NCBI RefSeq assembly: GCF_022965755.1
Contig: NZ_CP095187.1
Coordinates: 1,550,001-1,614,000 of the forward strand
Direction: 5' to 3'
Length of the DNA stretch: 64,000 nt
Origin: Pseudoxanthomonas sp. F37
Lineage (GTDB): Bacteria > Pseudomonadota > Gammaproteobacteria > Xanthomonadales > Xanthomonadaceae
Below the pieces are notes generated by a model. The model was given only the letters and a program-made list of their open reading frames with translations, was not told the DNA's origin and searched no databases. Shown one piece after another: positions 1 to 64,000 of the stretch (position 1 is the first letter of the stretch; each line of letters opens with the position of its first letter). Both the position numbers and the translations under genes were made by a program.

Positions 1-238
1 CGATCTGCAGGCTGGGCCGCGCCTCTTCGTAGAAGCCGCGGTCCGCGCCTGTGGTGGGAACGACCAGATTCAGGCCATCCAGCCCGCCACGCAGGAACAG
101 GTGCACGACGGTGTCGTAGCTGTTCACGGCGGCATCCACCGGATCGGCGAACATCAGCGTGCCGCCGGTGGCGCCGACGATGGCGGCGCTGCCGCAGCCT
201 TTGACGAACTCGCGCCGGGTCAGTCGTAGATCGCGCAT
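1..238 (-). CDS. DUF1501 family protein, N-terminal part (cut by window edge)
   Basis: Only the first 79 codons are inside the window; the rest lies beyond position 1. The N-terminus reads MRDLRLTRREFVKGCGS, a twin-arginine (Tat) type signal with RRxFxK, followed by a small hydrophobic stretch. It continues with HLFLRGGLDGLNLVVP, typical of the start of DUF1501 proteins, which belong to the alkaline phosphatase/sulfatase-like superfamily. The gene starts 9 bp after the stop of the DUF1800 gene, and these two families are commonly paired in bacteria. The pair is presumably exported and co-transcribed. The biochemical function of the family is not established. Confidence 0.85.
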   Translation of the reverse strand, partial: MRDLRLTRREFVKGCGSAAIVGATGGTLMFADPVDAAVNSYDTVVHLFLRGGLDGLNLVVPTTGADRGFYEEARPSLQI

Positions 239-247
239 GGCAGGCCC

Positions 248-2119
248 TCAGCGGCTCATGAATTCGGGAGTCAGCAGGATCAGCGCCACCAGGCTGCGCA
301 GGCGCTCGTGGTTGTAGTGCCGTTTCAGGTCGCTGCCCTGCCAGGTGTTGGTGTCGGCGATGACATAGGTGTTGGGGTCGCCGTTCTGCGCCATGAATGC
401 CACCAGCGCCTGCTTGCGCGCCGCTTGGGGCTGGTAGCCCAGCAGGCGGGTGCACCACCAGGTGACCAGGTTGTTCGCGGTCCAGTTGGCGACCGGCACG
501 TTGGCGCGCGTGGTGTCGACGATCGGATGCAGCGGTACCTCGCCGTCCCGGGTCTCGGTCAGCCAGCCCAGCACGCGCCAGGTCATGGCGAAGGAGTTGG
601 AGCCCGACCATGCCAGGCCGGTGTCCGGATACCCGTTCGGTGCCGGCCAGTTGTACGGCGCATGGCCGGTGAAGCCGTACAACCACATGAAGTCGTTGCT
701 GCGGCCGTGGTCCGGGCGCAGCGTCCAGTCGCCGCCCAGCGCGCGCATCGCCGCCACCGCGGCATCGAAGGGGCGGCGGTTCTTCTGGCCGAAGCTGTTG
801 ATGAAATCATCGGAGTTCAGGATGTGGCGCATCACCCGTTCGATCTGGTCCGGCGCCTGCCAGTTCGCGCGGAAGATCGCCGCGGCGCTGTCGATCAGCG
901 CCTGCTTCGGTGTGTCGCTGATGAAGCGTCGGATCAGCTTCTTGCAGATGAACTTGGCCACGCGCGGATGGCTGGCCAGCCGGTCCAGCACGTCGCGGCC
1001 GTCCTTCATCGCCGGCTGTTCGGGATAGATCAGCATGCCGAGCAGGAACTTGGGGCCGGCATCGTGCCAGGACTGCCGGTAGACGAAGGTACCGTCGTTC
1101 TCGCTGGGGAACTGCCAGTGCCCGTTCTTGGCCGACCAGCCGGTGAAGGCCGCCGATGTCTCGTACACATCGATGTCGGTGTAGCCGATCGGGTAGGCCG
1201 GGTCCTCGGGGCAGGGCGGCACCTGGAACGGGTCCATGAAGCCCAGGTAGTTCTCCGCGCCCAGAGTGTGCAGTTCCAGCAGTTCGCGGGCGAAGTTCTC
1301 GTTCGGGCCCGAACGAGAATTGCTGATGTTGTCCAGGTAATAGAGCATCGCCGTGCTCTGCGCCACGCCTTCCAGCATCGTGCGGAAATTGCCCTTGGCG
1401 TTGGCGCGGATCACGTCGCGGTCGTAGTGCACGAACACCGGGCCGACGCTGAAGTCGGTGCCCAGCACGTTGAAGTGGTCGTGCCAGAAGTTCACCAGCA
1501 CTTCGCGCAGCTGCCGGCGCGAGTACACCGCGCGCACGAAGGCCGCGCGCTGCACCTCGTTGGCCGGACGCATGCGGATGCTGTGCTCGGGGTCCGGCAA
1601 CACATGGTCGGCCCACAGCTGGGTCAGCGACTTGCCGAGGGTGGTGTAGCCGGCCGCGTTGAGGCGGTTGCTGACCGCACTGTCGTCGATGGCGTCCCAG
1701 TCCAGCTGCCAGTCCACCCAGTTGGCCAGACGCTGGCGGTCGGTACTGCCCAGTGCGTTGAATTCGGCGATGCTGGCGGCGGTGGCACCATAGCTGAGGT
1801 TGTTCAGGGCCTGCACGGCAAAAGGCGGACGCGCCATCGTCAGCAGGCGCGGATGGGACTGGCCCATCATCACGCGGCCGCCGCTGCCGGCGGCGACGGC
1901 CTCAGGCGCGGGCGTCGTGTCCTTGGGACTGGGCCGTTCGCCGCCCTTCCAGCCGTACAGGCGGTTCAGTCGCTGGCGGACCTGGGCGGTGAGGTCGGCC
2001 TTGCGCCGCGGCACCGGTGCGTCGGTCTCCGCGCCGGCGCGGAGGGCCGGGCCGCCCGCGGCGCGGCGGACGGGCCCGCGCGCAGCGAACCGGCGCCACG
2101 GAAGGGTATAGCGCGCCAT
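248..2119 (-). CDS. DUF1800 domain-containing protein
   Basis: The protein has 623 residues. The start at 2119 (MARYTLPWRR) was chosen because a purine-rich GGGGAATGTGGG lies just upstream; an open frame reaches further but has no ribosome site. The family hallmark NENFARELLELHTLG lies near residue 270, and the length fits DUF1800. The first 90 residues are basic and Pro/Arg-rich with no clear signal peptide. The gene is the first of a two-gene unit with the DUF1501 gene 9 bp downstream. Function is unknown; the families are thought to act outside the cytoplasm. The DNA encoding the hallmark contains a perfect 24-bp palindrome (1296-1319). Confidence 0.85.
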   Translation of the reverse strand: MARYTLPWRRFAARGPVRRAAGGPALRAGAETDAPVPRRKADLTAQVRQRLNRLYGWKGGERPSPKDTTPAPEAVAAGSGGRVMMGQSHPRLLTMARPPFAVQALNNLSYGATAASIAEFNALGSTDRQRLANWVDWQLDWDAIDDSAVSNRLNAAGYTTLGKSLTQLWADHVLPDPEHSIRMRPANEVQRAAFVRAVYSRRQLREVLVNFWHDHFNVLGTDFSVGPVFVHYDRDVIRANAKGNFRTMLEGVAQSTAMLYYLDNISNSRSGPNENFARELLELHTLGAENYLGFMDPFQVPPCPEDPAYPIGYTDIDVYETSAAFTGWSAKNGHWQFPSENDGTFVYRQSWHDAGPKFLLGMLIYPEQPAMKDGRDVLDRLASHPRVAKFICKKLIRRFISDTPKQALIDSAAAIFRANWQAPDQIERVMRHILNSDDFINSFGQKNRRPFDAAVAAMRALGGDWTLRPDHGRSNDFMWLYGFTGHAPYNWPAPNGYPDTGLAWSGSNSFAMTWRVLGWLTETRDGEVPLHPIVDTTRANVPVANWTANNLVTWWCTRLLGYQPQAARKQALVAFMAQNGDPNTYVIADTNTWQGSDLKRHYNHERLRSLVALILLTPEFMSR

Positions 2120-2218
2120 GCGGTGTTTCCCACATTCCCCAGGAAGGCGGCAGTATTGGCCAGGACCCCGCACGCCGTTTGCGACAGCGCGCACAGCCCG
2201 GTCATGCCGGACCCCGGG

Positions 2219-3622
2219 TCAGACCAGGCCGGTGGCGTAGAACGTGCCGATCACCACGAACACGGCCGCGGTCTTGATCAGGGTGATGGCGAAGATGTCC
2301 TTGTACGACTGCCGGTGGCTCAGGCCGGTGACGGCCAGCAAGGTGATCACCGCACCATTGTGGGGCAGGGTGTCCATGCCGCCGGAGGCCATCGAGGCCA
2401 CGCGGTGCAGCACCTCCATCGGGATGCCGGCCGCGTTCGCGTTGGCGATGAAGCTGTCGGCCATCGCCGCCAGCGCAATGCTCATGCCGCCCGAGGCCGA
2501 ACCGGTGATGCCGGCCAGCGCGGTGACCGAGATCGCCTCGTTGACCAGTGGGTTAGGGATGGCCTGTAACGCATTGGCCACCACCAGGAAGCCCGGCAGG
2601 GCGGCGATGACGGCACCGAACCCGTATTCCGATGCCGTGTTCATCGAGGCCAGCAATGCGCCGCCGATGGCGCTCTTCGTGCCTTCTGCGAAACTGGCGA
2701 ACACCGGCTTCCACGCGAACGCGATCACCGAGACGATGCCCACCAGCAGCGCGCCCTGCACGGCCCAGATGGCGGCGACCTTCGAGATTTCCTGCACCAC
2801 GGGCGCGGGGTTGCCGATGACGGCAGGCACGAAGGATTGGCTGTCGCCGTAGAAGCCGGGAATCCAGCGGGTGAACAGGAAGTTGGCCACGCCCACCAGC
2901 AGCAGCGGCAGGATCGCGATCAGCGGATGCGCCAGGCGGTCGCCGTTGAAGGGCTCCGGCTCGTTGCGCAGTTCCGCGCCGCCGGCATAGCCCTCGCCAT
3001 TGCGCGCGGCCACCCGGCGGCGCCATTCCAGGTAGCTCATGCCGACGATCAGGATGAACACGCCGCCGATCGTGCCCAGCACCGGCGCGGCCCAGCCGGT
3101 GGTGCCGAAGAACGACGTCGGGATGATGTTCTGGATCTGCGGCGTGCCCGGCAGTGCATCCATGGTGAAGGTGAAGGCGCCCAGTGCGATGGTGCCCGGC
3201 ACCAGCCGCTTGGGGATATCGCTCTGGCGGAACAGTTCCGCCGCGAACGGGTACACCGCGAACACCACCACGAACAGCGACACGCCGCCGTAGGTCAGCA
3301 GCGCGCACACCAGCACGATGGACAGCATGGCGCGCTGCGCGCCGACCACCTTGATGGTGGCTTTCACTATCGCCTTGGAGAAGCCCGAGATCTCGATCAG
3401 CTTGCCGAACACCGCGCCCAGCAGGAACACCGGGAAGTACAGCTTCAGGAAGCCGACCATCTTGTCCATGAACAGGCCGGTGAACATGGGCGCCACCAGC
3501 GAGGGATCGGTCAGCAGCACCGCGCCCAGCGCCGCGATGGGCGCGAACAGGATGACGCTGTAGCCGCGGTAGGCCACGAACATCAGGAAGCACAGCGCGG
3601 CCAGCACGATCAGGAACGACAT
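2219..3622 (-). CDS. GntP family permease
   Basis: This 467-residue polytopic inner-membrane protein belongs to the GntP (gluconate:H+ symporter) family. It starts MSFLIVLAALCFLMFVAYRG and contains about a dozen hydrophobic segments. The start at 3622 has AGGAGT 8 bp upstream. GntP members import gluconate and other small hydroxy acids. Here it is divergent from a TonB receptor and shares a promoter motif with 3-hydroxybutyrate genes 9 kb away, so 3-hydroxybutyrate is a plausible substrate. That assignment is inference; the sequence alone does not separate the substrates within GntP. Confidence 0.85.
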   Translation of the reverse strand: MSFLIVLAALCFLMFVAYRGYSVILFAPIAALGAVLLTDPSLVAPMFTGLFMDKMVGFLKLYFPVFLLGAVFGKLIEISGFSKAIVKATIKVVGAQRAMLSIVLVCALLTYGGVSLFVVVFAVYPFAAELFRQSDIPKRLVPGTIALGAFTFTMDALPGTPQIQNIIPTSFFGTTGWAAPVLGTIGGVFILIVGMSYLEWRRRVAARNGEGYAGGAELRNEPEPFNGDRLAHPLIAILPLLLVGVANFLFTRWIPGFYGDSQSFVPAVIGNPAPVVQEISKVAAIWAVQGALLVGIVSVIAFAWKPVFASFAEGTKSAIGGALLASMNTASEYGFGAVIAALPGFLVVANALQAIPNPLVNEAISVTALAGITGSASGGMSIALAAMADSFIANANAAGIPMEVLHRVASMASGGMDTLPHNGAVITLLAVTGLSHRQSYKDIFAITLIKTAAVFVVIGTFYATGLV

Positions 3623-3692
3623 CCACGACTCCTCGGCCAGCGCCGGTTGCAGGTGCGGCGAGTATCGGCAGGGCCGTGGCGGCCGTCCCACT

Positions 3693-3708
3693 GTACGAAG
3701 GTACGATG
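3693..3708. promoter_or_regulatory. Shared 16-bp operator-like motif, copy 1 (TonB receptor / GntP divergent promoter)
   Basis: The sequence GTACGAAGGTACGATG sits in the 173-bp intergenic region between the divergent GntP and TonB genes. It contains a direct repeat of GTACGA with 8-bp periodicity. A near-identical copy (14 of 16 positions) occurs at 12926-12941 between the divergent hydroxybutyrate dehydrogenase and oligomer hydrolase genes. In both copies a TAGTKT -10-like element follows at 20-21 bp (TAGTGT at 3730 here). The placement fits an activator site overlapping the -35 region of a rightward promoter. The response regulator at 11307-11972 is a candidate binder, by inference. Confidence 0.55.
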
Positions 3709-3795
3709 CCGCCCGCGCGGCCCGCCCTCTAGTGTTCGCTCCAATCGGCGGCATCCGCCCGCCGCCAACGTCATACCCGGGAGGAGGGGAGACCC

Positions 3796-6021
3796 ATGAA
3801 GCGCAAGCATCTGAGCCTGGCCATCGGCTGCGTCCTGTTGTCGTCCGTGCCGGTGGCATGGGCGCAGGAGGCCGCGCCGGCCGGCGACACGCCAGCCGCC
3901 AACGCCACCACGCTGGATTCGGTCAAGGTCACCGCACGCAAGCGCGAAGAGACCCTGCAGGACGTGCCGGTGGCCGTCACCGCGTTCACGCCGGAAACCC
4001 TGGACAAGCTGAACATCAAGGACCTGGGCGACCTGGACGCGCAGGTGCCCAACCTGACCGTGTACGCGGCGCGTGGCTCCACCAGCACCGTCACCGCCTA
4101 CATCCGCGGCGTGGGCCAGGCCGATCCGCTGTGGGGCGTGGACCCGGGCGTGGGCATCTATCTGGACGACGTCTACATCGCCCGTCCCCAGGGCGCGTTG
4201 CTGGACGTGTTCGACGTGGAGCGCATCGAGGTGCTGCGCGGTCCGCAGGGCACCCTGTACGGCAAGAACACCATCGGCGGCGCCATCAAGTACATCTCGC
4301 GCGGCCTGCCGCAGGAGACCACGGGCTTCGCCTCGGTCACCGTGGGCAACTACAACCAGCTGGACGTGAAGGCGGCGCTGGGCGGCGAGATCGGCGGCAA
4401 GGACAGCGGCCTGCGCGGCCGCGTGTCGGTGGCCAGCATGAACCGCGACGGCTTCGGCGAGAACAAGCTCAACGGCCAGCAGGTCAGCGACAAGGAGATC
4501 AATGCGGTCCGCCTGCAGCTGGGGGCGTACTCGCAGGACGATTTCGACGTGCAGTTCGCGTTCGACTATCTTGACGACCAGTCCGGCGTGCGCGGCGGCA
4601 AGCTGTTGTCGGCCAACACCAGTGCGACGGCGAACTTCCTGTTCCCGGGGTTGTCGGCCTATACCCCGATGGACAGCCGCTACGACATCTACAGCGCGAT
4701 GCCCAATGTCAACGACACCGAGATGAAGGGGCTGTCGGCGACCGTGAACTGGCGTCCCAACGACGACTGGGCGTTCAAGTACATCGTCGCCAAGCGCGAG
4801 TCGGATACCGAGACCAACATCGATTTCGACATGACGCCGTTCCCGGTCGCGGACGTGAAGGCGTTCTACAGCGACAGCCAGGTGACCAACGAAGTGCAGG
4901 CCAACTACGATGCCGGCGGTCGTGCGCGCGGCGTGGTCGGTATCTACCATTTCGATGGCGATGCTGGTGGCCAGGTGCTGAACAACTTCTTCGGCCTGAG
5001 CTTCGGCGACACCCAGGGCGTGGTGAATACCAGCAGCCTGTCCGTCTATACCGACTGGACGTTCGACCTGACCGATCGCCTGAAGCTGGACGTCGGCGCC
5101 CGCTACACCGACGAGGACAAGCATGCGGTGGCCTACAACATCGGCTATACCGATGCCACCTTCACGGTTCCCAACGGCGTGGTGGCCGCGAACTTCGACA
5201 AGACCATCAACTTCAAGAACGTCTCGCCGAAGGTCTCGCTGGACTACCAGATCACGCCCGACATCATGGTCTACGGCCTGGCCTCGCGCGGCTTCAAGTC
5301 CGGCGGCTACAACATCCGCGCCAATACCACGGCGGTGCCGCGCTCGGGCGAGCCGTTCGACGACGAGCAGGTCGACAGCTTCGAGGTCGGCAGCAAGATG
5401 TCCTTCCTCGACCAGCGCCTGTTCCTGAACCTGTCGGCATTCCACAACAAGTACGAGGACATCCAGCTGTCGGTGTTCACCCAGTACATCGACGGCAACG
5501 GAAACCCGCAGTTCTTCGGCGACTTCACCAACGCCGGCAAGGGCACGGTGAACGGCGTGGAGGTGGAGTACCAGTTCCTGCCCACCCAGCACTGGCTGAT
5601 CAGCGGCAACCTGGCCTGGCTGGATGCCAAGTACGACGAGTTCATCACCGGCGGCGTCAATGTCGCCGACAGCCAGTACTTCACCAACGCCCCGGAATTC
5701 TCCGGCGCACTCAACGTGGAGTACCGCACCGATCTCGCGAACGGGGGCAACCTCTCCGCGCGGGTGACCTACTCCTACCAGTCCGAGGTCTATCCCACCA
5801 CCGACCTCAGCGAGGCGATCAAGCAGCCCGGCTACGGCCTGCTCGGTGCAGGCGTGGTCTGGCGCGCGAACGACGCATGGTCGTTCTCGCTGCAGGGGAC
5901 CAATCTGACCGACGAGGAATACCGCACCACCGGTTACAACCTGCAGGCGGCGCTGGGCGTCCTGTCCGGCTTCTACGGTCCGCCGCGCCAGTACAGCCTG
6001 ACCGCGCGCTACGACTTCTGA
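3796..6021 (+). CDS. TonB-dependent outer-membrane receptor
   Basis: The protein has 741 residues. A classic signal peptide (MKRKHLSLAIGCVLLSS) ends near AWA at residues 21-23. It is followed by a TonB-box-like stretch (LDSVKVTARKREE), a plug domain with QDVPVAVTAF and the VLRGPQGTLYGKN motif, and a long beta-barrel ending in aromatic residues (ARYDF), as required for outer-membrane assembly. The start has GGGAGGAGGGGAG upstream. It is divergent from the GntP permease and carries the 16-bp motif shared with the PHB-oligomer genes. Hydroxybutyrate oligomers or a related organic acid are therefore possible cargo (inference). No siderophore or sugar genes lie beside it. Confidence 0.92.
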   Translation: MKRKHLSLAIGCVLLSSVPVAWAQEAAPAGDTPAANATTLDSVKVTARKREETLQDVPVAVTAFTPETLDKLNIKDLGDLDAQVPNLTVYAARGSTSTVTAYIRGVGQADPLWGVDPGVGIYLDDVYIARPQGALLDVFDVERIEVLRGPQGTLYGKNTIGGAIKYISRGLPQETTGFASVTVGNYNQLDVKAALGGEIGGKDSGLRGRVSVASMNRDGFGENKLNGQQVSDKEINAVRLQLGAYSQDDFDVQFAFDYLDDQSGVRGGKLLSANTSATANFLFPGLSAYTPMDSRYDIYSAMPNVNDTEMKGLSATVNWRPNDDWAFKYIVAKRESDTETNIDFDMTPFPVADVKAFYSDSQVTNEVQANYDAGGRARGVVGIYHFDGDAGGQVLNNFFGLSFGDTQGVVNTSSLSVYTDWTFDLTDRLKLDVGARYTDEDKHAVAYNIGYTDATFTVPNGVVAANFDKTINFKNVSPKVSLDYQITPDIMVYGLASRGFKSGGYNIRANTTAVPRSGEPFDDEQVDSFEVGSKMSFLDQRLFLNLSAFHNKYEDIQLSVFTQYIDGNGNPQFFGDFTNAGKGTVNGVEVEYQFLPTQHWLISGNLAWLDAKYDEFITGGVNVADSQYFTNAPEFSGALNVEYRTDLANGGNLSARVTYSYQSEVYPTTDLSEAIKQPGYGLLGAGVVWRANDAWSFSLQGTNLTDEEYRTTGYNLQAALGVLSGFYGPPRQYSLTARYDF

Positions 6022-6104
6022 CGCGCAACCCGAGGCGACGCGGCGCTGCGCATGCAGTGCCGCGTCGTCGTTCGTGCACGGGCGGGTGGAAGGCCGGCGC
6101 GCCC

Positions 6105-6449
6105 TCAGGGCTTGCGGGCGGGACGTTCGGGCTTGCGCGGCGAGGCCAGGTACTCCTCCGCCAGCAGGCCGGCCACGCCGGTGGTCGGGGCGGGGGTGCC
6201 CTTGTCGGTCCTGGCGACGGCGCACTCCTGCTTGTCCTGGGCCAGGTTGGGGCAGCTGACGCATTGCCTGCCGTCGGTGTTGTTGACGCAGATCTCGTAG
6301 TTGTCGCCCTTGTTGGCGATGCTGCAGTCCGGGCCACGCGATATGCAGATGCCGAGCGCGGTGCTGGTGCGCGTTGCCCAGGCGGGCGCGGATGCGGCAA
6401 TCAGTACGAGGGACAGCGCGACAGCGCGCAGGAACATGTGGTTGTGCAT
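6105..6449 (-). CDS. Small cysteine-containing secreted protein, unknown function
   Basis: The protein has 114 residues. A signal peptide (MHNHMFLRAVALSLVLIAAS, cleavage near AWA) is followed by a short region with five cysteines (GICIS, PDCS, EICV, QCVSC) and a basic, Pro-rich tail ending RPARKP. The start at 6449 is fixed by AAGGAGATCGTC directly upstream. Another cysteine (QECAV) makes six in total, so disulfide formation in the periplasm is likely. It converges on the TonB receptor and has no recognisable domain or operon partner. Confidence 0.7.
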   Translation of the reverse strand: MHNHMFLRAVALSLVLIAASAPAWATRTSTALGICISRGPDCSIANKGDNYEICVNNTDGRQCVSCPNLAQDKQECAVARTDKGTPAPTTGVAGLLAEEYLASPRKPERPARKP

Positions 6450-6666
6450 GACGATCTCCTTGTTCGACTCCGTGTGGGCACCCCCTTGGGCCCGGCGATG
6501 ACGGAACCGCAGGGCGTCCACCCCGTCGGGGGGCGTCACGCATCGGTTTCGTCATGAGGAAGAACGAGGCCCTGCGGAGACGTCGGCCACGGCAATGGGC
6601 GGGGGACGGCGCCGATCGTCGGCGCGGTAAGATCGTGGCTGGGCCGACAGGACGATTCGAGGAAGC

Positions 6667-9600
6667 ATGCTGAGCATCGGTATCGTGGTGCTGGCGGGGC
6701 TGCTCTGGCTGGGCGTGCTGTTCGGCTCGGCGCTGTATGCCGAGCGCCACCCGCGCGTGCTGGCGGTGCAGTGGCCGTACATCTACGCGCTGTCGCTCGC
6801 CGTCTACTGCACGTCGTGGACGTTCTTCGGCACGGTGACCCAGGCCGCGCGCTACGGGTGGCCGCTGCCTCCCACCTTCGTCGGCACCATCCTGCTGTAC
6901 GTGTTCGGCGCGTTCCTGCTGGTGCGGTTGGTACGGATGGCGCGCGAGTCCAATGCCACCTCGCTGGCCGACCTGATCGCCACGCGGCTGGGCAAGGACG
7001 GGTGGCTGGCGGCCACCGTCACCCTGGTCGCCGCGCTGGGACTGATCCCCTACATCGCGCTGCAGTTGAAGGCGGTGGCGATGAGCTTCGCGCTGCTGAC
7101 GCGCTCGCCGGGCAACGACGCGCTGCCCGCCTGGCAGGACAGCGCGCTGTACGTGGCGCTGGCGATGGCGGTGTTCGCGATGCTGTTCGGCACGCGCCGC
7201 GCGAGTGCGGCCGAACACAACCGCGGCCTGGTCCTGGCGATGGCGTTCGAGTCGCTGTTCAAGCTGGCGGCGATGCTGGCGCTGGGCGTGTTCGTCTGGT
7301 GGGGCCTGCCCGAACTGCCCGAGGTGCCCGCCGTGCAGGCACCGCCGTCCACCACCTACGGCTTTCTGCCGCTGGTGGCATTGGGCGTGCTGGCGATGTT
7401 CACCCTGCCGCACCAGGTGCACGTGGGCGTGGTGGAATGCCGCGACGAGCGCCATGTGCGCACGGCGCGCTGGCTGTTCCCGCTGTACATGGTGCTGATG
7501 GCCGCGCCCCTGCTGCCGCTGGCGCGCGCGGGCGGCGCGATGTTCGGCGATGCGGTGCCGTCCGACCTCTACGTGCTGGCGCTGCCGCTGTCGCAGGGGC
7601 AGCAGGGCCTGGCACTGCTCGCGTTCCTCGGCGGCCTCAGCGCCGCGACCGGCATGGTGGTGGTCAGCACGCTGACGCTCAGCCTGATGATCGGCAACCA
7701 CTGGCTGGCGCCGGGCCTGTTGCGCGGCGGCTGGCTGCGCGGCACCGGTGGCGACCTGCGCGGCGCGGTGCTGGCGCAGCGGCGCATCGGCATCGTCGCG
7801 GTGATGTTGCTGGCGTGGGCGTACAGCCGGCTGATCGCGGGCAACGATGCGCTGGCCGATGTGGGAGCGGTGTCGTTCTCGGCGCTGGCGACGCTGGCAC
7901 CGGCACTGGGCTTCGCCATCTGGCGGCCGCAGACGCCGCCGCGCGCGGTGATCGCCGGCATCGTGGCGGCATTCGCCGTGTGGGTGTGGCTGCTGCTGCT
8001 GCCGGTGACGATGGACGCGCGCGGCGTGGCGCCGGCCTGGCTGCAGGCTGGCCCGTTCGGCATTGCCGGGCTCTCGCCCGATGGTTTCTTCGGATTGACC
8101 GGATGGAGCCGGCTGGGCCGCGCGGTGGGCGTCAGCCTGTTCCTGGGCACGGCGGTGACGTTGCTGGTGATGGGCTGGCGCGGCACGGCCCCGCGCAGGC
8201 TCGACAGCCGCGGTTTCGATGCCAAGACCCTGCGCGATGCCGGCCGCCGCTTCCTGCCGCGCGAACGCGTGGAGGAACTGCTGGCCGATGCGCCGCGCAG
8301 CGGCCCGGTGCCCGGCGCGATCGAGGCGCGCCTGGAGCGCGAACTGTCGGCCGTGCTGGGCTCGGCTTCGGCACGCCTGCTGCTGGATGCCGCGCGACGC
8401 GAGAGCGGTGACCTGGACACGGTGGCCGCCATCGTCGGCGAAGTCTCCCAGGACCTGCGCTTCAACCAGCAGGTGCTGGAAGCCGCGCTGCAGAACATGA
8501 GCCAGGGCATCAGCGTGATCGACCGCGAGCAGCGGCTGGTGGCATGGAACCGCCGCTATGCGCAGATGTTCGGTTTCCCGTCCGAACTGCTGCAGGTCGG
8601 GCGTCCCATCGCCGACCTCACGCGATGGGCCCTGCAACGCATGCCGCAGCGCGGGCAGGACGAACGGGCGCTGGACCGGCGGCTGGCCTTCATGCGCGCC
8701 GGCACGCCGCACCTGACCGAGCGCGTGTTTCCCGACGGCAGCATCGTGGAGATCCGCGGCAATCCCATGCCGGGCGGCGGCTTCGTGGCCACGTACACCG
8801 ACGTGACCGCCTCGCGCCAGGCCGAGCGCGAACTCAAGCAGGCCAACGAGACCCTGGAGCAGCGCGTGGCCGAGCGCACCGCACTGCTGGAAACGGCCAA
8901 GCGCGAGGCCGAGCATGCGAACGATGCCAAGAGCCGCTTCCTGACCGCGATCGGCCACGACCTGCTGCAGCCCTTGCACGCTGCGCAGCTGTTCACCGAC
9001 GCGCTGTCGCAGCAGCTGCCGGAACAGCGCCAGCGCGACACCGCTCTGCAGGTGCGCGGCGCGCTGGATTCCACCACCGACCTGCTGACCGGCCTGCTGG
9101 ACATGTCGCGGCTGGAGGCCGGCGGGCTGGTCCCCGAGCCGCGCGACCTGCCGCTGATGGACGTGCTGGAGCCGCTGGCGTCGGAATTCCGCGTACTGGC
9201 ACGCGAGCGCGGCCTGTCGTTCGCGATGGTGCCCACCCGTGCCTGGGTGCACACCGATCCGCAGCTGCTGCGCCGCATCCTGCAGAACTTCCTGGCCAAT
9301 GCCGTGCGCTACACCGCACGCGGCGGCGTGCGGCTGGGCGTACGTCGTCGTGGCGCTCGCCTGCGCGTGGAGGTGTGGGATACCGGGCCGGGCATCGCCG
9401 AGGCCGAGCAGCGGCGGATCTTCGAGGAATTCCGCCGCGGCGACGACGTGCCGGGGCAGGGCCTGGGACTGGGCCTGTCGATCGCCGACCGCATCGCCAT
9501 GCTGCTGGACGCGCCCCTGTCGCTGCGCAGCCGGGTCGGGCACGGCGCCGTCTTCGCGGTCGACCTGGTGCGGGTGGCGCCTCCCGTGGCGACGCCTTCA

Positions 9601-9993
9601 CTGGCCGGCAAGCCCGGCCTGGCCGGCCGCCATGTGCTGGCGGTGGACAACGATCCCGACGCGCTCGAGGCATTGCGCCAGGTGCTCATGGGGTGGGGAT
9701 GCAGCGTGGCGACCGCCAGCGATGGCGCAGCTGCCGACGCTGCGTTGCGCGCACGGGCCGCGGACCTGTGGCTGTTCGACTATCACCTGGATGCCGGCGA
9801 CACCGGCGTCGCGCTGGCCGAACGCCTGCGTGCCGCGCATGGGCAACGTCCGTGCCTGATCCTGAGCGCCGACCAGACCGAGGCGGTACGCCGCGCGGTA
9901 CGCGACGCCGACCTGCCGCTGCTGGCCAAGCCGGTACGGCCGCTGGCGCTGAAGTCGGTGCTGGACCGCTTGCTGGTGGCGCGGGCGATGTGA
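6667..9993 (+). CDS. Transporter-like hybrid sensor histidine kinase (SSS-STAC-PAS-HK-REC)
   Basis: The protein has 1108 residues. Residues 1 to about 500 form a multi-spanning sodium:solute-symporter-like domain. A STAC-like linker follows (about 510-590), then a PAS domain (about 600-720, LEAALQNMSQGISVIDREQR). The kinase core has phospho-acceptor His764 (AIGHDLLQPL), an N box (LQNFLANAVRYT), G1 (DTGPGIA) and G2 (GQGLGLGLSIADR). A C-terminal receiver has acceptor Asp1038 and Lys in LLAKPVRP. This architecture is that of the CrbS/CbrA-like group, whose members sense carbon sources and pair with NarL/LuxR regulators; such a regulator is encoded at 11307-11972. It probably controls organic-acid or 3-hydroxybutyrate use (inference). 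Confidence 0.9.
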   Translation: MLSIGIVVLAGLLWLGVLFGSALYAERHPRVLAVQWPYIYALSLAVYCTSWTFFGTVTQAARYGWPLPPTFVGTILLYVFGAFLLVRLVRMARESNATSLADLIATRLGKDGWLAATVTLVAALGLIPYIALQLKAVAMSFALLTRSPGNDALPAWQDSALYVALAMAVFAMLFGTRRASAAEHNRGLVLAMAFESLFKLAAMLALGVFVWWGLPELPEVPAVQAPPSTTYGFLPLVALGVLAMFTLPHQVHVGVVECRDERHVRTARWLFPLYMVLMAAPLLPLARAGGAMFGDAVPSDLYVLALPLSQGQQGLALLAFLGGLSAATGMVVVSTLTLSLMIGNHWLAPGLLRGGWLRGTGGDLRGAVLAQRRIGIVAVMLLAWAYSRLIAGNDALADVGAVSFSALATLAPALGFAIWRPQTPPRAVIAGIVAAFAVWVWLLLLPVTMDARGVAPAWLQAGPFGIAGLSPDGFFGLTGWSRLGRAVGVSLFLGTAVTLLVMGWRGTAPRRLDSRGFDAKTLRDAGRRFLPRERVEELLADAPRSGPVPGAIEARLERELSAVLGSASARLLLDAARRESGDLDTVAAIVGEVSQDLRFNQQVLEAALQNMSQGISVIDREQRLVAWNRRYAQMFGFPSELLQVGRPIADLTRWALQRMPQRGQDERALDRRLAFMRAGTPHLTERVFPDGSIVEIRGNPMPGGGFVATYTDVTASRQAERELKQANETLEQRVAERTALLETAKREAEHANDAKSRFLTAIGHDLLQPLHAAQLFTDALSQQLPEQRQRDTALQVRGALDSTTDLLTGLLDMSRLEAGGLVPEPRDLPLMDVLEPLASEFRVLARERGLSFAMVPTRAWVHTDPQLLRRILQNFLANAVRYTARGGVRLGVRRRGARLRVEVWDTGPGIAEAEQRRIFEEFRRGDDVPGQGLGLGLSIADRIAMLLDAPLSLRSRVGHGAVFAVDLVRVAPPVATPSLAGKPGLAGRHVLAVDNDPDALEALRQVLMGWGCSVATASDGAAADAALRARAADLWLFDYHLDAGDTGVALAERLRAAHGQRPCLILSADQTEAVRRAVRDADLPLLAKPVRPLALKSVLDRLLVARAM

Positions 9994-10001
9994 TGACGCG
10001 T

Positions 10002-10365
10002 CGTCGTCCCAGCGAATGCTGGGTCCCATCTGCTCCTACTGACGGCATCCGGGCCCTCATGGGAAATGGATTCCAGCGTGCGCTGGAATGACGGGACGGA
10101 GCGGATCACACGCCAGGGCTCCCTCCGTCGTCCCAGCGAACGCTGGGACCCATCTGCTCCTACTGACGGCATCCGGGCCCTCATGGGAAATGGATTCCAG
10201 CTTGCGCTGGAATGACGGGCCGGAGCAGATCACACACCCGGACTCCTTCTCCGTCGTCCCAGCGAACGCTGGGACCCATCTTGCGCTTGCGGTTCCGAGC
10301 ACAGGGCGGGGAGCCCGCGGAGATCAACATCAAATGGATTCCAGGTTCGCCGGGACGACGGTCGA
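10002..10365. repeat. Tandem 124/126-bp intergenic repeat with palindromic arms
   Basis: This fills most of the 416-bp gap between the sensor kinase and the Nudix gene. Nearly identical units begin at 10002, 10126 and 10252; the third diverges after about 30 bp. Each unit has a left arm (CGTCGTCCCAGCGAACGCTG) and a right arm (GGATTCCAGC..GCTGGAATGACG), each able to form a short hairpin. The same arms recur in opposite orientation at 57671-57797. No coding potential or transposase is present. It looks like a dispersed, non-autonomous intergenic repeat expanded in tandem. Confidence 0.85.
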
Positions 10366-10409
10366 GGGTTCACAGGTAGAATCACTCCTCCGCTGCTCAC
10401 CGATCCCCC

Positions 10410-10898
10410 ATGCCCTACACCCCCATCGTCGCCACCCTCGGCTATGTGCTGTCGCCCGATCGTTCGCAGGTGCTGCTGATCCATCGCAATGCGCGCCCGG
10501 ACGACCTGCACCTGGGCAAGTACAACGGCCTGGGCGGCAAGATCGAGCGCGACGAGGACGTGGTGGCCGGCATGCGCCGCGAGATCCACGAGGAGGCCGG
10601 CATCGACTGCGAGGCGATGACGCTGCGCGGCACCATCAGCTGGCCGGGCTTCGGCAAGCACGGCGAGGACTGGCTGGGCTTCGTCTTCCTCATCACCACG
10701 TACAGCGGCACACCGTTCGAGCGCAATCCGGAAGGCACGCTGGAATGGGTGCCGGTGGAGAAGATCATGGAGTTGCCCCTGTGGGACGGGGATCGCCACT
10801 TTCTGCCGCTGGTGTTCGACGAGGACCCGCGCGGCTTCCACGGGGTCATGCCGTACCGCGACGGCCGCATGGTGTCGTGGGGCTACTCGCGCATCTGA
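10410..10898 (+). CDS. Nudix hydrolase (8-oxo-dGTP diphosphatase-like)
   Basis: The protein has 162 residues. The Nudix box (GGKIERDEDVVAGMRREI followed by HEEAGI) lies at about residues 46-69 and contains the REXXEEXG core for Mg2+ binding. The fold supports hydrolysis of nucleoside diphosphate-linked compounds. The N-terminal VATLGYVLSPD and the C-terminal FHGVMPYRDGRMVSWGYSRI fit the MutT/8-oxo-dGTP diphosphatase group that includes human MTH1-like proteins, so pool sanitation is likely. It stands alone between two repeat regions. Confidence 0.85.
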   Translation: MPYTPIVATLGYVLSPDRSQVLLIHRNARPDDLHLGKYNGLGGKIERDEDVVAGMRREIHEEAGIDCEAMTLRGTISWPGFGKHGEDWLGFVFLITTYSGTPFERNPEGTLEWVPVEKIMELPLWDGDRHFLPLVFDEDPRGFHGVMPYRDGRMVSWGYSRI

Positions 10899-10916
10899 AG
10901 CGACCGGCGGGGCGTG

Positions 10917-10975
10917 GGCGCGACGCGAGTCGCGATCTCGGATGGCTCATCGCGACTGGCGTCGCTCCCGCAGGA
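10917..10975. repeat. Short inverted repeat (GCGACGCGAGTCGCGAT family)
   Basis: Left arm GCGACGCGAGTCGCGAT (about 10919-10935) faces right arm ATCGCGACTGGCGTCGCTCC (10949-10968). A related inverted pair occurs at 18094-18248 after phaC. The placement directly behind a stop codon and the imperfect palindrome resemble REP elements. It may help termination or mRNA stability; no T-run follows. Confidence 0.65.
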
Positions 10976-11044
10976 GATGGAAGCGGGGAGTGTTCCACGG
11001 TACGACTTTTCCACACCTGCTGTGGAATGACATTGGGGAAACCG

Positions 11045-11234
11045 TGTGGATAACCGCGTCCGCGCCTTGCGGCGCAAGCCTGTCAAGATGGATGGCGAAT
11101 TTTTGACCAGGCCGTGACGGTCCCGTGTCCGGGTTGTCCACACCCGGTGTGGATGGTTCGTCGACCAACATGTGGATAAGCCTCGGCGCGCTTTGCGGCA
11201 CAAGGCTGTCAAGGTGTGTGGCGAATTTTTGACC
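11045..11234. repeat. Direct 64-bp repeat pair, each with a perfect DnaA-box sequence
   Basis: Two 64-bp copies (11045-11108 and 11171-11234, period 126 bp) start with TGTGGATAA, the complement of the DnaA box TTATCCACA, and end with GCGAATTTTTGACC. Between and before them are inverted TCCACA/TGTGGA pairs (TTCCACACCTGCTGTGGAA near 11010; GTCCACACCCGGTGTGGAT near 11138). The 408-bp gap 10899-11306 holds no gene. The density of DnaA-type motifs is notable, but no replication gene is nearby, so this is not assigned as an origin. Confidence 0.7.
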
Positions 11235-11306
11235 GCGCCCCCTTGGCCTGCGGTCGCCGGCGACTCCGCACGCGTCGCAACGCGCGAACAATGCAGCCGT
11301 GGAACC

Positions 11307-11972
11307 TCAGCCCTCGATATGCCGCGCCGGGTCGGCCAGCTCGAGTTCCCTCAGCACCACGCCGGCCTGCGTGCGGTTGCGCACGCCCAGGCGGTCGAAG
11401 ATGGCGGACAGGTGCGCCTTGACGGTGCGCTCCTGCACGTCCAGGCGGTCGGCGATCTGCTTGTTCAGCAGGCCCTGCGCCACCAGCGTCAGCACGCGGA
11501 ACTGTTGCGGGGACAGGCTGGCCAGGCGGCCCGCCAGTTCGGTGTCGTGTTCGGACGACTGCGCGCGCGCCACCGCGCCACGCAGCGAGGCCGGCAGCCA
11601 CTGCTCGCAGGCCAGCACGCTGCGGATGGCGTCGCGCAGTTCGTCCAGGCCGGAACTCTTGGGCAGATAGCCCGCGGCGCCATGGTCCAGCGCACGCCGC
11701 ACCACGCGCGGATCGTCGTTGGCCGACACCACCACCACCGCGACCGCAGGGAACTGCGCGCGGATCGCCGCCAGCCCGGCCAGGCCGTGATTGCCGGGCA
11801 TGTGCAGGTCCAGCAACACCAGGTCGATGTCGTCGTGCGCTTCCAGCGTGGCAATCACCCCGTCCAGCGATTCGGCCTCGCGCACCGTCAACTGGGCCAC
11901 GGCATCGGCGGCCGCGCCGCGCAGGGCGGCCCGGAACAGCGGATGGTCGTCGGCGATCAGGAGGCTGGGCAT
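11307..11972 (-). CDS. NarL/LuxR-family response regulator
   Basis: The protein has 221 residues. The N-terminal receiver has the acidic pair Asp8/Asp9, phospho-acceptor Asp55 (VLLDLHMPG) and Lys105 (GYLPKSS). A C-terminal LuxR helix-turn-helix includes LVAQGLLNKQIADRLDVQ and ERTVKAHLSAIFDRL. It is the natural partner of the CrbS-like hybrid kinase at 6667-9993, because such kinases signal to NarL-type regulators. It lies between that kinase and the 3-hydroxybutyrate genes and on the same strand as the dehydrogenase. It is the best candidate to bind the 16-bp motif at 3693 and 12926 (inference). Confidence 0.92.
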   Translation of the reverse strand: MPSLLIADDHPLFRAALRGAAADAVAQLTVREAESLDGVIATLEAHDDIDLVLLDLHMPGNHGLAGLAAIRAQFPAVAVVVVSANDDPRVVRRALDHGAAGYLPKSSGLDELRDAIRSVLACEQWLPASLRGAVARAQSSEHDTELAGRLASLSPQQFRVLTLVAQGLLNKQIADRLDVQERTVKAHLSAIFDRLGVRNRTQAGVVLRELELADPARHIEG

Positions 11973-11984
11973 GGGCGAGGAACG

Positions 11985-12080
11985 AGTTGGGAGGAACGAG
12001 GAACGAGCGACGGAACGCGCGACGTGCCGGGACGATGTACCGAGTTGCGCCAGCAGGCTCCCACTCGTTTCTCGTTCCTC
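11985..12080. repeat. GAGGAACGAG repeats forming an inverted pair
   Basis: GAGGAACGAGGAACGAG at 11991-12007 faces CTCGTTTCTCGTTCCTC at 12064-12080, within the 132-bp gap between the response regulator and the dehydrogenase gene. One further GGAACGAG lies just upstream. The arms could form a long-loop hairpin. No function is evident. Confidence 0.55.
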
Positions 12081-12104
12081 AACCCCCGTTTCTGGCTTCC
12101 TGCT

Positions 12105-12872
12105 TCACTGTACCGTCCACCCGCCATCCACCACGATCGTCTGCCCGGTGATGTTGCGCGCGGCAGGCGAGGTGAGGAAGGCGGTGATGCCGGCCAGTTC
12201 GTCCAGGCCGATGAAAACGCCCTTCGGCATGGGCTTCAGCATCACCTGGCTGACCACGTCGGCCTCGGAAATGCCGCGGGTACGCGCCTGGTCGGCGATC
12301 TGCTTGTCCACCAGCGGCGTCTTCACGTAGCTGGGGCAGACGGTGTTGATGGTGATGTCGGTGTCGGCGGTTTCCAGCGCCAGCACCTTGGAGAAGCCGA
12401 CCAGCCCGTGCTTGGCCGCCACGTAGGCGCTCTTGTAGGGGCTGGCCACCAGCGCGTGGATGCTGCCGATGTTGACGATGCGGCCGAACCCGCGTTCGCG
12501 CATGCCGGGCAGCACGGCGCGGGTCAGCCGCGCCACGCCCACCAGCATCACCTGCACCAGGAAATCCCACTTCTCGATGGGGAACTCCTCCAGCGGCGAC
12601 ACATGCTGCAGGCCGGCATTGTTGACCAGCACGTCGATGGGGCGCGAGATCGTGGCCAGCGCGGCATCGATGCTGTCCTGCGAGGTGACGTCCAGTGCCA
12701 CCGCCTCGGCGGAACCGCCCGCGGTGCGGATCTGCGCGGCGACGGCTTCGGCGGCCTCCAGGTTGAGGTCGCTGACGATGACGTGGCGGCCGGCCTCGGC
12801 CAGCTGGGAGGCGATGCCGGCACCGATGCCGCTGGCCGCGCCGGTGATGAGGAGGGTGTGGGTCTTCTGCAT
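12105..12872 (-). CDS. 3-hydroxybutyrate dehydrogenase
   Basis: This 255-residue classical short-chain dehydrogenase is predicted to oxidise (R)-3-hydroxybutyrate to acetoacetate with NAD+. The cofactor motif GAASGIG is at residues 11-17 and NNAG at 84-87. The catalytic Ser137, Tyr150 and Lys154 lie in NIGSIHALVASPYKSAYVAAKHG-type context. The segment VASPYKSAYVAAKHGLVG is characteristic of bacterial HBDH. It is divergent from the oligomer hydrolase gene and shares with it the promoter motif at 12926-12941. Together they would turn hydroxybutyrate oligomers into monomer and then acetoacetate. Confidence 0.9.
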   Translation of the reverse strand: MQKTHTLLITGAASGIGAGIASQLAEAGRHVIVSDLNLEAAEAVAAQIRTAGGSAEAVALDVTSQDSIDAALATISRPIDVLVNNAGLQHVSPLEEFPIEKWDFLVQVMLVGVARLTRAVLPGMRERGFGRIVNIGSIHALVASPYKSAYVAAKHGLVGFSKVLALETADTDITINTVCPSYVKTPLVDKQIADQARTRGISEADVVSQVMLKPMPKGVFIGLDELAGITAFLTSPAARNITGQTIVVDGGWTVQ

Positions 12873-12925
12873 GGGGGCTCCTGCGTGCTGCGGCTAGGGT
12901 AGCAGGCAGGCGTCCGCCGTTCGTG

Positions 12926-12941
12926 GTACCAAAGTACGATG
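12926..12941. promoter_or_regulatory. Shared 16-bp operator-like motif, copy 2 (HBDH / oligomer hydrolase divergent promoter)
   Basis: GTACCAAAGTACGATG lies in the 131-bp region between the divergent dehydrogenase (start 12872) and oligomer hydrolase (start 13004). It matches the motif at 3693-3708 at 14 of 16 positions. TAGTTT follows at 12962, the same spacing as at the first site, and is a plausible -10 element for the hydrolase gene. Conserved sequence plus conserved spacing argue for a common activator. Confidence 0.55.
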
Positions 12942-13003
12942 ACGGGACTTCCGTGGCGCGGTAGTTTCGTGGCATTGACCGGAACCATGGATGCACTCCA
13001 GGC

Positions 13004-14839
13004 ATGAACGCGACGATGCGACTTTCCTGTGGCGTATGGCTGGCGGCGATGCTCGCCGGCTGCACCAGCGCCCCCTCCAGGCCCGAGGCCGTGACCCACA
13101 TGATCCAGCCCCAGCGCGTCACCGAGCACCGCGGCGATGACGACCTGCTGACCGCGGGGCTGGGCCTGGACGGCCTGCGCGCGATGGCGGCCCCCGCGTT
13201 CGCCGATCCCGCCCATCCCACGGCCGCCGAGCTGCGCCGCCGGGCGATCTGGGGGAACTGGCGCGGCATCGCCGACCTGTCGCCGAGCGGCGGCTATGGC
13301 CAGGCCTACGGCAGCGTGGCCCGGGTGCCGGGGCGCGAATACTCGGCACTGGCGAAAGTGCCGGGGGCGGCGCAACCGCACCGCGTGCTGGTGCAGGTAC
13401 CCGACAACTTCGACACGGGCAAGCGCTGCATCGTCGTCACCGCCTCGTCGGGTTCGCGCGGCATCTATGGCGCCATCGCGGTGGCCGCGCCGTGGGGCCT
13501 GCCGAAGGGCTGCGCCGTCGCCTACACCGACAAGGGCGCGGGCACGGATTACTTCGACCTCGACGAACAGCGGGGTGCGCGCGAGGACGGCACGCCCGGG
13601 GCACTGGGCACCGACACGCTCGCGTTCGCGCCCGACGCGCCGGTCGGCGCCAGCGGCGTGGCGGTCAAGCACGCGCATTCCAAGGACAATCCGGAAGCGG
13701 ACTGGGGCCGGCACGTGAAGCAGGCCGCCGAGTTCGCGCTGGCGGCGCTGGACCAGGCATTCCCGCAGGCGGCGCCGTTCCGCTTCGACAATACGCGCGT
13801 CATCGCGGTCGGCATTTCCAATGGCGGTGGCGCGGTCCTGCGCGCCAGCGAGGAGGAGGGCGGCTGGCTGGACGCCGTCGTCGCCGGTGAGCCCAACATC
13901 TACGCCGCCGATGCGCCCGGCGCGCGTTCGCTGTACGACTACACCACCGAAGCCGCGCTGCTGATGCCCTGCGCATTGCTGGACCTGCCGGCGGAATCGC
14001 TGCCGCAGCCGCCGCTGCGCGCGCAGGTGGAACCGCTGTGGGTCGCGCGCTGCGCCACGCTCAAGGCCGCCGGTCTGGTCACCGGTGGCGACGCGAAGGC
14101 GCAGGCGGCCTCGGCCCGTGCGCAGCTGAAGGCGAACGGCTGGACCGACCAGGCGCTGGTGGCCGGCGCGCTGAGCGTGGGCTTCGACCTGTGGCGCGCG
14201 GTGGCCGTCACCTACGCCTCGGCCTATGGCCGCTACGGCGCGGGCGAGCATCCGTGCGGGTACGCGTTCTCCGCGCAGAATCCGGACTTCAGCGCACGCG
14301 CGGCGAGCGCCGCGGAACGCGCAGCGTGGTGGTCCGACGGCAGCGGCATTCCCCCGGGCGCGGGCGTGGGCATCGTCGACACGCGGCTGGCACCGCCGGA
14401 CTTCACCCTGCCGGGCCTGCAATGCCTGCGTGCGCTGCAGGCCGGCGAGAGCGACGATGCGCGCCGCGTGCAGGCCGGTATCGCGCAGACCTCGGCGCGC
14501 TTTCCGCGTACGCGCCGTCCGGTGGTGGTGATCCACGGCCTGGACGACGGGCTGGTGCCGCCGGCGTTCTCCAGTGCGCCGTACGTGGAGGCCGCGCGCG
14601 CCGCCAATCCGGACGTGCGCTACTGGCAGGTGCGGCATGCGCAGCACTTCGACGGCTTCCTTGCGCTGCCGGCCTACGGGGCGCGCTATGTGCCCCTGCT
14701 GCCCTACGTGTATGCCGCGCTGGACCAGGTCGACGCCACGCTGGATGGCAGCAGGGAGCTGCCGGCGAATGCGCTGATCAACGCCAATCCGCGCGGCACG
14801 GGCAGCGTGGAAGCCAGCCAGTTCGCGATTCCGCGGTAA
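13004..14839 (+). CDS. 3-hydroxybutyrate oligomer hydrolase, lipoprotein
   Basis: The 611-residue protein matches the D-(-)-3-hydroxybutyrate oligomer hydrolase family (3HBOH). The N-terminus is a lipoprotein signal with lipobox LAGC and Cys20, so the enzyme is predicted to be anchored in the envelope facing the periplasm or surface. The likely nucleophile is Ser272 in VGISNGGG. A later segment, VVVIHGLDDGLVPPAF, and the terminal AQHFDGFLALP supply candidate Asp and His. The reaction is hydrolysis of 3HB oligomers to monomers. The shared promoter motif links it to HBDH, the TonB receptor and the GntP permease. Confidence 0.88.
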   Translation: MNATMRLSCGVWLAAMLAGCTSAPSRPEAVTHMIQPQRVTEHRGDDDLLTAGLGLDGLRAMAAPAFADPAHPTAAELRRRAIWGNWRGIADLSPSGGYGQAYGSVARVPGREYSALAKVPGAAQPHRVLVQVPDNFDTGKRCIVVTASSGSRGIYGAIAVAAPWGLPKGCAVAYTDKGAGTDYFDLDEQRGAREDGTPGALGTDTLAFAPDAPVGASGVAVKHAHSKDNPEADWGRHVKQAAEFALAALDQAFPQAAPFRFDNTRVIAVGISNGGGAVLRASEEEGGWLDAVVAGEPNIYAADAPGARSLYDYTTEAALLMPCALLDLPAESLPQPPLRAQVEPLWVARCATLKAAGLVTGGDAKAQAASARAQLKANGWTDQALVAGALSVGFDLWRAVAVTYASAYGRYGAGEHPCGYAFSAQNPDFSARAASAAERAAWWSDGSGIPPGAGVGIVDTRLAPPDFTLPGLQCLRALQAGESDDARRVQAGIAQTSARFPRTRRPVVVIHGLDDGLVPPAFSSAPYVEAARAANPDVRYWQVRHAQHFDGFLALPAYGARYVPLLPYVYAALDQVDATLDGSRELPANALINANPRGTGSVEASQFAIPR

Positions 14840-14931
14840 ATCTGGTGGTGTGGGGGCGAGCCGGGCCCCCCGCGACGGATTCACCCGGTTCGGCTTACCC
14901 TGTAGGCCGTTCCCGGCCGACCGGCGCCCCC

Positions 14932-15546
14932 ATGTCCCGACACTTCTCCATGATCCGCGACTTCCAGCTGGCCGACTGGTTCACGCTGGGCAACGCCTTC
15001 TGCGGCACCGGGGCCATTTTCGCGGCGATGCGCTTCCTGCAGGAGGGCATCCTGCGCGACCTGATGATCGGCATGGCGCTGATCCCGCTGGCCTTCATCT
15101 TCGACGCCCTGGATGGCCGGGTGGCGCGGTGGCGCAAGCAGGCCTCGGTACTGGGACGCGAACTGGATTCCCTGGCCGATGTGATCTCCTTCGGCGTCGC
15201 CCCGGCCGCACTGGCCTATGCCTGCGGCATGCAGGGCGGCTGGGACTGGCTGGTGCTGTCGTACTTCGTGGCCTGCGGCGTCAGCCGGCTGGCGCGCTAC
15301 AACGTCACCGCCGAGACGCTGGCCGAGGGCGGCGACAAGGTGAAGTTCTTCGAGGGCACGCCCATTCCCACCAGCCTGGTGCTGGTCATCGTGCTGGCCG
15401 TGGCGGCCTACCTGGGCCACGTCGGCCCACAGCTGTGGCTGGGTTCGCTGAAGCTGGGGCCCTGGCTGCTGCACCCGCTGGTGCTGCTGTATGCCGTATC
15501 CGGCACGCTGATGATCAGCAAGACGCTGCGCATCCCCAAGCCCTGA
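14932..15546 (+). CDS. pssA: CDP-diacylglycerol--serine O-phosphatidyltransferase
   Basis: The protein has 204 residues. The CDP-alcohol phosphatidyltransferase signature DG-x2-AR-x8-G-x3-D-x3-D is fully present (DGRVAR, then GRELDSLADVISFG). Several hydrophobic segments make it an inner-membrane protein. It transfers the phosphatidyl group from CDP-diacylglycerol to serine, the first step to phosphatidylethanolamine. The length and the N-terminal RDFQLADWFTLGNAFCG fit the short PssA type. The start at 14932 follows a short 92-bp gap after the oligomer hydrolase; the link to PHB is probably only positional. Confidence 0.85.
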   Translation: MSRHFSMIRDFQLADWFTLGNAFCGTGAIFAAMRFLQEGILRDLMIGMALIPLAFIFDALDGRVARWRKQASVLGRELDSLADVISFGVAPAALAYACGMQGGWDWLVLSYFVACGVSRLARYNVTAETLAEGGDKVKFFEGTPIPTSLVLVIVLAVAAYLGHVGPQLWLGSLKLGPWLLHPLVLLYAVSGTLMISKTLRIPKP

Positions 15547-15616
15547 ACCCGCCCGCGCGGGCGCGTCATGCACGCGTCGCCGGCCGCGGCTAGAATCGGT
15601 CGGGAAGGGAGGGCAC

Positions 15617-17008
15617 ATGGCGACAAACGTTCCACCGTGGCCGGGCGATTTCGAATCGGTGGCCCAGCAGTACTGGAGCCTGTGGGGCGACGCCCTGCGA
15701 CAGGTGGGCGCAGCGCCGGCGATGCCGATGCCGGGCGCGGCCCCGGGCTGGCAGCAGACGGTCGACTGGTGGGCGCAGCTGGTGCCCGGCGGGCAGGCGC
15801 AGGTGGACGAGGCCGTGGGCCGCTTCCAGCGGCAGGCCAGCCAGTGGTTCGGGCAGATGCAGCAGGTCGCGGCGCAGTTCACCGGCCGCGACCACGACGC
15901 CACCGACATCGGCCGCGCCTGGCGCTCGGCGCTGGGCATGGCCGAGCCCACGCCCGCGCACAATCCCTTCGCCGACATCTTCCGCAGCATGCAGGGCGGC
16001 GCGCACGGACTGGATGGCTGGATGCAGCAACTGCGCCCGTGGCTGGAGAACCTGCAACGCGATGGCGACCGCTGGCTGCACGTGCCGACCTTCGGCCTGG
16101 CGCGCGAGCACCAGGAACGCTGGCAGCATCTGGCGCAGGCGTACCAGGGTTACCAGCAGCGCGTGGCCGAATACGACCAGCTGATGCTGCAGGTGGCGCA
16201 GGATGCATTCGCGCGTTTCGAGCGCAAGCTGGAGGAACACGCCGAGCCGGGCCGGCAACTGCAGAATGCGCGCGCGCTGTTCGACCTGTGGATCGACGCG
16301 GCCGAAGAAGCCTATGCGCAGGTCGCCCTGTCCGAGGATTTCCGCCACGTCTTCGGCGGCCTGGCCAATGCGCAGGCCCGCCTGCGGCTGGGCGTGCAGC
16401 GCGAGGTGGAACAGGTCTGCACGCTGTTCGGCATGCCCACGCGCACCGAAGTGGATTCCGCGCATCGCAAGATCGTCGAACTCGAACGCGCGCTGCGCAG
16501 GGTCACGCGCGCACAGGCGGCCCCCGTGCGGCGCGCGCCCGTGCAGCGCGCCGCTGCTGAGCCGGTGGAAGCGCCGGTGGTCGCTGAAGCACCGCCGCCG
16601 CCTGCACCACGCCCGGCAAAACCGAAGGCGGTGAAGAAGCGTCCGCCTTCGCGCAAGCCTGCACCGGCAGCCAAAGCCGCGCCCAAGAAGCGCGTGGCGG
16701 CCAAGAAGACGGCGGCGAAGAAGCCCCCGCGACGGGCCGTCGCCGCGGCGGCGCCCCTCGCCACCCGGCAGGAGCGGGCGCCGGCCGCTGCGCAGGCCGT
16801 CGCGCGCAAGCCCGCCAGGGCCAGGACGCCGACCCAGGCCGTGCCGAAGGCGCGTGTGGCCAAAGCGCCGAAGAAAACGGCAGCGCCCGCCAGCAAGCCG
16901 GCCTCGGTCGTGTCGATGAAGGACTGGGTGGCCCGCAACGCCGCGCGCGCCGCCACGGCGCAGGCGCCGAAGGCCGCCAGCAAGACGAAGCGGGGTAAAG
17001 GCAAGTGA
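15617..17008 (+). CDS. phaE: Class III PHA synthase subunit PhaE with a basic histone-like tail
   Basis: The protein has 463 residues. The first 300 or so fit PhaE (start FESVAQQYWSLWGDALRQ; the conserved GMPTRTEVD segment near residue 275). PhaE binds and activates PhaC for PHB polymerisation on granules. From about residue 300 to the end the chain is Ala/Lys/Pro/Arg-rich with KKRVAAKKTAAKKPPRR-type blocks, unlike the usual shorter PhaE. This resembles the DNA-binding tails of the granule proteins PhaF and PhaM. The start at 15617 follows GGGAAGGGAGGGC. The stop overlaps the phaC start by 4 bp, so the pair is translationally coupled. Confidence 0.85.
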   Translation: MATNVPPWPGDFESVAQQYWSLWGDALRQVGAAPAMPMPGAAPGWQQTVDWWAQLVPGGQAQVDEAVGRFQRQASQWFGQMQQVAAQFTGRDHDATDIGRAWRSALGMAEPTPAHNPFADIFRSMQGGAHGLDGWMQQLRPWLENLQRDGDRWLHVPTFGLAREHQERWQHLAQAYQGYQQRVAEYDQLMLQVAQDAFARFERKLEEHAEPGRQLQNARALFDLWIDAAEEAYAQVALSEDFRHVFGGLANAQARLRLGVQREVEQVCTLFGMPTRTEVDSAHRKIVELERALRRVTRAQAAPVRRAPVQRAAAEPVEAPVVAEAPPPPAPRPAKPKAVKKRPPSRKPAPAAKAAPKKRVAAKKTAAKKPPRRAVAAAAPLATRQERAPAAAQAVARKPARARTPTQAVPKARVAKAPKKTAAPASKPASVVSMKDWVARNAARAATAQAPKAASKTKRGKGK

Positions 17009-18075
17009 ACGGACCGCTCAACTTCACCGCCGAAACGCTGGCCCAGGAGGCCACCACGCTGGTGCAGAAACTCTCCGCCGGCCTGCATACGCTGCCGGAG
17101 GTGGACGATGTCCACTATGGCGCCACCCGGAAGCAGGAAGTCTGGCGCGATGGCAAGGTGGTGCTGTACCGCTTCATCGGCGAGAAGGCCCCCACGGCGA
17201 AGGTCCCCCTGCTGATCGTCTACGCACTGGTCAACCGGCCGTACATGGTGGACCTGCAGCACGACCGCTCGCTGGTGAAGGGGCTGCTGGCGCAGGGCGA
17301 GGATGTCTACGTCATCGACTGCGGCTATCCCGACCGCTCCGACCGCTTCCTCGAACTGGACGACTACATCAACCGCTTCCTCGACGGTGCGGTCGACCAC
17401 CTGCGCGACAGCCACGGGCGCGAGGCGGTCAACGTGCTGGGCATCTGCCAGGGCGGCGCGTTTTCCCTGTGCTATGCCGCGCTGCACCCCGCGAAGGTCA
17501 AGAACCTCATCACCATGGTCACGCCGGTGGACTTCCACACCCCGGACAACATGCTTTCGCACTGGACGCGCGAGCTGGACGTGGACCTGTTCGTCGATGC
17601 GCTGGGCAACGTGCCGGCCGACATGATGAACGCCTGCTACCTGATGCTGAAGCCGTTCCGGCTGAACCTGCAGAAGTACGTGGGGCTGATGGACATCCTG
17701 GACGACAAGCGCGCCATCGAGGATTTCCTGCGCATGGAGAAGTGGATCTTCGACTCGCCCGACCTGGCGGGCGAAGCCTTCCGCCAGTTCATCAAGCAGT
17801 TCTACCAGCGCAACGGCTTCATCAAGGGCGGCATCGAGATCGGCGGCGAACCGGTGGACCTGGGCTTCGTCGACATGCCGGTACTGAACATCTACGCCGA
17901 GCAGGACCACCTGGTGCCGCCGGATGCCTCGCGTGCGTTGAAGGACGTGGTGGGCACGGCGGACTACACCGAGCTGAGCTTCAAGGGCGGCCACATCGGC
18001 ATCTACGTTTCAAGCCGGGCCCAGCGCGAAGTGCCATCGGCCATCCACCACTGGCTGGGCCAGCGCGCGCGCTAG
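17005..18075 (+). CDS. phaC: Class III poly(3-hydroxyalkanoate) synthase subunit PhaC
   Basis: The 356-residue alpha/beta-hydrolase-fold polymerase joins (R)-3-hydroxybutyryl-CoA into PHB. The catalytic Cys148 lies in the lipase-like box GICQGG. Asp in IYAEQDHLVPP and His in FKGGHIGIYV complete the triad. The length matches class III PhaC, which needs PhaE. The start is GTG at 17005, inside the phaE stop (GTGA overlap). No phaA, phaB or phasin gene is adjacent, so precursor supply must be encoded elsewhere. Confidence 0.92.
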   Translation: MNGPLNFTAETLAQEATTLVQKLSAGLHTLPEVDDVHYGATRKQEVWRDGKVVLYRFIGEKAPTAKVPLLIVYALVNRPYMVDLQHDRSLVKGLLAQGEDVYVIDCGYPDRSDRFLELDDYINRFLDGAVDHLRDSHGREAVNVLGICQGGAFSLCYAALHPAKVKNLITMVTPVDFHTPDNMLSHWTRELDVDLFVDALGNVPADMMNACYLMLKPFRLNLQKYVGLMDILDDKRAIEDFLRMEKWIFDSPDLAGEAFRQFIKQFYQRNGFIKGGIEIGGEPVDLGFVDMPVLNIYAEQDHLVPPDASRALKDVVGTADYTELSFKGGHIGIYVSSRAQREVPSAIHHWLGQRAR

Positions 18076-18093
18076 GTGCGCGTGGTTGCGCTT

Positions 18094-18248
18094 GCGGGAG
18101 CGACGCAAGTCGCGATCGCACGGCCCGATGCGCCCCATCCCATCGTCCATCCCCTTGTTGTCGGCCCGTCGGGTCCGTTGCGATGTGTTTCTCATCGCGC
18201 TCCGCGGGACCTGTCGGGGTGCGGTCGCGACTCACGTCGCTGCTGCAG
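18094..18248. repeat. Imperfect inverted repeat after phaC (GCGACGCAAGTCGCGA family)
   Basis: Left arm GGGAGCGACGCAAGTCGCGA (about 18097-18116) faces right arm TCGCGACTCACGTCGCTGCT (18226-18245). It occupies the 215-bp gap between phaC and the DUF5329 gene and is the same family as 10917-10975. It resembles REP-type elements; no gene is seen inside. Confidence 0.65.
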
Positions 18249-18290
18249 GGATGCGTGCATCGTTCATCCGCATTGCGTTAGGGTAACGAC

Positions 18291-18668
18291 ATGCCGCTAC
18301 GCCTTCTGACCATTGCCTGCCTGCTGTCCTGCTGCGCGCCGAGCCTGGCCGCACCCTCGCCAAAGGCCCAACGCGAGATCCAGGGGCTCCTGGACGCGCT
18401 GTCGGCGTCGTCGTGCGAGTTCCAGCGCAACGGTACCTGGCATGGTCGCGACGAGGCGCGCAAACACCTGCAGCGCAAGTACGACTACCTGCTCAAGCGC
18501 GACCTGGCCGATACCGCCGAGCAGTTCATCGAGCGCGCCGCCAGCAAGAGCAGCATGAGCGGGCGCGCCTACCAGGTACGGTGTCCGGGCCAACCCGTGC
18601 AGCCGGCCGCCGTGTGGTTCAAGGCCCGGCTCGACGCATTGCGCGGTTCAGGTGCGCCCGGTCGCTGA
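18291..18668 (+). CDS. DUF5329-like secreted protein
   Basis: The 125-residue protein has a signal peptide (MPLRLLTIACLLSCCAPSLA, cleavage near LAA). The mature part contains SSCEFQRNGTWHGRDEARKH and AEQFIERAASKSSMSGRAYQ, a pattern I associate with DUF5329. Two cysteines remain in the mature chain (SSCEF, VRCPG) and could form a disulfide. Function is unknown. It is followed 42 bp later by a PspC-domain gene on the same strand. Confidence 0.7.
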   Translation: MPLRLLTIACLLSCCAPSLAAPSPKAQREIQGLLDALSASSCEFQRNGTWHGRDEARKHLQRKYDYLLKRDLADTAEQFIERAASKSSMSGRAYQVRCPGQPVQPAAVWFKARLDALRGSGAPGR

Positions 18669-18710
18669 CGCGCTAGACTGGCGACGGACAACCGTGGGGA
18701 GTCGCTGGCG

Positions 18711-18914
18711 ATGAACACCGCATCCAAGCCGTTTGCCAGGTCGCTGAACGACCGCATGATCGCGGGCGTCATGGGCGGCATCGCGCATCGCTACGGCTGG
18801 AGCTCCACGCTGCTGCGCGTGATCTTCGTGATCATGTCCATCGCCTCGGCGGCGTTCCCCGGCATCCTGGTCTACCTGATCCTCTGGCTGCTGATGCCGA
18901 ACGAACAGGACTGA
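18711..18914 (+). CDS. PspC domain-containing small membrane protein
   Basis: The 67-residue protein has the PspC core: SLNDRMIAGVMGGIAHRYGW, then two hydrophobic segments ending YLILWLLMPNEQD. PspC domains occur in phage-shock/envelope-stress proteins; stand-alone short forms like this are common and of unclear role. The next gene starts 3 bp after its stop, so the two are probably co-translated. Confidence 0.85.
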   Translation: MNTASKPFARSLNDRMIAGVMGGIAHRYGWSSTLLRVIFVIMSIASAAFPGILVYLILWLLMPNEQD

Positions 18915-18917
18915 CCC

Positions 18918-19373
18918 ATGGCGGGGACGGGGCTGTGGGTCGCACGTGCGGTCGGCATCGTGTGGGCCGTGCCCAATACCGCGGTCGGCGTCCTGGCCGG
19001 GGTGGCCGGCATGGCGTTCGGCGCGCGCGCGGAATGGAGCCGCCGCGATTTCGCGCTCGTGTTCCACCGCTGGCCCTGGGGCCCGGGCGGCGCCATCACC
19101 TTCGGCAACAGCATCCTGCATACCGGCGACACGCTGGAAGCCGAATGCATCACCTATGAGCACCGTGCCGGGCGCGCGCTGCATCCGCGCATCCGCCTGG
19201 GCGACCACGAGCGTGCCCACGTCTACCAGTACATGGTGCTGGGCCCGTTGTTCCTGCCGCTATACCTGCTGTGCGGAGGCGTCAGCGTGCGCAATCCCTT
19301 CGAACGCGCCGCGGACCGGTACGCATTGACGGGCCAGGGCTGGTGGCCCTGGGACGGGCGCGCCGGTCAGTGA
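18918..19373 (+). CDS. Small membrane protein with HExxH...ExxxD (M48-like) motif
   Basis: The 151-residue protein starts 3 bp after the PspC gene. A hydrophobic N-terminus (ARAVGIVWAVPNTAVGVLAG) is followed by a soluble part. DHERAHVYQY carries HExxH (His97, Glu98, His101), then a membrane-like segment (GPLFLPLYLLCGG), then NPFERAADRYAL, which gives ExxxD (Glu129, Asp133). HExxH plus ExxxD is the zinc-ligand pattern of M48 metallopeptidases, but this protein is far shorter. It could be a minimal zinc protease or a non-enzymatic relative. Its end overlaps the converging gene at 19367 by 7 bp. Confidence 0.7.
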   Translation: MAGTGLWVARAVGIVWAVPNTAVGVLAGVAGMAFGARAEWSRRDFALVFHRWPWGPGGAITFGNSILHTGDTLEAECITYEHRAGRALHPRIRLGDHERAHVYQYMVLGPLFLPLYLLCGGVSVRNPFERAADRYALTGQGWWPWDGRAGQ

Positions 19374-19549
19374 TGCTTCGCGCGGCCCGAACCGGACTTC
19401 TTGCCGCCGCCATCCTGTTTGTTGACGGTAGCCCAGGCGATGCGTTCGGCGTCCTCTTTGGAACGGCCGCGCTCGCGCTCGCTGTCCTCGATGTGCTCGG
19501 CCTGGCGCTTCTGCTTGTCGGTATAGGCGGATTTTTCGCCACGGGGCAT
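19367..19549 (-). CDS. Small basic hydrophilic protein (plasmid-stabilisation-like annotation)
   Basis: The 60-residue protein is highly charged: MPRGEKSAYTDKQKRQAEH, then RIAWATVNKQDGGGKK. The start at 19549 has AGGAG 8 bp upstream. Short proteins with YTDKQKRxAEHI and ERxAWATVN are widespread in proteobacteria and often labelled plasmid-stabilisation or stress-related, without proven function. It converges on the previous gene with a 7-bp overlap. Confidence 0.75.
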   Translation of the reverse strand: MPRGEKSAYTDKQKRQAEHIEDSERERGRSKEDAERIAWATVNKQDGGGKKSGSGRAKHH

Positions 19550-19645
19550 GGGGGTGCTCCTGCGGGGTGTGCGTCCAGCCTGCGCGCACGCGCGTAAGCG
19601 CGGCATGACGAGCGCGTCAACGGCGCGCAATGCACCGGCCGGGCT

Positions 19646-20860
19646 TCAGCGCTCCAGGCGCTGGAACGAGAACAGCGGCCACAGCGGATGCGCACGCCGT
19701 TCGATGCGCGCGCGCAGCAGGCCGGCGCCGAGCATGCTGTAGGTGATGCCGTTGCCACCGTAGGCCATCGCGAAATGCACATGCGGGCCCCATTGGGGGT
19801 GCGGGCCGAAGAACGGCAGGCCGTCTTCGGTTTCGGCGAAGGTGCCGGCCCAGGAGAACGCCGGCGTCACCTGCAGGGCGGGAAAGAGCGCATGCAGCCG
19901 CTTCAGGAGGGTGCGCGCCTTCTTCTGCACGCGTGCGTCGCGGCGGGCGGGCACGTCGACGGCATCATCCTCGCCGCCCAGCAGCAGGCGGCGGTCGGAG
20001 GTGCTGCGCGCATACAGATACGGGCGTGCGGTTTCCCATAACAGGGTGTCGCCCAGGAAGCCCAGTTGCGCTTCCGGCATGGGATCGGTGATCAGGGCGT
20101 AGCTGCTGCGGTTGCGCGCCACCGGTCGTTTCAGCCAGTGCTGGCTGGCATAGCCCGCGGCGACGACCACATGCCGCGCGCGGACAGTGAAGCCGGTGTC
20201 GGTATGCAGGCTCGCCCCGCGCGAAGTGGCGGCGATCCGGGCCACCCGCGTACGGTCGAAGATCGATGCGCCCCGTTTCCGCAGGCGCTGCAGCAGGCGA
20301 TGGGTCAGGCGGTACGGGTCCACGCGCGCCGCCTGCCGGCTGAGCAGGGCGGCAGGTGCGTCGAAGCCGTAGTCCGCGCGTATGCGATCGGACGACAGCA
20401 GTTCCACCTCCAGCCCGTGCTTCCGGCGCGCGGCATGTTCCCGCTCCAGCGCGCGCACGTCGCGGCGGCGGCTGGCGTAGTACAGGCTGTCGTTGCGCGC
20501 GAAACCCACGTCGCGCCACGCCGAGGCGAGCGCATGCAGCTGGTCGATGGCATCGGCGCAGGCGCGGTAGGCCAGGGCGGCATCGGCTTCGCCGCGGCGC
20601 TCGGCCAGATCGACCAGATGGGTGTCGATCTCGTATTGCAGCAGCGCCGTGCTGGCGGCCGTGCTGCCCCAGCCCACGTCGCGCTGTTCGAGTATCGCCA
20701 CGTCGAAACCGTGGCCGGCCAGTTCATCGGCGATCAGCGCGCCGGTGATGCCGCCACCCAGCACGGCCACGTCGCATCGATGGTCCGATTCCAGGCGCGG
20801 AAAGGCCTGCATCAGGCCGTTGCTGACCGCCCAGAAGGGATACCCGCTCTTCAGATCCAT
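19646..20860 (-). CDS. FAD-dependent oxidoreductase (DAO family)
   Basis: The 404-residue flavoprotein belongs to the glycine/D-amino-acid oxidase (DAO) family. The dinucleotide motif VAVLGGGITGALIA is at residues 31-44, followed by ILEQRDVGWGSTAASTALLQ, the usual FAD-binding Gly-Ser-Thr stretch. The C-terminal GLPFFGPHPQWGPHVHFAMAYGGNG matches the FAD-closing segment of the family. The substrate is probably an amine or amino acid but is not defined by sequence. The start at 20860 (MDLKSGYPFW) is chosen because that segment aligns with relatives; no other family partner is adjacent. Confidence 0.85.
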   Translation of the reverse strand: MDLKSGYPFWAVSNGLMQAFPRLESDHRCDVAVLGGGITGALIADELAGHGFDVAILEQRDVGWGSTAASTALLQYEIDTHLVDLAERRGEADAALAYRACADAIDQLHALASAWRDVGFARNDSLYYASRRRDVRALEREHAARRKHGLEVELLSSDRIRADYGFDAPAALLSRQAARVDPYRLTHRLLQRLRKRGASIFDRTRVARIAATSRGASLHTDTGFTVRARHVVVAAGYASQHWLKRPVARNRSSYALITDPMPEAQLGFLGDTLLWETARPYLYARSTSDRRLLLGGEDDAVDVPARRDARVQKKARTLLKRLHALFPALQVTPAFSWAGTFAETEDGLPFFGPHPQWGPHVHFAMAYGGNGITYSMLGAGLLRARIERRAHPLWPLFSFQRLER

Positions 20861-20934
20861 GCCTGCCCCGCATCCGGATGACCCGCGGATGCTGGCAGGT
20901 GCCGGGGCAGGGCCGGGTGAAGGCCCCGCGAGGG

Positions 20935-21621
20935 TCAGCGCGGAAGGGCGCCCTGCAGGAACAGTTCCACCGAAGCCAAGGCCTGGGCTTCCAGCGTGTC
21001 CACGTCGGGCAGGTGGTGGCTGCCCGCGGCCAGGCGGAAGATCTGGTCGCCGAACAGGCTCATGTAGAACTGCTGTGCGGCGGCCTGGGGCGAGGCCAGC
21101 CGCATGCGGCCGGCGGCCACCTGCTGCTCGAAATAGGCGGTCAGCGTGGCGCGGATGGAGGCCACCGCATGGTCCAGGAACCAGTCGCGCAGCGCGGGGA
21201 ACGATTGCCCCTCGCCGATCACGATGCGGTACACCACCTGCGAATCGGTGCGCGCCATGACCTGCGCCATGCGGATCGCCACCCTGCGCAGGGCCTGCTC
21301 GGGGGGCAGTTCGGTCAGGTTGAGGTCGCTGAGCAGGTGGATGTGCATGTCCAGCCGGCGTTCGAGGATGGCGCTGGCCAGGCCCTCCTTGTCGCCGAAG
21401 ATGCGGTACAGCGTGGCCAGCGATCCACCGGCGCGCGCGACGATCTCGCTCAGCCGCGCGTGCTGGTAGCCCTTCTCGGCGAACACCTCGGTGGCGGCGT
21501 CGAGGAACTTCTCCGCGCGGATCTCGCCGCGCCTGCACAGATCCACCTGTGGTCGCGGTCGCAGCGGCGAGCGGGCAGTGTCGCTGAAAACGTTTTCCAG
21601 ATGATCGGTGGTTGTGCTCAC
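20935..21621 (-). CDS. TetR/AcrR family transcriptional regulator
   Basis: The 228-residue protein has a TetR N-terminal DNA-binding domain after a 35-residue extension: RAEKFLDAATEVFAEKGYQ, then ARLSEIVARAGGSLATLYRI and FGDKEGLASAIL. The ligand-binding half is variable and includes YRIVIGEGQSFPALRDWFLD. It lies 74 bp upstream of the FAD oxidoreductase on the same strand and may regulate it (inference). No operator was identified. Confidence 0.88.
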   Translation of the reverse strand: MSTTTDHLENVFSDTARSPLRPRPQVDLCRRGEIRAEKFLDAATEVFAEKGYQHARLSEIVARAGGSLATLYRIFGDKEGLASAILERRLDMHIHLLSDLNLTELPPEQALRRVAIRMAQVMARTDSQVVYRIVIGEGQSFPALRDWFLDHAVASIRATLTAYFEQQVAAGRMRLASPQAAAQQFYMSLFGDQIFRLAAGSHHLPDVDTLEAQALASVELFLQGALPR

Positions 21622-21791
21622 GGGAGCTCCTGCGCGCGGCCGTTGGGCGACGATTCCCGCAGCCTAGCAAAAGCTCGGCGGACTGTGGCAAACACATGAC
21701 AGGGCGCGCGTTTCCTCACCGTGCGGGCGCGCTCGCGCCGCGATGCCCTAGACTGCCCTGCCGGCCGGCAGGCCGCATGGTGGAGACAGGA

Positions 21792-22006
21792 ATGCGACGC
21801 AGATGGGCCGGGTGGCTGGCGTGCCTGGTGGCGGTGTACACGATGGCCGGCGCCGTCCATGCGCAGACCTGGGCCATCGAGCGGGCGACCGTCGTGGCCT
21901 CGCCCGAGGCCGCGCCCTTGGCCGATGCCGTCGTGGTGGTGCGCGACGGGCGCATCGTGTCGGTCGGTCGTGCGGGCGAGGTGCAGGTGCTGGCCGGTGC
22001 TAGGGC
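21792..22006 (+). pseudogene. Amidohydrolase-family gene, 5' remnant
   Basis: The start at 21792 has GGAGACAGGA upstream. The first 70 residues read as a secreted amidohydrolase: signal peptide MRRRWAGWLACLVAVYT ending near VHAQ, then ERATVVASPEAAPLADAVVV and RDGRIVSVGRAGEVQVLAGA, the usual N-terminal beta-sandwich. The similarity stops at CTAGGGC (22000-22006). The frame runs on to a stop at 22058 through unrelated lower-GC DNA. The missing central catalytic barrel is absent from the window; the C-terminus reappears at 23101. Confidence 0.8.
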
Positions 22007-22017
22007 CCGTCGCTTTC

Positions 22018-22185
22018 TCAGACCAACGAACTTATTAGACTTGAGATCAGCGCGTTAGCGATGAATCCCAAGCAGAACGCCCCAATGAGCTGCTTTCGCT
22101 CCGTGGGTTGTTTACGCAACGCAAAGTAGGCGATCGGCAACAAGACTAAAAGCACCAAGAGCGGTGCCCATGTGACGAGATTCAT
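22018..22185 (-). CDS. 55-residue double-spanning membrane protein
   Basis: This short gene starts at 22185 with an ATGA overlap with the stop of the upstream gene (22182), so it is probably translated by coupling. It reads MNLVTWAPLLVLLVLLPIAY, then a short basic loop (FALRKQPTERKQ) and a second hydrophobic segment (LIGAFCLGFIANALISSLIS). Two transmembrane helices are predicted. It lies wholly inside the lower-GC insert that interrupts the amidohydrolase gene. No homologue is recognised. Confidence 0.65.
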   Translation of the reverse strand: MNLVTWAPLLVLLVLLPIAYFALRKQPTERKQLIGAFCLGFIANALISSLISSLV

Positions 22186-22928
22186 TGGCCATGGTTCCTA
22201 GGTAGATTGGAGCCTTCCCACCGCCCTGGTCCAGGATATTCCGAGTTACAGTCGGTCATAGCGCTGTTACGACGCCCGACTTCATATGCTTGGTGGATCA
22301 GGCCGCCTGCACATGCTAGCTCCGATGCCCAGCCATCAAGCGTACATGCTGCTGCAGTGGGGCCAGCGGCGACAGAGCTTTCGATAACGCTCTCGTTAAA
22401 ATCATCGCATCGCTCATCACGCCAATTTTCGAACGCGATATGGTCTTGTACGAGGAGTGGATCAGGGTTCGCAAAGTCGTATTGCAGTGTTGATGTATAG
22501 ACCCAGGCACTATCTACAGGATCCCATTCGCGCTGGCAGGGAACTAATGCGCAGGGCGGGATGACACCTGGCCAATCATCATTCTGGTTGATGATGAACA
22601 ATGATGTGTCTGTGCCCGGGAAAGCGGTCGAGAAATCGAGTGTGCTGGGGTTTAGGCCTGCGGCAGATAGCGCCGAGCCAAGGGGGTATTCAGCTATCCC
22701 TGAGCCGGTAGAAAGGTAGGCAGTGCTTGTCACTGGATCGACTGTAAGCAATCCGAAGTTGGAATCGAGTGTGAGAGTGCCGCCGACACGATCCATGTAG
22801 CCATAGGTCATACGGAACTCTTGGTCACCCAAGTCAGGCATTTGATCATAGATCTCTTCGCCATTTCCTGCGAAGGCGCTTGTCCAGAGCGCCGAGAGAA
22901 AGAAGAATCCCGCCATTCGGACTTTCAT
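22182..22928 (-). CDS. Secreted protein of unknown function in low-GC insert
   Basis: The 248-residue protein begins with a signal peptide (MKVRMAGFFFLSALWTSAFA). The mature part contains GGTLTLDSNFGLLTVDPVTS and ends with a Cys-containing region (CDDFNE, AACTLDG, ELACAGG, TDCNSE) that could be disulfide-bonded. GGA is near the start (AAAGGAACATCAC). Base composition around it is much lower in GC than the flanks. It is the first gene of a two-gene unit with the 55-residue membrane protein. I do not recognise a domain; a secreted partner plus small membrane partner recalls cargo/immunity arrangements, but that is speculation. Confidence 0.7.
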   Translation of the reverse strand: MKVRMAGFFFLSALWTSAFAGNGEEIYDQMPDLGDQEFRMTYGYMDRVGGTLTLDSNFGLLTVDPVTSTAYLSTGSGIAEYPLGSALSAAGLNPSTLDFSTAFPGTDTSLFIINQNDDWPGVIPPCALVPCQREWDPVDSAWVYTSTLQYDFANPDPLLVQDHIAFENWRDERCDDFNESVIESSVAAGPTAAACTLDGWASELACAGGLIHQAYEVGRRNSAMTDCNSEYPGPGRWEGSNLPRNHGQ

Positions 22929-23100
22929 GTGATGTTCCTTTCACGAGGTGAGTGAATCGAGGGGCCCAATTTGAGTTTAGCTATTTTTTTCTGAGGGCAA
23001 CTATCTGCATTTACCTGCGTTCGGCCGGTTGCCTAATGGAGATCCAGTCGTCAGGGAGCGAATGTCTGAGGACTTGGAGACTGCACTTGTCGCCCTAGGG

Positions 23101-23260
23101 CTTTCTTGGTGAGCCCGCGCCGGGCATGGACGCGGACCTGGTGCTGCTGGGTCGCGATCCGGCCGACGACGTGCTGGCGCTGTCCGACGTGGTGTGGGTG
23201 ATGCGCGGCGGCCAGGTGCAGTACGAAGCCGCCGAGATGGCCGCGCCCTCTCAGAGGTAG
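23101..23260 (+). pseudogene. Amidohydrolase-family gene, 3' remnant
   Basis: From about 23111 the frame reads EPAPGMDADLVLLGRDPADD and then DVVWVMRGGQVQYE, the classic C-terminal end of metal-dependent amidohydrolases, stopping at 23258-23260. An in-frame stop at 23096 precedes it, and there is no start codon with a ribosome site. It is on the same strand and in the right order to be the tail of the remnant at 21792-22006. Its end overlaps the converging GFA-family gene by 10 bp. Confidence 0.8.
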
Positions 23261-23655
23261 CGCGTGATCGCCGGTGGGTGGTCCCAGCGGTCGTGCGCGC
23301 CGTCCACGTAGGTGATCGGCGCGGCCGCCAGTTCCTCGGGCGAGACGTCCTCCAGGCAGCCCAGGTTCACCCCGTAGATGCGCTGCCCGTCGGGCACGTC
23401 GTTGCCCACGCCGAACGGGCGCACGCCGCAGGTCCGGCAGAAATAGTGCGCGTTGCGCCGCGTGTTGAAGCGGTACTCGGTCAGCGCGTCTTCGCCGGCC
23501 AGCAGGCGGAAGTGTTGCGGGGGCACGATGGCCGGCCAGAACCGGTTGCGCCGGCAGACCGAGCAGTTGCAGCGGTAGGTGGGCTGGGCCAGGTCGATGT
23601 CCGCCTGGAATCGCACCGCACCGCAATGGCAGCTGCCGGTATAGGTCTTCAGCAT
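23251..23655 (-). CDS. GFA family protein (glutathione-dependent formaldehyde-activating-like)
   Basis: The 134-residue protein has the GFA/CENP-V zinc-binding fold: GSCHCGAVRF (Cys9, Cys11), CNCSVCRRN, and a later CRTCG. GFA family members bind two zinc ions; a few act on S-hydroxymethylglutathione, but most have unknown substrates. The start at 23655 has GGAGGCC upstream. It is divergent from the HD-GYP gene by 97 bp. Confidence 0.88.
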   Translation of the reverse strand: MLKTYTGSCHCGAVRFQADIDLAQPTYRCNCSVCRRNRFWPAIVPPQHFRLLAGEDALTEYRFNTRRNAHYFCRTCGVRPFGVGNDVPDGQRIYGVNLGCLEDVSPEELAAAPITYVDGAHDRWDHPPAITRYL

Positions 23656-23752
23656 CAGGCCTCCCGTGCCGATATCGTCCCCGGGGCGGCCGGGCCTGTC
23701 CCGCCGGCATCGCCGGATGCCCGGAGGATAGTCCCAGTCCGCGGAGTCGTAC

Positions 23753-24982
23753 ATGCTGAAAACCCTCGATGTGGCGGAGCTCCGGCCCGGCATGCACGTG
23801 CAGCGGCTGCTGGGGCCCTGGATGCAGCATCCGTTCTGGCGCACCTCCTTCGTCCTGGACCAGGCGCGGCTGGCGCAGTTGCAGGACAGCGGCGTGCAGC
23901 AGGTCGTGGTGGACCTGGCGCGCAGCCGGCTGGATGACGGGCCCGCTGTCGAAGCCGCCTCGCCGGAGGCACCGGCGTGGTCGCACGCCAGCGACGTTGC
24001 CGCCGCCGAGGGCGAGCGTCGCCGCATCGCGCTGCCCGACGGCCGGCCCGACTTCGCCGCCGAACTGGCGCGCGCCCGTCGCATCTGCGGCGAGGCCCGC
24101 GATGCCGTGGAGGCCATGTTCCGCGAGGCGAGGCTGGGGCGTGGCGTCGATGCCGGCCAGGCGCTGCCTCTGATAGACGAGATCACCGGTTCGGTCGACC
24201 GCCACCCCACCGCGCTGGTCAGCGTGGCGCGCCTGAAGGACGCCGACAGCTACACCTATCTGCACTCGGTGGCGGTGAGCGCGCTGATGGTGATGCTGGG
24301 TCGCGAGGTCGGCCTGTCCGGCGCGCAGCTGCGCGAGGCCGCACTGGGCGGCCTGCTGCACGACATGGGCAAGGCCGCCATGCCGCTGGAGGTGTTGAAC
24401 AAGCCCGGCAGGCTGACCGACGAGGAGTTCGACGTCATCCGCCAGCACCCCGTGCACGGCGAGCGCCTGCTGCGCGAGGGCGGCATCACCCAGGAGGGCG
24501 TGCTGCACATCACCCGCCACCACCACGAGCGCGTGGACGGCACCGGCTATCCCGACCGGCTGCCGGGCAGCGCCCTGCCGGTGCTCACCCGCATGGGCGC
24601 GATCTGCGATGTCTACGACGCCATCACCTCCAACCGCCCGTACAAGGCCGGCTGGGACCCGGGCGAATCCCTGCGCCGCATGGCCGGCTGGCAGGGCCAT
24701 TTCGACACCGAGCTGCTGAAGGCCTTCGTGCGCGGCCTGGGCATCTACCCGGTGGGCACCCTGGTCCGCCTGTCCAGCGACCGCCTGGCGGTGGTGGTGG
24801 AACAGAACCCCGGCACGCTGCTGGCCCCCCGCGTGCGCGTGTTCTACTCGGCCAAATCGCGTACGCAACTGCTGCAGGTCGACATCGACCTGGCCGCCAG
24901 CGAGGGCAGGGAGCGCATCCTCGGCATCGAGTCGCCGGAGAAGTGGGGTTTCCGCCAGTTGGAGAAACTCTGGCTGCCCTGA
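23753..24982 (+). CDS. HD-GYP domain cyclic-di-GMP phosphodiesterase
   Basis: The 409-residue protein has an N-terminal DUF3391 domain (TLDVAELRPGMHVQRLLGPW) and a C-terminal HD-GYP domain. The metal-binding HD is in GGLLHDMGKAAMP. HHHERVDGTGYPDRLPGSAL carries the second His pair and the GYP signature. HD-GYP enzymes hydrolyse c-di-GMP to GMP. There is no receiver or transmembrane segment, so it is cytoplasmic and presumably controlled through the DUF3391 part. It is the last gene before the catabolic island. Confidence 0.92.
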   Translation: MLKTLDVAELRPGMHVQRLLGPWMQHPFWRTSFVLDQARLAQLQDSGVQQVVVDLARSRLDDGPAVEAASPEAPAWSHASDVAAAEGERRRIALPDGRPDFAAELARARRICGEARDAVEAMFREARLGRGVDAGQALPLIDEITGSVDRHPTALVSVARLKDADSYTYLHSVAVSALMVMLGREVGLSGAQLREAALGGLLHDMGKAAMPLEVLNKPGRLTDEEFDVIRQHPVHGERLLREGGITQEGVLHITRHHHERVDGTGYPDRLPGSALPVLTRMGAICDVYDAITSNRPYKAGWDPGESLRRMAGWQGHFDTELLKAFVRGLGIYPVGTLVRLSSDRLAVVVEQNPGTLLAPRVRVFYSAKSRTQLLQVDIDLAASEGRERILGIESPEKWGFRQLEKLWLP

Positions 24983-25145
24983 GCCGCCGGGGTGCCGGAT
25001 CCGTGCCTGCCCGTTCCTCGTCCGGACGCTTTCCGTGCCCGGGAGGCCATGCATGCGATTCCTTTCGAAGAGGCGTTGCGCGGCGTGGTCGAACCGGGCG
25101 CCCTTGCCGCCGCCCTCTTCTCTGCCGAGCGGGTCAAGCATGAAC

Positions 25146-25177
25146 CGCGGGGAGGGGCGGGCCGCCCGCTCCCCGCG
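25146..25177. terminator. Strong GC-rich palindrome, possible terminator
   Basis: CGCGGGGAG and CTCCCCGCG flank an inner GGGCGGGCCGCCCG, giving a nearly continuous 32-bp palindrome 8 bp beyond the outer-membrane transporter stop (25185, minus strand). No T-run follows on either strand, so Rho-independent termination is not certain. It marks the left edge of the catabolic island. Confidence 0.5.
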
Positions 25178-25184
25178 ATCGATC

Positions 25185-26075
25185 CTAGAACTTGGTGGCG
25201 AAGTTGACCCAGACCGCGTCACCTTGGGCCCGGTTCTCCGAAAAAACGTCGTGCTGCCACGACGCACTGAACTGCATGCCCGGATTGACGGAATAGGTCA
25301 GCGACGGACCGATGGCAAAACCTTTGCCGCGGTGCCCGTCGGCCGCAACCGCCGTGCCGTCGTCGTCCTCCAACTGCTCGAGATAGTAGCCCACGGCGCC
25401 GATGCGCCACTTGTCGACGTTCCAGCCCACCGCATAATCCAGCACGAATTCCGTACCGGAGGTGTAGTCGGTTTCGGTGTTTTTCGAGTTGAAGATCAGG
25501 CGTGCCGTGGTGGCGACCTCGAGACCCTGCGGATCCGAATAGTGGTAGCCGACGGTCGGCTGAACGGACCAGTGGTGGGTGCCGATATTGGCGATGTCGG
25601 AGACCTCGTACTTGCCGGTGGGCAATGCCACGTCCAGACCCACCACGAACGAATTCTTGCGATCCGGGTGCCAGGCCAGTCCCACGGAGGTGGTGATGTC
25701 GGCGAGGCCGAGCGCGGTGTCCTCGCCGAATGGCAGCGACGTGTCGACATGGACGACCGGAACGACGAGCTGCCCCCATACCTGGGCGCTGCCGATTCTG
25801 GTGTCGCTGACGTAGAGGAAGCGCAAGGTTTCCGCCAGCGCCTTGACCTCGAAGTCGATCGGCACCTTGTCGCCGTTCGAGTCGTTGGTCCGGTCGGCGG
25901 TGAAATAGTTAGTCTGGGAAAGAAAATAGAGACCAGGGTAGGGTGGCATGCTCGCCGCGTAGAATTGCGGTGAACCCGGCGAATACTGCGTGTTGCCGTT
26001 CTCGGCGGCCTGCGCCTGACAGAGCGTTGTTGCCGATAGCGCAGCGGCAAGCCCGAACTTTCTGAATTTCATCAT
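25185..26075 (-). CDS. SphA/MetA-type outer-membrane transporter of aromatic catabolism
   Basis: The 296-residue protein has a signal peptide (MMKFRKFGLAAALSATTL, cleavage near AQA) and a beta-rich mature chain ending in Phe (WVNFATKF). Segments such as GLADITTSVGLAWHP and GLDVALPTGKY fit the phenol meta-degradation (SphA-like) outer-membrane family, linked to uptake of hydrophobic aromatics. The start has GAGGAGGATGA upstream. It lies behind the LysR gene on the same strand, at the edge of the catabolic island, and is probably its uptake porin (inference). Confidence 0.8.
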   Translation of the reverse strand: MMKFRKFGLAAALSATTLCQAQAAENGNTQYSPGSPQFYAASMPPYPGLYFLSQTNYFTADRTNDSNGDKVPIDFEVKALAETLRFLYVSDTRIGSAQVWGQLVVPVVHVDTSLPFGEDTALGLADITTSVGLAWHPDRKNSFVVGLDVALPTGKYEVSDIANIGTHHWSVQPTVGYHYSDPQGLEVATTARLIFNSKNTETDYTSGTEFVLDYAVGWNVDKWRIGAVGYYLEQLEDDDGTAVAADGHRGKGFAIGPSLTYSVNPGMQFSASWQHDVFSENRAQGDAVWVNFATKF

Positions 26076-26352
26076 TCATCCTCCTCACATGAACAACGAC
26101 GACGATGTTCGAGAGAAGGAATTCCGGGTCGCAGACGCGTGCACGACATCATCCTCGCGGTCTGCGAGTCTGGTCATCCCGATTGTCTGCTGCCCCTCCC
26201 TCTCGGCGGCCACCTCGCCACCGGTGCATCGCGATCTCCCAGGGAAACCCGATGCCACCCGGCATCCGAAATATGCCGGCGCTTGGCGGATGTAAAATGG
26301 TCATTGGCAATACGAGCTATTTGCAGGAAAAATAGCCGGTACGGATCATTCG

Positions 26353-27294
26353 TCACCTCACATGATCCATGCCCTCGGCCGCGCGATCCTCAGCAATCAC
26401 GCGGACCGTCTCGTGGAGCTGCTCGCGTATCCACGAGAGGGCCGGATCGCGTGTCCGGTAGCTGTGCCACTGCAGCGATTGCTGCAGCGCGGGCAACGGA
26501 AACGGTGGCTCCACGATCCTGACGCCGCCGAGTTTCGACAGTACCTGCGCCAGGCTCCGTTGCACCAGACCGATTCTTCGGCTTCCACGCACGAGCAGCG
26601 GTAGCGACGCGAAGAAGAAGGTGGTCACCTCGATCCTGAGCTTGATGCCCAAGCCATTGAAAGCGCGCTGGGCGAAGCTCTCGCCGCCATTGGGCGGTTG
26701 CATCACGATATGGCCGGCGGAAAGGAAGTCGGCCTGCGACATCACGCCCGTGGAAAACGGCCCGTCCGCATCGACGACGCAGCAGAGCCTGTCTTCGAGC
26801 AGCGTTTCCATCGGATGATGGGTGGAGCAGAAGAGGGTGGGCGCGATCAACAGGTCGGCCTCGCCACGTTCCAGCAGGAGGTGCGGATAGTTCTGCTGCG
26901 GCTTGAATTCGATCTGGATGCCGGGCGCCCGTTCCTGCAGACGCTGGAGAAACGCCGGCATGATGGTCAGGACGGTGTAGTCCGACACGATGAAGCTGAA
27001 GCTCCGGCTCGAGTCCTCAGGAGCGAACGACGGGGTTGAAACGACCGCGGCCTCGATCCGGACGATGATGTCGCGCACCGGCTGTTCGAGCGATGCGGCC
27101 AGTGGCGACAATTCCATGGATCGCCCGACCTGGATGAGCAGCGGATCGTCGAAATAGTCCCGCAGTCGTCCGAGCGCATTGCTCATCGCCGACTGGGTGA
27201 TGAACATCTGCTCGGCCGCACGGCTGACATTGCGGACACGGATCAGCGTATCGAGCGCCGCCAGCAGGTTCAGATCAAGGTTCTTGAAACGCAT
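26353..27294 (-). CDS. LysR family transcriptional regulator of the catabolic island
   Basis: The 313-residue protein has a LysR winged helix at residues 1-65 (MRFKNLDLNLLAALDTLIRV, then SRAAEQMFITQSAMSNALGR). The effector domain follows, ending near residue 300. The N-terminus, with LNLLAALDTL and SAMSNALGRLR, resembles the NodD/NahR-like subgroup that responds to aromatic compounds. It is divergent from the operon at 27483 with a 188-bp gap holding a palindrome (27309-27327), a classic LysR arrangement. It likely activates the operon in response to its substrate. Confidence 0.9.
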   Translation of the reverse strand: MRFKNLDLNLLAALDTLIRVRNVSRAAEQMFITQSAMSNALGRLRDYFDDPLLIQVGRSMELSPLAASLEQPVRDIIVRIEAAVVSTPSFAPEDSSRSFSFIVSDYTVLTIMPAFLQRLQERAPGIQIEFKPQQNYPHLLLERGEADLLIAPTLFCSTHHPMETLLEDRLCCVVDADGPFSTGVMSQADFLSAGHIVMQPPNGGESFAQRAFNGLGIKLRIEVTTFFFASLPLLVRGSRRIGLVQRSLAQVLSKLGGVRIVEPPFPLPALQQSLQWHSYRTRDPALSWIREQLHETVRVIAEDRAAEGMDHVR

Positions 27295-27308
27295 GAGTTT
27301 CCTCCCGG

Positions 27309-27327
27309 ATATTCATGACGTGAATAT
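27309..27327. promoter_or_regulatory. Candidate LysR operator palindrome
   Basis: ATATTCATGACGTGAATAT is a perfect 7-bp inverted repeat around a 5-bp centre and fits the T-N11-A LysR consensus. It lies 15 bp upstream of the LysR start (27294) and 156 bp before the first operon gene, a typical position for autoregulation and divergent activation. The surrounding DNA is AT-rich compared with the window. Confidence 0.55.
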
Positions 27328-27482
27328 TAATCATTCATCAAAGCAATTTTGTAAACAGGTCGATCTTCGTTGAGTCTTGTCCTCGGGAGGAAGTGATGTC
27401 GTGTGGCCGGTCGAGCCACGCCATCGCTCGGCTGTCCTCCCGGTGAAATTCGCGCCGCCCGCGGCGGCCTGGAGGAGACCCG

Positions 27483-28655
27483 ATGTTCAAATACTTCCCG
27501 AGCAACTACGTCTGGAACCTGTCGGTCGATCTGTCGATCGAGATGGGCGCCCGGATGGGAGAGATCGAGGAAATGTGCGCCCCGCTGCAGGACGCGGCCA
27601 AGGCGCCGGATGCGGCCGGAACCCAGGCCTTCCGCGAAACCTGGGTCAGGATGGCGGACAAGCTGGTATCGCTTGCCGACGAAGACGAAGCCAGGGGTCG
27701 GCTGATTTCGGCCGGCGACAAGCTGATCCGTGCCGCCAACTACATGCTGACCGCCGAGCGCCTGCTGGCGCATGGTTCGGAGGGGCGCGTGGCGCTTTAC
27801 CAGCGCTTTCTCGCCACCTTCGAGAGAGGTCTGGTGCTTTCCGGCTCGCCCTGCCGCCGGGTGCAGATCCCTTACGAGGGAACGCATCTTTCGGCGCTCC
27901 ATGTGCCCGCAGAAGGTGTCGAGGGACCCGCGCCGCTGCTGGTCCAGGTCAACGGTCTGGACAGCACCAAGGAGATGAAGTTTCTCGTCGGCCTGCCGGG
28001 CTGGCTGGCCAAGCGCGGCGTGGCCTCGCTGATCGTCGACCAGCCGGGCACCGGCGAAGCGCTCCGCCTGCAGGGGCTCACCGCCCGCTTCGACAGCGAG
28101 CACTGGGCCAGCCGCGTCGTCGACTGGCTGGAGGGCCGGCCGGAGGTCGATCCCAGCCGCATCGGCATGGAGGGCGTGTCGCTGGGCGGCTACTACTGTC
28201 CGCGCGCGGTCGCCTTCGAGCCGCGGTTCGCCTGCGGCGTCGTCTGGGGTGCCAACCACGACTGGCGCGACGTGCAGAAGAAGCGCCTCGCCCGCGAGGG
28301 CAATTTCCCGGTCCCCCACTACTGGAGCCATGTCATGTGGGTCTGGGGCGCCCAGGACATGGACGAGTTCATGCGGATTGCTGAAAACGTCCATCTGGAC
28401 GGCATCCTCGACCGGATCCGCGTGCCCTTCCTGGTGACCCATGGCGAGAAGGACAGCCAGATCCCCCTGCAGTGGGCGCATGCCACCTACGACCAGCTGG
28501 TCAACAGCCCGAGGCGCGAACTGAAGATCTTCGATGCGCGCACCGGCGGCGTGCAGCATTCGAGCTTCGACAATTCCGCCAATGCCGGCGCCTACATCGC
28601 CGACTGGGTCGCGGAAACCCTGGGCGGACGCACGGTCGCGGAGCAAGCAGCATGA
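27483..28655 (+). CDS. Alpha/beta hydrolase, C-C bond hydrolase-like
   Basis: The 390-residue protein has an all-helical N-terminal cap (about residues 1-120) followed by an alpha/beta-hydrolase core. The nucleophile Ser233 lies in GVSLGGYY, Asp324 in GEKDSQIP and His359 in VQHSSF. Length, layout and triad spacing resemble 2,6-dihydroxypseudooxynicotine hydrolase, a C-C hydrolase of nicotine breakdown, and its FrsA-like relatives. The start has GGAGGAGACCCG upstream. It is the first gene of the operon and overlaps the next by ATGA. It probably cleaves a C-C bond of a ring-derived diketone (inference). Confidence 0.8.
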   Translation: MFKYFPSNYVWNLSVDLSIEMGARMGEIEEMCAPLQDAAKAPDAAGTQAFRETWVRMADKLVSLADEDEARGRLISAGDKLIRAANYMLTAERLLAHGSEGRVALYQRFLATFERGLVLSGSPCRRVQIPYEGTHLSALHVPAEGVEGPAPLLVQVNGLDSTKEMKFLVGLPGWLAKRGVASLIVDQPGTGEALRLQGLTARFDSEHWASRVVDWLEGRPEVDPSRIGMEGVSLGGYYCPRAVAFEPRFACGVVWGANHDWRDVQKKRLAREGNFPVPHYWSHVMWVWGAQDMDEFMRIAENVHLDGILDRIRVPFLVTHGEKDSQIPLQWAHATYDQLVNSPRRELKIFDARTGGVQHSSFDNSANAGAYIADWVAETLGGRTVAEQAA

Positions 28656-29314
28656 CGATCAAGACCATGATCTGCGGTCGGCGCCGTCCCGGGCAGACGC
28701 TGGGCGAACACCGTGCCCACATGAAGGACCATCACGGCAGGCTGGTGCTGGACTATGTCGCCCGCGAGCCGTCCCAGGCGCCGCGCCGCTACGTCCAGAA
28801 CCATGTCTTCGACGGCATCTATTTCGGCGGGGACAGGCAGCCCAAGGCCCTCTCGCTCGGCCTGGATTTCGTCACCGAGGTCTGGTTCCCGGACATGGCG
28901 GCGGCGAAATCCTCGCGCGAGACGCCCTTTTATCTCGAGCAACTGCAGCCGGACGAGCCCAGGATGGTGGATGCCTCCTGCGTCTTCGGCCTGCCGGTCA
29001 CCGAAGAGACGATCCTGCCACCGGGCGTGCGGGACGGCGCCGTGAAAGTCTTCCTGTTCTGGTTCAACCATGCACCGGACGCCAAGACAGTGCCCGATGC
29101 CGCCAATGGCGCGGATTTCGGCCTCTTCGGTCAGTGTCGGAACCTGCCGCTGTTTCCGGGGCCGGTCCAGGCCGTCGACGAATTCTGGCTGCCGGACGAG
29201 GTCGCCGGGCTTGCCTTCGCGCAGGCCTGCCGCGACGCCGCACCGTCGCTCGCTCCCGCCGATACGCGCTACTGCCTGGCGATCGCCCGCGAACATGTTC
29301 TCCACGCAGGCTGA
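28652..29314 (+). CDS. EthD domain-containing protein
   Basis: The 220-residue protein starts with MTIKTMICGRRRPGQTLGEH and RAHMKDHHGRLV, the EthD-type dimeric alpha/beta-barrel (ferredoxin-like) signature. A second, similar half (KVFLFWFNHAPDAK) suggests a tandem duplication. EthD-like proteins accompany many aromatic and ether degradation clusters and may act as small isomerases, decarboxylases or oxygenase helpers. The ATGA overlap with the hydrolase indicates translational coupling. The exact role is unknown. Confidence 0.75.
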   Translation: MTIKTMICGRRRPGQTLGEHRAHMKDHHGRLVLDYVAREPSQAPRRYVQNHVFDGIYFGGDRQPKALSLGLDFVTEVWFPDMAAAKSSRETPFYLEQLQPDEPRMVDASCVFGLPVTEETILPPGVRDGAVKVFLFWFNHAPDAKTVPDAANGADFGLFGQCRNLPLFPGPVQAVDEFWLPDEVAGLAFAQACRDAAPSLAPADTRYCLAIAREHVLHAG

Positions 29315-29344
29315 TCGAGACATCGGAACAGAAAGGAATATCCC

Positions 29345-30292
29345 ATGAACATCATCGGGCCTGATTATCTGGTCTTCGGCGTCGACGATGTCGCCGCCTG
29401 TTGTGAATACCTGGCGGCCTTCGGCCTGAAGCCGATGGACGTGACCGCTGCCGGCGGCCTGTTCGAGGCGCTGGACGGCACGGGCATCATCATCCGCCAC
29501 ACGTCCGATCCTTCGCTGCCTGCACCGTTGCCGACGTCGAACAGGCTGCGCCAGCAGGTCTATGGCGTGCGCTGCGCCGAAGATCTGGACGCGATCGAAG
29601 CGGAGCTTTCCAGGGACCGCCGGGTGGTACGCCTGTCCGACGGCTCGATCGAGCTGAAGGACGACCATGGCTTCGAGCTGAAGTTCCAGGTCACGATCCG
29701 CCGCGAACTCGTCATGCCCGCGGAAAAGATCAATGCGCCGGGCGCGCCGGCGCAACGCAAGCCGAACGAAATCGGCGTCTGGGAAGACATGCCGGCGCTG
29801 CCGCGCACGCTCAGCCATGTCGTGCTGTTCGTTCCCGATACCGACATCGCCGCCCGGTTCTATTGCGACCGCCTCGGCTTCGTGATCACCGACACGCTGA
29901 CCGGGGCCGGGCCCTTCCTGCGCTCGAAAGCGAACGACGACCACCACACGCTCTTCTTCATCCGCACGCCCGAATACATGAAGGGGTGCGAGCACCTGGC
30001 CTTCCACATGGGGGGTCCGACCGAGCTGATGGTGGCGGGAACGCGCTTCGTGAAGAAGGGCTATCAGAGTTTCTGGGGCCCCGGCCGGCACAAGTTCGGA
30101 TCCAACTGGTTCTGGTACTTCAACAGTCCGCTCGGCTGCCATTTCGAATATGACGCCGACATGGACAAGCACGACGACAGCTGGATCGCGCGCGAAGCGC
30201 CGATGGGCGCCGAGGCCTCGCAGATCGTGCTGTTCGAGATGCGCGAGAAGTGGGCCCCCACCGGAGGTCCGCCGCCCGGCGCGAAGGGTTGA
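29345..30292 (+). CDS. Type I extradiol dioxygenase-like VOC protein
   Basis: The 315-residue two-domain VOC protein has the size and layout of catechol-type extradiol dioxygenases. Candidate iron ligands are His158 (LSHVVLFVPD), His217 (CEHLAFHMG) and Glu268 (CHFEYDAD). The N-terminal VOC domain (about 1-125) lacks the ligands, as usual. Extradiol enzymes open a dihydroxylated ring next to the two hydroxyls with Fe(II) and O2. AGAAAGGAATATCCC precedes the start. It fits the monooxygenase and C-C hydrolase of the same operon. Confidence 0.82.
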   Translation: MNIIGPDYLVFGVDDVAACCEYLAAFGLKPMDVTAAGGLFEALDGTGIIIRHTSDPSLPAPLPTSNRLRQQVYGVRCAEDLDAIEAELSRDRRVVRLSDGSIELKDDHGFELKFQVTIRRELVMPAEKINAPGAPAQRKPNEIGVWEDMPALPRTLSHVVLFVPDTDIAARFYCDRLGFVITDTLTGAGPFLRSKANDDHHTLFFIRTPEYMKGCEHLAFHMGGPTELMVAGTRFVKKGYQSFWGPGRHKFGSNWFWYFNSPLGCHFEYDADMDKHDDSWIAREAPMGAEASQIVLFEMREKWAPTGGPPPGAKG

Positions 30293-30295
30293 CCC

Positions 30296-30673
30296 ATGCA
30301 GAGCGCCACGCGAAAACTCCACTACGTATGCCGGTCCGACGAGATCGGCGAGGCCGAGGCGAAAGGCTTCGGCCCCTTCGACGGAGCGCGCCGCAAGATC
30401 GTCCTGATCCGGCGCCGGGGCGTTCTGCACGCCTGGCTCGATGCCTGCCCGCACTATGCCGCCGGCACGCCGATGGCCTGGAAGACCGATGCCTACCTGA
30501 ATGGCGAAAAGACCCATCTGACCTGCCACTCGCATGGCGCGCTGTTCGAAATCGATACCGGCCAATGCGTTCTTGGGCCCTGCCTGGGACAGAAGCTGAC
30601 AGCCGTGGATATTGCCGTGAGCGACGAAGGAGAGGTGTTCGTCGCCGCGCCCGCAGAGGAGGAGACCCCATGA
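30296..30673 (+). CDS. Rieske [2Fe-2S] ferredoxin-like protein
   Basis: The 125-residue protein consists of one Rieske domain. The cluster ligands are Cys51/His53 (CPHYAAG) and Cys77/His80 (TCHSHGALF). The interval His53 to Cys77 holds 23 residues, longer than the common 15-17. Rieske ferredoxins pass electrons to ring-hydroxylating oxygenases, but no oxygenase alpha subunit or reductase is encoded here. It starts 3 bp after the dioxygenase and overlaps the monooxygenase start by ATGA, so it may serve that flavoenzyme or an oxygenase elsewhere. Confidence 0.88.
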   Translation: MQSATRKLHYVCRSDEIGEAEAKGFGPFDGARRKIVLIRRRGVLHAWLDACPHYAAGTPMAWKTDAYLNGEKTHLTCHSHGALFEIDTGQCVLGPCLGQKLTAVDIAVSDEGEVFVAAPAEEETP

Positions 30674-31797
30674 ATTCCAGTATCAAAGTGCTTGTCATCG
30701 GCGGCGGCTTCGCCGGCATGACCGCGGCGCTGCAACTGTCCCGCCAGGGCTTCGCGGTGGATCTGGTCGAGATCGACGCAGGGTGGCGCTCCTATGGCGC
30801 CGGCATCAGCCTGCACGGCTCGACGCTGCGGGTGCTGCGGGACCTTGGCCTGATCGACCGGTTCTTCGAGGAAGGCTTCGTCAGCGACGGCGTGCAGATG
30901 CGCGGGCCGGACGACGCCGTGCTGGTCACGCTGCCGACCCCGCGCGTGGCCGGCCCCGACATCCCCGGCGGGGGCGGCATCATGCGTCCGGCGCTCGCCA
31001 GGATATTTTCCGAAGCCGTGCGCTCTTCCGCCACCCGGGTTCGCCTGGGCCTCACCTTCACCGACATTGTGCAGGGCGAGGACGGCGTGCGCGTCACCTT
31101 GAGCGACGGCAGTGCGGATACCTACGATCTCGTCGTCGGTGCGGACGGCCTGTATTCCGCCGTCCGCGCCAAGATCTTTCCCGAAGCGCCCAAACCCCGC
31201 TTCATCGGCCAGTCGGTCTGGCGCGCCGTGCTGCCAAGGCCGGAGGGCATCGACACCGTCGCCATGTGGATGGGCCCGAAGCTCAAGGTCGGCTTGAACG
31301 GCGTCAACCAGGACCAGGCCTACCTGTTCCTGACCGAAGACCGCCCCACCAACGACTTCGTTCCGCCGGAGGTGCTGGTGGAGACCTTGCGGGGCCTGCT
31401 GGAGCGCTTTCCCTCGCCGATCATCCGCAGGATCGCGTCTGAGCTGTCCTACGAACATCAGATCATCTACCGCCCGCTCCAGCAGATGCTGTTGCCCAGG
31501 CCCTGGTTCAAGGGCCGCGTGGTGCTGATCGGCGATGCCGTGCATGCCACGACACCGCACCTGGCGGCCGGCGCCTGCATCGGCATCGAGGACGCCATGG
31601 TGCTGGCCGAAGAACTGGGACGAGGCAGCGATGTCGGTGCCGCGCTTGCCGCATTCGAAGCAAGACGCTGGGAGCGCTGTCGGATGGTGGTCGAGAATTC
31701 CGGCCAACTGGCCGACATCGAGATCCATGGCGGCAGCCGCGAGGCGCATGCCGCGATCATGCAGGCGTCCATGAAAACGCTGGCGGAAGCCATCTGA
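30670..31797 (+). CDS. FAD-dependent aromatic monooxygenase
   Basis: The 375-residue class A flavoprotein monooxygenase has the GxGxxG motif in VLVIGGGFAGMTAA near residue 10, the DG motif in VVGADGLYSAVR, and the GD motif in VLIGDAVHATTPHLAAGA. Enzymes of this type hydroxylate phenolic or salicylate-like rings with NAD(P)H and O2. It overlaps the Rieske gene by ATGA. It would supply a dihydroxylated ring to the extradiol-type enzyme (inference). Confidence 0.9.
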   Translation: MNSSIKVLVIGGGFAGMTAALQLSRQGFAVDLVEIDAGWRSYGAGISLHGSTLRVLRDLGLIDRFFEEGFVSDGVQMRGPDDAVLVTLPTPRVAGPDIPGGGGIMRPALARIFSEAVRSSATRVRLGLTFTDIVQGEDGVRVTLSDGSADTYDLVVGADGLYSAVRAKIFPEAPKPRFIGQSVWRAVLPRPEGIDTVAMWMGPKLKVGLNGVNQDQAYLFLTEDRPTNDFVPPEVLVETLRGLLERFPSPIIRRIASELSYEHQIIYRPLQQMLLPRPWFKGRVVLIGDAVHATTPHLAAGACIGIEDAMVLAEELGRGSDVGAALAAFEARRWERCRMVVENSGQLADIEIHGGSREAHAAIMQASMKTLAEAI

Positions 31798-31872
31798 AAA
31801 AAGTCGTGGTGGTGCGGCGGTTCGGGAGACCGCGCACCGATGGCCGCCGTCCCATCTGCTGGAGGAACGCGA

Positions 31873-32991
31873 ATGTCAGGACAAAAATTCGGAGTGGCCG
31901 GGGTCGCCGCCCTCGTCATCGGCCATTTCTCGGGGATGCTGGATCTCATCGCGTTGCCCGTCTGGATCGGCGCGCTGGTCGAGCGTTACGGCTTCAGTCC
32001 GCAGCAGGCAGGCGCGCTGGCGACCCTGTTCCTGGTCGGCGCGGTACTCGCAAGTGCCCTGGTCGCCCCGCGCTTCGACAGGATGAACCAGCGAGTGGCC
32101 GCGACCCTGGGCTTCGGCACGGCCGCGGCGGCCTTCCTGCTCGCGTCCACACGGGCCGGCTTCATGCCGCTCGCCCTGCTGCACATCGTCGCGGGCCTGT
32201 CGGTCGGCGTCGCGCTGTCCATGGTGCACGGGACGATGGGACACGCCGCCAACCCGCATCGCCTGTACGCGCTGGCCGGTATCACGCTCGGCTTGCTTGC
32301 CATCATTCTGCTTGCCGTCATCCCTCGGTTGCTGATCGCCCAGGGCGGCCCGGTCCTGTTCCAGGTTTTCGCCGGGATCATGGCGGTCGCCACCCTCAGT
32401 TCCGCGCTGCTGTTCCGCAACCCCATGCGCGGTGTCGAACACCAAAGGTGGCCCTTCAGCCGTGCGACCTGGCTGACCATCTTCGGCATCAGCATCATGA
32501 CCTTCAACCAGGCGATGGTGTTTTCCTTCGTCGAAGTCATCGGCAAGGCACGTGGCTTCTCGTCCGATAGCGTTCTCGCGGTGCTGATCGCGCTGGGTTT
32601 CGTCAACTTCATCCTGCCGTCGCCGTTGGCGGCCATCCTGCAGACGCGCGTCTCGGCGACGCGGGTCACCCAGATCGGGCCTGCGGTTCAGGCCGTTCTC
32701 GCGGTCATCGTCACGTCGACGACGGTATTCAACCTGTGGGCGCCCGCCGCGGCGGTTTTCGTCTCCATCCAGATCTTCACCCACACGTTCGCCTTCGGGC
32801 GACTGGCGAAGCTCGATCCGACCGGGCGCGCGCTTGCCGCCACGCCGGCCACGCTGATGGTCGGCGCGGCACTGGGGCCGATCGTCGGCGGCGCGCTCGG
32901 CCAGAACCTCGGCTATCCGGCGCTCGGCGTCGCCGCCGTCGTCGTGAGCATCATCTCCATCGGCTTCTTCACCAAGGCGAAAAGCGCATGA
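31873..32991 (+). CDS. MFS transporter
   Basis: The 372-residue protein has about twelve hydrophobic helices and is a major facilitator superfamily member, probably an importer of the pathway substrate in the inner membrane. The start at 31873 has GGAGGAACGC upstream; an in-frame ATG 33 bp earlier lacks a site. It follows the monooxygenase by 75 bp, and its stop overlaps the cupin start by ATGA. Substrate identity cannot be read from the sequence. Confidence 0.87.
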   Translation: MSGQKFGVAGVAALVIGHFSGMLDLIALPVWIGALVERYGFSPQQAGALATLFLVGAVLASALVAPRFDRMNQRVAATLGFGTAAAAFLLASTRAGFMPLALLHIVAGLSVGVALSMVHGTMGHAANPHRLYALAGITLGLLAIILLAVIPRLLIAQGGPVLFQVFAGIMAVATLSSALLFRNPMRGVEHQRWPFSRATWLTIFGISIMTFNQAMVFSFVEVIGKARGFSSDSVLAVLIALGFVNFILPSPLAAILQTRVSATRVTQIGPAVQAVLAVIVTSTTVFNLWAPAAAVFVSIQIFTHTFAFGRLAKLDPTGRALAATPATLMVGAALGPIVGGALGQNLGYPALGVAAVVVSIISIGFFTKAKSA

Positions 32992-33572
32992 CCCACTTCC
33001 TTGCCCCCATTACCCGCGTCGTGACCGGACACAGCCAGGACGGGCGCTCCCTTCTCACCCAGGTCGGACCGCTGCCGACCGTCGTGGAGCTCACCGCCAT
33101 TCCGGGCACCGTATTCCATGAGGTCTGGTCCACGGCGGAAAGCCCCGCGCGCGTGGCCAACGAAGACGACCCGACGCTGGGCCCGCTGCTGCTGCCGCCG
33201 CCGCCCGGCGGCACCCGCATCCGTTTCGTCGACATTCCGCCGGACACCGAGGAGTTCCTGACGTCGGGGGCCGGGCGGATGGGCGAGATGTTCGAGCAGA
33301 TCGGCGACAAGGGCGCCTCGACGGTCAAGGAGAACTCACCGCATCCGCTGATGCACCGGACCGAGTCCATCGACTACGGCATCGTCATCGAGGGCGAAAT
33401 CACCCTGGTGCTGGATGATGGCGAGGTCCCCCTGAAGACCGGTGCCGTGGTCATCCAGCGCGGCACCAACCATGCCTGGGCCAACCGCTCCGGCAGGATG
33501 TGCCGAATGCTCTTCGTGCTCGTCTCCGGCGCTTACGAGCCCGCGCTCGCCGCGAGCCTCGCCGAGCGATGA
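32988..33572 (+). CDS. Cupin domain protein
   Basis: The 194-residue protein has a C-terminal cupin. His123 and Glu126 (PLMHRTESIDYGIVIEGE) and His162 (GTNHAWANRSG) are candidate metal ligands. It is shorter than gentisate dioxygenase (two cupins, about 340 residues), so it is not that enzyme; a small cupin isomerase or dioxygenase accessory is possible. The ATGA overlap with the MFS gene shows co-translation. Confidence 0.82.
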   Translation: MTHFLAPITRVVTGHSQDGRSLLTQVGPLPTVVELTAIPGTVFHEVWSTAESPARVANEDDPTLGPLLLPPPPGGTRIRFVDIPPDTEEFLTSGAGRMGEMFEQIGDKGASTVKENSPHPLMHRTESIDYGIVIEGEITLVLDDGEVPLKTGAVVIQRGTNHAWANRSGRMCRMLFVLVSGAYEPALAASLAER

Positions 33573-33625
33573 AGCGCAATGCCCCGAAGGCCTAACCGGC
33601 CTCGAATGGAACCAAAGAGATCCCC

Positions 33626-34603
33626 ATGAAGTTCGCAACCTGCCATGACGGAAGCCGCGACGGTCAATTGTGGGTGGTCTCGCGCGATCTGACGCTGGCA
33701 GTGCCGGCAACCGGCATTGCAGCCTCGCTGCTCTCGGCCATCGAAGACTGGGAGGCCGTTTCTCTGCACCTGGCCAGCCTCTACGATCGGCTGAACGCGG
33801 GCGAGGAACCGTTCGCGACCCGTTTCGAGCCGCGGCGTTGCCTGGCGCCGCTGCCGCGCGCACCGCAATGGCTGGATGCATCGGCGTTTCTCAATCACGG
33901 GCGGCTGATGGACAAGGCCTTCGACAATCCGCCCAATCCGGACGTCGAGACGGTCCCGCTGATCTATCAGGGCGCCAGCGACGACTTCCGTGGCCCGCTT
34001 GCCGATGTCGAATTCCCAGACGACGCGCTGTTGATCGACATGGAAGGCGAGTTCGGCGCAGTGCTGTCGGATGTGCCGATGGGGACGGCGGCCGGGCAGG
34101 CGGAAGCCCATATACGCCTGCTGGTGCAGATCAACGACTGGTCGCTGCGCGCACTGGGTCCCCGCGAAATGCGCGCCGGGTTCGGCTTCCTGCAGGCAAA
34201 GCCCTCCACCGCCTTCGCGCCCGTCGCCATCACGCCGGATGAACTCGGCCCGCACTGGGCGAAGGGACGCGTCAACCTTCCCCTGCATGTCGAAATCAAC
34301 GGCCGTGAAGTCGGACGCGCCCGTGGTGACGAGATGCATTTCTCCTTCGGCCAACTGATCGCCCATTGCGCCCGCACCCGCAGGCTTTCGGCCGGCACAA
34401 TCGTCGGCTCGGGCACGGTTTCCAATGCGGATCGAAACGCCGGCTCGTCCTGCATATCGGAAATCCGCGTGATCGAGCTTCTCGACCAAGGCGCCGCGCG
34501 TACCCCCTTCCTCACCTGGGGCGATCGCGTGCGGATGGAGGCGCGTCTGCCGGATGGCTCCGCCCCGTTCGGGGTGATCGACCAGGGCGTGGTGCGGGCC
34601 TGA
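33626..34603 (+). CDS. Fumarylacetoacetate hydrolase family protein
   Basis: The 325-residue protein matches the FAH family. A family-typical metal site is seen in LIDMEGEFGAVLSD (Glu-x-Glu) and QINDWSLRALGPRE (Asp), and GTIVGSGTVSNAD is the usual C-terminal motif. FAH enzymes hydrolyse or decarboxylate acylpyruvate-type products of ring cleavage. The stop overlaps the next start (TGATG). AAAGAGATCCCC precedes the start. Confidence 0.88.
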   Translation: MKFATCHDGSRDGQLWVVSRDLTLAVPATGIAASLLSAIEDWEAVSLHLASLYDRLNAGEEPFATRFEPRRCLAPLPRAPQWLDASAFLNHGRLMDKAFDNPPNPDVETVPLIYQGASDDFRGPLADVEFPDDALLIDMEGEFGAVLSDVPMGTAAGQAEAHIRLLVQINDWSLRALGPREMRAGFGFLQAKPSTAFAPVAITPDELGPHWAKGRVNLPLHVEINGREVGRARGDEMHFSFGQLIAHCARTRRLSAGTIVGSGTVSNADRNAGSSCISEIRVIELLDQGAARTPFLTWGDRVRMEARLPDGSAPFGVIDQGVVRA

Positions 34604-35520
34604 TGCGAATCCTGGTCACCGGCGCCGACGGTTTTCTGGGACGGGGACTGGCCGCCGCGCTCCCGCAAGCCTATCCCGATGCGCAAAGGATTGTCCTGAC
34701 CGACCGGGCCTTTGCCGGACCGGCTCCTTCTGGCTCGGAAACCATCTCCGGCGATCTCGGCGACCGGGAATTTCTCGAAACCCTGCTGGAGCCGGGTTTC
34801 GATCTTGTCTTTCACCTGGCAAGCGTTCCCGGCGGTCTGGCCGAACGGGAACAGGATCTCGGCCATCACGTCAATCTGCTGGCACCCCTGGCGCTGGCGC
34901 ACGCGGTAGCGGCACATCGTCTCGGCGCCCGCTTCGTCTTCGCCTCATCGATCGCGGTGTACGGTGATCTGGATGAGCGCACGGTGACGGCGGAAACCCG
35001 GCCGGCGCCGCTTCTCACCTATGGCGCTCACAAGCTGATGACGGAAATCCTGCTCTCCGACATGACACGGCGCGGCGTGCTCTCGGCCATCAGCCTGCGC
35101 TTTCCCGGCATCGTCGCCCGGCCGGTCGGCCAGAGCGGGCACGGATCGGCGTTCATGAGCCAGATCTTCCACCGCATCGCGGCCGGCGAGCCCTATGACT
35201 GTCCCATCCCCGCGGCCAGCACCTGCTGGTGGATGTCGAGGAAAGCGGCGGTCTCCACCCTGCTGCACGCCGCCCGGCTGGCCAGCCCCGCCTGGACCGT
35301 CGTCCAGCCTCCGGTCCTGCGTGCCGATCTGCAGGGCGTATGCGATGCGGTCTGCCGCGTCACCGGCGAGCAGGCCCGTATCCGCTGGGGGGATGACGAC
35401 AACCTGCGGCGCCTCTTCGGCGCCATGCCGCCGCTCGACGCCGCGCCGGCGCTCGCCCTCGGCTTCCGCGCCGATGCCGATCTCGACGCGCTGGCGGACG
35501 CCGCACTCTCAGGCGACTGA
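34603..35520 (+). CDS. NAD-dependent epimerase/dehydrogenase (DenD-like)
   Basis: The 305-residue extended short-chain dehydrogenase has the cofactor motif VTGADGFLGRG at the N-terminus and YGAHK as the Tyr-xxx-Lys pair. Length and overall layout resemble D-erythronate dehydrogenase (DenD) and related NAD epimerases found in sugar-acid operons. It is the last gene of the catabolic operon and overlaps the FAH stop by 1 bp. It probably reduces or oxidises a late hydroxy-acid intermediate (inference). Confidence 0.82.
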   Translation: MRILVTGADGFLGRGLAAALPQAYPDAQRIVLTDRAFAGPAPSGSETISGDLGDREFLETLLEPGFDLVFHLASVPGGLAEREQDLGHHVNLLAPLALAHAVAAHRLGARFVFASSIAVYGDLDERTVTAETRPAPLLTYGAHKLMTEILLSDMTRRGVLSAISLRFPGIVARPVGQSGHGSAFMSQIFHRIAAGEPYDCPIPAASTCWWMSRKAAVSTLLHAARLASPAWTVVQPPVLRADLQGVCDAVCRVTGEQARIRWGDDDNLRRLFGAMPPLDAAPALALGFRADADLDALADAALSGD

Positions 35521-35699
35521 CCCAGCAGTATCATCGGCCTCTCGGTGGCCATCGAGAACGACCACCCGCCGACCCGCCGGGGCTCGGGCCGAGGATCGGC
35601 TACACCCCCTGACGTCCCCGGACGGCGGCCGGACTTCCGGCACGTGCCATGGCCGTGGCGCACCGGCACGATACGGGCATCCGTCCTCAGGAGTTTCCG

Positions 35700-36137
35700 A
35701 TGCCGTTGCTGTCCCTGGTCATGGCGGCATCCGCCGTCGCTGCGCCCGCGCCTGTTCCCGCCGCCGATGCGGCCACCCTGGCCGCCATCGAGGCCACCTG
35801 CCTGGACTACATCGACGGCCAGCTGGAAGCCGACCCGGCGCGCGTGGCGCGTGCGCTGCACCCGGACTTGGCCAAGCGCGCCGTCATCGGCGACACGCCC
35901 GACGAGCGCCTTGGCCTGCGTCGCATGTCGAAGGACGAACTGGTCTCGCTGACCCGGCAGGGCGTGCTGAAAACACCGAAGGCGCAATGGGACCGCAGCT
36001 GCCGCATCCTCGACGTCACCGCCGAGACGGCCGTCGTCCGCCTGGAGACGCCGTGGTTCGTCGACCACTTCCACATGGGCCGCTTCGGCGACCGCTGGAT
36101 CATCGTCAACGCGCTGTGGCACCCGAAGCCGCGTTGA
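35700..36137 (+). CDS. Secreted putative lumazine-binding/NTF2-like protein
   Basis: The 145-residue protein has a signal peptide (MPLLSLVMAASAVAAPAPV). The mature part, IEATCLDYIDGQLEADPARV then ALHPDLAKRAVIG, and the terminal DRWIIVNALWHPKP fit the putative lumazine-binding NTF2-like family. The start at 35700 has CAGGAG upstream; an upstream ATG at 35649 would add a non-signal extension. It lies outside the island and back in high-GC DNA. Function is unknown. Confidence 0.75.
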   Translation: MPLLSLVMAASAVAAPAPVPAADAATLAAIEATCLDYIDGQLEADPARVARALHPDLAKRAVIGDTPDERLGLRRMSKDELVSLTRQGVLKTPKAQWDRSCRILDVTAETAVVRLETPWFVDHFHMGRFGDRWIIVNALWHPKPR

Positions 36138-36704
36138 TCAGCCGGCAGCACGTGCTCTGGCCGCCTTGTGGAACAGCCGTGCGGACAACAGCCAGGCGAC
36201 GACATACAGGCCGGTGAAGGCCAGCACGAACGTCGGTGATTCCTGCGTGTCCATGCCCATCGCGATGCTGCCTGCCGCCATCTGTGCCAGCGCCATCGCG
36301 ACGAGCACACGGGACATTCCACGCGCCTGCAGCCTGGCAACGCCGGCGCCGAGCGCGCCGACCACCAGCACGCCAAGGAAGAGCAGATTGGCACGATGGC
36401 CCGGTTCATCGACGATGCCCACGGCCAGGTTCGCCCACAGCAGCAGGAAGCCGGCGCCGATGGAGATGGCGCTGGCCAGCAGGTAGCTGGGCACGCGCGC
36501 GACACGCGCCGTCGTCTCGAAGGCGACACAGCCGGCCAGCAGCATCGCGCCGAACACCACGAAGTCGCCTCCCGTCCATGCCACCTCGTCCGTGAAACGC
36601 ATCGCGACCCACGGCGTCAGCAGCAACAGGGCCGCGCCACCCCACACGAGCGGGCGCAATACCCGTATCCAGGCGATCGCGTTGCGATAGGTGTCGTGCG
36701 TCAT
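36138..36704 (-). CDS. Multi-spanning membrane protein, unknown function
   Basis: The 188-residue protein has about six hydrophobic segments (for example LVWGGAALLLLTPWVAM and YLLASAISIGAGFLLLW) and a short basic tail. The start at 36704 (MTHDTYRNAIAW) follows GGAGACCGACC. It converges on the preceding gene with adjacent stop codons (36137/36138). I do not recognise the family. Confidence 0.7.
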   Translation of the reverse strand: MTHDTYRNAIAWIRVLRPLVWGGAALLLLTPWVAMRFTDEVAWTGGDFVVFGAMLLAGCVAFETTARVARVPSYLLASAISIGAGFLLLWANLAVGIVDEPGHRANLLFLGVLVVGALGAGVARLQARGMSRVLVAMALAQMAAGSIAMGMDTQESPTFVLAFTGLYVVAWLLSARLFHKAARARAAG

Positions 36705-36869
36705 GGTCGGTCTCCGTGTCGGCGGTGGGCATGCCGGACGCAGGATCCACGGCCGGCGTGCGCCGGTGACGGGGGCTGTGTGAAGCGGGTGCGAAGTGCA
36801 GGACCGGTGTCGATGCCGGTCCGCGGCGTACCGGTTAGACTCGGCGCCCGTTCCGGGGAGACTTCGTCC

Positions 36870-37310
36870 ATGCGCTCGTTCGTCCTGTCGCTCCTGCTGC
36901 TGTCCACTGCGATGCCCGTCCATGCCGACGACACCATGCAGGCACAGGCGCTGTTCCAGCGTTATCGACAACTGGCCGACGCCTTCGATCCGGCCTTCGC
37001 CGATCTTTACTGCGACGCGGCGCGGATAAGCAATACGCGGCGCTTTCCCGATGGCACCGAGCGCACGCTGGAATTGTCGGCAGCGCAGTACAAGGATCTC
37101 GTACGCGCCGCAATGCCAGTCGCCCGGCAGCGTGGCGACCGCAGCACATTTTCCTCGGTGGCGTTCACCCGCGAAGGCGATGCCGTGCGCATCTCCGCGT
37201 CCCGCTATTCGCTGCTGAAGGATTACACCAGCCCGATAACGCTCAAGGTGGCGGCGTGCAACGGTAACGCCTGGGGCATCCTGGAAGAGATCAGCGAAAG
37301 CCGTCCCTGA
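36870..37310 (+). CDS. Small secreted protein, unknown function
   Basis: The 146-residue protein has a signal peptide (MRSFVLSLLLLSTAMPVHA). The mature chain, DTMQAQALFQRYRQLADAFD then DLYCDAARISNTRRFPDG, resembles NTF2-like secreted proteins. GGGGAG lies 10 bp before the start. No operon partner is present. Confidence 0.7.
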   Translation: MRSFVLSLLLLSTAMPVHADDTMQAQALFQRYRQLADAFDPAFADLYCDAARISNTRRFPDGTERTLELSAAQYKDLVRAAMPVARQRGDRSTFSSVAFTREGDAVRISASRYSLLKDYTSPITLKVAACNGNAWGILEEISESRP

Positions 37311-37334
37311 CGGACGCGCGCTTCAGCGCCGATT

Positions 37335-37844
37335 TCAGCGCGCGGCCTGCCGGTGCGCATAGCTCAGCACGCGCGTGACCTGCCACTGGCCGTCGCGCTC
37401 GCGCCACACCATCACGAAGTCCGCTTCGCCCGCACAGTCCGTCGATCCCAGCGGACAGAAACGGTGCGTGCCCTGCGCGATGGCGCCGAAATCCTTGATG
37501 GGGAAGACCTTCAGCGTGCCCGGCACGCGCTCGCGCCGGTAGTTCCCGCACACGTTGGCGCGCGTGCGCCCGATCATCTCGTCGCGGCTCCAGGTGACGC
37601 CGCCGTTGTCGTGGTAGAACTCCACCGCCGGGTCGAAGTAGGCCGCGTGTTCGGCCAGTCGGGCAGGGTCGGCGCAGGTGTTGAACGCATCGAATACCGC
37701 CGTGTCCAGCCCGTCGATCACCTGCGTGAGCTGCTCGGGCGTGCGCTCGGCCGCGGCGGCGGATTCCACCGCGCCGAACAGCAGCACGGTGCCCATCAGG
37801 CCGGTCAGCACGGCCTTCGCCAGGCGCGAACGTGCCGGGGTCAT
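37335..37844 (-). CDS. Secreted NTF2-like (DUF4440-type) protein
   Basis: The 169-residue protein has a signal peptide (start MTPARSRLAKAVLTGLMG, cleavage near AAA). The fold indicators are FDAFNTCADPARLAEHAAYF, DPAVEFYHDNGGVTWS and WRERDGQWQVTRVLSYAH, typical of DUF4440/SnoaL-like NTF2 domains. The start overlaps the stop of the upstream membrane protein (ATGA). The specific role is unknown. Confidence 0.78.
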   Translation of the reverse strand: MTPARSRLAKAVLTGLMGTVLLFGAVESAAAAERTPEQLTQVIDGLDTAVFDAFNTCADPARLAEHAAYFDPAVEFYHDNGGVTWSRDEMIGRTRANVCGNYRRERVPGTLKVFPIKDFGAIAQGTHRFCPLGSTDCAGEADFVMVWRERDGQWQVTRVLSYAHRQAAR

Positions 37845-38065
37845 GCCGACACCAGCGGTGCGTGCGGGCGCCCGCCCAGCAGGCGCGCCGGCAGCATCAG
37901 CAGCGCCCGCAGGAACGCGAACAGCGCCGAGCAGGTAATGCCGACCAGCCGGAACGGCAGCGACAGCAGCCACACCAGCGGCCAGGCCGCCAGGGCCAGC
38001 AGGGCCAGCGGCCAGCACAGGACGAACAGCAGGCACCAGGCCAGCAGCGCGATGAGGGTCTTCAT
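37841..38065 (-). CDS. Small membrane protein (74 aa)
   Basis: It reads MKTLIALLAWCLLFVLCWPL followed by further hydrophobic segments and a short basic tail. Two or three transmembrane helices are predicted. It is co-translated with the NTF2-like gene by ATGA overlap. No family is recognised. Confidence 0.65.
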   Translation of the reverse strand: MKTLIALLAWCLLFVLCWPLALLALAAWPLVWLLSLPFRLVGITCSALFAFLRALLMLPARLLGGRPHAPLVSA

Positions 38066-38219
38066 GTTCCAGGTCCTCGGGCAGGGGAGATCGGACGAGA
38101 CAGCGCCGATCCTGTCCCCGCCCTCCGCCCGCGGCAAGCCGGGTGCGACGAAACCGTGCTGGGGACGATCGAACCCGCCGCTGCCCGCGCGAATCCCGCC
38201 GACGCCCGGGGGCACGCGC

Positions 38220-39254
38220 TCAGTCCAGGCCCATCAGGCGGTGGGTCACCTGCGCGGCATCCAGCCCGGCCAGCGTGCCGGGCCGGGCGCCGGACCACAG
38301 CGGGGAAAAGTCGTCGCGGCCACGCGCCTCGGCGGCGGCGCGCAGGGGCGCCAGCGCCTGCGAGGCCCAGGGGAAGGCGGGTGCCCGGTCCGACAGCGGG
38401 CCCAGCTCGCGCATCAAGCGGTTGACCAGGCCGCGTGCGGGCCGGCCGCTGAACAGGTTGGTCAGCGCGGCCACGCGCGCGGGCTGCAGCAGGGCGGCGC
38501 GATGGACCGGCGAGGTGGTGGCTTCCGGGCACAGCAGATAGGCCGTGCCGGCCTGCACCGCACTGGCGCCCGCGTCCAACAGCCTGCGCACGTCGGCGCG
38601 CTCGCCCACGCCGCCCGCGGCGATCACCGGCACCGTCAGCGTCCGCGCCAGCGCCGCCACCAGTGCGTGCGTAGTGGGCTGCCGCGACAGGTCGTCGGAC
38701 AGGAAATGGCCGCGGTGGCCGCCGGCCTCGATGCCCTGCGCGATCACCGCATCCGCGCCATGGCGCTGCAGCCACAGGCCTTCTTCCACCGTCGTGGCCG
38801 AGGACAGCACCACCGCGCCCCAGGCCTTGATGCGTGCCAGCAGCGCGGCATCGGGCAGGCCGAAGTGGAAGCTGACGATGCGCGGACGGAACGCTGCCAG
38901 CAGATCCACCGTCGCCGCATCCAGCGGACGGCGTGCACCTGCGGTGGACGGCGCGGGCGGGGCGATGCCGTACTCGTCGTAGTACGGGGCCAGGGCCTGT
39001 CGCCAGCGCGCGTGCTCATCGGGATCGGGCCCGGCCATCGCGTGGCAGAAGAAGTTCAGGTTGATCGGCTGCGCCAGCGTGGCGAAGGCCTGCAGCGCGG
39101 CTGCGAGCCGCGTGGGCTCCAGCAGGGCGCACGGCAGCGATCCCAGGCCACCGGCGCCCGCCACGGCCAGGGCCAGTGCCTCATCCTGCACGCCGGCCAT
39201 GGGGGCCTGGATCAGCGGAAGCCCGGTGCCCAGCAGCGAGGCGAACGTCGTCAT
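38220..39254 (-). CDS. Nitronate monooxygenase / 2-nitropropane dioxygenase family
   Basis: The 344-residue FMN-dependent TIM-barrel protein contains LIQAPMAGVQ at the N-terminus, NLNFFCHAM, AVIAQGIEAGGHRGHF (the family GxEAGGHxG motif) and PVIAAGGVGER. Such enzymes oxidise alkyl nitronates such as propionate 3-nitronate. The length is standard. It is a single gene. Confidence 0.9.
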   Translation of the reverse strand: MTTFASLLGTGLPLIQAPMAGVQDEALALAVAGAGGLGSLPCALLEPTRLAAALQAFATLAQPINLNFFCHAMAGPDPDEHARWRQALAPYYDEYGIAPPAPSTAGARRPLDAATVDLLAAFRPRIVSFHFGLPDAALLARIKAWGAVVLSSATTVEEGLWLQRHGADAVIAQGIEAGGHRGHFLSDDLSRQPTTHALVAALARTLTVPVIAAGGVGERADVRRLLDAGASAVQAGTAYLLCPEATTSPVHRAALLQPARVAALTNLFSGRPARGLVNRLMRELGPLSDRAPAFPWASQALAPLRAAAEARGRDDFSPLWSGARPGTLAGLDAAQVTHRLMGLD

Positions 39255-39312
39255 GGCGACAGCTTACGCCGGTACCGACGCGACCCGGGCAGCTCCGGCG
39301 GCATGTCCACGC

Positions 39313-39866
39313 ATGCCTGCCGATATCATCGTTGGCGGCGCAGTCGGGGAGCAGCAGCGTGCAGGGGAAGGCCAGGCAGGGGTGACGGACAGGATCGTGG
39401 CCTTTCTGCGCGGAATCGGCCTGGTGGTGACGGAAGGCCGCGTGCCGGACGATTGTTTCCTGTCGGGCGTGCGCATCCACCGCGGCACGCTGGTGTTCGA
39501 CCGCCAGCGTCTGCAATGGCCCGGCGACCTGCTGCACGAGGCCGGCCATATCGCGTTGACCCCCGCTGCCTTGCGTGCCGCGCTGTCCGACGCACTGGAC
39601 GCGCAGCACGAGCCTGCCCACGGGGCGAAGCCGAAGCGACCGCCTGGGCGTACGCGGCCTGCATGAAGATGGGCCTGGATGCCGCGGTGCTGTTCCACCC
39701 CGGCGGTTACCACGGCCACGCGGAAGCACTGATCGCCACGTTCTCGATGGGCGTGTATCCGGGCAGCGCGGGACTGGCGCGTTGCGGCATGACGGTGGCC
39801 GGCCCGCCGTCCGACGGGGATGCCGGCGGCCGCTATCCGGACCTGCTGCACTGGCTCAGGCCCTAG
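39313..39866 (+). pseudogene. HExxH (ImmA/IrrE-like) protein gene with a frameshift
   Basis: The first part reads VAFLRGIGLVVTEGRVPDD, then RQRLQWPGDLLHEAGHIALT with an HEAGH zinc motif. After the G-run at 39622-39625 the coding signal moves to another frame: EAEATAWAYAACMKMGLDAA, then GGYHGHAEALIATFSMGVYP, ending at 39866. Adding one G restores a single protein of about 185 residues, so a one-base deletion is likely, either real or a sequencing error. A GTG at 39382 is an alternative start. Confidence 0.7.
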
Positions 39867-39971
39867 CGTCGCCAGCGCGATCGCTGGGCCGGACGCACCG
39901 CGGCCTGCGCCGTGGACCGGCCGCGCGACGGTGCACGGCGGCGGCACGACGTGAGGTGCGCCGCGCCTGCA

Positions 39972-40895
39972 TCATCGTGGCGGCGTGATGGCCGGCGCGT
40001 GCTGGGCCAGCAGGGCCACGATCCAGTCGATGAACACCCGCAGCTTGCGGCTGACATGCCGGCTGGGCGGGAAGGCCACGTACAGCGGCATCGGGGCGAG
40101 CTGCCAGTCCTCGAACAGCGGCACAAGATCGCCACGCGCGACCGGCGTGCGCGCCATGTACTGCGGCAGCCACAGCACGCCCAGGCCGGCCAGGCCGGCG
40201 GCGAGATAGGCGTTGCCGTCGTCCACCGACAGCACGTGCCGGCCGTGGACGCGTACCTGCTCGCTGCCGCGCTGCATCGCGTACGCCGGCGGCGCGCCCG
40301 TACGCGCGCCGCGATAGCCGACGATGCGGTGGGGGTCGCTTTCCAGCGCCTGCGGATGCGCGGGCGTCCCCACGCGCGCCAGGTAGGCGGGGGCGGCATA
40401 GACCCCCAGCGCCAGGTCGGCCACGTGGCGCGCGCGCAGCGACGGTTCGGTCAGCTCACCGCCGCGGACCACGCAGTCCACGTTCTGGTCGATCAGGTCC
40501 ACCTTGCGGTCGCTGGCGCCCAGGTCCAGCTGGATGTCCGGGTAGCGCGCGTGGAAGGCGGGCAGCGCCGGCACGACGATCAGGCTGGCCAAGGGCGCCG
40601 GCACGTCCACCCGCAGGCGCCCGCGCGGCGCGTCCGAGGCGGCCGACAGGCTGGTTTCGGCGTCGTCCAGGTCGGCCAGCAGGCGCACGACGCGTTCGTA
40701 GTACGCCGCGCCATCGGCGGTGGCGCCGACCCGGCGCGTGCTGCGGTGGAGCAGCTTCACGCGCAGGTGCGCCTCCAGCTGCTGCACCAGCTGGGTCACC
40801 CGCGTGCGGCTGGTCTGCAGCGTGTCGGCGGCCCGGGTGAAGCTGCCGGTTTCCACCACGCGGACGAAGGCCTGCATCGCGTCGATGCGGTCCAT
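39972..40895 (-). CDS. LysR family transcriptional regulator
   Basis: The 307-residue protein starts MDRIDAMQAFVRVVETGSFT, then RAADTLQTSRTRVTQLVQQL, a standard LysR helix-turn-helix. The effector-binding domain extends to about residue 300. It is divergent from the RidA gene by 135 bp, which makes RidA or a nearby gene a possible target. The inducer is unknown. Confidence 0.9.
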   Translation of the reverse strand: MDRIDAMQAFVRVVETGSFTRAADTLQTSRTRVTQLVQQLEAHLRVKLLHRSTRRVGATADGAAYYERVVRLLADLDDAETSLSAASDAPRGRLRVDVPAPLASLIVVPALPAFHARYPDIQLDLGASDRKVDLIDQNVDCVVRGGELTEPSLRARHVADLALGVYAAPAYLARVGTPAHPQALESDPHRIVGYRGARTGAPPAYAMQRGSEQVRVHGRHVLSVDDGNAYLAAGLAGLGVLWLPQYMARTPVARGDLVPLFEDWQLAPMPLYVAFPPSRHVSRKLRVFIDWIVALLAQHAPAITPPR

Positions 40896-41030
40896 GCGGG
40901 CTCCTGGAAGAGGGGATTGTTTGGATTCTACAAACAGTGATCCCCGGATCGCCCCGTATATCCCGGTTGCCGTACTGCCTAGAGTGGTCCGCACATTCCG
41001 GGGCCGCCGGTCCCGCCCAGGAGATTCCCC

Positions 41031-41429
41031 ATGCCTTCCCGTGACGTCGTGTTTCCCGCCGGCCGCCAGGCCCTGTACGAGCATCACCGCTATTCGCCCG
41101 CGGTGCGCGCCGATGGCTTCCTGTTCGTGTCCGGGCAGGTGGGCAGCCGCGAGGACGGCTCGCCCGAGCCGGATTTCGAAGCGCAGGTGCGCCTGGCATT
41201 CGCCAACCTGCAGGCGACCCTGCGCGCCGCGGGCTGCGGACTGGACGACATCGTGGACGTGACCACCTTCCACACCGATCCCGAGCGCCAGTTCGACACC
41301 GTGCTGGCGGTCAAGGACGACATCTTCCCGCAGGCGCCGTACCCGGCCTGGACCGCCCTCGGCGTGAACTGGCTGGCCGGCTTCGACTTCGAGATCAAGG
41401 TCGTCGCCCGTCTGCCGCGCGCCGGCTGA
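41031..41429 (+). CDS. RidA family protein
   Basis: The 132-residue protein matches the YjgF/RidA family (MPSRDVVFPAGRQALYEHHR, then VRADGFLFVSGQVGSREDGS and DIVDVTTFHTDPERQF). Members with the proper Arg deaminate reactive enamines/imines; the sequence here lies in a subgroup not clearly of the RidA-proper type. CAGGAGATTCCCC precedes the start. Confidence 0.88.
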   Translation: MPSRDVVFPAGRQALYEHHRYSPAVRADGFLFVSGQVGSREDGSPEPDFEAQVRLAFANLQATLRAAGCGLDDIVDVTTFHTDPERQFDTVLAVKDDIFPQAPYPAWTALGVNWLAGFDFEIKVVARLPRAG

Positions 41430-41433
41430 GGGC

Positions 41434-42129
41434 TCAGTCCGCCAGCGCGGCCTCCACCGCGGCGCCGGCATGCAGGGCGGTGGTGTCGAACAGCGGCACG
41501 CGTGCGTCCTGCGGCCCCACCAGCAGGCCTATCTCGGTGCAGCCCAGGATGATGGCCTCGGCACCGCGGGCGACCAGCGCGTCCATGACGCGGCGGTAGT
41601 CCTGGCGCGAGGCGTCGCGCACCACGCCGCGGCACAGTTCGTCGTAGATCACCTCGTGCACGCGGGTGCGCTCGTCCGCATCCGGCACCAGAACCTGCAG
41701 GCCATGGCGCTCATGCAGGCGCTGGCGGTAGAAGTCCTGTTCCATCGTGAAGCGCGTGCCCAGCAGGCCGACGGTGCGATGGCCGGCCGCCGTGATGGCC
41801 GCGGCGGTGGCGTCGGCGATGTGCAGCAGCGGGATGGTGACCGCCGCCTCCATCTGCGGCGCCACCTTGTGCATGGTGTTGGTGCACAGCACCAGCAGGT
41901 CGGCCCCGGCCGCCTGCACGCGGCGCGCCGCCTCGGCCAGCAGCGCGCCCGCGGTGTCCCAGTCGCCGGCGCGCTGCAGCTGTTCGATCGGGTGGAAGTC
42001 CACGCTGTACAGCACGATCTGCGCCGAATGCAGGCCGCCCAGCCGGGCCTGGATGCCTTCGTTGAGCAGGCGGTAGTAGGGCAGCGTCGATTCCCAGCTC
42101 ATCCCGCCGATCAGTCCGATCGTCTTCAT
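41434..42129 (-). CDS. Aspartate/glutamate racemase family protein
   Basis: The 231-residue protein starts MKTIGLIGGMSWESTLPYYR, a hallmark of the YgeA-like amino-acid racemases. Both catalytic cysteines are present, in LLVLCTNTMHK and IILGCTEIGLL. The substrate could be aspartate, glutamate or a broad set. It converges on the RidA gene with a 4-bp gap. Confidence 0.9.
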   Translation of the reverse strand: MKTIGLIGGMSWESTLPYYRLLNEGIQARLGGLHSAQIVLYSVDFHPIEQLQRAGDWDTAGALLAEAARRVQAAGADLLVLCTNTMHKVAPQMEAAVTIPLLHIADATAAAITAAGHRTVGLLGTRFTMEQDFYRQRLHERHGLQVLVPDADERTRVHEVIYDELCRGVVRDASRQDYRRVMDALVARGAEAIILGCTEIGLLVGPQDARVPLFDTTALHAGAAVEAALAD

Positions 42130-42290
42130 GCGTGTTCCACCACGTGTGCCTGAGGTGGACGGATTATGCGGGGCGGCGCGCTGCGCAGGGTTGAGCGGTT
42201 TGACGGGTGAGGGTAGGTTGGATTGCACGCGCGCGGGGCTGCGCCACCGTCCCGCCCGATGCCGTCGCCCGGCCAGCAGAGGACGCCCGA

Positions 42291-42629
42291 ATGAAATACC
42301 TGATCTCCTTCCCCAGCGCGGCGATGGTCGCCAGCGGGGACGAACTGGACGCGGCGGGCCGCGATTCGCACGCGGTGATCGAGCAGGCGAAGGCCGCGGG
42401 TGTGTACGTCTTCGGCGGCGGCATCGACGAGCGCGAGCCGCCGCTGCGCGTGTCGGCCGACGGCGCGGTGGCCGAAGGCGGCTATCCGTGGGCGCCGCCG
42501 CTCACCGGCGGCTTCACCGTGCTGGAACTGCCCTCGCGCGAGGAGGCGATCGCGTGGGCGGCGCGGCTTGCGAAGGCCTGCCGCTGCGATCAGGAACTGC
42601 GGGTGTTCGGGTTCGATCCGGCCTCGTAG
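42291..42629 (+). CDS. YCII-related domain protein
   Basis: The 112-residue protein (MKYLISFPSAAMVASGDELD, then GVYVFGGGIDEREPPLRVSA and GGFTVLELPSREEAIAWAAR) fits the YciI-like dimeric alpha/beta family. GAGGACGCCCGA precedes the start. Function is unknown; such proteins often sit next to sigma factors, which is not the case here. Confidence 0.85.
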   Translation: MKYLISFPSAAMVASGDELDAAGRDSHAVIEQAKAAGVYVFGGGIDEREPPLRVSADGAVAEGGYPWAPPLTGGFTVLELPSREEAIAWAARLAKACRCDQELRVFGFDPAS

Positions 42630-42668
42630 GCCGGCGAACACGAAACGGACACCGCACGCGGCCGCGCC

Positions 42669-43070
42669 TCAGTCCTCGATGGCTTCCACGCCCTGCCGAT
42701 CCAGTTCCGCCAGGCGCTCGCGCATGGTGGTGAGCTGTTCGGGCGTGTGGCCTATCCAGCCTTTCACTTCGGCGACCACGCGCAGGGGGTCGCGCGTGCG
42801 GTAGGAGCGGGTGGGATTGCCGGGGAAACGCTGGTTGGTGAGGTTGGGGTCGTCCTCGAACGGGCCGGTCGGTTCGACGATGTAGATGTGTCCGTGGCCT
42901 TCGCCGACGGCCAGTTCCGCGCCCCAGATGGCGGCTTCCAGCATGGCGGTGAGGTAGACGTACCGGGCGGTGCGGCGCTTGCCGAAGTTGGAGGTGTAGC
43001 CCGCGGCGATCAGGTCGCCGGGTGCCAGCCTGGCCTTGGTGCCGTGGTAGTAGATCTCGGTATGGCGCAT
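42669..43070 (-). CDS. arr: NAD(+)--rifampin ADP-ribosyltransferase
   Basis: The 133-residue protein has the size of Arr. It reads MRHTEIYYHGTKARLAPGDL, then AAGYTSNFGKRRTARYVYLT, GEGHGHIYIVEPTGPFEDDP and NPTRSYRTRDPLRVVAEVKG, all characteristic of Arr enzymes that transfer ADP-ribose from NAD+ to rifamycins. It stands alone, without integron or transposon signals, in high-GC DNA, so it appears to be an intrinsic chromosomal gene. An in-frame ATG 27 bp upstream is an alternative start. Confidence 0.88.
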   Translation of the reverse strand: MRHTEIYYHGTKARLAPGDLIAAGYTSNFGKRRTARYVYLTAMLEAAIWGAELAVGEGHGHIYIVEPTGPFEDDPNLTNQRFPGNPTRSYRTRDPLRVVAEVKGWIGHTPEQLTTMRERLAELDRQGVEAIED

Positions 43071-43171
43071 GGGGGTGGTGTTCCGGCGGCCTGCCACAGC
43101 GGCAGGCCGGCGATACTGCGGCGCGCGGCGGGCCTTGCCGCAAGCCCCGGGGCGTTATATAAATTTAGGGT

Positions 43172-43199
43172 GGGAGGCGCGGCGCGCCTCCCTTTTTTT
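43172..43199 (+). terminator. Rho-independent terminator
   Basis: GGGAGGCGC and GCGCCTCCC form a perfect stem around GGC, followed by seven T. It lies between arr and the lipoprotein gene, next to a short AT-rich patch (GTTATATAAATTTAGGG). The T-run makes it work rightward, so it may stop transcription from the YciI gene that runs antisense through arr. Confidence 0.75.
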
Positions 43200-43270
43200 C
43201 GCTTCGCAGTGGCGCGCGTGGCTGGCAGGATGGGGGCAGGAGTGTCGTGTCGTTTGGGAGTCGCTCAGTT

Positions 43271-43657
43271 ATGAAGCAGCTGTCCCGCGTCTTGGTTCCG
43301 TGTGTGTTGTTGTCCGGCCTGACCGCCTGCGGTTGTGTGGACGAATACGTCGACACTCTGCCATCTCCCGACGGCACGCTGAAGGCCGAGCTGCGCCATT
43401 GCGGCTGCAGCCTGACCACCTACCGCCGCACCCAGGTCATGGTGCTGGAGTCTTCGCGCAAAGCCGAGTGCATGGCCTCCACCGGCGTTGCCGGATTCGA
43501 TGCGCCCTTCGACCACGCACCGCTGAAGCTGCGGTGGCGGTCCAACGACACGTTGCATGCGAGCTACCCGGACTATCCCAACTTTCCGCAGACGCAGTAC
43601 AGCGCGGGTGATCCGGCGAGGCCCAAGGTGACGCTGGTGTTCCAGAGCGAGCCTTAG
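43271..43657 (+). CDS. Small lipoprotein, unknown function
   Basis: The 128-residue protein has a lipoprotein signal with lipobox LTAC near residue 20 (MKQLSRVLVPCVLLSGLTAC). The mature part holds several cysteines (GCVDE, HCGCSL, AECMA). No domain is recognised. It is the last high-GC gene before the 43.7-46.4 kb insert. Confidence 0.72.
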   Translation: MKQLSRVLVPCVLLSGLTACGCVDEYVDTLPSPDGTLKAELRHCGCSLTTYRRTQVMVLESSRKAECMASTGVAGFDAPFDHAPLKLRWRSNDTLHASYPDYPNFPQTQYSAGDPARPKVTLVFQSEP

Positions 43658-43774
43658 GGTGCGCTTGGCTGATGACTGACACCCGGCATGCGCGGTGCTA
43701 GGGCGTCGCGAGGTTCACCGGTCGTCCGGAAGCAATTGCACTCTGACCCCTGCTTCTTGGCCAAAGCTAGGGTT

Positions 43775-44224
43775 CTACTCAACTTGGCGAGAAGCCCAGT
43801 CACCTACACGGCGGGCTTCTTCAATCCAATCCAGGGCTTCGCGGTAGCCGTCTTCGCTTTCCAGGACGCGGTCCGCCAGGGGCCGCCCTGTCAGTGTGAA
43901 GTACGCATCGAAGTCAGCAGGCGTGAGTCCGGCGGCCTCGGTGGCTTGGTGGAACAGGTGCCAGCGCATCGCGCGCTTCTCAAGTTCGTAGCGCGGCCAG
44001 AACTCTGGAAGGACGTCTGCATCCGCGCGCACACGATTGGCCGGCTCTCCCCGGCGTTTGTCCTTGGGGGCAAGGCGCTTGGCGGTGGCGAGGAGCAGAT
44101 GGGCCATATCCTGCCGCTCAAAGGTCCCATTCGCCGTCTGCAGTTGGCCTGCACACCGGTCCAGGGCGGCCGAGAGCTCGCGGAGCGAGGCTTGGATGTA
44201 CGGATTCGGGTGGTCTTTGATCAT
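43775..44224 (-). CDS. Hypothetical protein in low-GC insert
   Basis: The 149-residue soluble protein begins MIKDHPNPYIQASLRELSAA and includes KRLAPKDKRRGEPANRVRAD and AAGLTPADFDAYFTLTGRPL. The frame is open further upstream, but the more N-terminal part has no coding look. No domain is recognised. It is transcribed away from the next gene. Confidence 0.5.
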   Translation of the reverse strand: MIKDHPNPYIQASLRELSAALDRCAGQLQTANGTFERQDMAHLLLATAKRLAPKDKRRGEPANRVRADADVLPEFWPRYELEKRAMRWHLFHQATEAAGLTPADFDAYFTLTGRPLADRVLESEDGYREALDWIEEARRVGDWASRQVE

Positions 44225-44294
44225 TGCTCGACAGTGCACGGGCTGCGAACAGCGCCCATCCATCACGGTAGACGTCTGGTGAGGCCATTTCCCT

Positions 44295-44528
44295 ATGACG
44301 ATGGGCGCGATATCTCCCATGGCGGCGAACCCGATGCTCGCGAACTTAGCCCGCACTCGGATCATCCCGAACAGCGTGGAGGGCTACCAGCTGCTCAAGC
44401 TTGACGGCCAGTGCGGCGGCCTGGATTCGTTGCGCAAGCAGTTATCGGTGCGGTTCAAGAACAAGCTGGCGAGGGGCGAGCCGGAAGAGGATGAGGAGCC
44501 GTTGGTGGAGAGTGCAGCGTCGGCGTAG
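44295..44528 (+). CDS. Hypothetical small protein
   Basis: The 77-residue product reads TRIIPNSVEGYQLLKLDGQC, then a basic patch (LRKQLSVRFKNKLARGE) and an acidic tail (PEEDEEPLVESAASA). A hairpin terminator follows its stop (44559-44586), which supports a real transcript. No homologue is recognised, and the start codon is uncertain. Confidence 0.35.
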   Translation: MTMGAISPMAANPMLANLARTRIIPNSVEGYQLLKLDGQCGGLDSLRKQLSVRFKNKLARGEPEEDEEPLVESAASA

Positions 44529-44558
44529 GGCATGCCGATTACGGTTGGATAGGTGCAT

Positions 44559-44586
44559 AACAAGGGGCGTATGGCTCCCTTGTTTT
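44559..44586 (+). terminator. Hairpin terminator
   Basis: AACAAGGG and CCCTTGTT form an 8-bp stem with a 10-nt loop and are followed by TT. It stands 31 bp after the small gene ending at 44528. Confidence 0.6.
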
Positions 44587-44689
44587 GTGCGGGATCGAAG
44601 GAACAGGTTGGGGTGAGCTTGCGAAGCCCAGCGCCATAGGGCGTGCAGATTTGAATTTCAATTCATCAATGCAAACTATGAGCTCGGAG

Positions 44690-46207
44690 TCAGTCACTAC
44701 GTTGTTGGGGAGCGGGATGATCTGTGGTATCGGAGATTGCCTCGTCCTCTTCGTCATCATACTCAACTGGAGAGGGATCGCCGGCCGAGCCTTCCTTTAG
44801 CTTCAATACTTTTATAAGGGCGGGGTGGACGACTACTTCGCCGCTGAAATTCTTTTGCGGAAACTTTGTGTCGTAAACGAACTCTACTTTGCTGCCGCCC
44901 TTCTTTCCTCCGACAATGGGAACGCCCACGACGCCGTAGTCGTAAAGATCACTCAGCCACTTTGTGGGGTCGCTACATGAGGGGGACACTTCCATTACCG
45001 TCGCCACCCACGTCGCTTTATTGAACTTCGCGTGGCCAATACGATTCAATGTTAGAAAGTAATCGTCGGTGTTAGGTAGTTGCTTATGCATTTCGTCTAC
45101 AAGTTCACCGTAGATGTGTTCAGAGTAGGAATCTTCGGCTGCATAAACTTCGTCGCGTGTTGCGATAGACACACCGTTCTTTTGCGCCGCTTTCTTTATC
45201 TCTAAGCAGAACGAAATCAAGTCTCTTGGGCGACGCATTGTGCGCTTCAGGATGTATTTTTTTATCGTCGTTCTTTGGCGGATTCGCTGAGTTGAAATCA
45301 CCGAGTCCCAGGCGTCCTCGATGGTGACAGGGCAAGCATCAGCGATGCGTTTGCTTGCCATTTTAATGAGTGCATCGTCTGTCCAAACGATCTTTTCAAT
45401 ATCCTGAGCCAGTTTCCCTTTGTCGCCAAAGCGTAAGAGATCGTAGATGTCCGTCCTGAGGAACAAAACTACAAAAGGCGTTCGCATTGCTTGTTTGAAT
45501 ACGATGTTGAGGTTGCGCGCGGCTTTGATCGCGCCTGCGAGCATCAGCTTAATTTCATCTGAGGCATCCCATCCATCGTCCAGTTTATCGATAAAGATAC
45601 TCAGCGGGTGCTTCTTAAGGCATTGAGTCGCGAGTGCCTCGAGTTGCTTGTTCCACTCGTGAGCGGTCCTTGCGAGGGTCGCTCCTTCCGCCGCATCTTT
45701 AAACTCCACCGCGCCCAAGCCGCCAATATCGCCTGCATTCGGGAGTTCGAGTTTTCTCAAGCGTTTTGCTCTATCGAACAGTATATCGAGGGTGTCCCCG
45801 ACGGCATCCGCTCCATATATTTTTAGATGGAGGGCGGTTGCGGCGGCACTGACGTCCTTGTGAGGCGATTTCATCCACGCGCGGCAGGCTGCTACAAGGT
45901 ATGTGAAGACCCATGACGCCATGTATCTGGTGTCGGCTGTGCCGCCAAGTTCTTGGATGGCTTTGTGAGCGTCCCACGCATAGTCATCAAACTCGAGGCG
46001 AACGACTTGCGGCGTCGGAAACCTTGCTTCACGAAACAATGCAGTCTTGCCCGACCCTTTACGGCCTAGCACGATCATCCGCTCACCTTTGCGGATATGT
46101 TCCGTAACTCCGGTGTCCAGAAAGAAGTCTGTGAGCTTCGGATCGCTCTCTGCATCCAGTCGACCGAAATCCACCTGCCGTATGTCCGCAAGAGTTTTGC
46201 TTGTCAT
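44690..46207 (-). CDS. P-loop ATPase (Sll1717-like), possible defence gene
   Basis: The 505-residue protein has Walker A GRKGSGKT at residues 48-55 and a Walker B-like PLSIFIDKLDDGWD at about 201-214. Its layout, with an N-terminal DFFLDTGVTEHIRKGERMIV and a C-terminal winged-helix-like half, matches the Sll1717-type P-loop ATPases, seen in bacterial variable regions. AAGGAAGACCCA precedes the start at 46207. GC is about 42 percent in sampled lines, far below the flanks, and the gene lies next to tRNA-Leu. It probably came by horizontal transfer; a role in phage defence is speculative. Confidence 0.75.
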   Translation of the reverse strand: MTSKTLADIRQVDFGRLDAESDPKLTDFFLDTGVTEHIRKGERMIVLGRKGSGKTALFREARFPTPQVVRLEFDDYAWDAHKAIQELGGTADTRYMASWVFTYLVAACRAWMKSPHKDVSAAATALHLKIYGADAVGDTLDILFDRAKRLRKLELPNAGDIGGLGAVEFKDAAEGATLARTAHEWNKQLEALATQCLKKHPLSIFIDKLDDGWDASDEIKLMLAGAIKAARNLNIVFKQAMRTPFVVLFLRTDIYDLLRFGDKGKLAQDIEKIVWTDDALIKMASKRIADACPVTIEDAWDSVISTQRIRQRTTIKKYILKRTMRRPRDLISFCLEIKKAAQKNGVSIATRDEVYAAEDSYSEHIYGELVDEMHKQLPNTDDYFLTLNRIGHAKFNKATWVATVMEVSPSCSDPTKWLSDLYDYGVVGVPIVGGKKGGSKVEFVYDTKFPQKNFSGEVVVHPALIKVLKLKEGSAGDPSPVEYDDEEDEAISDTTDHPAPQQRSD

Positions 46208-46370
46208 TGGGTCTTCCTTGTAAGCAGATAGTGTTTGTAAAAACTCGTGGGAAGGGTTCAGTACCGATTGCCATGATGCCGGCATGCGGCAATGACGGGT
46301 AGCCCGGCATCGCCGTTGAGAACTGCCAGCGCCTCATCCCATCCTACGAGATACCTAGGCCTCACAAACG

Positions 46371-46393
46371 AAAAAACCCCGGATGTCCAGGGT
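46371..46393 (-). terminator. Terminator of tRNA-Leu
   Basis: On the minus strand CCCTGGACATCCGGGG forms a short hairpin (CC-GG core with one mismatch) followed by six T, beginning 8 nt after the tRNA CCA end. Confidence 0.75.
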
Positions 46394-46400
46394 CTGATCG

Positions 46401-46486
46401 TGGTGCCGGAGGTGGGACTCGAACCCACACGCTTTTAAGGGCGGCGGATTTTGAGTCCGCTGCGTCTACCATTCCGCCACTCCGGC
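46401..46486 (-). tRNA. tRNA-Leu (anticodon CAA)
   Basis: The 86-nt sequence starts GCCGGAGTGGCGGAATGGTA and ends with an encoded CCA. The anticodon loop CTCAAAA gives CAA, reading UUG. Acceptor stem GCCGGAG pairs with CTCCGGC, the T-arm GTGGGTTCGAGTCCCAC is intact, and the long variable arm is typical of leucine. The low-GC insert at 43.7-46.4 kb abuts its 3' end, a common integration site type, but no second copy of the 3' end was found. Confidence 0.95.
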
Positions 46487-46547
46487 GCGGAGGCGAAGTA
46501 TAGCCGAGCCGGCACCCCCGCCGACAGGCCGGGGGCCTTACAGCGCC

Positions 46548-47135
46548 TCAATTCACCTGATCGGTGCCCAGCAGGCGCTCGCCGCGCCGCTGCCAGCCCC
46601 CGCCACCGGCCTCGTCCTCCGGCGTGTAGATCCCGCACCGGACCATCGTGCGCTGGTACACGTGCAGGCTCACCGCGATGGCCTTGTCGCTGGGATTGCG
46701 GATGGTGTGGTACTCGTGCGGCGGGATCAGGCTGCCCGCCGACCCCGTGCCCGCCTCGATGGTGCCCGCCGGCACGAACCGGTACCGCACGTCATCGCGC
46801 TCGGCCAACTCGTACTGGGTGATCTCCAGCCGCCCCCGCCACACCCCCTCCACGCACCACATGCCCGAATGATCGTGGATCTTGGTGCCCTGGCCCGGGC
46901 CCCACGTCATCGCGATCACGCTGTAGCCATGCTCCGGACTGGTGTACAGCTCACGGCGCGCGTAATGGTCGGCGATCGGCTCCAGCACACAGGCCGGCAG
47001 GCTGACCTCCTGGTCGCAGATCAGTTCGCACAGCGACTTGCGCAGCGCATCGGTGACGGCACGGTCGTCGCCCAGTGCGACGGCCGCATCCAGCGAGGCG
47101 ACCAGCTTGTCGGCGCCGGGAAAATCGAGGGTCAT
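46548..47135 (-). CDS. Cysteine dioxygenase family protein
   Basis: The 195-residue cupin is a thiol dioxygenase. The iron ligands are His87 and His89 (TKIHDHSGMWCVEG) and His140 or His143 (IPPHEYHTIRN). The enzyme oxidises cysteine or 3-mercaptopropionate to the sulfinic acid with O2; bacterial proteins of this type include both, and the substrate is not certain. It is followed by a gap with repeats and then MetX on the same strand. Confidence 0.87.
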   Translation of the reverse strand: MTLDFPGADKLVASLDAAVALGDDRAVTDALRKSLCELICDQEVSLPACVLEPIADHYARRELYTSPEHGYSVIAMTWGPGQGTKIHDHSGMWCVEGVWRGRLEITQYELAERDDVRYRFVPAGTIEAGTGSAGSLIPPHEYHTIRNPSDKAIAVSLHVYQRTMVRCGIYTPEDEAGGGGWQRRGERLLGTDQVN

Positions 47136-47442
47136 GGGACGGCCCCGGTAAGAAGGTGCGCCCAGTTTAGCCGGGTGGGCGCGGACGGGGTTTTGCGGTG
47201 CGGGATGGTCGGCGTTTCCCTCGCCCCGCTTAGCGGCGGGGAGAGGGTGCCCAACGGGCGGGTGAGGGGCGAACGGAGAGGGAACGCATCGGCGCCGGGG
47301 CGATACCGCGCTCGCCCCTCATCCGCCCTCCGGGCACCTTCTCCCCGTCTCGCGGGGAGAAGGAACAGCTTTGAGGTTCCCCCCAGCCTCATCCGCCTTC
47401 CGCGCCTTCTCCCCGCCGCGGGGGAGAAGAGAGCAACTGCGG
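47136..47442. repeat. Intergenic repeat region with GGGGAGA-type inverted arms
   Basis: The 307-bp gap between the dioxygenase and MetX holds no gene. CTCGCCCCGCTTAGCGGCGG with GGGTGAGGGGCGA faces CGCCCCTCATCCGCCCTCCG and CTTCTCCCCGTCTCGCGGGG, with a further degenerate copy (CTTCTCCCCGCCGCGGGGGA). The same family is found at 52760-53068. The arms form hairpins. It looks like a dispersed intergenic element. Confidence 0.75.
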
Positions 47443-48555
47443 TCAGATCGACCCCAGGAACCCCGCCACCGCCGGGCCGAAGCGGTCGTAGTCCACCAGG
47501 AACGCATCGTGGCCCTGCGGCGATTCCAGCGGCAGGAACTCCGCCTGCGCACCGCCGGCGGCCAGGCCCTCGGCGATCTGCTGCTGCTGCTGCAGCGGGA
47601 ACAGGATGTCGGTGGCCGCCCCGATGGCCAGCGCCCGCTGCACGCGGATCTTCGCCAGCCCCCGCATGACATCCCCGTCCGCGTATTCGGCCATGTCGAA
47701 CCAGTCCATCGACCGGCTGAGATAGAGATAGCAATTGGGGTCGAAGCGGCGCACGAAGCGGCGCGCATGGCCTTCCAGATAGCTTTCCACCTGGAACTCC
47801 AGGCCGAACGGATCCTCGTCCGGGCGGTCGGACTCCAGCCGCACCCGGCCGAAGCGGCCATCCCATTCCAGCGCCGAGCGGTAGGTGATCACGCCCAGCT
47901 TGCGCGCCATGCGCATGCCCGATTCCGGATACGTGTCGTCGTCGTACTGGCCGCCGTTCCAGTGCGGGTCCAGCCGGATCGCCTCGCGCTGCAGCGAACG
48001 GATGGCGATGGAGAACGGCAGCGCCTGCGCACTGCCGGAGATGTTGATGTGCGTGCGCGCCGCGCCCGGATGCAGCAGCAGATAGGCCAGCGCGGTCATC
48101 CCGCCCATCGAATTGCCGATGATGCAGGCCAGCTGTTCGATGCCCAGCCCGCGCACCACGTCGAAGGCCGCGTGGGCGCCGTCTTCCACCGACAGCTCGG
48201 GGAAGTCCAGGCGGTACAGCGCACCGGTATCGGGATTGACCGAGGCCGGGCCGGTGGAACCCTTGCAGCTGCCCAGCGAGTTCACGCACACGACGAACCA
48301 GCGGTCGGTGTCGATCGGCTTGCCCGGGCCCAGCATGGGCTCCCACCAGCCGTCGGCCGGGTTGCCGGGCGTGCGCGCGGCATGCGCATCCGGCGACAGC
48401 CCGGTGACGATCAACACCGCATTGTCGCGGCGCTCGTTCAAGGTGCCCCAGGTTTCGTAGGCCATGCGCGCGCCATGCAGCGCGCCACCGCGCTTCATGC
48501 GGAACGGCGAGGGCAGGGGATGGAAGCGGGTGCCGGGGGGAATGAATTCGGTCAT
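47443..48555 (-). CDS. metX: MetX-type homoserine/serine O-acyltransferase
   Basis: The 370-residue alpha/beta-hydrolase matches MetX. The nucleophile Ser149 lies in IGNSMGGM. His is in SPQGHDAFLVDYD, and NSLGSCKGSTGPASVNPDTG is the substrate-pocket segment. Homologues transfer acetyl or succinyl to homoserine (methionine route); in Xanthomonas-type bacteria some MetX homologues use succinyl-CoA or serine. The acyl donor cannot be settled here. The start at 48555 was chosen because the MetX fold starts at EFIPPGTRFHPL. Confidence 0.88.
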   Translation of the reverse strand: MTEFIPPGTRFHPLPSPFRMKRGGALHGARMAYETWGTLNERRDNAVLIVTGLSPDAHAARTPGNPADGWWEPMLGPGKPIDTDRWFVVCVNSLGSCKGSTGPASVNPDTGALYRLDFPELSVEDGAHAAFDVVRGLGIEQLACIIGNSMGGMTALAYLLLHPGAARTHINISGSAQALPFSIAIRSLQREAIRLDPHWNGGQYDDDTYPESGMRMARKLGVITYRSALEWDGRFGRVRLESDRPDEDPFGLEFQVESYLEGHARRFVRRFDPNCYLYLSRSMDWFDMAEYADGDVMRGLAKIRVQRALAIGAATDILFPLQQQQQIAEGLAAGGAQAEFLPLESPQGHDAFLVDYDRFGPAVAGFLGSI

Positions 48556-48621
48556 CGCGGCAGTGTAGGCAATGCGGCGGGGTGATGCCATTTCAGCAAC
48601 GACCGCGTACAAGAATGCCCG

Positions 48622-48705
48622 TGTAGGAGCGCCCCATGGGCGCGATGCTTGTGAGCCGGATGGCCGCCGCCTTGAAAAGCATCGCGCCCATGGGGCGCTC
48701 CTACA
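48622..48705. repeat. Perfect 29-bp inverted repeat (REP-like)
   Basis: Arms at 48622-48650 and 48677-48705 begin TGTAGGAGCGCCCCATGGGC and are exact reverse complements with a 26-nt loop. It lies in the gap between metX and ccmI and could form a long stem, acting as a terminator or REP element. Confidence 0.85.
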
Positions 48706-48760
48706 ACGGATGCGGAGGCGTACGACAGATGCGGATGCGCAACGCCTGCCGCGTGCGGCC

Positions 48761-49771
48761 CTACGGCACCACCCGATCGATCGTCAGCGTGTAGCGGTTG
48801 CCGGCCTTGACCTCGGCGGTGACGGCGGCGGCTTCCAGGTCGCCGGACTGCGCGGCGGGGCCGTTGCCCTTGGCGATGCGCGCGACCAGCTGCACCTGCG
48901 GCAGCTGCGACAGCTTCAGCGTGGGCATGGGGCTGTCGCCGTCGCCCAGCGGCACGGTGACGGGGAACGCCGACGCCGGCAGGCGCTTGGCCGCGACCGG
49001 CATCGGCGGGCCACCCACCTGGCGCGCGAACACGAACAGCGTGTCGCCCGGCGCCAGCTTCTCTTCCAGTGCGGGCGCGAGGTCCACGGTGACGGTGAGC
49101 AGCGCCGGCGATGCGTCCGCGGCGGGCGCGGCATCGGCCAGCGGCGGCAGGCCGGCTTCGGCGCGGGCTTCGTCGATCTGGGTGCGCAGGGTGGCGGCGG
49201 TATTCGGGTCGACCTTCGCCAGCAGCGGCTCCCAGGTCTTCGCGGCCTCGGCGTGCTTGCCTTCCTGCCGCTGCGCCAGGCCCACGAACCACCGCGCGCG
49301 CTGGTGGTCGGGGTTGATCGCGATGGCCTTGTCCAGCAGCTCCCGGGCCCGCGCATCCAACTTGCGTTCGGCGTTGTTGAACAGGCGCGCCTGCGCGGCT
49401 TCCACCAGCAGGTCGGCGTCGTCGGGCATCAGCTGCACCGCGCGCTCGAAGGCCTTCTGCGCATCGGCGTAGCGCTGCAGCGCGGCGTAGGACTTGCCCA
49501 GCAGGCGCCAGCCTTCGGGTTCGTTCGGCTTCTTCTGCAGCTCGGCCTCCAGCTGGCCGATGGCCTCTTCCAGCGTGGTCGGCATGGTGGCGGTGGCCTG
49601 CGGTTCCAGCGCGGCGGGCGTGCCGACCACGCGGTACAGCGCGAAGGTGGCCACGCCCAGCGTCGCCACGCCGGCCAGCACCAGCCCGCGCGCATCGCGC
49701 CACAGCGGCCACAGCACCGCCAGCAGCACGGCCACGGACAGCACGATGGCGAGGATCACGAAGGCGGTCAT
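48761..49771 (-). CDS. ccmI: Cytochrome c biogenesis protein CcmI (TPR)
   Basis: The 336-residue protein starts MTAFVILAIVLSVAVLLAVL, followed by a second transmembrane segment and then TPR helices (for example GWRLLGKSYAALQRYADAQK), with a periplasmic C-terminal domain. CcmI presents apocytochrome c to the CcmF/H ligation complex. It is last in the operon; its start overlaps the ccmH stop by 1 bp. Confidence 0.88.
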   Translation of the reverse strand: MTAFVILAIVLSVAVLLAVLWPLWRDARGLVLAGVATLGVATFALYRVVGTPAALEPQATATMPTTLEEAIGQLEAELQKKPNEPEGWRLLGKSYAALQRYADAQKAFERAVQLMPDDADLLVEAAQARLFNNAERKLDARARELLDKAIAINPDHQRARWFVGLAQRQEGKHAEAAKTWEPLLAKVDPNTAATLRTQIDEARAEAGLPPLADAAPAADASPALLTVTVDLAPALEEKLAPGDTLFVFARQVGGPPMPVAAKRLPASAFPVTVPLGDGDSPMPTLKLSQLPQVQLVARIAKGNGPAAQSGDLEAAAVTAEVKAGNRYTLTIDRVVP

Positions 49772-50229
49772 CACCACTCCTGGTCGTTGTCGTCGGTGAC
49801 GGGGCCCGGCTGTTTGGCGCGGCGCGCCACGATGCGCCCGACCCACACGCCGCCGGCCAGCAGCAGCAACAGCGGCCCGAACCAGAGGATGTAGGTGCCG
49901 GGCGCCACGTCGGGCTTGTACAGCACGAACTCGCCGTAGCGGTCCACCAGGAACTGCTTCACCTGCGCGTCGTCCTTGCCCTGGCGCATCAGCTCCAGCA
50001 CCTCGCGCCGCAGGTCGTGGGCGATCTGCGCGTTGGAATCGGCCAGCGACTGGTTCTGGCACATCACGCAGCGCAGTTCGGCGGTGAGCTTGTGGAAGCG
50101 GGCTTCTTCCGCCGCATCGTTGAACTGCAGCGGGGTGGGGTCGCTGGCCTGGGCGAAGAGGGGCGCGGCGACGGCGACCAGCAGGGCCAGCAGCAAGGCG
50201 CGCAGCAGCAGGACGGGAGAAGTACTCAT
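49771..50229 (-). CDS. ccmH: Cytochrome c biogenesis protein CcmH
   Basis: The 152-residue protein has a signal/anchor at the N-terminus, the LRCVMC motif (Cys54, Cys57) and a C-terminal transmembrane segment. CcmH reduces the apocytochrome cysteines for heme attachment. It overlaps ccmG (ATGA) and ccmI (TGATG). Confidence 0.93.
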   Translation of the reverse strand: MSTSPVLLLRALLLALLVAVAAPLFAQASDPTPLQFNDAAEEARFHKLTAELRCVMCQNQSLADSNAQIAHDLRREVLELMRQGKDDAQVKQFLVDRYGEFVLYKPDVAPGTYILWFGPLLLLLAGGVWVGRIVARRAKQPGPVTDDNDQEW

Positions 50230-50822
50230 CGGCCGGCTTCGATCTTCTCGAGCGCGGGAATCAACTGGTGGTCGATGATGGCCTGGTCGATGGCGCCGAC
50301 GTGCTTCCAGCGGATCACGCCGTTGCCGTCCACCAGGAAGGTTTCGGGCGCGCCGTAGATGCCCCAGTCGATGGCGGTGCGGCCTTCCACGTCGGCGAGC
50401 ACCATCATGTACGGGTTGCCGAACTGCTCCAGCCAGCGCAGGGCGTCCGGGCGTTCGTCCTTCAGGTTGTAGCCGATGAAGCGCACGCGCTTGGTCAGCG
50501 CGAACTGGGTGAGGACCGGATGCTCGACCCGGCATTCCGGGCACCAGCTGCCCCATACGTTCATCACGTAGGGCTGGCCGGCCAGGTCGGCGTTGGTCAC
50601 GCGCTTGTTGGGTTCGTGCAGCAGCGGCAGGTCGAAGGCCGGTGCCGGCTTGCCGATCAGCGGCGAGGGCAGCGCGTCGCGGCCGGCGCGGTCGGACTGC
50701 TTCACGCCGTAGTACAGCAGGCCCATCAGGCCGACGAAGAACAGGCCGATGATGACCAGCGCGAACGTCAGCGCGCCGCGTGAGCGCGGGGGCGAGGGCG
50801 GGAGTTCGGACGCGTTGTTCAT
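50226..50822 (-). CDS. ccmG: Thiol:disulfide interchange protein DsbE/CcmG
   Basis: The 198-residue membrane-anchored thioredoxin-fold protein has the redox motif WCPEC (Cys94, Cys97) in GSWCPECRVEHPVLTQ. The N-terminal helix (TFALVIIGLFFVGLMGLL) anchors it facing the periplasm. It keeps apocytochrome cysteines reduced. Both its ends overlap neighbours by 4 bp. Confidence 0.93.
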   Translation of the reverse strand: MNNASELPPSPPRSRGALTFALVIIGLFFVGLMGLLYYGVKQSDRAGRDALPSPLIGKPAPAFDLPLLHEPNKRVTNADLAGQPYVMNVWGSWCPECRVEHPVLTQFALTKRVRFIGYNLKDERPDALRWLEQFGNPYMMVLADVEGRTAIDWGIYGAPETFLVDGNGVIRWKHVGAIDQAIIDHQLIPALEKIEAGR

Positions 50823-52759
50823 GCGGGGGTCGCCTCGGACTTGCGGGGGTTGCGGAACCGGCGGTCGGCGGCGGTGACGAAGCCGCCCAGCGCCATCAGC
50901 GCGGCGCCCAGCCAGATCCAGCGGACGAAGGGTTTGATGTGCACGCGCAGCGCCCAGGCGCCATCGCCCAGGGGTTCGCCGATGGCGACGTAGACATCGC
51001 CGAGCACGCCGGGCCGGATGCCGGCCTCGGTCATCACCTGGCCGCCGCTGGCATAGGCGCGCTTCTCCGGGTGCAGCAGCGTGACCGGGCGGCCGTCGCG
51101 CAGCACCTGCACGTGGCCGCGGTCGGACAGGTAGTTCGGGCCCTGTGTCTCATCCACGCCCTGGAAGTGGAAGCCCCAGCGGCCGACCTCGACGGTCTGG
51201 CCCGGCTTCACCGCCAGTTCGCGCTGCACGTTCAGCGCTTCCACCAGCAGCGCGCCGACCAGGAACACGGCGATGCCGGTGTGCGCCAGCGTCATGCCCA
51301 GCATCTCCGGGGTGAAGCGGCCGTTGGCGCGCAGGCGCGACCACAGGAAGCGCACGGTGCCCAGGCCGACCCAGGCCGCGCCCAGGATGCCGGCGGCGGC
51401 CTTCAGCTTGCCCTGCGGCGCGACGAAATAGGCCACGACGGCCAGCACCAGCGACAGCAGCAGCCACGGCAGCAGCATCGCGCCCAGGCGCGAGGCCTTG
51501 TCGCGCTGCCACTTGGTAAGCGGGCCGAACGGCACCAGCGCCACCAGCGGCGCCATCAGCACGATGAACAGCAGGCTGAAGTAGGGCGGGCCGACCGAGA
51601 TCTTGCCCAGGTCCAGCGCGTCGGCGATCAGCGGGTACAGCGTGCCCAGCAGCACCATCGCGCAGGCCGCGGCCAGCAGCAGGTTGTTGGCCAGCAGCAG
51701 CGTCTCGCGCGAGCCGGCGGCGAAATACGACTTCTCCGAGGCCTCATCGGCCAGCTGCGGCGCGCGCCAGGCATACAGCAGCAGCGAGCTGCCGATCACG
51801 AGGCCGAGGAAGACCAGGATGAAGACGCCGCGGCTGGGGTCGGCGGCGAAGGCGTGCACGCTGGTGATCACGCCCGAGCGCACCAGGAACGTGCCCAGCA
51901 GCGACAGCGAGAAGGCCGCGATGGCCAGCAGCAGGGTCCAGCCGCGGAAGGCGCCGCGCTTCTCGGTGACGGCCTGCGAGTGGATCAGCGCCGCGCCCAC
52001 CAGCCAGGGCATGAAGCTGGCGTTCTCCACCGGGTCCCAGAACCACCAGCCGCCCCAGCCCAGTTCGTAATAGGCCCACCAGCTGCCCAGGGCGATGCCC
52101 AGGGTCAGGAAGCCCCAGGCGATGTTGGTCCACGGCCGCGTCCAGCGCAGCCAGCGCGCGTCCACGCGGCCGTCCAGCAGGGCGGCGATGGCGAACGCGA
52201 ACGGCACCACGAAACCCACGTAGCCCACGTACAGCAGCGGCGGATGGATGATCATCCCCGGGTCCTGCAGCAGCGGGTTCAGGTCGCGGCCTTCGCCGGG
52301 CGAGGGCAGCAGGCGGATGAAGGGATTGGAGGTGAAGATCAGGAAGGCGAGGAAGCCCACCGCCACCACGCCCATCACGCCCAGCACCCGCGCCATCACC
52401 ACCTCGGGCAGGCGGCGCGAGAACAGCGCCACCGCGCCGGTCCAGATGGCCAGCACCAGCGCCCACAGCAGCAGCGAGCCCTCGTGCGAGCCCCACACCG
52501 CGGTATAGCGGTAGACCATCGGCAGCAGGGAGTTGGAATTGTCGGCGACGTACTTCACCGAGAAGTCCTGCCGCACGAACGCCACCGTCAACGCGATGAA
52601 GGCCAGCATCACCAGCCACAGCTGCGCGTAGGCGGCCGGACGCGCCACGTCCATCCAGGCGGCCTTGTTGCGATGCGCCCCGGCCAGCGGCAGCAGCGCC
52701 TGCAGGGCGGCCACCAGCAGGGCCAGGATCAGCGCGATTTGTCCGAGTTCAGGGAGCAT
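50819..52759 (-). CDS. ccmF: Heme lyase CcmF
   Basis: The 646-residue multi-spanning protein carries the WWD heme-handling region GWGGWWFWDPVENASFMPWL. The length is typical of CcmF. It attaches heme to apocytochrome c with CcmH and CcmI. It overlaps ccmG by 4 bp; upstream a 309-bp repeat-containing gap separates it from ccmE. Confidence 0.95.
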   Translation of the reverse strand: MLPELGQIALILALLVAALQALLPLAGAHRNKAAWMDVARPAAYAQLWLVMLAFIALTVAFVRQDFSVKYVADNSNSLLPMVYRYTAVWGSHEGSLLLWALVLAIWTGAVALFSRRLPEVVMARVLGVMGVVAVGFLAFLIFTSNPFIRLLPSPGEGRDLNPLLQDPGMIIHPPLLYVGYVGFVVPFAFAIAALLDGRVDARWLRWTRPWTNIAWGFLTLGIALGSWWAYYELGWGGWWFWDPVENASFMPWLVGAALIHSQAVTEKRGAFRGWTLLLAIAAFSLSLLGTFLVRSGVITSVHAFAADPSRGVFILVFLGLVIGSSLLLYAWRAPQLADEASEKSYFAAGSRETLLLANNLLLAAACAMVLLGTLYPLIADALDLGKISVGPPYFSLLFIVLMAPLVALVPFGPLTKWQRDKASRLGAMLLPWLLLSLVLAVVAYFVAPQGKLKAAAGILGAAWVGLGTVRFLWSRLRANGRFTPEMLGMTLAHTGIAVFLVGALLVEALNVQRELAVKPGQTVEVGRWGFHFQGVDETQGPNYLSDRGHVQVLRDGRPVTLLHPEKRAYASGGQVMTEAGIRPGVLGDVYVAIGEPLGDGAWALRVHIKPFVRWIWLGAALMALGGFVTAADRRFRNPRKSEATPA

Positions 52760-53068
52760 CAGTCATCCATTCCCTCGCCCTGCGGACGGGGGTGAGAACG
52801 ATCTGCTTGCGCGGCATGCCGCGCAGATCGTTTGAACGCCGGGCGCGCTGCGCCCGGCCGGGGTGGGTGCCGAAGGCGGGTGAGGGGCGAGCGGCGTCGC
52901 GGAGTTGCGAACCATCCGCGCACATCCGGGTGCGCGGACGGGATGTCCGACAGCGGCGCCTGAAAGCAAACGCGCCCCTCATCCGGCCCCGTATCGAGTA
53001 CGCGGCAGGCTCTGCGGCCACCTTCTCCCCGCACGCGGGGAGACGGGAATGGTCGGCAGGCGCGAGGA
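52760..53068. repeat. Repeat-filled gap inside the ccm operon
   Basis: This 309-bp stretch between ccmE and ccmF holds no gene. A hairpin with arms AACGATCTGC (52797-52806) and GCAGATCGTT (52823-52832) encloses GCGCGGCATGCCGCGC. The flanking GGGTGAGGGGCGAGCGG and GCCCCTCATCCGGCCCC, CTTCTCCCCGCACGCGGGGA, belong to the family at 47136-47442. It interrupts an otherwise tightly overlapping operon, so it is probably a recent insertion and may attenuate ccmF-I expression. Confidence 0.75.
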
Positions 53069-53533
53069 TCAATTCGATGACCCCGCCGGTGCGGTCTGCA
53101 CGTCGTGCTTCTGGTGCGCCTTGCCCATCTTGTCGGCGACTTCCTTGGGCATGTAGGTCTCGTCGTGCTTGGCCAGCACGTCTTCGGCCACGAACACGCC
53201 GTCCTGCATGGCGCCGGTGGCGACCACGGCCTGGCCCTCGCGGAACAGGTCCGGCAGGATCTTGTCGTAGCGCACGGTCAGCTGCGCATCGCCATCGGTG
53301 ACGCGGAAGTGCGAGACCAGCGAGCCGTTCTCGCGCTCGAACGAACCTTTCTCGACCATGCCGCCCAGGCGGAAGCGGGCGCGCTCGCTGGCATCGCCGC
53401 GCAGCACCTCGGCCGGCGTGTACAGGTAGGCCACGTTGCGCTGCAGGGCCATCGCGATCAGCGCGGTGGCGGCACCGGCCACCAGCAGGGCCAGCAGCAC
53501 GAACAGCAGGCGGCGGCGACGGACGGGATTCAT
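53069..53533 (-). CDS. ccmE: Heme chaperone CcmE
   Basis: The 154-residue protein has an N-terminal membrane anchor ([18 protein letters not shown]) and an OB-fold with heme-binding His123 in [12 protein letters not shown]127 follows at the usual spacing. CcmE receives heme from CcmABCD and passes it to CcmF. The start at 53533 is 4 bp after the ccmD stop. Confidence 0.95.
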
Positions 53534-53537
53534 GCGG

Positions 53538-53705
53538 TCAGCGTTCCAGGTCGGCGGGGGCGGCGTGGCGGCGGGTCTCGCGCGCGGCGCGCAGGCGGGC
53601 GGCGCGCAGTTCGCGCCGCACCTGCAGGCGTGGTGCGAGGAAATCCCACGCCAGCACCAGGGCGAACACGGCGTAGGCGCCGATGACGTATTCCAGGTAG
53701 GTCAC
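53538..53705 (-). CDS. ccmD: Heme exporter protein CcmD
   Basis: The 55-residue protein, from a GTG start at 53705, begins [20 protein letters not shown], then a basic tail ([18 protein letters not shown]). The single helix with a basic cytoplasmic tail is the CcmD pattern. The GTGA overlap with the ccmC stop makes it co-translated. Confidence 0.85.
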
Positions 53706-54460
53706 TGCGCGGCTCCCTTCGCGGCGGCGAGTCTGGCCACCCAGTCCTTGCCGGCCTCGCGGCGCAGGTTGTCGGCGCGCGCGCGCGCCAGCAGCGAGCC
53801 GGCGAACCAGAACTTCGTCGCGATCACCATCAGCACCAACGGCAGGGTCATGCTGCTGTCCATGCTGGACTCGCCGAACACGCGGATGGTCTGGCCCTGG
53901 TGCAGCGAGTTCCACCACACCACCGAGTAGCGGATCACCGGCAGCAGCGCCACGCCGACGATGGCCAGCAGGCCGGCCGCGCGCGCGGCGTTGCGGCGGT
54001 CGTCGATGGCGCCGTACAGGCCCATCACGCCCAGGTACAGGAACAGCAGCAGCAGCTCGGTGGTCAGGCGCGGGTCCCAGTCCCACCACGTGCCCCACAT
54101 CGGCTTGCCCCAGATGCTGCCGGTGGCCAGGGTGATGACGGTGAACGCCGCGCCGGTGGGCGCGCAGGCCATGGCCAGGATCTCGCACAGCTTGATCCGC
54201 CAGACCAGCGCGATGGCCGCGTAGAACGCCATCAGGCCGAACACGAACATGCTCATCCACGCGCTGGGCACGTGGATGTAGAGGATGCGGAAGCTGTCGC
54301 CCTGCTGGTAGTCGGCCGGGGCCACGAACAGCGCCTGCCACAGGCCGACGCCCAACAGCACGAGGGCGGCCAGATAGCACCACGGTGTCCAGCGCGCCGC
54401 GAAGCGGTCGAAGTAGGGGGGCGAACCGAGTTGGTGGAACCAGCGGAGCAGTGGGTTCAT
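53702..54460 (-). CDS. ccmC: Heme exporter protein CcmC
   Basis: The 252-residue protein with six hydrophobic helices carries the WWD motif WGTWWDWDPRLTTE. CcmC delivers heme to CcmE. The gene lies 32 bp behind ccmB. Confidence 0.95.
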   Translation of the reverse strand: MNPLLRWFHQLGSPPYFDRFAARWTPWCYLAALVLLGVGLWQALFVAPADYQQGDSFRILYIHVPSAWMSMFVFGLMAFYAAIALVWRIKLCEILAMACAPTGAAFTVITLATGSIWGKPMWGTWWDWDPRLTTELLLLFLYLGVMGLYGAIDDRRNAARAAGLLAIVGVALLPVIRYSVVWWNSLHQGQTIRVFGESSMDSSMTLPLVLMVIATKFWFAGSLLARARADNLRREAGKDWVARLAAAKGAAQ

Positions 54461-54492
54461 ACGGCCTGGGGATTCATGCGCGGCGTCGGTCT

Positions 54493-55179
54493 TCAGGTCA
54501 GGGCGATGCGGATCGCCGCGGCGGCGGCCAGCGGGGCGAGCAGCAGCGACAGCAGCAGGCCGGCGGCCAGCCAGAGGAGGGCGCCGGAGGCATCCAGCCC
54601 TTGCGCGTGGGCGGCCACGGCGCCGGCGCCGAACACCAGCACCGGCACGTACAGCGGCAGCGCCAACAGGGCCACAAGGATACCAGAGCGCCTCATGCCG
54701 ACCGTCAGGGCGGCGACCACCGCGCCCAGCAGGCTCAGCAGCGGCGTGCCCAGGGCCAGCGTGGCCAGCAGCATCGGCCACTCGCTGCGCGGCAGGTGCA
54801 GCATCTCGCCCAGCAGCGGCGCGGCCAGCACCAGCGGCAGGGCGGTGGTGGCCCAGTGGGTCAGCACCCGCACCAGCACCAGCCAGGCCAGCGGCACCGG
54901 GGCCAGGATCCACTGTTCCAGCGAGCCGTCCTCGGCATCGCCGCGGAACAGCGTGTCCAGCGACAGCAGCCCGGCCAGCAGCACGGCGACCCACAGCACC
55001 GCGGGCGCCACCTTCGACAGCGCCTGCGGCGAGGTGCCCAGGCCCAGCGCGAACAGCACCACCACCAGCAGCGCGAACAGTGCCGGCTGCAGCGCATCGC
55101 CGCGACGGCGCCACAGCAGCCGCACGTCGCGCACGACCAGCGCGCGTGCGGTCTGGAGCAGGGAAGGCGCGGCGCTCAT
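54493..55179 (-). CDS. ccmB: Heme exporter permease CcmB
   Basis: The 228-residue protein with six hydrophobic segments is the permease of the CcmAB ABC complex ([20 protein letters not shown] is typical). Its start overlaps the ccmA stop by ATGA. The complex releases holo-CcmE using ATP. Confidence 0.93.
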
Positions 55180-55820
55180 GCCGGACGCTCCAGCAGCAGC
55201 ATGCGGGTCTGCACCGGCGGCGCCGCGTAGGCGCCGTGCGTGGTGACCAGGGCCGCGCCACCGTCGCGCAGGTGCGCCGAGATCATCCGGTTCACCAGGG
55301 TGATGCCGTCCAGGTCGAGGTTGGCGTAGGGCTCGTCCAGCAGCCACAGCGGCGAGGGCGACAGCCACAGGCGGGCCAGCGAGAGGCGCTTCTTCTGCCC
55401 GGCGGAGAGTTGCCGCGCCAGGGCGTCCTCGTAGCCGGCCAGGCCGACCATGGCCAGTGCGTTGCCGGGCATCTGCCGCGCACGGCGGCCATGCAGGCCG
55501 CAGAGGAAGTCGAGGTTCTCCAGCGCGCTCAGGTCGGCCTTCAGCGCGGGCAGGTGGCCCAGATAGGCCATCGCATGCGCCCGGCGGGACGGGCCGGCGG
55601 GTTGTCCGTCGATATCGATGCGGCCGGCATCGGCGCGCAGCAGCCCGGCAAGCACGCGCAGCAGGGTGGTCTTGCCCACGCCGTTGCCGCCCTGCACCAG
55701 CAGCGCCTCGCCCGCGTCCACGGCGAACTGCAGGGGCCCGAACACCGGCTCGTCGTTGCGCGAGAACGTCAGGCCCTGGGCGGCCAGCAACGGCGGATGG
55801 GAGGGAGCGGCGTCGGTCAT
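55176..55820 (-). CDS. ccmA: ABC ATPase CcmA
   Basis: The 214-residue ATPase has Walker [10 protein letters not shown] (residues 44-52), signature [15 protein letters not shown] and Walker [13 protein letters not shown]. It is the first gene of the ccm operon. A promoter must lie in the 121 bp before it; none is obvious. Confidence 0.93.
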
Positions 55821-55941
55821 CGGATCGGGCGTTCCCGGAAGGGAGGCTGGGGTGTCCTGAAGGCTCAGCCGCCCATTCTAAACGGAGCCGCCGACCCGGC
55901 CGCCTGCGACAGACCGTCGCGCCCCGCGCCGTACCGGCGGG

Positions 55942-56448
55942 TCAGCCCACCCAGTCGGTGTGCGGATCGCCATCGGCATTGGCCGGGCGCGGCCACATCA
56001 TGCGCAGGCGGACGGGCTGGCCGGCGCTCCAGCAGAGCGTGCCGCCCTGGCCGAATTCCCGCGCCAGCGCATCGGCCTGGGCCAGGGTGGCGTCCAGGAC
56101 CAGGCAGCCGTACTCGGCCATGCCGCCGCGGTGGTCGCAGCCCAGCGCGGGGTGCAGCGTCAGCCCCAGCGCGTGCACGCGCGCCTCCAGCCGGGCCTGG
56201 GCGGCATGGTTGTCGGCGCGCGGGGTCTCGCCCGGTGGCGGATTCCAGGCCGTGATGAACAGATAGCGGTCGGCCATGAGCTGCCGCTCGATCTCCGGCG
56301 CGGTCAGGCCCGTGCAGAACAGCCATTCCCTGCGGCCAAGAGTGACGAAGTAGTGCGCCGCTGCCCAGGCGCTGGCCAGCCGTGCGCGCTCGGATTCGGG
56401 CACGTCCCCGTTCGCGGTGCCGTCGGCAGGAACGCTGTGTTCGGCCAT
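55942..56448 (-). CDS. DUF3293 domain protein
   Basis: The 168-residue protein contains ADRYLFITAWNPPPGETPRA, ARVHALGLTLHPALGCDHRG and MAEYGCLVLDATLAQADALA, typical of DUF3293. Function is unknown. The gene starts 71 bp before the divergent aminotransferase gene, so the two may share a regulatory region. Confidence 0.8.
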   Translation of the reverse strand: MAEHSVPADGTANGDVPESERARLASAWAAAHYFVTLGRREWLFCTGLTAPEIERQLMADRYLFITAWNPPPGETPRADNHAAQARLEARVHALGLTLHPALGCDHRGGMAEYGCLVLDATLAQADALAREFGQGGTLCWSAGQPVRLRMMWPRPANADGDPHTDWVG

Positions 56449-56519
56449 GGCCGCATCATCGCGCGTAACGCCGAGCGCGTACACTCCGTGCTCCCCCTCC
56501 GCCGAGTACCTGAACCGGG

Positions 56520-57671
56520 ATGTTCCAGCCGCAGACCAAGCTGCCCAAGGTGGGCACCACCATCTTCACCGTGATGTCGCAGCTCGCCGCCGAGCACGGC
56601 GCGGTCAACCTGGGCCAGGGCTTCCCGGACTTCGCGGTGCCGCAGCGGCTGGTGGACGAACTGGACGCGGCCATGCGCGCCGGGCACAACCAGTACGCGC
56701 CGATGACGGGCGTGCCGCCGCTGCGCCAGGCCATCGCCGAGAAGGTGCTGCGCTGCTACGGCCGCCAGGTCGACCCGGACACCGAGATCACCGTGACCAG
56801 CGGCGCCACCGAGGCGCTGTTCAACGCGATCCACGCGGTGGTGCGCCCGGGCGAAGAAGTCATCGTGCTGGACCCGGCCTACGACAGCTACGAACCGGCC
56901 ATCGACCTGGCCGGCGCGCGCGCCGTGCACGTGCCGCTGGATCCGCGGACCTTCGCGGTGGACTGGGACCGCGTGCGCGCGGCCGTCACGCCGAAGACGC
57001 GCCTGCTGATCGTCAACAGCCCGCACAACCCGTCCGGCGCGATGTTCGACCAGGCCGACATCCGCGCGCTGGCCGCGCTGCTGGAAGGCACCGGCATCTA
57101 CCTGATCTCCGATGAGGTGTACGAGCACATCGTGTTCGACGGCCGCCGCCACGAGTCCATCCTGCGCTATCCCGAACTGGCCGCGCGCGCCTTCGTGGTC
57201 TCCAGCTTCGGCAAGACCTACCACTGCACCGGCTGGAAGATCGGCTACGCCATCGCGCCGCCGGCACTGAGCGCCGAGCTCCGCAAGGTGCACCAGTACA
57301 ACGTGTTCTGCACGTTCGCGCCGGCGCAGCATGCGTTCGCCGCGATGATCCGGCAGGAGCCGGAGCACTACGAACAGTTGGGCGCGTTCTACCAGGACAA
57401 GCGCGACCGCTTCCGCGAACAGCTGCTGGGCACGAAGTTCAAGCCGCTGCCGGTGCCGGGCGGCTACTTCCAGCTGGTCGACTATTCCGCCGTCAGCGAC
57501 CTGCCGGATGCCGAGTTCGTGAAGTGGCTGACCGTCGAGCACGGCGTCACCGCGATTCCACTGTCGCCGTTCTACGAAACGCCGCCGGCCGGCCAGCGCC
57601 TGGCGCGGCTGTGTTTCGCCAAGAACGAGGCGACGCTGGATGCGGCGATCGCGCGGTTGAAAGCGCTGTAG
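56520..57671 (+). CDS. PLP-dependent methionine/glutamine aminotransferase (YbdL-like)
   Basis: The 383-residue class I/II aminotransferase has PLP Lys232 in SSFGKTYHCTGWKIGY and the NSPHNPSGAMF motif. YbdL-type enzymes transaminate methionine, glutamine or aromatic acids, producing 2-oxo acids. The omega-amidase gene follows 172 bp later, the typical glutamine transaminase/omega-amidase pairing of methionine salvage. The start at 56520 is supported by the family N-terminus FQPQTKLPKVGTTIFT. Confidence 0.88.
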   Translation: MFQPQTKLPKVGTTIFTVMSQLAAEHGAVNLGQGFPDFAVPQRLVDELDAAMRAGHNQYAPMTGVPPLRQAIAEKVLRCYGRQVDPDTEITVTSGATEALFNAIHAVVRPGEEVIVLDPAYDSYEPAIDLAGARAVHVPLDPRTFAVDWDRVRAAVTPKTRLLIVNSPHNPSGAMFDQADIRALAALLEGTGIYLISDEVYEHIVFDGRRHESILRYPELAARAFVVSSFGKTYHCTGWKIGYAIAPPALSAELRKVHQYNVFCTFAPAQHAFAAMIRQEPEHYEQLGAFYQDKRDRFREQLLGTKFKPLPVPGGYFQLVDYSAVSDLPDAEFVKWLTVEHGVTAIPLSPFYETPPAGQRLARLCFAKNEATLDAAIARLKAL

Positions 57672-57797
57672 TGATCCGTCATTCCGGCGGCTTTCAACAG
57701 CCGAATGGCTGTTCAAGCCGGAATCCATCTGGTTTTGCTCCAGGTCCGGGAAGTGGCAAAGCCAATGGATCCCAGCGTTCGCTGGGATGACGTCGGA
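57671..57797. repeat. Dispersed repeat, same family as 10002-10365
   Basis: CGTCATTCCGGCGGC at the left and ATGGATCCCAGCGTTCGCTG with GGATGACG at the right repeat the arms seen at 10002-10365 in opposite order. It sits between the aminotransferase and omega-amidase genes and may disturb their co-transcription. Confidence 0.75.
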
Positions 57798-57843
57798 ACC
57801 ATTGCGATCGTCGTCACTTGACGGCGGTCTGGAGACAGAATCC

Positions 57844-58641
57844 ATGCAGGACCTGCGCATTTCCCTTGTCCAGGGCGAAACCCGCTGGCACGACCCGGCG
57901 GGCAACCGCGACTACTACGCTGGCCTGATCGCGCCGCTGGCCGGACAGTCCGATCTGGTGGTGCTGCCGGAGACCTTCACCAGCGGCTTCAGCAACGAGG
58001 CCATCGATCAGGCCGAGGGCATGGACGGCGCCACGGTGGCATGGATCCGCGAACAGGCGTCCAGGCTGGGCGCGGCGGTGACCGGCAGCGTGCAGCTGCG
58101 CACAGCGGACGGCGTGTTCAACCGCCTGCTGTTCGCCACGCCCGATGGCAGCCTGCAGCACTACGACAAGCGCCATCTGTTCCGCTACGCCAACGAGCAC
58201 AAGCGGTATGCGGCAGGCAGCGGCCGGCTGACGGTCGAGTGGAAGGGGTGGCGGATCAATCCGCTGGTCTGCTACGACCTGCGCTTCCCGGTGTTCGCAC
58301 GCAACCGCTACGACGTGGAGCGGGCGGGACAGCTGGATTTCGACCTGCAGCTCTTCGTCGCCAACTGGCCGGCACCGCGCGCTCATGCGTGGAAGACGCT
58401 GCTGCGGGCGCGTGCCATCGAGAACCTGTGCTACGTGGCGGCGGTGAATCGTGCGGGCACGGATGGCAATGGGTTGGAGTATGCGGGCGACAGTGCGGTG
58501 GTCGACATGCTGGGGCAGCCGGTGGTGGAGTTGCCGGCGGGCGAGGGTGTGGTGACAACGACGATTTCGGCTGAAGCGCTGGTGGCGCATCGGGAACGGT
58601 TCCCGGCGATGCTGGATGCGGACCGGTTCGAGCTGCGCTGA
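57844..58641 (+). CDS. Omega-amidase (nitrilase family, YafV-like)
   Basis: The 265-residue nitrilase-family enzyme has Glu43 (LPETFTSGFS), Lys109 (HYDKRHLFRYANEH) and Cys143 (LVCYDLRFPVFARN). It hydrolyses 2-oxoglutaramate or 2-oxosuccinamate, the products of glutamine or asparagine transamination. The start at 57844 has GGAGACAG upstream. Pairing with the aminotransferase supports the assignment. Confidence 0.9.
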   Translation: MQDLRISLVQGETRWHDPAGNRDYYAGLIAPLAGQSDLVVLPETFTSGFSNEAIDQAEGMDGATVAWIREQASRLGAAVTGSVQLRTADGVFNRLLFATPDGSLQHYDKRHLFRYANEHKRYAAGSGRLTVEWKGWRINPLVCYDLRFPVFARNRYDVERAGQLDFDLQLFVANWPAPRAHAWKTLLRARAIENLCYVAAVNRAGTDGNGLEYAGDSAVVDMLGQPVVELPAGEGVVTTTISAEALVAHRERFPAMLDADRFELR

Positions 58642-59492
58642 ACCATGCCGCCGGAACCCCCAAAGTCCTCTCCCTGCGGCGACCGAAGGACGTCCCTGTG
58701 GGAGAGAGGATTGGGGTGAGCGCTAACGAAGTCCGTACCTTGGGCCTGCCTTGGCGGTAGCCAGCTTCGCGTTGGGCTTCGGTTCTTGGGCCCACTGGGA
58801 TGGGCTTTTCTCCTTTGAAGCATGGCGCCGCTGGCCGCGGGGGCCTTACTTTTCTTTGCTTGTGCAAAGAAAAGTAAGCAAAAGAAACACACCCCGGCGG
58901 TCCGCCCGCCGCTGAGCGGCGGGTGCGCAGTCCCGGCGGGAATTTTCGGACGGGGCATCCTGCCCCGGCCGAAAACGGCGCACATCCTTGTGCGCCGCCC
59001 TGCGGGTTTTACCCGCCGGGACTGCCGGACCTAAGGGGCCCCAGGGGCAAAAGCAAACGCGTCCGCGCCCGCGATCTGCATGTGCTGTTGCTCCTGCTTT
59101 TCGGGGCCCCCATGAGGCACGGCGAGTGGGCCGGGTAAAACCCGCAGGGCGCCGTCATGGATGACGGCGTTTTCGTATGGCACAGGGATGTGCCATACGA
59201 AAATTCCCGGCCCGCCCGCGGACCCGGAGCGAAGCGCAGGGCGTGCCGCCTGGGGCGTGTTTCTTTGGTTCCTTTCTTTGCACGAGCAAAGAAAGGAACG
59301 CCCCCGCGGCGAGCGGCACCATGCCGGACACAAAGCAGGCAAACCCGGAAGACCCGACAGGTTCACAGGGAATATGCGTTCGGAGACCATCGCCGATGCG
59401 GCAAGACCGCACGCAGTCGTTGCCCCTCACCCCAACCCCTCTCTCCCACAGGGACGTCCTTCGGTCGCCGCAGGGAAAGGGACCCAACCGCG
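58642..59492. repeat. Large nested palindromic intergenic repeat
   Basis: This 851-bp gap contains nested inverted repeats. Outer arms (58668-58720 and 59427-59480) begin CTCCCTGCGGCGACCGAAGG and TCACCCCAACCCCTCTCTCC. Inner arms contain ACTTTTCTTTGCTTGTGCAA (near 58850) and TTCTTTGCACGAGCAAAGAA (near 59275). A perfect hairpin (15-bp stem, 4-nt loop, arm TTTTCGTATGGCACA) is at 59170-59203, with several shorter hairpins nearby. Open frames across it have the repeated low-complexity look of spurious ORFs found in such repeats. I see no gene. Confidence 0.8.
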
Positions 59493-59939
59493 TCAGCTGC
59501 CCTTCTGCGGCAGGATCTGGCACACCGCCTGGCACATCACCAGCACACGGCCGGCGTCGTCGCGCACCTCGCCCGCGAGGAACAACTGCGTGCGCGTGCG
59601 TTCCACCAACCGCGCATGACAGATGATGTGCGACATCTCCTGCGTCACCGGGCGCAGGTACTGCGTGTTGAGCGAGGTCGTCACGCTGGGCGGCGCGATC
59701 AGGTAGGAGAACGGGCCCAGCGTATTGTCCAGCGCCGCCACGATGAAGCCGCCCTGCATGTGCCCGATCGGATTCTGGTAACGCTGCACCACGGGGAAAC
59801 GCATGGCCAGCGACTGCCCTTCGACGTAGCCGACCGGCTCGCCCTGCATGTCGGTCAGACAGGGCGGCGGGATCTGCAGGGGCGCGTCCGCCGGCAGGCG
59901 CGCGCGCAGCAGGGCGTTGATGTCGGTGCCGTCGCTCAT
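59493..59939 (-). CDS. Hotdog-fold thioesterase (PaaI-like)
   Basis: The 148-residue protein contains NPIGHMQGGFIVAALDNTLG, the PaaI/acyl-CoA thioesterase active-site segment, and SLNTQYLRPV. Hydrolysis of an acyl- or phenylacetyl-CoA-type thioester is likely. The start overlaps the upstream gene stop by ATGA. Confidence 0.86.
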   Translation of the reverse strand: MSDGTDINALLRARLPADAPLQIPPPCLTDMQGEPVGYVEGQSLAMRFPVVQRYQNPIGHMQGGFIVAALDNTLGPFSYLIAPPSVTTSLNTQYLRPVTQEMSHIICHARLVERTRTQLFLAGEVRDDAGRVLVMCQAVCQILPQKGS

Positions 59940-60328
59940 GGCGTGAAGCTCAGTTCGAACGAGGTGAGGAATGGCGCGCGCGGCGGGGCGGGCAGCGTCC
60001 TGCCGGCGATCTGCGCCTGCACGCAGGCTGCCAGCGCCGTGCCGCCATCGCGCCACGTCCGCGCCACCTTGCCGGCGGCGTCCAGTTCCGCCACCACCAC
60101 GAACGGCGAGGTGTCGGCATCGGGGGCGGCGCAGCGGGCGATGGCGTCGTCCAGCACGCGTGCCTGGGCGTCGCGCATCGCCTGCGAGGTCAGGGGATGC
60201 AGCGACGCTTCGTCCGCGTCGGCGCGCTGCTTGGCCTGTGCATAGTCCATGATCGACTGCGCGTGGGCGGAAAGCGCGGTGGCCGCCGCGAGCACGAGCA
60301 GGGCGAGGGCGGCGGCGGGCAGGCGCAT
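59936..60328 (-). CDS. Secreted hypothetical protein (TonB-C-like size)
   Basis: The 130-residue protein has a signal peptide (MRLPAAALALLVLAAATALS, cleavage near AHA). The mature part includes VVVAELDAAGKVARTWRDGG and ends FLTSFELSFTP, which recalls a TonB C-terminal-like beta fold, but this is not certain. A GTG at 60334 is an alternative start overlapping the preceding gene. It is co-translated with the thioesterase. Confidence 0.65.
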   Translation of the reverse strand: MRLPAAALALLVLAAATALSAHAQSIMDYAQAKQRADADEASLHPLTSQAMRDAQARVLDDAIARCAAPDADTSPFVVVAELDAAGKVARTWRDGGTALAACVQAQIAGRTLPAPPRAPFLTSFELSFTP

Positions 60329-60330
60329 GG

Positions 60331-61548
60331 TCACGGCGCCTTCGGCGGTTCGATCCGCAGCAGCTTGCCGTCTTCCTCGTCGGTGACCACGTAGACGTTG
60401 CCGTCCGGACCCACGCGCACGTCGCGCACGCGTTCGCCGATCTCGTTGAGCAGGCGTTCCTCGCCGAGGACGGTGTCGCCCTGCAGGGTCAGGCGGATCA
60501 GGTTGCGTTCGGCCAGCGAGCCGAGGAACAGGCTGTCGTTCCACGGACTTTCGGGACGTCCGGTGTAGAACGCCATGCCGGATACGCCGGGCGACTTCTC
60601 CCAGACATGGTAGGGCGGCTCCATGCCGTCCTTCGCCTTGCCCTCGGCCTCGGGGATGGGCTGGCCGGAGTAGTTGATGCCATGGGTGATGACGGGCCAG
60701 CCGTAGTTCCTGCCGGCTTCGGGCAGGTTGATCTCGTCGCCGCCGCGCGGGCCGTGCTCGCTCTGCCACAGCTTGCCGGTGCGCGGGTCCAGCGCCATGC
60801 CCTGCATGTTGCGGTGGCCGTAGCTCCAGATCTCCGGGCGCGCGCCGGGCTTGCCGACGAAGGGGTTGTCCTGCGGCACGCTGCCGTCCAGGTTCAGGCG
60901 CACCAGCTTGCCCTGCAGCTTGTCCAACTGCTGCGACATCGGCCGCTTGTTGCGTTCGCCCTGGCTGATGAACAGATGGCCCTTGCCGTCGAAGACCAGC
61001 CGCGAGCCGAAATGGTTGGGGCCGTCGACCTTAGGCTCCTGGCGGTAGATGACCTTCACGTCGGTGAGCGCGTTGCCGGCCAGCGTGCCGTAGGCGACGG
61101 CGGTGCCCGCGGTGCCGTTCTCGCCCGGCTCGGCATAGCTGAGGTACAGGCGTTGCGTGGTGGCGAAATCCGGGGCGAGCGCCACGTCGAGCAGGCCGCC
61201 CTGGCCGGTGGCGAAGACCTCCGGCACGCCGGTGATGGGCGCGGACACCGCACCGTCGGTACCGACGCGCCGCAGCGCGCCGCCGCGCTCGGTGACCAGC
61301 ATCGCGCCGTCGGGCAGGAAGGCCAGCGCCCACGGATGGACCAGGCCGCCGGCCACCTGGGTGACGCGGATCTGGCCCTTGGCGCTGGTCAGCGTCTGTG
61401 CGGGCGGGCTGGCCGGCGCGGCCGGCGCGGCCTGTGCGGCCGCAGGCGCCGTAGCGCCCGTTGCGTCGCCGTTGGCGGAGGAATGGCACGCGGCCAGCGG
61501 CAGCGCGAGCAGCAGGGCGGTGGCGAGTCGATGGGGAGCGTGGCGCAA
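60331..61548 (-). CDS. PQQ-dependent sugar dehydrogenase, lipoprotein
   Basis: The 405-residue soluble aldose dehydrogenase-type beta-propeller has a lipoprotein signal with Cys21 (LPLAAC). Segments VHPWALAFLPDGAMLVTERG, HFGSRLVFDGKGHLFISQGE and SYGHRNMQGMALDPRTGKLW match the YliI/Asd family. PQQ is needed for activity and no pqq genes are nearby. The gene is first of a three-gene unit with the secreted protein and thioesterase. Confidence 0.9.
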   Translation of the reverse strand: MRHAPHRLATALLLALPLAACHSSANGDATGATAPAAAQAAPAAPASPPAQTLTSAKGQIRVTQVAGGLVHPWALAFLPDGAMLVTERGGALRRVGTDGAVSAPITGVPEVFATGQGGLLDVALAPDFATTQRLYLSYAEPGENGTAGTAVAYGTLAGNALTDVKVIYRQEPKVDGPNHFGSRLVFDGKGHLFISQGERNKRPMSQQLDKLQGKLVRLNLDGSVPQDNPFVGKPGARPEIWSYGHRNMQGMALDPRTGKLWQSEHGPRGGDEINLPEAGRNYGWPVITHGINYSGQPIPEAEGKAKDGMEPPYHVWEKSPGVSGMAFYTGRPESPWNDSLFLGSLAERNLIRLTLQGDTVLGEERLLNEIGERVRDVRVGPDGNVYVVTDEEDGKLLRIEPPKAP

Positions 61549-61572
61549 CGTCGTATCTCCTGTGGGGGAAAG

Positions 61573-63447
61573 TCAGCGGTAGCCGGCGGCCTGCAGTTCG
61601 AACAGTTCGGCGTAACGGCCACCCTGGGCCATGAGCTGCTCGTGCGTGCCGCTGGCTTCCAGGCGGCCCTCGTCGAGCACCAAAATGCGGTCGGCCATGC
61701 GCACGCTGGAAAAACGGTGCGAGATCAGCACGGCGGTCCGATTGTCCGACAATTCCTTGAAGCGTTGGAAGACTTCGAACTCCGAGCGTGCGTCCAGGGC
61801 GGCGGTGGGTTCGTCCAGGATCATCACCTGCGCATCGCGCATGTAGGCGCGGGCGATGGCGATCTTCTGCCACTGGCCGCCGGAAAGGTCGACGCTGTCC
61901 TTGAAACGGCGGCCGATCAGCTGGTCGTAGCCGCGCGGAAGGCGTTCGATCACCTCGTCGGCCATCGCGCGCGCGGCGGCGGCGCGGATGCGGTCCTGGT
62001 CGTGCATGGCCTCGATGCGGCCGACGCCGATGTTCTCGCCCGCGGTCAGGTGGTAGCGCACGAAGTCCTGGAAGATCACCCCGATGTTGGCGCGCAGGTC
62101 GTCGATGTCGTAGTCGCGCAGGTCGCGGCCGTCCAGCAGGATGCGGCCCTCGTCCGGGTCGTACAGGCGGGCCAGCAGTTTCACCAGGGTGGTCTTGCCG
62201 GCGCCGTTCTCGCCCACCAGCGCCAGCACCTCGCCGGCGTGCAGTTCGAAGTCCAGGTGGCGCACCGCCCAGCGTTCGGCATCGGGATAGCGGAAGCCGA
62301 CGTTCTCGAACACGAAGCCGCGGGCGATCGGGCGCGGCACCGGCACCGGCTGCGCCGGTGAGGTGATTTCCGGCTCGATCTCGAAGAACGAGAACAGATC
62401 GTCCAGGTACAGGGCCTGTCCGGCCACCTGCGAAAAGCCGATCAGCAGGCCCTCCAGCAGCTGGCGCAGGCGCAGGAAACTGCCGGCCAGGAAGGTCAGG
62501 TCGCCGATGCTGAAGTCGCCGCGCACCGTGCGCCAGGCGATGTAGCCGTAGGCCACGTAGTAGCCCAGCGTTCCCAGCGCCGCCAGCAGCGCGCCCCACA
62601 CCGCGCGCCGCCGCGCCAGCGCGCGGTTGGCGAGGAAGAACTTCTCGGCCAGCGTGCGGTAGCGGTCGATCAGGAAACGGTGGAGGTTGAAGATCTTCAC
62701 CTCCTTGGCCGTTTCCACGCTGGCGCCCATCTGGCGCAGGTACTCCAGCTGGCGGCGTTCGGGCGTCCACTGGAAGTTCAGCGAATAGCCCAGCGCATTG
62801 AAATGCGCCTCGCCGATGAAGGCCGGCACCAGCGCCAGCGCCAGCAGCGCGATCAGCCATGGCGCGTACACCAGCAGGCCGGCGGCGAAGCTGACCACGG
62901 TGATGGCATCCTGCACCTGGCCGAACAGCTGGCTCATCAGGTTCATGCGCCCCATCGTCTGGCGGCGCGCGCGGTCCAGCTTGTCCTGCAGGTCGGGGTC
63001 TTCGAAGTCCTCCAGGTCCAGCTGCGCCGCATGCTCCATCAGGCGGATGCTGGTGGCGTTGGTGAACAGCTCCGACAACAGCGCATCGGCGTAGCTCACC
63101 AGCCGTCCCAGCAGGTCGGACACGATGGCCAGGCCGAATTCCAGCGCCAGCAGGCCCAGCAGGGTGTCGAGCTGGCCACCGCGCCAGGCTTCGCCCAGCG
63201 AGCCGAAGTCCAGCCCCAGCCCGACCAGGCCGATGGCCTCGTCGATGATCAGCTTGCCGATGTACAGCGTGGCCACCGGCATGAGCGCGCGCACCCCCCG
63301 CAGGCCCAGGCTGGCGAGGGTCAGCGTGCGGCTGGTCTGCCAGATCTGGCGCAGGAAGGGCGCCAGGTTGCGCATCGCATCGAAGCGTTCGCGCAGGTTG
63401 GGTTGGCCGGCGCGCCGCGCGGGCGCATGCGAGGAAGGGGACGCCAT
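61573..63447 (-). CDS. ABC transporter, fused permease and ATPase
   Basis: The 624-residue half transporter has an N-terminal six-helix region (about residues 30-340) and an ATPase domain with Walker A VGENGAGKTTLVKLLARLYD, signature SGGQ in VDLSGGQWQKIAIARAYM, and Walker B VMILDEPTAALDA. It is a homodimeric exporter of the lipid or drug type; the substrate is unknown. Confidence 0.9.
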   Translation of the reverse strand: MASPSSHAPARRAGQPNLRERFDAMRNLAPFLRQIWQTSRTLTLASLGLRGVRALMPVATLYIGKLIIDEAIGLVGLGLDFGSLGEAWRGGQLDTLLGLLALEFGLAIVSDLLGRLVSYADALLSELFTNATSIRLMEHAAQLDLEDFEDPDLQDKLDRARRQTMGRMNLMSQLFGQVQDAITVVSFAAGLLVYAPWLIALLALALVPAFIGEAHFNALGYSLNFQWTPERRQLEYLRQMGASVETAKEVKIFNLHRFLIDRYRTLAEKFFLANRALARRRAVWGALLAALGTLGYYVAYGYIAWRTVRGDFSIGDLTFLAGSFLRLRQLLEGLLIGFSQVAGQALYLDDLFSFFEIEPEITSPAQPVPVPRPIARGFVFENVGFRYPDAERWAVRHLDFELHAGEVLALVGENGAGKTTLVKLLARLYDPDEGRILLDGRDLRDYDIDDLRANIGVIFQDFVRYHLTAGENIGVGRIEAMHDQDRIRAAAARAMADEVIERLPRGYDQLIGRRFKDSVDLSGGQWQKIAIARAYMRDAQVMILDEPTAALDARSEFEVFQRFKELSDNRTAVLISHRFSSVRMADRILVLDEGRLEASGTHEQLMAQGGRYAELFELQAAGYR

Positions 63448-63534
63448 GCGGGGATTGTGCCTGCTATCCCCGTCGTCGTCAGTGAACGCCTCGCGCCGCC
63501 GATTCCCGAGCCGGCGTCATCGCGCGTGGAGGCT

Positions 63535-64000
63535 TCAACGCAGCGCCAGGGCCGCCAGCGGTTGCACGGACACGGGCTGTCCGGCGTCCACGCGTTCGCC
63601 GCCCCGCACGATCAGGCGGTCGCCGGCGCGCACGTCGCCGCTGATTTCGACCAGTCCGTCCACGGTGGCGCCGGTCTTCACCGCCAGCCGTTCGGCCTTG
63701 CCGGCATTGTCCACGCGCAGCACGAAGTCGCCTTCGCGGCGCAGGATCACCGCATCGCGCGGCACGGCCACGACGCTGCGGGGCTCGGCGCTGGGCAGTC
63801 CCACTTCCACGGCCGTGCCGACCGGTGCCTGCGCACCGCCCAGGGCGATGCGCAGTTCCAGCTGTCGCGAGGCCTCGTCGCCCACCGGCACCAGCGCGCT
63901 GACGGGGTAGTCGCGCTCGCCGTCGGCGCTGCGCACGCGTACCGCCGTGCCCGGGCCCAGGTGACGTGCCAGTTCCACCGGCGCGCGCACGCGCACCTCG
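63535..64000 (-). CDS. RND efflux membrane-fusion protein, C-terminal part (cut by window edge)
   Basis: About 155 C-terminal residues lie in the window; the N-terminus lies beyond position 64000. Segments YPVSALVPVGDEASRQLELR, VPRDAVILRREGDFVLRVDN and VKTGATVDGLVEISGDVRAG DRLIV are typical of the beta-barrel and membrane-proximal part of RND periplasmic adaptors. The RND pump is probably encoded upstream, outside the window. Confidence 0.8.
   Translation of the reverse strand, partial: EVRVRAPVELARHLGPGTAVRVRSADGERDYPVSALVPVGDEASRQLELRIALGGAQAPVGTAVEVGLPSAEPRSVVAVPRDAVILRREGDFVLRVDNAGKAERLAVKTGATVDGLVEISGDVRAGDRLIVRGGERVDAGQPVSVQPLAALALR

Follow-up and report, generated by a model that had tools for sequence, protein, structure and literature searches.

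The window, the whole 64,000-nucleotide stretch of Pseudoxanthomonas sp. F37 DNA that was analysed, contains two divergent gene pairs, one encoding a GntP-type permease and a TonB-dependent receptor, and the other a 3-hydroxybutyrate dehydrogenase (HBDH) and a 3-hydroxybutyrate (3HB)-oligomer hydrolase, with the genes of a hybrid kinase and a response regulator lying between them. The features are as follows, with gaps counted from the nearer palindromic box:

2219-3622, minus strand: GntP-type permease, by similarity to annotated GntP family permeases
3661-3666, minus strand: candidate -10 element GATACT of the GntP gene, gap 26 (mostly 25 in relatives)
3693-3704, no strand: box 1, palindromic, GTACGAAGGTAC, in the GntP/TonB intergenic region
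3730-3735, plus strand: predicted -10 element TAGTGT of the TonB receptor gene, gap 25 from box 1
3796-6021, plus strand: TonB-dependent receptor (Pfam)
6667-9993, plus strand: SLC5-STAC-PAS hybrid histidine kinase, by Pfam domains and a profile match to the CbrA structure
11307-11972, minus strand: NarL/LuxR-type response regulator, relative of ErdR/CrbR and proposed activator, by domain and NCBIfam searches
12105-12872, minus strand: HBDH (TIGR01963, above the cut-off)
12896-12901, minus strand: predicted extended -10 element TGC-TACCCT of the HBDH gene, gap 24, mirroring the hydrolase -10
12926-12937, no strand: box 2, palindromic, GTACCAAAGTAC, in the HBDH/hydrolase intergenic region
12962-12967, plus strand: predicted -10 element TAGTTT of the oligomer hydrolase gene, gap 24 from box 2
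13004-14839, plus strand: 3HB-oligomer hydrolase with a lipobox-like N-terminus (PF10605)

The regulator contains receiver and GerE/LuxR domains (Pfam). Its score against the NCBIfam ErdR model, NF041830, was 219.7 bits, under the curated cut-off of 390, and its paralogues in the same genome also scored under 390 (242.5 for the acs-linked paralogue and 247.5 for the third). On these sequence searches, the regulator is classed as a relative of CrbR/ErdR and not as ErdR itself. The kinase contains PAS, HisKA, HATPase and receiver domains (Pfam), and its N-terminus is predicted to consist of an SLC5 fold followed by STAC, as a profile of 11 relatives matched the CbrA SLC5-STAC structure 10ED over positions 3-562 with an E value of 1.8e-95. 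Pfam SSF matched one of 11 members of the kinase family, not the kinase of the window, and the GntP-type permease gave no match in Pfam or NCBIfam.

The sequence-only reading had pointed to two near-identical 16-mers, GTACGAAGGTACGATG at 3693-3708 and GTACCAAAGTACGATG at 12926-12941, each followed by TAGTKT at 20-21 bp. Both observations held: 14 of the 16 bases are equal, and TAGTGT and TAGTTT lie 21 nt and 20 nt past the first and second 16-mer, respectively. The core of both 16-mers is the palindrome GTAC-N4-GTAC, with the -10-like TAGTKT 24-25 nt downstream, and the unit is better described as GTAC-N4-GTAC-GATG with TANNNT following the 12-mer after 24 or 25 nt. As GTAC reads identically on both strands, the unit can just as well be called an inverted repeat; a pure direct repeat was rejected, since the mirrored -10 elements favor the inverted form.

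Scanning the window for the 16-mer with up to three mismatches revealed two exact matches and one with three mismatches; 100 shuffles averaged 0.35 and never gave three. In the 3.97-Mb genome, GTACNAANGTACGATG with at most one mismatch was found three times, namely as the two window boxes and once (C1:2021218) inside a 916-aa ORF, where it was rejected as a regulatory site. The bare palindrome GTACNNNNGTAC is not enriched (25 copies, against 66 for the reversed control). When all 25 copies were read, TANNNT was found 23-26 nt downstream of only two, boxes 1 and 2, and box 2 has a further TANNNT 24 nt away on the opposite strand. A chance pair of 16-mers was rejected on the shuffles, the -10 spacing at only two of 25 palindromes and the family-wide siting of the box.

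That siting was established in relatives. The strict box was found in 97 of 198 Lysobacteraceae genomes, at 101 sites, while the reversed control gave one site; most of the compared genomes belong to one family, and the counts are thus not independent. Ninety-six of the 101 sites precede the oligomer-hydrolase gene and share its strand, and four of the other five occupy the TonB/GntP position. The motif is conserved in orthologous promoters, the check set in advance, and the random genome-wide scatter named beforehand as refuting it is absent. Hydrolase and regulator occur together in 31 genomes that lack the strict box; 20 of these were read, of which 18 have a near-box with a -10 element at 24/25 (1 of 580 in the shuffle control). 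Two genomes (G022 and G067) have the box without TANNNT, and their regulator match is located elsewhere. The box at the hydrolase gene is weaker beyond the Lysobacteraceae, with two strict palindromes, four degraded ones and three loci with none above threshold among nine hydrolase loci (L022, L024-L026, L028-L032). Other gammaproteobacterial orders also carry the TonB/GntP site, in their case next to a regulator with about 50% identity. The predominance of one family could suggest that the likeness of the boxes is leftover similarity between related intergenic DNA, read by no regulator. This is scarcely credible, since the box, its spacing and the -10 element are kept across relatives whereas flanking bases are not, the box is common to two different promoters, and other orders retain it at the TonB/GntP site.

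The distribution of the box also follows that of the regulator. At an identity threshold of at least 57%, chosen after the list was seen, the regulator was found in 97 of 97 box-bearing genomes (in one as a truncated match), and the strict box in none of the 65 genomes that lack it. Promoters were read in 9 of a set of 16 genomes without regulator and box. In two genera the box is missing after loss of the regulator, while other members of each keep both, a pattern that leftover similarity would not predict. The earlier proposal of the NarL/LuxR regulator as the single activator is thus supported by comparative data, the site tracking both its presence and its loss.

A different reader of the box might be the acs-linked CrbR paralogue (G000:C1:313094-313711), which is 50% identical to the local regulator and adjoins acs; the genes would then belong to an acetate regulon, and the local regulator would have another job. 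The two proteins share a family and the palindromes a similar geometry, and acs is only one of several genes under CrbR control (PMC5715377). Nevertheless, this assignment is improbable. The right half-site is GTA in the window boxes (GTAC) and GTC in nearly all ACTU sites listed in PMC5715377. The box is also absent from five nearly complete genomes in which the hydrolase remains but the local regulator is lost, leaving only a paralogue of about 50% identity, acs-linked or not. In addition, the gene of the local regulator adjoins the pathway genes in relatives from several orders.

Each palindrome lies midway between a pair of mirrored -10 elements, so that one site can serve both directions. 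The gap on the hydrolase side is 24 in 39 of 43 promoters read, and on the TonB side 25 in 23 of 30. If the predicted -10 elements are correct, the palindrome centres fall at -42.5/-43.5; class II activation calls for a site centred near -41.5 beside a weak -35. Activation might instead run one way only, toward the hydrolase and the TonB receptor, with HBDH and GntP expressed from promoters of their own and the mirrored -10 elements constitutive. The right half-site GTACGATG is indeed better conserved than the left, and the window's GATACT on the GntP side departs by one base from the usual spacing. However, a mirrored extended -10 at 24/25 was found in 27 of 28 cases in which the divergent gene is HBDH-like, and in 2 of 13 in which it is the regulator gene (Fisher p 2.8e-7, with related genomes treated as independent); in the latter the -10 is mostly displaced, in many cases by one further helical turn (gap 35-36). 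On the GntP side, NANNNT occurs at exactly 25 in 25 of 30 loci, and a consensus scan of 11900-13100 found neither a sigma-70 promoter nor a terminator. One-way activation is accordingly rather unlikely.

Taken together, the two boxes are very likely binding sites of the response regulator at 11307-11972, which, with the SLC5-STAC kinase, would drive class II activation of the divergent 3-hydroxybutyrate/oligomer genes. The probable signal of the kinase is 3-hydroxybutyrate, oligomers of this acid or a related organic acid, on which it would phosphorylate the regulator. A dimer of the regulator would then bind the palindrome, with its centre some 42-44 bp before each predicted start, where no good -35 is present, and recruit sigma-70 polymerase, as the spacing and the CrbR precedent suggest. 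By its geometry, box 1 would serve the TonB receptor and GntP permease, and box 2 the oligomer hydrolase and HBDH. Of the two leftward genes in the four-gene regulon first suggested, HBDH is well supported by comparison; support for GntP is weaker in the window, where its gap of 26 is one base off the 25 of relatives.

The protein families suggest an outside-in route, from outer-membrane import through oligomer hydrolysis in the envelope and inner-membrane uptake to oxidation to acetoacetate. Scavenging of outside 3-hydroxybutyrate oligomers appears to fit better than use of stored PHB, because the hydrolase N-terminus is lipobox-like (33 of 42 readings by a loose motif, the start being taken as the first start codon past the -10, so that four of the readings, those at 0-3 nt, could be in error). 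Control of PHB storage was rejected; PHA synthase genes lie nearby (15617-18075), yet the genome has no further strict box.

There is about an even chance that the arrangement is a mirror-symmetric two-way switch, in which a single dimer, bound to one palindrome, turns on both divergent promoters through the same geometry, the mirrored -10 persists where a catabolic gene (HBDH, GntP) lies on the divergent side, and one half-site base, GTC versus GTA, keeps acetate and 3-hydroxybutyrate apart for paralogous sensor-regulator pairs sharing a cell. If so, the shifted -10 (gap 35-36) at the divergent regulator gene would alter autoregulation. The mirrored promoters offer a simple test case for divergent activation, and the single base separating this box from the acetate one offers another for specificity between paralogous regulators. 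An uncharacterised branch of SLC5-STAC two-component systems gains a target gene set, a putative binding box and a likely substrate class, with predicted control of 3-hydroxybutyrate/oligomer uptake across many Lysobacteraceae and in certain relatives from other orders. These compounds are breakdown products of a natural, biodegradable plastic.

Several known systems resemble the window pair. In CbrA/CbrB, CbrB is a sigma-54 activator. CbrA, linked to histidine, shares the SLC5-STAC N-terminus through the profile match to 10ED (PMC13022988). A search of open-access literature by title and abstract found no CrbR-type regulator tied to 3-hydroxybutyrate genes, which is not proof of absence. RpuS/RpuR of Sinorhizobium fredii, an SLC5-STAC kinase and LuxR-type regulator, activates a pyruvate transporter gene, as the window pair is proposed to do for an organic-acid transporter gene; the RpuR site lies at -80 to -43 and, unlike the window palindrome, is an imperfect direct repeat (PMC9100948). 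In the genome studied here, an ACTU-type sequence was found by eye upstream of acs, with no TANNNT 24-25 nt past it, and a pattern scan for box plus -10 in the acs and third-paralogue regions gave no match. The CrbS/CrbR (MxtR/ErdR) acetate switch likewise pairs an SLC5-STAC hybrid kinase with a LuxR-type response regulator; it targets acs/actP (PMC5715377, PMC8402216), whereas the window boxes front 3-hydroxybutyrate genes. Divergent mirrored use, proposed for these boxes, is not described for ACTU in the available portions of either paper. Like the ACTU motif, the window box is an AC-N4-GT inverted repeat with a 4-nt spacer just upstream of the predicted promoter, and the repeat at -52 to -36 that CrbR requires at acs in P. 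fluorescens (PMC5715377) lies close to the centre at -42.5/-43.5 predicted for the window boxes.

Both 16-mers described by the sequence-only reading were found at their reported positions in the window, identical at 14 of 16 bases. They share the palindrome GTAC-N4-GTAC, its half-sites separated by a 4-nt spacer, at 3693-3704 and 12926-12937, with GATG after it. The TAGTKT said to follow each 16-mer is likewise present as a plus-strand −10-like element, TAGTGT on the TonB receptor side (25 nt from the end of the 12-mer) and TAGTTT on the hydrolase side (24 nt from the same point). On the GntP permease side of the window, GATACT lies at a gap of 26, one base off the 25 of relatives. A window scan allowing up to three mismatches gave 2 exact matches against 0.35 expected, and GTACNAANGTACGATG with at most one mismatch occurs three times in the 3.97-Mb genome, at both sites and once within a 916-aa ORF. 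The bare palindrome was not enriched in its own genome (25 sites versus 66 for the reversed control); inspection of each of the 25 showed a TANNNT 23-26 nt away at just the two reported sites.

Related loci were gathered with the regulator as query, among named genomes. The window's genome belongs to the Lysobacteraceae and, judged by its synteny with L009, probably to Pseudoxanthomonas. Within the best 80 of 577 loci, the genes for GntP, the TonB receptor, kinase, regulator, HBDH and hydrolase adjoin, with varying completeness, in Lysobacteraceae and Rhodanobacteraceae, and GntP, TonB receptor, regulator and kinase occur together in Idiomarina, Aliidiomarina, Aliiglaciecola, Bowmanella and others, at protein identities of about 32-54%. 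Fifteen of the 16 loci L005-L020 carry the strict box upstream of the hydrolase, bearing out the expected conservation in orthologous promoters; the sixteenth, L020, has it with one base altered. Beyond these, the hydrolase box is weaker, as listed for nine further loci.

Palindrome at nine further hydrolase loci
L026, L030: hydrolase locus, palindrome present
L022, L025, L028, L032: hydrolase locus, palindrome degraded
L024, L029, L031: hydrolase locus, no box above threshold

Thirty TonB/GntP intergenic regions (29 loci and the window) were also compared. All eight palindrome letters were matched in 19, seven in 10 and six in one, scores that are favoured by choosing the best place per case. 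The spacing was not chosen: at a distance of exactly 25 nt, 23 of the 30 have a downstream TANNNT and 25 have NANNNT on the opposite strand.

A survey of 198 family genomes with the strict pattern GTACSAANGTACGAYG gave 101 sites in 97 genomes versus 1 for the reversed control. The sites are not randomly placed: in 96 of the 101 cases a 3HB-oligomer-hydrolase match follows downstream, always on the strand of the site, at 76-722 bp measured to the profile match and not to the start codon. Four others, all in the same genus, lie 9.0-9.4 kb upstream, matching the position of the window's TonB/GntP site, and the last is at a contig edge. The hydrolase was found in 143 genomes and the regulator in 132, at an identity of at least 57%, a cut-off set after the list was seen. 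At this cut-off the regulator is present in all 97 strict-box genomes (in G041 only as a truncated 60% match), and the strict box in none of the 65 genomes of the sample without it.

Among the 126 genomes having both hydrolase and regulator, 95 carry the strict box. Twenty of the other 31 were read, and 18 of these have a near-match with a −10 element at gap 24 or 25, a score level reached by 1 of 580 shuffles; of the remaining loci, L173 has the box with its −10 at gap 26 and L171 a weak site. Sixteen genomes have the hydrolase and neither the regulator at 57% or above nor the strict box. Nine of these were read, and in five nearly complete ones (G028, G060, G162, G172, G178) no box was found; they keep the hydrolase and a roughly 50% identical paralogue, and belong to two genera, g11 and g28, several other sampled members of which keep both regulator and box. 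Two more are truncated by contig ends; in G120, which is 76% complete, the site looks decayed; and G009 has a 9/10 site lacking TANNNT, with a regulator of 53% identity at a distance of about 0.9 kb. Two odd positives, G022 and G067, show a box without TANNNT and a regulator match elsewhere in the genome.

The hydrolase side is nearly invariant, with TANNNT at gap 24 in 39 of 43 distinct boxes (gap 25 in L005 and L015, none in L130 and L131). On the opposite side, TANNNT lies at 24 or 25 in 29 of the 43, and its presence depends on which gene is divergent: it was found in 27 of 28 cases with an HBDH-like SDR (38-100% identical to the window's HBDH), in 2 of 13 with the regulator gene, and in 0 of 2 where the divergent gene is neither of these. 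Every such mirrored element has the extended form TGNTANNNT. In L016, the one HBDH case without it, and in five regulator cases, TANNNT stands roughly a helical turn further out, at 35 or 36; in the remaining regulator cases it lies at 31, at 40, or out of range.

In 35 of 42 readable promoters (L005-L019, L125-L154) the hydrolase start codon follows the −10 element by 6-8 nt; the hydrolase transcript should therefore be leaderless, and a leaderless mRNA joined to an activated promoter is predicted. The exceptions include the window, where this distance is 36 nt, and its relative L009, with 32 nt. In the window leader, which leaderless relatives lack, lies a six-codon frame (12988-13006, ATGGATGCACTCCAGGCATGA); its stop and the start codon of the hydrolase overlap.

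The hydrolase matches PF10605, and a loose lipobox motif fits its N-terminus in 33 of 42 readings; HBDH scores above the TIGR01963 cut-off, and the permease was identified through similarity to annotated GntP permeases. The kinase contains PAS, HisKA, HATPase and receiver domains, and a profile of its N-terminus from 11 relatives matches the CbrA SLC5-STAC structure 10ED. The regulator combines receiver and GerE domains, and its top NCBIfam model is ErdR. Two further CrbR/ErdR-like regulators, 50% and 48% identical, are encoded in the same genome; the former adjoins acs, upstream of which an ACTU-type sequence, TACGACCATTGTCTAAG, was found by eye. The predicted recognition helix starts with Q in 10 of 10 aligned cluster-type regulators versus S or A in the two paralogues, and it may be guessed that this residue is tied to the GTA versus GTC half-site.

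Several other features were observed. The HBDH-regulator gap (11975-12096) holds an inverted repeat around the 15-mer GGAACGAGGAACGAG, a dispersed intergenic repeat with 16 genomic copies, one of them between acs and its regulator. In the kinase-Nudix gap (9999-10361), a REP-like 124-nt unit with palindromic arms is repeated in tandem, its copies 93% alike, and a third copy is partial. In Stenotrophomonas maltophilia (L023, 8222-9957), a related box, GTACCTAGGTAC, with TAGTGT at gap 24, adjoins a regulator gene (66% identity), and the gene downstream of the box is AMP-binding acyl-CoA-synthetase-like in place of the hydrolase. G029 (L161) encodes a second hydrolase, accompanied by a separate regulator of 64% identity and by a GTACCTAGGTAC box whose −10 stands at gap 24, possibly a duplicated system. 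Locus L114 holds, close to the acs region of the same genome, two IS110-family transposase genes (13655-14809 and 16259-17413) that agree in length and score.

Starting from the observed sequence, spacing, conservation and co-occurrence, it is proposed that the kinase senses a signal of the 3-hydroxybutyrate type and that the regulator, once phosphorylated, would bind the palindrome, centred near −42.5/−43.5, and activate both divergent promoters. In the window, HBDH and the regulator gene share a strand, with the regulator gene 132 bp further downstream, so transcription running on from HBDH could create a positive feedback loop. The system would work like CrbS/CrbR, the acetate switch, and is best labelled a variant of the CrbS/R kind. 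The regulator is not classed as ErdR because its score falls below the model cut-off, nor the box as ACTU, from which it departs in half-site and targets. Compared with CrbS/CrbR, the RpuS/R and CbrA/B systems are less closely similar.
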